Positions 1-9,838 of a stretch of DNA of 9,838 nucleotides are shown here, one piece after another; the first letter of the stretch is position 1, and each line of letters begins with the position of its first letter. This DNA comes from Smithellaceae bacterium (GTDB lineage Bacteria; Desulfobacterota; Syntrophia; Syntrophales; JAQULV01). A model generated the notes under the pieces. That model was not told the origin of the DNA, searched no databases, and saw only the letters and a list, made by a program, of their open reading frames with translations. The DNA is taken from the NCBI GenBank assembly GCA_028718405.1, contig JAQULV010000020.1:1-9838 (forward strand), written 5' to 3'. The position numbers were made by a program, and so were the translations under genes.

Positions 1-843
1 GAAGAGAGACTGATGGAAGATGCACTGAGAGAGAACGAAGAGCGGTACCGTCTTTACTTTGAAAGCATCTCCGACATCCTCTTCACCACGGACCTCAACT
101 TCAAGATCCTGGATGTCTCACCAAGTATCAAGAGGATCCTGGGATACGAGGCGAAGGATTTCATCGGCGCTACCCCGACCAGTCTCAAGATCATCACTGT
201 CTCGTCGCTGAAGAAGGCCCTCACCGAGGTACGGCGCGTGATGGATGGGGAGGTAATAACCTCCTCGGAACTGGAGTTTGTTACTCGAAACGGAGAGAGG
301 AAATTCGGAGAACTGAGAGGAGCACCCATCTATCGCCAGGGGAAGATCAGCGGCTACGTCTTCGTCGCCCGCGAGACTACGGAGCGCAACCGCGTGGAAA
401 CGGAACTGGCTGCTAAATCCAAACGCCTGGAGGAAACCAACACGGCTCTCAAAGTCCTGCTCCGTCAAATGGAGGAGGACAAGGCGGAGATGGAGGCTGT
501 CTTCGTCGAGAACATCAAGAAGACCGTTCTTCCGTACGTCGAGAAATTGAAGGGCATCCATATTAACACTCCCTTCGACTCCTACGTTGATGCCATGGAG
601 GTAAACCTCGGCAATATCCTGTCTCCCTTTGTCCACAAGTTGAACGCCTCCCTGGCCAAGCTGACCCCCAGGGAGATCGAGATCGCCAACCTCATCAAGG
701 ACGGCAGGACCACCAAGGAGATCGCCGAGATGCTCAACATCAGTCCGGCTTCGGTCGATCTGCACCGCAACCACATCAGAAGAAAACTGGGACTCAGCAA
801 TTCCGATGTCAATCTCCAACATTATCTGTCCACGCTGATCTGA
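1..843 (+). CDS. PAS-domain sensor with C-terminal LuxR-type helix-turn-helix (5' end outside window)
   Basis: This is a cytoplasmic signal-responsive transcription regulator. An ATG lies at 13, but the frame is open to base 1 (EERL before it) and the text reads like the linker after an earlier domain, so I treat the gene as partial, probably with more PAS domains upstream. Visible order (numbering from base 1): one PAS domain at about residues 13-128 (ERYRLYFESISDILFTTD, then ILGYEAKDFIG and a final YVFVARETTERNR), a coiled coil at about 129-180 rich in E, K and L, a linker, and a LuxR/GerE helix-turn-helix at about 220-280 (LTPREIEIANLIKDGRTTKEIA, ending in HRNHIRRKLGL). No receiver or kinase domain is visible, so the signal probably enters through PAS binding of a ligand or cofactor. 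No membrane segment is seen. The family call is firm; signal and targets are unknown. Confidence 0.85.
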   Translation, partial: EERLMEDALRENEERYRLYFESISDILFTTDLNFKILDVSPSIKRILGYEAKDFIGATPTSLKIITVSSLKKALTEVRRVMDGEVITSSELEFVTRNGERKFGELRGAPIYRQGKISGYVFVARETTERNRVETELAAKSKRLEETNTALKVLLRQMEEDKAEMEAVFVENIKKTVLPYVEKLKGIHINTPFDSYVDAMEVNLGNILSPFVHKLNASLAKLTPREIEIANLIKDGRTTKEIAEMLNISPASVDLHRNHIRRKLGLSNSDVNLQHYLSTLI

Positions 844-948
844 AAACCTGTGAATCCCCTCACCGTCTCCATTCCCCTATCATGAGAATGTTTGATACAA
901 CTCACCATCATTGCAGATGATATTAGAATGACACCGCCAGGGGGCTTC

Positions 949-976
949 TTGTTAATATAAGAGTCTTGCTTATATT
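949..976 (+). promoter_or_regulatory. Candidate sigma-70 promoter for the OmpA-domain gene
   Basis: The -35 box TTGTTA (949-954) is followed by a 16-nt spacer and the -10 box TATATT (971-976, 5 of 6 consensus bases). It sits in an AT-rich stretch of otherwise GC-rich DNA, which would give a leader of roughly 130 nt before the start at 1113. It was found by eye only; the rest of the 844-1112 gap shows no gene. Confidence 0.4.
954..976. repeat. 8-bp inverted repeat overlapping the candidate -10 box
   Basis: AATATAAG (954-961) and CTTATATT (969-976) are exact reverse complements separated by 7 nt. The right arm contains the candidate -10 box and the left arm abuts the -35 box, so it could be an operator. 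The AT-rich composition makes a chance occurrence possible. Confidence 0.45.
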
Positions 977-1006
977 TCATATCTAATCTCTTCATATTGC
1001 CTAATT

Positions 1007-1037
1007 TCCAACTCAGGTCTATGACTCTCCAACTCAG
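1007..1037. repeat. 10-bp direct repeat with 21-bp period in the OmpA-gene leader
   Basis: TCCAACTCAG occurs at 1007-1016 and again at 1028-1037. The start-to-start distance is 21 bp, close to two turns of B-DNA, the spacing expected for two regulator monomers bound on one face. It lies between the candidate promoter and the start codon. The role is unknown. Confidence 0.4.
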
Positions 1038-1112
1038 AAAACAATCCCGCTTCTTGTTCAAGCGATTAGCAGAATCTCTACGTGGGCGGGTAAAATGGGG
1101 AAGGGGCAATAC

Positions 1113-1910
1113 ATGAAAAAAGCATCCATCGTTTTTGTAATCCTCATCTTCACGGTAATGGCCTCGGGACCGGTCTTCGCGCGCACCCTCAGCTTGGGCA
1201 AACATGGAACCGGCCTGGGACTGACGGTCGGTGGAAAAAGTGTCGGACTTTCCGGGACGGCAACAGGCATAGCCGGCATTGAGGCAGCCTTAGGGGTTTC
1301 GTCCTCCGAAGTTGATCTGGGTGCCAACGCTGATCTTCTCAATACCACCCTGGTTGATGCCACCTTAAAGGTTGATCTGACCATCGCCAACGAACTTCTG
1401 GACAAACTGAACCTCGTCAAACTCCCGCTGGAATTGCCCGTGCTGCCTGCCGTCGTTCCGACCGTACCGGCGCAAGCGGGTGCCGTGATCGATCAGAAAG
1501 ACCCAATAGTCATTGCCAAGAGCGACATACCCGAGAAAAGGCGCGAGACGCTCAATGTTCTGTTCGATTTCGACCGCTCCAAGGTAAAGCCTGCCTTCCA
1601 TGAAGAGGTCGCCAGGATCGCCGCTATCATGAAAGAGTATCCGCTGGTGAGCGCCATTATTCAAGGGCACACCTGCAATATCGGGGGCAAGCAGTATAAT
1701 CTGAAGCTGTCCGTGCGCCGGGCGGAAAGCATCAAGAGATACCTGGTAGAAAATTTCGGCATCGCTTCCGAGCGCATCAGCACGGAAGGCTATGGTTATT
1801 TCAAGCCGACCGCCGACAACTCCACCCGTGAAGGCCGCAAGCTCAACCGGCGCGGCGGAACGAGCGTCGAGTTCTTCATTCCCCGGCATGAGGAAATCTT
1901 ACAGTCCTAA
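1113..1910 (+). CDS. Secreted OmpA-domain (peptidoglycan-associating) envelope protein
   Basis: I chose the start at 1113 over the in-frame ATG at 1095 because AAGGGG (1101-1106) is correctly spaced before it and it begins a clean signal peptide: MKK, a hydrophobic run, and a likely cut after SGPVFA (about residue 23). The product is 265 residues. After the signal, residues 24-130 are Gly/Val/Leu-rich with no barrel or lipobox and end in a Pro-rich linker. Residues about 140-260 form an OmpA C-terminal domain: VLFDFDRSKVKP, a GHT loop, NLKLSVRRAESIKRYL and EGRKLNRR. This fold binds diaminopimelate of peptidoglycan, so the protein probably sits in the periplasm or at the outer membrane. The Asp usual after GHT is Cys188 here, while the binding Arg in LSVRRA is present. 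The N-terminal half is unrecognised. The gene stands alone between a promoter candidate and a terminator hairpin. Confidence 0.85.
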   Translation: MKKASIVFVILIFTVMASGPVFARTLSLGKHGTGLGLTVGGKSVGLSGTATGIAGIEAALGVSSSEVDLGANADLLNTTLVDATLKVDLTIANELLDKLNLVKLPLELPVLPAVVPTVPAQAGAVIDQKDPIVIAKSDIPEKRRETLNVLFDFDRSKVKPAFHEEVARIAAIMKEYPLVSAIIQGHTCNIGGKQYNLKLSVRRAESIKRYLVENFGIASERISTEGYGYFKPTADNSTREGRKLNRRGGTSVEFFIPRHEEILQS

Positions 1911-1924
1911 GCGTTACCTTTGTC

Positions 1925-1971
1925 CCAGGAAGCCGGCGGGGATATGTTCCCTCCCCCTGCCGGCTCCCTGG
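1925..1971 (+). terminator. Strong stem-loop after the OmpA-domain gene
   Basis: The left arm reads CCAGG, one base, then AGCCGGC and a G run. The right arm has a C run, then GCCGGCT, one base, and CCTGG. This gives a long GC-rich stem with one internal mismatch and one bulged T, starting 15 nt after the stop codon. No clear T tract follows, so it may be a weak intrinsic terminator or an mRNA 3'-end stabiliser. Confidence 0.55.
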
Positions 1972-2046
1972 TTCCCCACAGAACCTGCCGTTTGTTTGTC
2001 TCTCCCAACATGATAAAACCGCGGCGCATTTCTCAGGCAAAAGCAG

Positions 2047-2076
2047 TTGAGATAGCGGGCACATCCGTGGTATCCT
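2047..2076 (+). promoter_or_regulatory. Candidate sigma-70 promoter for xthA
   Basis: The -35 box TTGAGA (2047-2052, 5 of 6 bases) is followed by an 18-nt spacer and the -10 box TATCCT (2071-2076, 4 of 6). It lies after the preceding hairpin and about 37 nt before the xthA start codon, a sensible position for a short leader. Confidence 0.4.
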
Positions 2077-2112
2077 GGTTTCGGTCTTCAAATAAAAACT
2101 CTTGGACCTTCC

Positions 2113-2898
2113 ATGAGAACCTTTAAGATCGCAAGCTTTAACGTCAACTCGATACGATCCCGCCTGGACATCGTCGTCCCCTGGCTCGAAAGGAACCACC
2201 CCGATTGCCTCTGTATGCAGGAAACAAAGGTCCGTGACGATAGTTTCCCCGTCGATGATTTTAAGGCCTGCGGGTACCATGTCGTCTTTCGCGGCCGCGG
2301 CCAGTACAACGGCGTCGCCCTCGCCTCCCGCGTGGAGCCTAAGAATGTGATTTACGGTCTGGCCGTTGACGGCCCCGAAGACGACGACCGGCTGATCGCT
2401 GCCGGGATAACGGGCGTTACCGTCGTCAATACCTATGTACCGCAAGGCCACGACAAGGACAGCCCCCAGTTCGCCTACAAGCTCAAATGGTACGATCGTT
2501 TCCGGGACTTTTTGAACCGCACTTATTCACCCTCTCAGCCGCTGATCTGGTGCGGCGATCTCAACGTGGCCCCCGAATCTATCGATGTGCACGATCCCAA
2601 GCGGCTGCTGGGGCATGTCTGTTTCAATCCCCAGGTGTGGGATGCCTTCGCCGCGGTGAGATCCTGGGGCCTCGAAGACATCTTTCGCAAGTATCATCCG
2701 GGCGAGGCGGGACAGTACACCTTCTTCGATTACCGCGTTCCCGACGCGGTGAGCAGAGCCAAGGGCTGGCGGGTCGATCACATCCTGGCCACGAAATCCC
2801 TGGCCGCCAAATCCCTCTCGTGCAAGATTGACATGGCGCCGAGATTAGCTCCCAAACCCTCGGATCACACGGTGATCATGGCGGAGTTCCAAATCTGA
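2113..2898 (+). CDS. xthA: Exodeoxyribonuclease III (AP endonuclease)
   Basis: This cytoplasmic Mg-dependent DNA-repair nuclease cuts at abasic sites and degrades duplex DNA from 3' ends. At 261 residues it is about the length of E. coli Xth (268). Family motifs appear in order: [13 protein letters not shown] with Asn10, CMQETKV with the metal-binding Glu37, NTYVPQG with the catalytic-region Tyr, CGDLNVAP with Asp149 and Asn151, WRVDHIL, and the terminal [10 protein letters not shown] with Asp251 and His252. All expected catalytic residues are present. No strong Shine-Dalgarno precedes the ATG (only GGA at 2104-2106), so translation may be modest. The stop is one base from the next start, indicating cotranscription and probable translational coupling with the small downstream protein. 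Confidence 0.95.
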
Positions 2899-2899
2899 T

Positions 2900-3427
2900 A
2901 TGGATGAAACCCGGGAGACCAGGAAGAGAAACGAGGAGATTGCCCGCAAATTCGCGCTCATCGATTCTTCCTTTCTGAGCTTCACTTCGATCAGCGAACT
3001 CTGCGAGAATCTCATCCTCCTTGTCGAGGAAGAGTTTGCTATTCCCTTCGTATGGCTTACCTTGATCGACAGTCCCGAAACGGCCTTCCTGCGCGGCGAA
3101 ATCGTCGTCTCGCCAATCGTCAGAGACCGTCTCAACATCGTGTCGACCGAGGAGTTTCACGACCTCGCGGGCGACCAGACCGCCCCCGTGTTGAATAACA
3201 GCGATCTTCAACCCTTCTACAAGCTGCTGCCGGAAAGGGAGAAATACCTGATTCGCTCCATTGCCGTTGCCCCTTTTCGTATTGAAGAAATACCGGCCGG
3301 GTCGCTCAATCTCGGTGATCACTCCCCCCTGCGCTATCAACCGGACATGGACACGACCCTGCTCAATCACCTGATGAAACGATTCTCGGAAAGGCTCACC
3401 CATCTCCTCCGCATCTCTAGATCCTGA
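2900..3427 (+). CDS. Small GAF/DUF484-like protein
   Basis: This soluble protein of 175 residues has no signal peptide or membrane segment. A charged helical start (about residues 1-20, RETRKRNEEIARKFALID) leads into a pattern seen in GAF-type and DUF484 proteins: SISELCENLILLVEEEF, then IPFVWLTLID, and a later strand LIRSIAVAPFRIEE followed by AGSLNLGD. A final helix (about 150-170) could mediate dimerisation. No catalytic motif or output domain is seen, so any ligand sensing would act through a partner. The start lies 1 nt after the xthA stop, so the two form one unit, although a link to DNA repair is not evident. The DUF484/GAF assignment is from remembered sequence character and is moderate. 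Confidence 0.6.
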   Translation: MDETRETRKRNEEIARKFALIDSSFLSFTSISELCENLILLVEEEFAIPFVWLTLIDSPETAFLRGEIVVSPIVRDRLNIVSTEEFHDLAGDQTAPVLNNSDLQPFYKLLPEREKYLIRSIAVAPFRIEEIPAGSLNLGDHSPLRYQPDMDTTLLNHLMKRFSERLTHLLRISRS

Positions 3428-3487
3428 CTGGGTTTCCTGGTATCGACCTACCAACAGATATTCCTTGCCGACAGTACCAATTTCCCC

Positions 3488-3516
3488 TTGACATTGAGTC
3501 GGTTTCTCATTAACGT
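3488..3516 (+). promoter_or_regulatory. Candidate promoter for the acyl-CoA synthetase operon
   Basis: A perfect -35 box TTGACA (3488-3493) is followed by exactly 17 nt and a weak -10 box TAACGT (3511-3516, 3 of 6). A poor -10 with a perfect -35 suggests activator help or a chance match. If real, the leader would be about 160 nt and contain the palindromes listed next. No gene is seen in 3428-3684. Confidence 0.4.
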
Positions 3517-3539
3517 GCCTGCGTCACCCCTCCATCAAA

Positions 3540-3614
3540 TGATTGAATCAGAAAGAGGAATCTCCGGGTGACCCCGTTGCGGCGAAGTTACTGGCTGAAT
3601 GTACAACCATGGTT
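3540..3614. repeat. Three short palindromes in the leader of the acyl-CoA synthetase operon
   Basis: Three short perfect palindromes fall within 75 nt: TGATTGAATCA (3540-3550), GGGTGACCC (3566-3574) and AACCATGGTT (3605-3614). They do not share a sequence, so they are not copies of one operator. They lie downstream of the candidate promoter and before the Shine-Dalgarno. Each is short enough to be chance. Confidence 0.3.
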
Positions 3615-3684
3615 TCGGGTTCCAAGCTTTTCCGCTCCCGCCGCCATCGTCATGAATAGCAAATATCTATCTTAAGGAGGGTAT

Positions 3685-5586
3685 ATGTCCAGCAACTCGA
3701 AGTTTGACGAGGTTTTCAACGAGTCCATCAACAACCCCGACGCCTTCTGGGCAAAGGCAGCCGAAGACATCCGCTGGGATAAGAAATGGGATAAGGTCCT
3801 GGACGACTCCCGCCTTCCCTTCTACCGCTGGTTCACAGGCGGCGAGCTCAACACCTGCTATAACGCCGTCGATTTCCATGTCGAAAGCGGCCGCGGCGAC
3901 CAGACCGCCATCATCTACGACTCCCCCGTAACGGACACGGTCAGAAAGATCACCTACAAGGAACTGCTGGACCTGGTGGCCCGTTTCGCCGGCGCACTCG
4001 ACAAACTGGGAGTAAAGAAGGGCGACACAGTCATTATCTATATGCCCATGATCCCCCAAGCGATGGTGGCGATGCTTGCCTGCGCGCGGCTCGGTGCAGT
4101 GCATTCCGTCGTGTTCGGCGGTTTCGCCCCCAATGAGCTCGCGATCCGCATCAACGATGCCAAGCCCAAGATCATCGTCTCCGCCTCCTGCGGCATCGAG
4201 GGCAAGAAGACGATCCCTTACAAACCGCTCCTCGACGAGGCAATCAAGATCGCGGACCACAAGCCTGAGAAGTGCGTCATCTTCCAGCGTCCCCAGGTGG
4301 CGGCGGAGCTCGTCGCCGGTCGCGATTTCGATTGGGAAGCGCTGATGAAAGACGCTCCGGCCGTTGCCTGTGTCACGGTCAAGGCCACCGATCCACTCTA
4401 CATCCTCTATACGTCCGGCACCACGGGCAAGCCCAAGGGCGTGATGCGCGACAACGGCGGCCATGCCGTGGCGCTGAAGTGGTCCATGAAGAACATCTAC
4501 AACGTCGAGCCCGGCGAGGTTTACTGGGCCGCGTCCGACGTAGGCTGGGTTGTGGGGCACTCCTACATTGTCTACGCGCCCCTGCTCAAAGGGTGTACGA
4601 CGATCCTCTACGAGGGCAAGCCTGTCGGCACCCCCGATCCCGGCGCCTTCTGGAGAGTCATTTCCCAGCATAAGGTATCCGTTCTGTTCACAGCTCCGAC
4701 GGCCTTCCGCGCCATCAAGAAGGAAGACCCCAACGGCGAGTATCTGAAGAAGTACGACATCAAGTCGCTCCGCTACCTGTTCCTGGCCGGCGAGCGTCTT
4801 GATCCCGATACATACTACTGGGCGAGTGACATGCTGAAGATCCCCGTTATCGACCACTGGTGGCAGACGGAAACCGGCTGGCCTATTGCCGCCAACTGTA
4901 TGGGTATCGAGCCGTTCGCCATCAAGGCGGGATCGCCTACGAAGGCCGTCCCCGGCTACAATGTCCAAATCGTCGACTCCGAAGGCCAGCAGCTTCCCAA
5001 CACCGAGGAGGGTTACGTGGTCGTAAAACTGCCGCTGCCTCCGGGGTGTTTGCCCACGCTGTGGAACGACGACGAACGTTACCTGGAATACGTGGAGAAA
5101 CTGCCCGGCTTCTACCTCACGGGCGACGGTGGTTACTACGACAAGGACGGCTACCTCTACATCATGGGGCGCATCGACGACGTCATCAACGTCGCGGGGC
5201 ATCGGCTCTCCACGGGCGCCATGGAAGAGATCCTGGCGAAGCACAAGGACGTGGCCGAGTGCGCCGTCTTCGGCGTCAACGACCAGCTGAAGGGCGAGGT
5301 TCCTATCGGCTTCACGGTACTCAAGGCCGGCGTAGACCGTGACCATGGCACCATCGCCGAAGAACTGGTGAAGATGGTGCGCAACGAGATCGGCGCCGTG
5401 GCCTGCTTCAAGCAGGTAGCCATCGTCAAGGCCTTGCCCAAGACACGCTCGGGCAAGACCCTGCGCAGCACGATGCGCAAGATCGCCAACGGCGTGCCCT
5501 ATGAGGTTCCCTCAACGATCGACGACGCGTCGGTACTCGACATCATCGCTGAGGCAGCCAGGACGATCGGCTACGGGAAGAAGTAG
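3685..5586 (+). CDS. AMP-forming short-chain acyl-CoA synthetase, PrpE/ACSS3-like (probably propionate-CoA ligase)
   Basis: It activates a short-chain acid with ATP and CoA to acyl-CoA, AMP and PPi in the cytoplasm. The 633 residues match PrpE and ACS length. Order: ACS N-terminal domain (about 6-60), AMP-binding core with the phosphate loop YTSGTTGKPKG (242-252), VGHSYIVYAPLL and VLFTAPTA, WWQTETG (392-398), LTGDGGY (Asp481), the hinge MGRIDD (494-499), and PKTRSGK with the adenylation Lys591, a residue acetylated in many relatives. The text resembles remembered PrpE and human ACSS3 more than acetate enzymes (SDVGWVVGHSYI, LPLPPG). LFLAGE puts Ala368 where acetate-specific ACS has Val, a change known to admit propionate, while the pocket Trp is kept. 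The Shine-Dalgarno AAGGAGG (3674-3680) is perfect, suggesting high expression. It shares its last base with the next gene. Acetate or another C3-C4 acid remains possible. Confidence 0.9.
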   Translation: MSSNSKFDEVFNESINNPDAFWAKAAEDIRWDKKWDKVLDDSRLPFYRWFTGGELNTCYNAVDFHVESGRGDQTAIIYDSPVTDTVRKITYKELLDLVARFAGALDKLGVKKGDTVIIYMPMIPQAMVAMLACARLGAVHSVVFGGFAPNELAIRINDAKPKIIVSASCGIEGKKTIPYKPLLDEAIKIADHKPEKCVIFQRPQVAAELVAGRDFDWEALMKDAPAVACVTVKATDPLYILYTSGTTGKPKGVMRDNGGHAVALKWSMKNIYNVEPGEVYWAASDVGWVVGHSYIVYAPLLKGCTTILYEGKPVGTPDPGAFWRVISQHKVSVLFTAPTAFRAIKKEDPNGEYLKKYDIKSLRYLFLAGERLDPDTYYWASDMLKIPVIDHWWQTETGWPIAANCMGIEPFAIKAGSPTKAVPGYNVQIVDSEGQQLPNTEEGYVVVKLPLPPGCLPTLWNDDERYLEYVEKLPGFYLTGDGGYYDKDGYLYIMGRIDDVINVAGHRLSTGAMEEILAKHKDVAECAVFGVNDQLKGEVPIGFTVLKAGVDRDHGTIAEELVKMVRNEIGAVACFKQVAIVKALPKTRSGKTLRSTMRKIANGVPYEVPSTIDDASVLDIIAEAARTIGYGKK

Positions 5587-7031
5587 TGGCGGCTGATTTT
5601 GACCGGATCTTCAACCCCAAAAGGATCGCCTTCGTAGGGGTATCGGCCGGAGGCTACGGCTTCGCCAACGAGATGCTGAGTTCCCATCTGAAGATGGGAT
5701 TCGCCGGTGCGATCTATCCCGTCAACCCCAAGGGCGGCGAGATCTTCGGCCTTACGATCTACAGGAGCGTGGAAGAAATCCCCGAGTCGATAGACTTCGC
5801 GATTATCGCCGTCGCCGCCCGTTTCGTTCCGGAGACGTTGGAGGCCTGCCGTCTCAAGGGTGCCGCCGGCGCCGAGATCGTCTCGGCGGGATTCCGCGAA
5901 GCGGCGACCAACGAAGGGGCCGACCTGGAGCAGCGGGTCAAGGCCATCTGCGCCAAGGGCATCCGAGTCGTCGGTCCCAATTGTTTCGGCATCTACTGTC
6001 CCGAGTCGGGACTCACCTTCGTTCCCGGCCCCGATCTTTCCCGGACACCGGGAGGAGTAGCCTTCGTCTCCCAGAGCGGTGGCATGTCCATCGACTTCGC
6101 TCTGCTGGGGCGCTCTTTAGGCCTTCGCTACAGCAAGATCATCAGCTTGGGAAACGGCGTCGACCTTCGGGAAACGGAGTTGCTCAAGTATTTGGGCGAC
6201 GACGAGAAGACCAAAGTCATCGCCATGTACGTCGAAGGGGTGGAAGATGGAACCCTCTTCTTCGAGACGCTGAAGAAGGTGACGGCGGCAAAGCCCGTCG
6301 TCATCTACAAGGGCGGCCTTTCCGACGCTGGACAAAGGGCCGTACAGAGCCATACGGCATCGTTGGGCGGCAGTCGCGCTATCTGGGAGGGAACGCTCCG
6401 GCAAGCGGGAGCGGTGCAGGTTTCGAATCTCTATGAGGCTGTCCAGACCTGCCTGGCTTTCAGCTTGCTGCCGATCCGCCCTTACCGCTCCATGGCCGTT
6501 ATCGGCGGCGGCGGGGCCTTGGGGGTGGCCGCCTGCGACGCCGCGGAGCGGTTCGATCTAGCGATCCCGCGTCTGAAAGACGAGGTCCGGGATAAGATCG
6601 ACCTTCTCCTCCCCAAGCCGGGCTCCAGCGCCGACAACCCGATAGACGTAGCGAATCCCTACGTGGCGCCGCAGACCATCGCTGAGATACTGAGGGAAGC
6701 CGCCGGCGACGAGCGGATCGACATCCAGGTCCTCGTCCAGCTCCTTTATCACTACAAGTCACTGGCCATCAATATGGGGCTCGCGTCCCTCAAGGATATT
6801 ACGCCGACGGCGATCCTCGCCGAGGGTGTCGAAGATGTGGTGGCCAAAACGGGTAAGCCCGTGGTTATGGTTCTCCCCAACCACCGCCAGGAACCGGGCG
6901 AGCTCGACGTCGAAGAGATGCTCCGGTCTGCTAAGAAGGCCTTTCTGGAACGGGGGATCCCCGTTTTCGACGATCTCGACGAGGCCCTGCGGGCAATTCA
7001 TCACGTCGCCCGTTACTGCCAAGGATTATAG
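5586..7031 (+). CDS. ADP-forming acyl-CoA synthetase, alpha (CoA-binding, phosphohistidine) subunit
   Basis: With the beta subunit it converts acyl-CoA, ADP and phosphate to acid, ATP and CoA, a substrate-level ATP step of fermenters. The 481 residues match the length of separate alpha subunits such as that of Pyrococcus ACD. Order: Rossmann CoA-binding domain (about 8-135, PKRIAFVGVS, YPVNPKG, VGPNC at 129-133), succinyl-CoA-ligase-like domain (about 150-290) with SQSGG (162-166), and the SHTASLGG loop carrying His256, equivalent to the phosphorylated His of the family. A third domain follows (about 300-481). The start is GTG within TAGTG, overlapping the upstream stop by 1 nt; GGGAAGAAG (5575-5583) may serve as the ribosome site. 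No ATG in a plausible position would keep the Rossmann strand. The beta gene follows after 21 nt. Confidence 0.93.
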   Translation: MAADFDRIFNPKRIAFVGVSAGGYGFANEMLSSHLKMGFAGAIYPVNPKGGEIFGLTIYRSVEEIPESIDFAIIAVAARFVPETLEACRLKGAAGAEIVSAGFREAATNEGADLEQRVKAICAKGIRVVGPNCFGIYCPESGLTFVPGPDLSRTPGGVAFVSQSGGMSIDFALLGRSLGLRYSKIISLGNGVDLRETELLKYLGDDEKTKVIAMYVEGVEDGTLFFETLKKVTAAKPVVIYKGGLSDAGQRAVQSHTASLGGSRAIWEGTLRQAGAVQVSNLYEAVQTCLAFSLLPIRPYRSMAVIGGGGALGVAACDAAERFDLAIPRLKDEVRDKIDLLLPKPGSSADNPIDVANPYVAPQTIAEILREAAGDERIDIQVLVQLLYHYKSLAINMGLASLKDITPTAILAEGVEDVVAKTGKPVVMVLPNHRQEPGELDVEEMLRSAKKAFLERGIPVFDDLDEALRAIHHVARYCQGL

Positions 7032-7052
7032 AACACGAAGGAGTTTTGTGAA

Positions 7053-7721
7053 ATGGATATTATCGCCAAAGTCCAGAAAGAAAACCGCAACGTCTTATCC
7101 GAATATGAATCGAAGCTGCTTTTGGCCGCCTACGGGATACCGGTGACAAAGGAACTGCTCGTCGAGAGTGACGCCGCGCTCGCTTCCGCCCTGCAGGAGG
7201 TCGGCTATCCGCTCGTGATGAAGGGCTGCTCCTCGGAGATCGCCCACAAGACGGAAAAGGGACTCATCCGTATCGACATCAGGGGCGAGGCCGAAGCGAA
7301 GGCTGCCTTCGGCGAGATCATGGCCGCCATGAACGGCGCCGCCGGTGCCGTCCTCGTGCAGGAGATGGTAAGGGGCCAGAGGGAGCTCGTTGTCGGCATG
7401 ACGCGCGATCCCCAGTTCGGCCCCTGCGTAATGTTCGGCCTGGGCGGGATCTTCACCGAGATATTAAGGGACGTCTCCTTCCGCAAGGCTCCCCTGGAGA
7501 AGCGCGACGCCCTCCAGATGATGGGTGAAATCAAGGGAAAGAAGATCCTGGAGGCGATCCGCGGCATGGAGGCCGCCGATCTCGAGGCCCTGGCGGCAAT
7601 GCTCATCAACGTGGGACGGGTCGGCCTGGAAAACGCCACGGTGAAGGAGATCGACATAAACCCCGTCATCCTGAGCAAAGGAAAGCCCGTGGCCGTCGAC
7701 GCCCTCGTCGTTCTCATTTGA
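7053..7721 (+). CDS. ADP-forming acyl-CoA synthetase, beta (ATP-grasp) subunit
   Basis: This nucleotide-binding partner of the preceding alpha subunit has 222 residues, the length of stand-alone beta subunits; in many bacteria the two are fused into one chain of about 700. It is an ATP-grasp fold: SEYESKLLLAAYGIPVTKE at the start, YPLVMKG with the nucleotide Lys57, AHKTEKGL with His65 (matching the second phosphohistidine, His71 beta of the archaeal enzyme), VLVQEMVRGQREL, the Gly-rich GLGGIFTE, and the metal-binding EIDINPV near the end. Both histidines of the phosphate relay are thus present across the pair. AAGGAG (7038-7043) precedes the ATG with 9-nt spacing. It closes the operon; a small hairpin follows the stop. 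Confidence 0.93.
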   Translation: MDIIAKVQKENRNVLSEYESKLLLAAYGIPVTKELLVESDAALASALQEVGYPLVMKGCSSEIAHKTEKGLIRIDIRGEAEAKAAFGEIMAAMNGAAGAVLVQEMVRGQRELVVGMTRDPQFGPCVMFGLGGIFTEILRDVSFRKAPLEKRDALQMMGEIKGKKILEAIRGMEAADLEALAAMLINVGRVGLENATVKEIDINPVILSKGKPVAVDALVVLI

Positions 7722-7724
7722 CGG

Positions 7725-7741
7725 ACCATCCTGCGGATGGT
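7725..7741 (+). terminator. Small hairpin after the beta-subunit gene
   Basis: ACCATCC and GGATGGT pair perfectly around a TGC loop, starting 4 nt past the stop codon. No T run follows, so it is a weak or Rho-assisted terminator or a processing end at best. Confidence 0.35.
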
Positions 7742-7800
7742 TACCTCTCTCAGCCACGTCTGACGACGCGCCTTTCGAGACAAGACCGGTTAATTTTTGC

Positions 7801-7841
7801 CGCGTAAAGTCAATAACATAGACTGTCCACACTTTTTCGCG
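7801..7841. repeat. Interrupted inverted repeat upstream of the tetR promoter
   Basis: CGCG (7801-7804) plus AAAGT (7806-7810) pair with ACTTT (7831-7835) plus CGCG (7838-7841), nine pairs with a 1-against-2-nt bulge and a 20-nt loop. It lies between the synthetase operon and the tetR promoter and may be an upstream regulatory site. There is no direct evidence of function. Confidence 0.3.
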
Positions 7842-7861
7842 AAACCCGCACAACAATTCTC

Positions 7862-7891
7862 TTGACAAATGAACACCGTTATTATTACTAA
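7862..7891 (+). promoter_or_regulatory. Candidate sigma-70 promoter of the TetR-family gene
   Basis: The -35 box TTGACA (7862-7867) is perfect. The -10 box is either TATTAC (7883-7888, spacer 15) or TACTAA (7886-7891, spacer 18). It lies about 55 nt before the start codon in an AT-rich stretch and is overlapped by the palindrome below. Confidence 0.5.
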
Positions 7892-7896
7892 CAGTG
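7874..7896. promoter_or_regulatory. Probable TetR-family operator (23-bp imperfect palindrome)
   Basis: The left half is CACcGTTA and the right half TAACaGTG (lower case marks the mismatched pair), around a TA-rich centre. Of 11 base pairs of symmetry 9 match. The site covers the region between the -35 box and the -10, where a bound dimer would block polymerase. Its position just upstream of a TetR-type gene suggests autoregulation. Confidence 0.55.
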
Positions 7897-7945
7897 CTCC
7901 AACTAATTGTTGAAACAAAAACCATGCGCGTAAGGAGAAGTATCG

Positions 7946-8626
7946 ATGGCTAACAAGGCAAGATCAGCGGAAGTAATTGATCTTGAGAAGCAACGTATGA
8001 GCATGGTGGCTTTAGAGATGATCTCGAAGAACGGGTATAACAACCTCAGTATCCGCAAGCTCTCGAAGAAGCTTGATGTCTCCCCCAGCACGATCTACAA
8101 TTATTTTACGGACAGCGAAGAGATCTACATCTACGTCCTGAACAAGGGCTACGAGCGACTGTTCAACGAACTCAAGAAGGCTTGCGATTCCCATACTGAT
8201 GCCGTCGAGAAACTAAGGACCCTGTGCCGGACCTTTTTCTCTTTCTCCGTTCGCGAGCGCAATCTCGTGCTCATTATGTTTATCCTGGATGTGCCCAGGT
8301 ACCACGACTATGAGGGAAGCAAGCACGAATCCCTGAAGGATTCGCTGGCCAATGCGCTCAAGTGCCGCGACCTCGTCGCCAGGATCATGATCGATATGGC
8401 GCATCAATACCCATCGTTTTCCAAGAAGGACGTTGAGCGCTGCACGTTTCGCGTCATCTGCCAGCTCATCGGTCTGTTCACGATGTATGATAATCAAATC
8501 ATGAGAAACATCTCGACGAACGTCGAGGCCAGCGCGGAGCTGCTACTCGGAGAGATCGTCCGCCCCTTCGAGGAGATCAGGGCTGTGGACGCAAAGAAAC
8601 TCGATATCGCCTGCGGCGTATCGTAA
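7946..8626 (+). CDS. TetR/AcrR-family transcriptional regulator
   Basis: This cytoplasmic DNA-binding dimer, usually a ligand-released repressor, has 226 residues. An N-terminal helix-turn-helix (about residues 16-62) shows the family pattern: ALEMISKNGYNNLSIRKLSKKL, then DVSPSTIYNYFTDSEEIY. The remaining two-thirds is a helical ligand-binding and dimerisation domain with no recognisable ligand signature. The Shine-Dalgarno AAGGAG (7932-7937) sits 8 nt before the ATG. A palindrome over its own promoter suggests autoregulation. The activase/glycyl radical enzyme gene begins 78 nt downstream with no convincing promoter between, so it is probably in the same transcript and under the same control. 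The effector could be a CoA thioester or the substrate of that enzyme; this is inference. Confidence 0.9.
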   Translation: MANKARSAEVIDLEKQRMSMVALEMISKNGYNNLSIRKLSKKLDVSPSTIYNYFTDSEEIYIYVLNKGYERLFNELKKACDSHTDAVEKLRTLCRTFFSFSVRERNLVLIMFILDVPRYHDYEGSKHESLKDSLANALKCRDLVARIMIDMAHQYPSFSKKDVERCTFRVICQLIGLFTMYDNQIMRNISTNVEASAELLLGEIVRPFEEIRAVDAKKLDIACGVS

Positions 8627-8640
8627 CAATAATGCTTTAA

Positions 8641-8673
8641 CTTGGGATCGGCCAAGCCAAGACCGGTTCCGAT
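8641..8673. repeat. Alternative short hairpins in the leader of the fused glycyl radical gene
   Basis: CTTGG (8641-8645) can pair with CCAAG (8652-8656). Alternatively ATCGG (8647-8651) can pair with CCGAT (8669-8673). The two pairings share bases and are mutually exclusive. Both lie upstream of the AGGAG (8694-8698). The stems are only 5 bp, and no known riboswitch class was recognised. Confidence 0.25.
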
Positions 8674-8704
8674 TTAGGATCAAATCTTATCAAAGGAGCA
8701 AAAA

Positions 8705-9838
8705 ATGGAAACGGCTCAAACCCAGACTTTAAGTCGAGAAGATTCATCTTATGAGAGTCAGAGCTCGCCGGCCGAAAAGCTGAGAGTCATGAAGATCCAG
8801 CGCACCTGCGTGCACGACGGTCCCGGCATCCGCACCACGATCTTTTTCCAGGGATGCGGACTCCGCTGCCTGTGGTGCCAGAACCCGGAGGCGCTCACAT
8901 ATCGGCCCGAATTCGTCGACGACGGCGACTATTCAATCCCCGGAATCGTCGAACTCGTCTCACGCGACAAGGATTACTACGCCAAGACAGGCGGCGGCGT
9001 GACCCTCTCCGGAGGCGATCCCCTGCTGCAGAACCCGAGCAGCCTGATCCCCCTGTTGGAAGCGCTGCGCAAAGAGAATATCCACGTCGCCGTGGAAACG
9101 TGCCTGCAGGTACCCTGGGCAAATGTGGAAAAGGTCGCCCCCTACGTGGATCTGTTCCTGGCCGACTTGAAGGTCGTGGGCGACGACGAACTCCACAAGA
9201 AACTCACCAAACAGGATCCGAAGCTGATCAAAGAAAACATCCAGAAGCTTCTTGACCTGAAGGCCAACGTTAAATTCCGCATGGTCATCGTGCCCGGCTA
9301 CAACGACGGCGACGCCCGCGTCAAGGCGACGGTTGATTTCCTGAAATCCGTAGGCCACGACTCCATCGAACTGCTCAAGTACCACAACATGTACGAGGAT
9401 AAGGCCAAACGCCTGGGCATCGACATCGACCATCTCAACATCACTAACGACCAGAGCCTCGCCGCCGTTAAGACGGCCGTCGAGTCCTTCAAGGCGCAGG
9501 GCATTACGACATACTGCTACGATCTCGACGCCAAGAGAAACAAGGCCGTTTTTACTAAGCGCGTCTATGACATCCAGGACGCCATTCGGCAAAGCGGTCG
9601 GGCTCTATGTTTCGAAGTCTCCAGGCTGAAGACGGACTACTATAAGAAGAACGGCTTCAAAAAACCCAACCCCATCCACCGCTCCGAACGTCTGGACTAT
9701 GTTTTGAAAAACAAGACCGTCAAGATCTATCCCAATGAGCTCCTTGTCGGCAATTTCACCGCCAAGCGGTGCGCCGGCCAGATATGGGAAGAGCACTACG
9801 GCGCCCTGTTCGCTTCGATCCTCCATCAGATCCATAGG
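8705..9838 (+). CDS. Fused glycyl-radical-enzyme activase (radical SAM) and glycyl radical enzyme (3' end outside window)
   Basis: One open frame of 378 codons runs off the right edge. Residues about 28-285 are a radical SAM activase, which uses SAM and a 4Fe-4S cluster to place a radical on a glycine of its target: HDGPGIRTTIFFQG, then Cys51-x3-Cys55-x2-Cys58, GGGVTLSGGDPL (SAM site, about 95-107), FLADLK, and RMVIVPGYND. There is no ferredoxin-like insert after the Cys triad. From about residue 300 the chain becomes the N-terminus of a PFL-like glycyl radical enzyme: CFEVSRLKTDYYKK, HRSERLDYVLKN and NELLVGNFTAKR, then WEEHYG. The linker is only about 15 residues. No in-frame ATG, GTG or TTG occurs near the junction. 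AGGAG (8694-8698) supports the start; Met29 is an alternative. The catalytic Cys and glycyl loop lie beyond the window, so the substrate is unknown. Confidence 0.88.
   Translation, partial: METAQTQTLSREDSSYESQSSPAEKLRVMKIQRTCVHDGPGIRTTIFFQGCGLRCLWCQNPEALTYRPEFVDDGDYSIPGIVELVSRDKDYYAKTGGGVTLSGGDPLLQNPSSLIPLLEALRKENIHVAVETCLQVPWANVEKVAPYVDLFLADLKVVGDDELHKKLTKQDPKLIKENIQKLLDLKANVKFRMVIVPGYNDGDARVKATVDFLKSVGHDSIELLKYHNMYEDKAKRLGIDIDHLNITNDQSLAAVKTAVESFKAQGITTYCYDLDAKRNKAVFTKRVYDIQDAIRQSGRALCFEVSRLKTDYYKKNGFKKPNPIHRSERLDYVLKNKTVKIYPNELLVGNFTAKRCAGQIWEEHYGALFASILHQIHR

Follow-up and report, generated by a model that had tools for sequence, protein, structure and literature searches.

A precedent for encoding a glycyl radical enzyme together with its activase in a single frame is NrdDG, which joins a class III ribonucleotide reductase to its activase in some fungi and oomycetes, as described in the available part of PMC3019208; a single NrdD–NrdG frame is also mentioned in the accessible text of PMC4390871. 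The first-pass annotation of the DNA analyzed here, which proposed that an activase and a pyruvate formate-lyase (PFL)-like enzyme share one frame, cautioned that such a fusion might have been noted before, and NrdDG bears this out in the portion of PMC3019208 available. Enzyme–activase fusions are thus known in principle, and the prokaryotic PFL-type variant was not found described. A search of the open literature, with subscription papers mostly outside its scope, returned no PFL-type enzyme–activase fusion among the matches listed, and none is mentioned in the available portions of PMC9850924, PMC12583861, PMC4034769, PMC11574389, PMC6181972, PMC12358834, PMC6325248, PMC8163825, PMC11226230, and PMC12288474.

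The stretch of DNA under study (the window) is an entire contig (C20; 9838 bases) from the genome of a Smithellaceae bacterium, which comprises 2.04 Mb in 415 contigs. The window ends within the fusion gene, the 5′ part of which is an open reading frame of 378 codons (8705..9838, + strand, as for the other features of this paragraph) that is open at the contig end. A Shine–Dalgarno-like AAAGGAG (8692..8698) lies six bases 5′ of the ATG start. Residues 1–271 (8705..9517) hold the activase (radical SAM) domain and a variable N-terminal tail, as delimited by profile matches and by a boundary transferred from the Smithella relative L041 (15–263, offset +8), itself set by fold alignment with 3cb8. 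This part carries the CX3CX2C cluster motif (Cys51/Cys55/Cys58; 8855..8878), whose counterparts are cysteines in every one of the 102 aligned relatives, and an SGGDP motif (9008..9022), which we take to be the SAM-binding, GGE-type motif. A linker of 14 residues, defined by the alignment of relatives (9518..9559), leads into the N-terminal 93 residues of a PFL-like glycyl radical enzyme half (9560..9838), identified by profile match and contig overlap, continuing on contig C174, and including the ELLVGN motif of a PFL-like N-terminus (9737..9754). Pfam places Radical_SAM at residues 46–203 (E 1.5e-17) and PFL-like at residues 285–360, the latter at 25.6 bits and barely above its cut-off of 24.3; the frame also passes the TIGR02494 activase model (220.7 bits vs. 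a cut-off of 174.35). Pfam and NCBIfam together give an activase at residues ~30–260, with a PFL-like enzyme beginning at residue 285. The first-pass reading of an activase running without a stop into a PFL-like N-terminus therefore stands, with both domains above cut-off and the frame open to the end of the window, and the linker that it put at about 15 residues is 14 residues long.

A search of the same genome matched the last 54 residues of the window protein to the end of C174 at 98% identity. The ends of the two contigs overlap over 163 nt, 159 of which are identical, and the link between them is based on this comparison of contig ends; the four differences suggest that variation between strains interrupted the assembly there. 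The continuation on the minus strand of C174 carries GCVEP with the active-site Cys, then RVAGYCSYF as the glycyl loop, and a stop; a match to PF01228 is also present on this contig. Since the C174 frame runs through both motifs to a stop, the window gene would encode ~1,110 residues. It had been proposed from the window that the frame be followed to the right in search of the active-site Cys and a glycyl loop: the window is the whole contig, and both were found on C174. The enzyme half is thus complete, with its Cys and Gly motifs, where a truncated half had been considered.

Among the best 79 loci of 177 relatives found in a scan of GTDB species genomes, 59 (L038–L096), all with a source labelled MAG, share 50% identity or more with the window protein. 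A single frame of 1064–1182 aa with all four motifs is present in 53 of these 59, including L064, which begins at a contig edge. In the others, L049, L060, L082, and L095 run off their contigs (L082 also being without ~58 residues at the junction), L068 departs from the family sequence close to the contig end, and L073 has its frame broken ~80 residues into the enzyme half. The remaining 20 of the best 79 loci have at most 40% identity to the window protein and include no complete fusion; 16 of these 20 are neighboring gene pairs. By record title and taxon name, hosts of the fusion comprise Smithellaceae and other Desulfobacterota (Thermodesulfobacteriota), Myxococcota, Spirochaetota, Clostridia, and Asgard archaea (Lokiarchaeota, Sigynarchaeum). 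Habitats, taken from record titles, are sludge digesters, bog and fen soils, and sediments, with termite guts read from sample codes. Within the window's own class, matches occur in 17 of 155 genomes (own genome included, and partly the same assemblies as the loci of the GTDB scan), and no internal stop was seen among the matches listed; of the 16 other genomes with a match, 15 have a frame that crosses the junction without a stop, whereas G183 matches in pieces only. Of the 7994 candidates scored in a search of ~5.8 billion proteins, at least 625 reached an E value of 1e-20 or lower, and Pfam recognized both halves in 118 of the 120 matches listed, three of them on contigs >2 Mb. The fusion of activase and glycyl radical enzyme is real and conserved over a wide taxonomic range. 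Of the doubts raised at the outset, that homologues might always be two separate genes is answered by the 53 of 59 single-frame loci, and neither these nor the 15 class genomes have a stop or frameshift at the junction.

An alignment (A1) was built from the 53 loci and 113 of the 120 listed proteins (>1080 aa); removal of rows >86% identical to a kept row, and then of two cut copies (L049, L064), gave 102 rows. In L041 numbering, the cluster cysteines C43, C47, and C50, the active-site C704 of GCVEP, and G1079 of the glycyl loop are each found in 102/102 rows. The linker is 14 residues long in 101 of the 102 aligned relatives although its letters vary, a constancy that may stem from folding and not from function. 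Between the two halves, pairwise identities show a correlation of r 0.73 only (44 members). Position +2 from the radical Gly is a Cys (RVAGYC; L041 residue 1081) in 102/102 fused members, and among the 29 split rows (one masked there) in L097 only.

AlphaFold2 models of two members reached a pTM of 0.89, which hints at a set placement of the halves. When the L041 model was searched against structures, it returned the whole PFL activating enzyme fold and the whole glycyl radical enzyme fold, so that in this relative prediction of the full chain, another step put forward in the first-pass annotation, finds each half complete by fold and the barrel of glycyl radical enzymes present in the enzyme half. 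The searched model aligns over the whole enzyme half with crystal structures that presumably represent the closed form; the activating pose is not in the model.

Our main reading, to which we assign a probability of roughly 80%, is that one gene encodes a radical SAM activase, a linker of fixed length, and a complete PFL-type enzyme, with the activase half predicted to form the glycyl radical either within the same chain or on the dimer partner. Self-activation is the best reading of what the fused pair may do. The [4Fe-4S] cluster of the activase half would cleave SAM, the C-terminal domain would swing out, and the 5′-deoxyadenosyl radical would take a hydrogen from the Gly of RVAGYC (L041 residue 1079), either on the same chain or on the partner chain. 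With the C-terminal domain closed again, the radical would move to Cys704 of GCVEP, and Glu706 would act as the base in a 1,2-elimination. Cis activation is slightly favored over exchange across the dimer. The odds are about even on a fuller picture, in which the family is large, old, and self-activating, has an activase built into each chain at a constant distance, works in a 1:1 ratio (likely in cis) with no separate activase, and combines an undescribed elimination with the unusual Cys two residues past the radical Gly.

Activation might instead proceed mainly in trans, the activase half serving the partner subunit or other glycyl radical enzymes and the tether giving stoichiometry only, a possibility that we hold to be real but clearly the lesser one. 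The 14-residue linker is short, and the alignment of the searched model with structures taken as closed leaves the reach of the activase to its own loop unproven; the same genome also encodes other glycyl radical enzymes. However, those on C27, C100, and C246 each adjoin an activase of their own, and the fixed linker length together with the pTM of 0.89 would suggest a set placement beside the same chain.

It is improbable that the precursor is cleaved, or translation restarted, to give two ordinary proteins in the cell. The variable letters of the linker are what a spacer or cleavage site might show, and some ATG, GTG, or TTG occurs in 32 of 44 junction stretches of ~46 codons. Neither process would need to keep the linker length, however, and ATG is found in only 13 of the 44 stretches; at the site where such codons are most frequent, in the conserved beginning of the enzyme half, eight members have ATG (nine if L085 is counted). 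The window gene was annotated as having no in-frame start codon near the junction, and indeed the next such codon in frame after the ATG at 9389 is the TTG at 9704, leaving 9392 to 9703 free of ATG, GTG, and TTG.

A true pyruvate formate-lyase is a very improbable identity for the enzyme half, despite the automatic name formate C-acetyltransferase in several sources and the PFL-like Pfam domain: the fusions have GCVEP in place of the adjacent Cys pair of PFL, and four members scored 117–129 bits against the cut-off of 994.2 for TIGR01255 (pyruvate formate-lyase). The cut-off of TIGR01774 (formate C-acetyltransferase/glycerol dehydratase subfamily) was missed in four members (467–487 vs. 678.2 bits), as were those of CutC, HypD, HpfG/HpsG, PRK09983, and the indoleacetate/hydroxyphenylacetate decarboxylases (187–369 bits vs. 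cut-offs of at least 1000, four members). When aligned with glycerol dehydratase, the fusions keep the catalytic Cys and Glu as well as one His and one Asp, but have Asn and Ala at the positions of His281 and Ser282. We take these two, and likewise the aligned His and Asp, to be substrate positions, their numbers and roles being assumed. With the catalytic residues kept and two substrate positions changed, we propose an eliminase acting on a small polar substrate; judged by these residues, the enzyme half likely performs a 1,2-elimination of the dehydratase/lyase type. Weakest of all, and already refuted for the family, is an assembly or frameshift artefact, for although the window stops 279 bases into the enzyme half, its continuation lies on a second contig, whose overlap with the window has 4 mismatches over 163 bases, and one false fusion was met elsewhere (L106, 5739–8798, Spirochaetes MAG; an apparent fusion in the reverse, enzyme-then-activase order whose glycyl loop is lost at a frame change, most likely a frameshift), the same open frame recurs in 53/59 loci and 15/16 other class genomes (partly the same assemblies) with the downstream motifs intact.

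Fused and split activases differ in the region of the auxiliary clusters. This region spans 39–43 residues with at most one Cys in 57 of 57 fusions measured, the Cys-rich insert of non-PFL-type activases being absent from all of them, compared with 93–109 residues and 6–9 Cys in 21 of the 23 split activases measured (6 of 29 were left out because one of two motifs was missing by pattern). The activase half is therefore without the extra cluster domain found in most split relatives measured. In the window, it scores higher with the general glycyl radical activase model than with the PflA model, and below the PflA cut-off.

In trees of 29 fused members and 29 split rows, the fused members form one clade (SH-aLRT 100 in the enzyme tree, 100 in the activase tree), as they do in a careful tree of 8 fused and 14 split members (100/100). 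The enzyme tree contains long branches that meet, according to a warning of the tool, and the careful tree is weak (54/91) at the fork that places the fused clade among the split ones. The split relative nearest to the fused clade is L097 in the activase tree (support 91), whereas the enzyme trees do not place it nearest. The split pairs L134 (= G013 C8), L108, and L104, as well as L097/L098, comprise the same two proteins in the same activase-first order, and differ from the fusions in being two genes. In its enzyme half, L134 shares 37% identity with L041, and the activases of L134, L108, L104, and L097 have a segment of 93–94 residues with 7–8 Cys, unlike the 39–43 residues and at most one Cys of the fusions. 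The open frames of the activase-then-enzyme pairs L108, L104, and L134 overlap by 19–55 bases, although the true starts may be later; an enzyme-then-activase pair, L147, is likewise found in the split clade closest to the fusions in the enzyme tree. The comparison points to an operon with the activase gene first, abutting or overlapping the enzyme gene, as the likely source of the fusion, and we infer a single fusion of an activase-first pair followed by transfer between phyla. L097 and L098 are possibly the nearest split relatives. Both are activase-then-enzyme pairs from Desulfobacterales (7968–11518 and 8013–11905, respectively), and the active-site letters of L097 (ENYDNAIS, GCVEPN, RVAGYC) resemble those of the fused family. 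An activase-first arrangement is also seen on an Enterococcus gilvus plasmid (L146, 1498–4757), where hypD is annotated 78 bases downstream of a short radical SAM gene (~260 aa).

Directly upstream of the fusion gene, the window has a TetR-type regulator (7946..8626, + strand; PF00440, E 6.6e-9) as a possible control gene. Across the 47 upstream neighbors scanned, the window's included, GntR/FCD was found in 10 and TetR_N in 6. Clustering of 585 ORFs around 57 copies, again with the window's included, yielded one neighbor cluster present in at least four loci, an upstream GntR-type regulator (10 loci). No Pfam family occurred in more than three of the 39 downstream neighbors scanned (out of 42 with at least 100 aa), the maximum being B12-binding. 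With no conserved neighbor besides the upstream GntR/TetR-type regulator, the fusion gene reads as a self-contained unit. In a Clostridia MAG (L078, 9761–12912), genes for a corrinoid protein, a RACo-like activator, and URO-D-like proteins lie directly downstream of the fusion, and the downstream ORFs of L079 are equal in length to those of L078. The window itself encodes, at 3685–7721, an AMP-forming acetyl-CoA synthetase-like gene followed by what appear to be two subunits of an ADP-forming acyl-CoA ligase, two adjoining routes to acyl-CoA. These acyl-CoA ligase genes were considered as pathway partners, but fall in no cluster of at least four loci, and we therefore claim no pathway link. 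The rest of the window (1–3427) holds a PAS-LuxR regulator with its start cut off, an OmpA-family protein, an exonuclease/endonuclease-family gene, and a protein of 175 aa that matched nothing in Pfam at the threshold applied.

To our knowledge, there has been no direct view of the opening by which a glycyl radical enzyme presents its buried Gly to the activase. For an alkane enzyme, the open, activase-bound state had to be modelled, as stated in the available part of PMC12358834. A natural chain with both partners could help to trap the open state and to tell cis activation from dimer exchange; it would likely ease the study of an activation step that is normally fleeting, and could serve in engineering as a one-gene radical catalyst.

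The activase half shares with E. coli PFL activating enzyme (3cb8) the whole fold, the cluster motif, the DGPGIR loop, and aligned Lys, Arg, and His (the His kept in 89/102 fusion rows), and both are without an auxiliary cluster domain, but 3cb8 is a separate protein of 245 residues. The enzyme half is ~30% identical to the B12-independent glycerol/1,2-propanediol dehydratases (1r8w, 5i2g, 9rco) and to Archaeoglobus PFL2 (2f3o), all of which, unlike the fusions, are chains without a fused activase. NrdDG is alike in that a single frame covers both a glycyl radical enzyme and the cognate activase; according to the available text of PMC3019208, it is a ribonucleotide reductase, eukaryotic, confined to few species, and thought to have been transferred from bacteria. 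The enzyme half described here is not a class III ribonucleotide reductase and so does not belong with NrdDG: the family is PFL-type, found in bacteria and Asgard archaea, and has the activase first.
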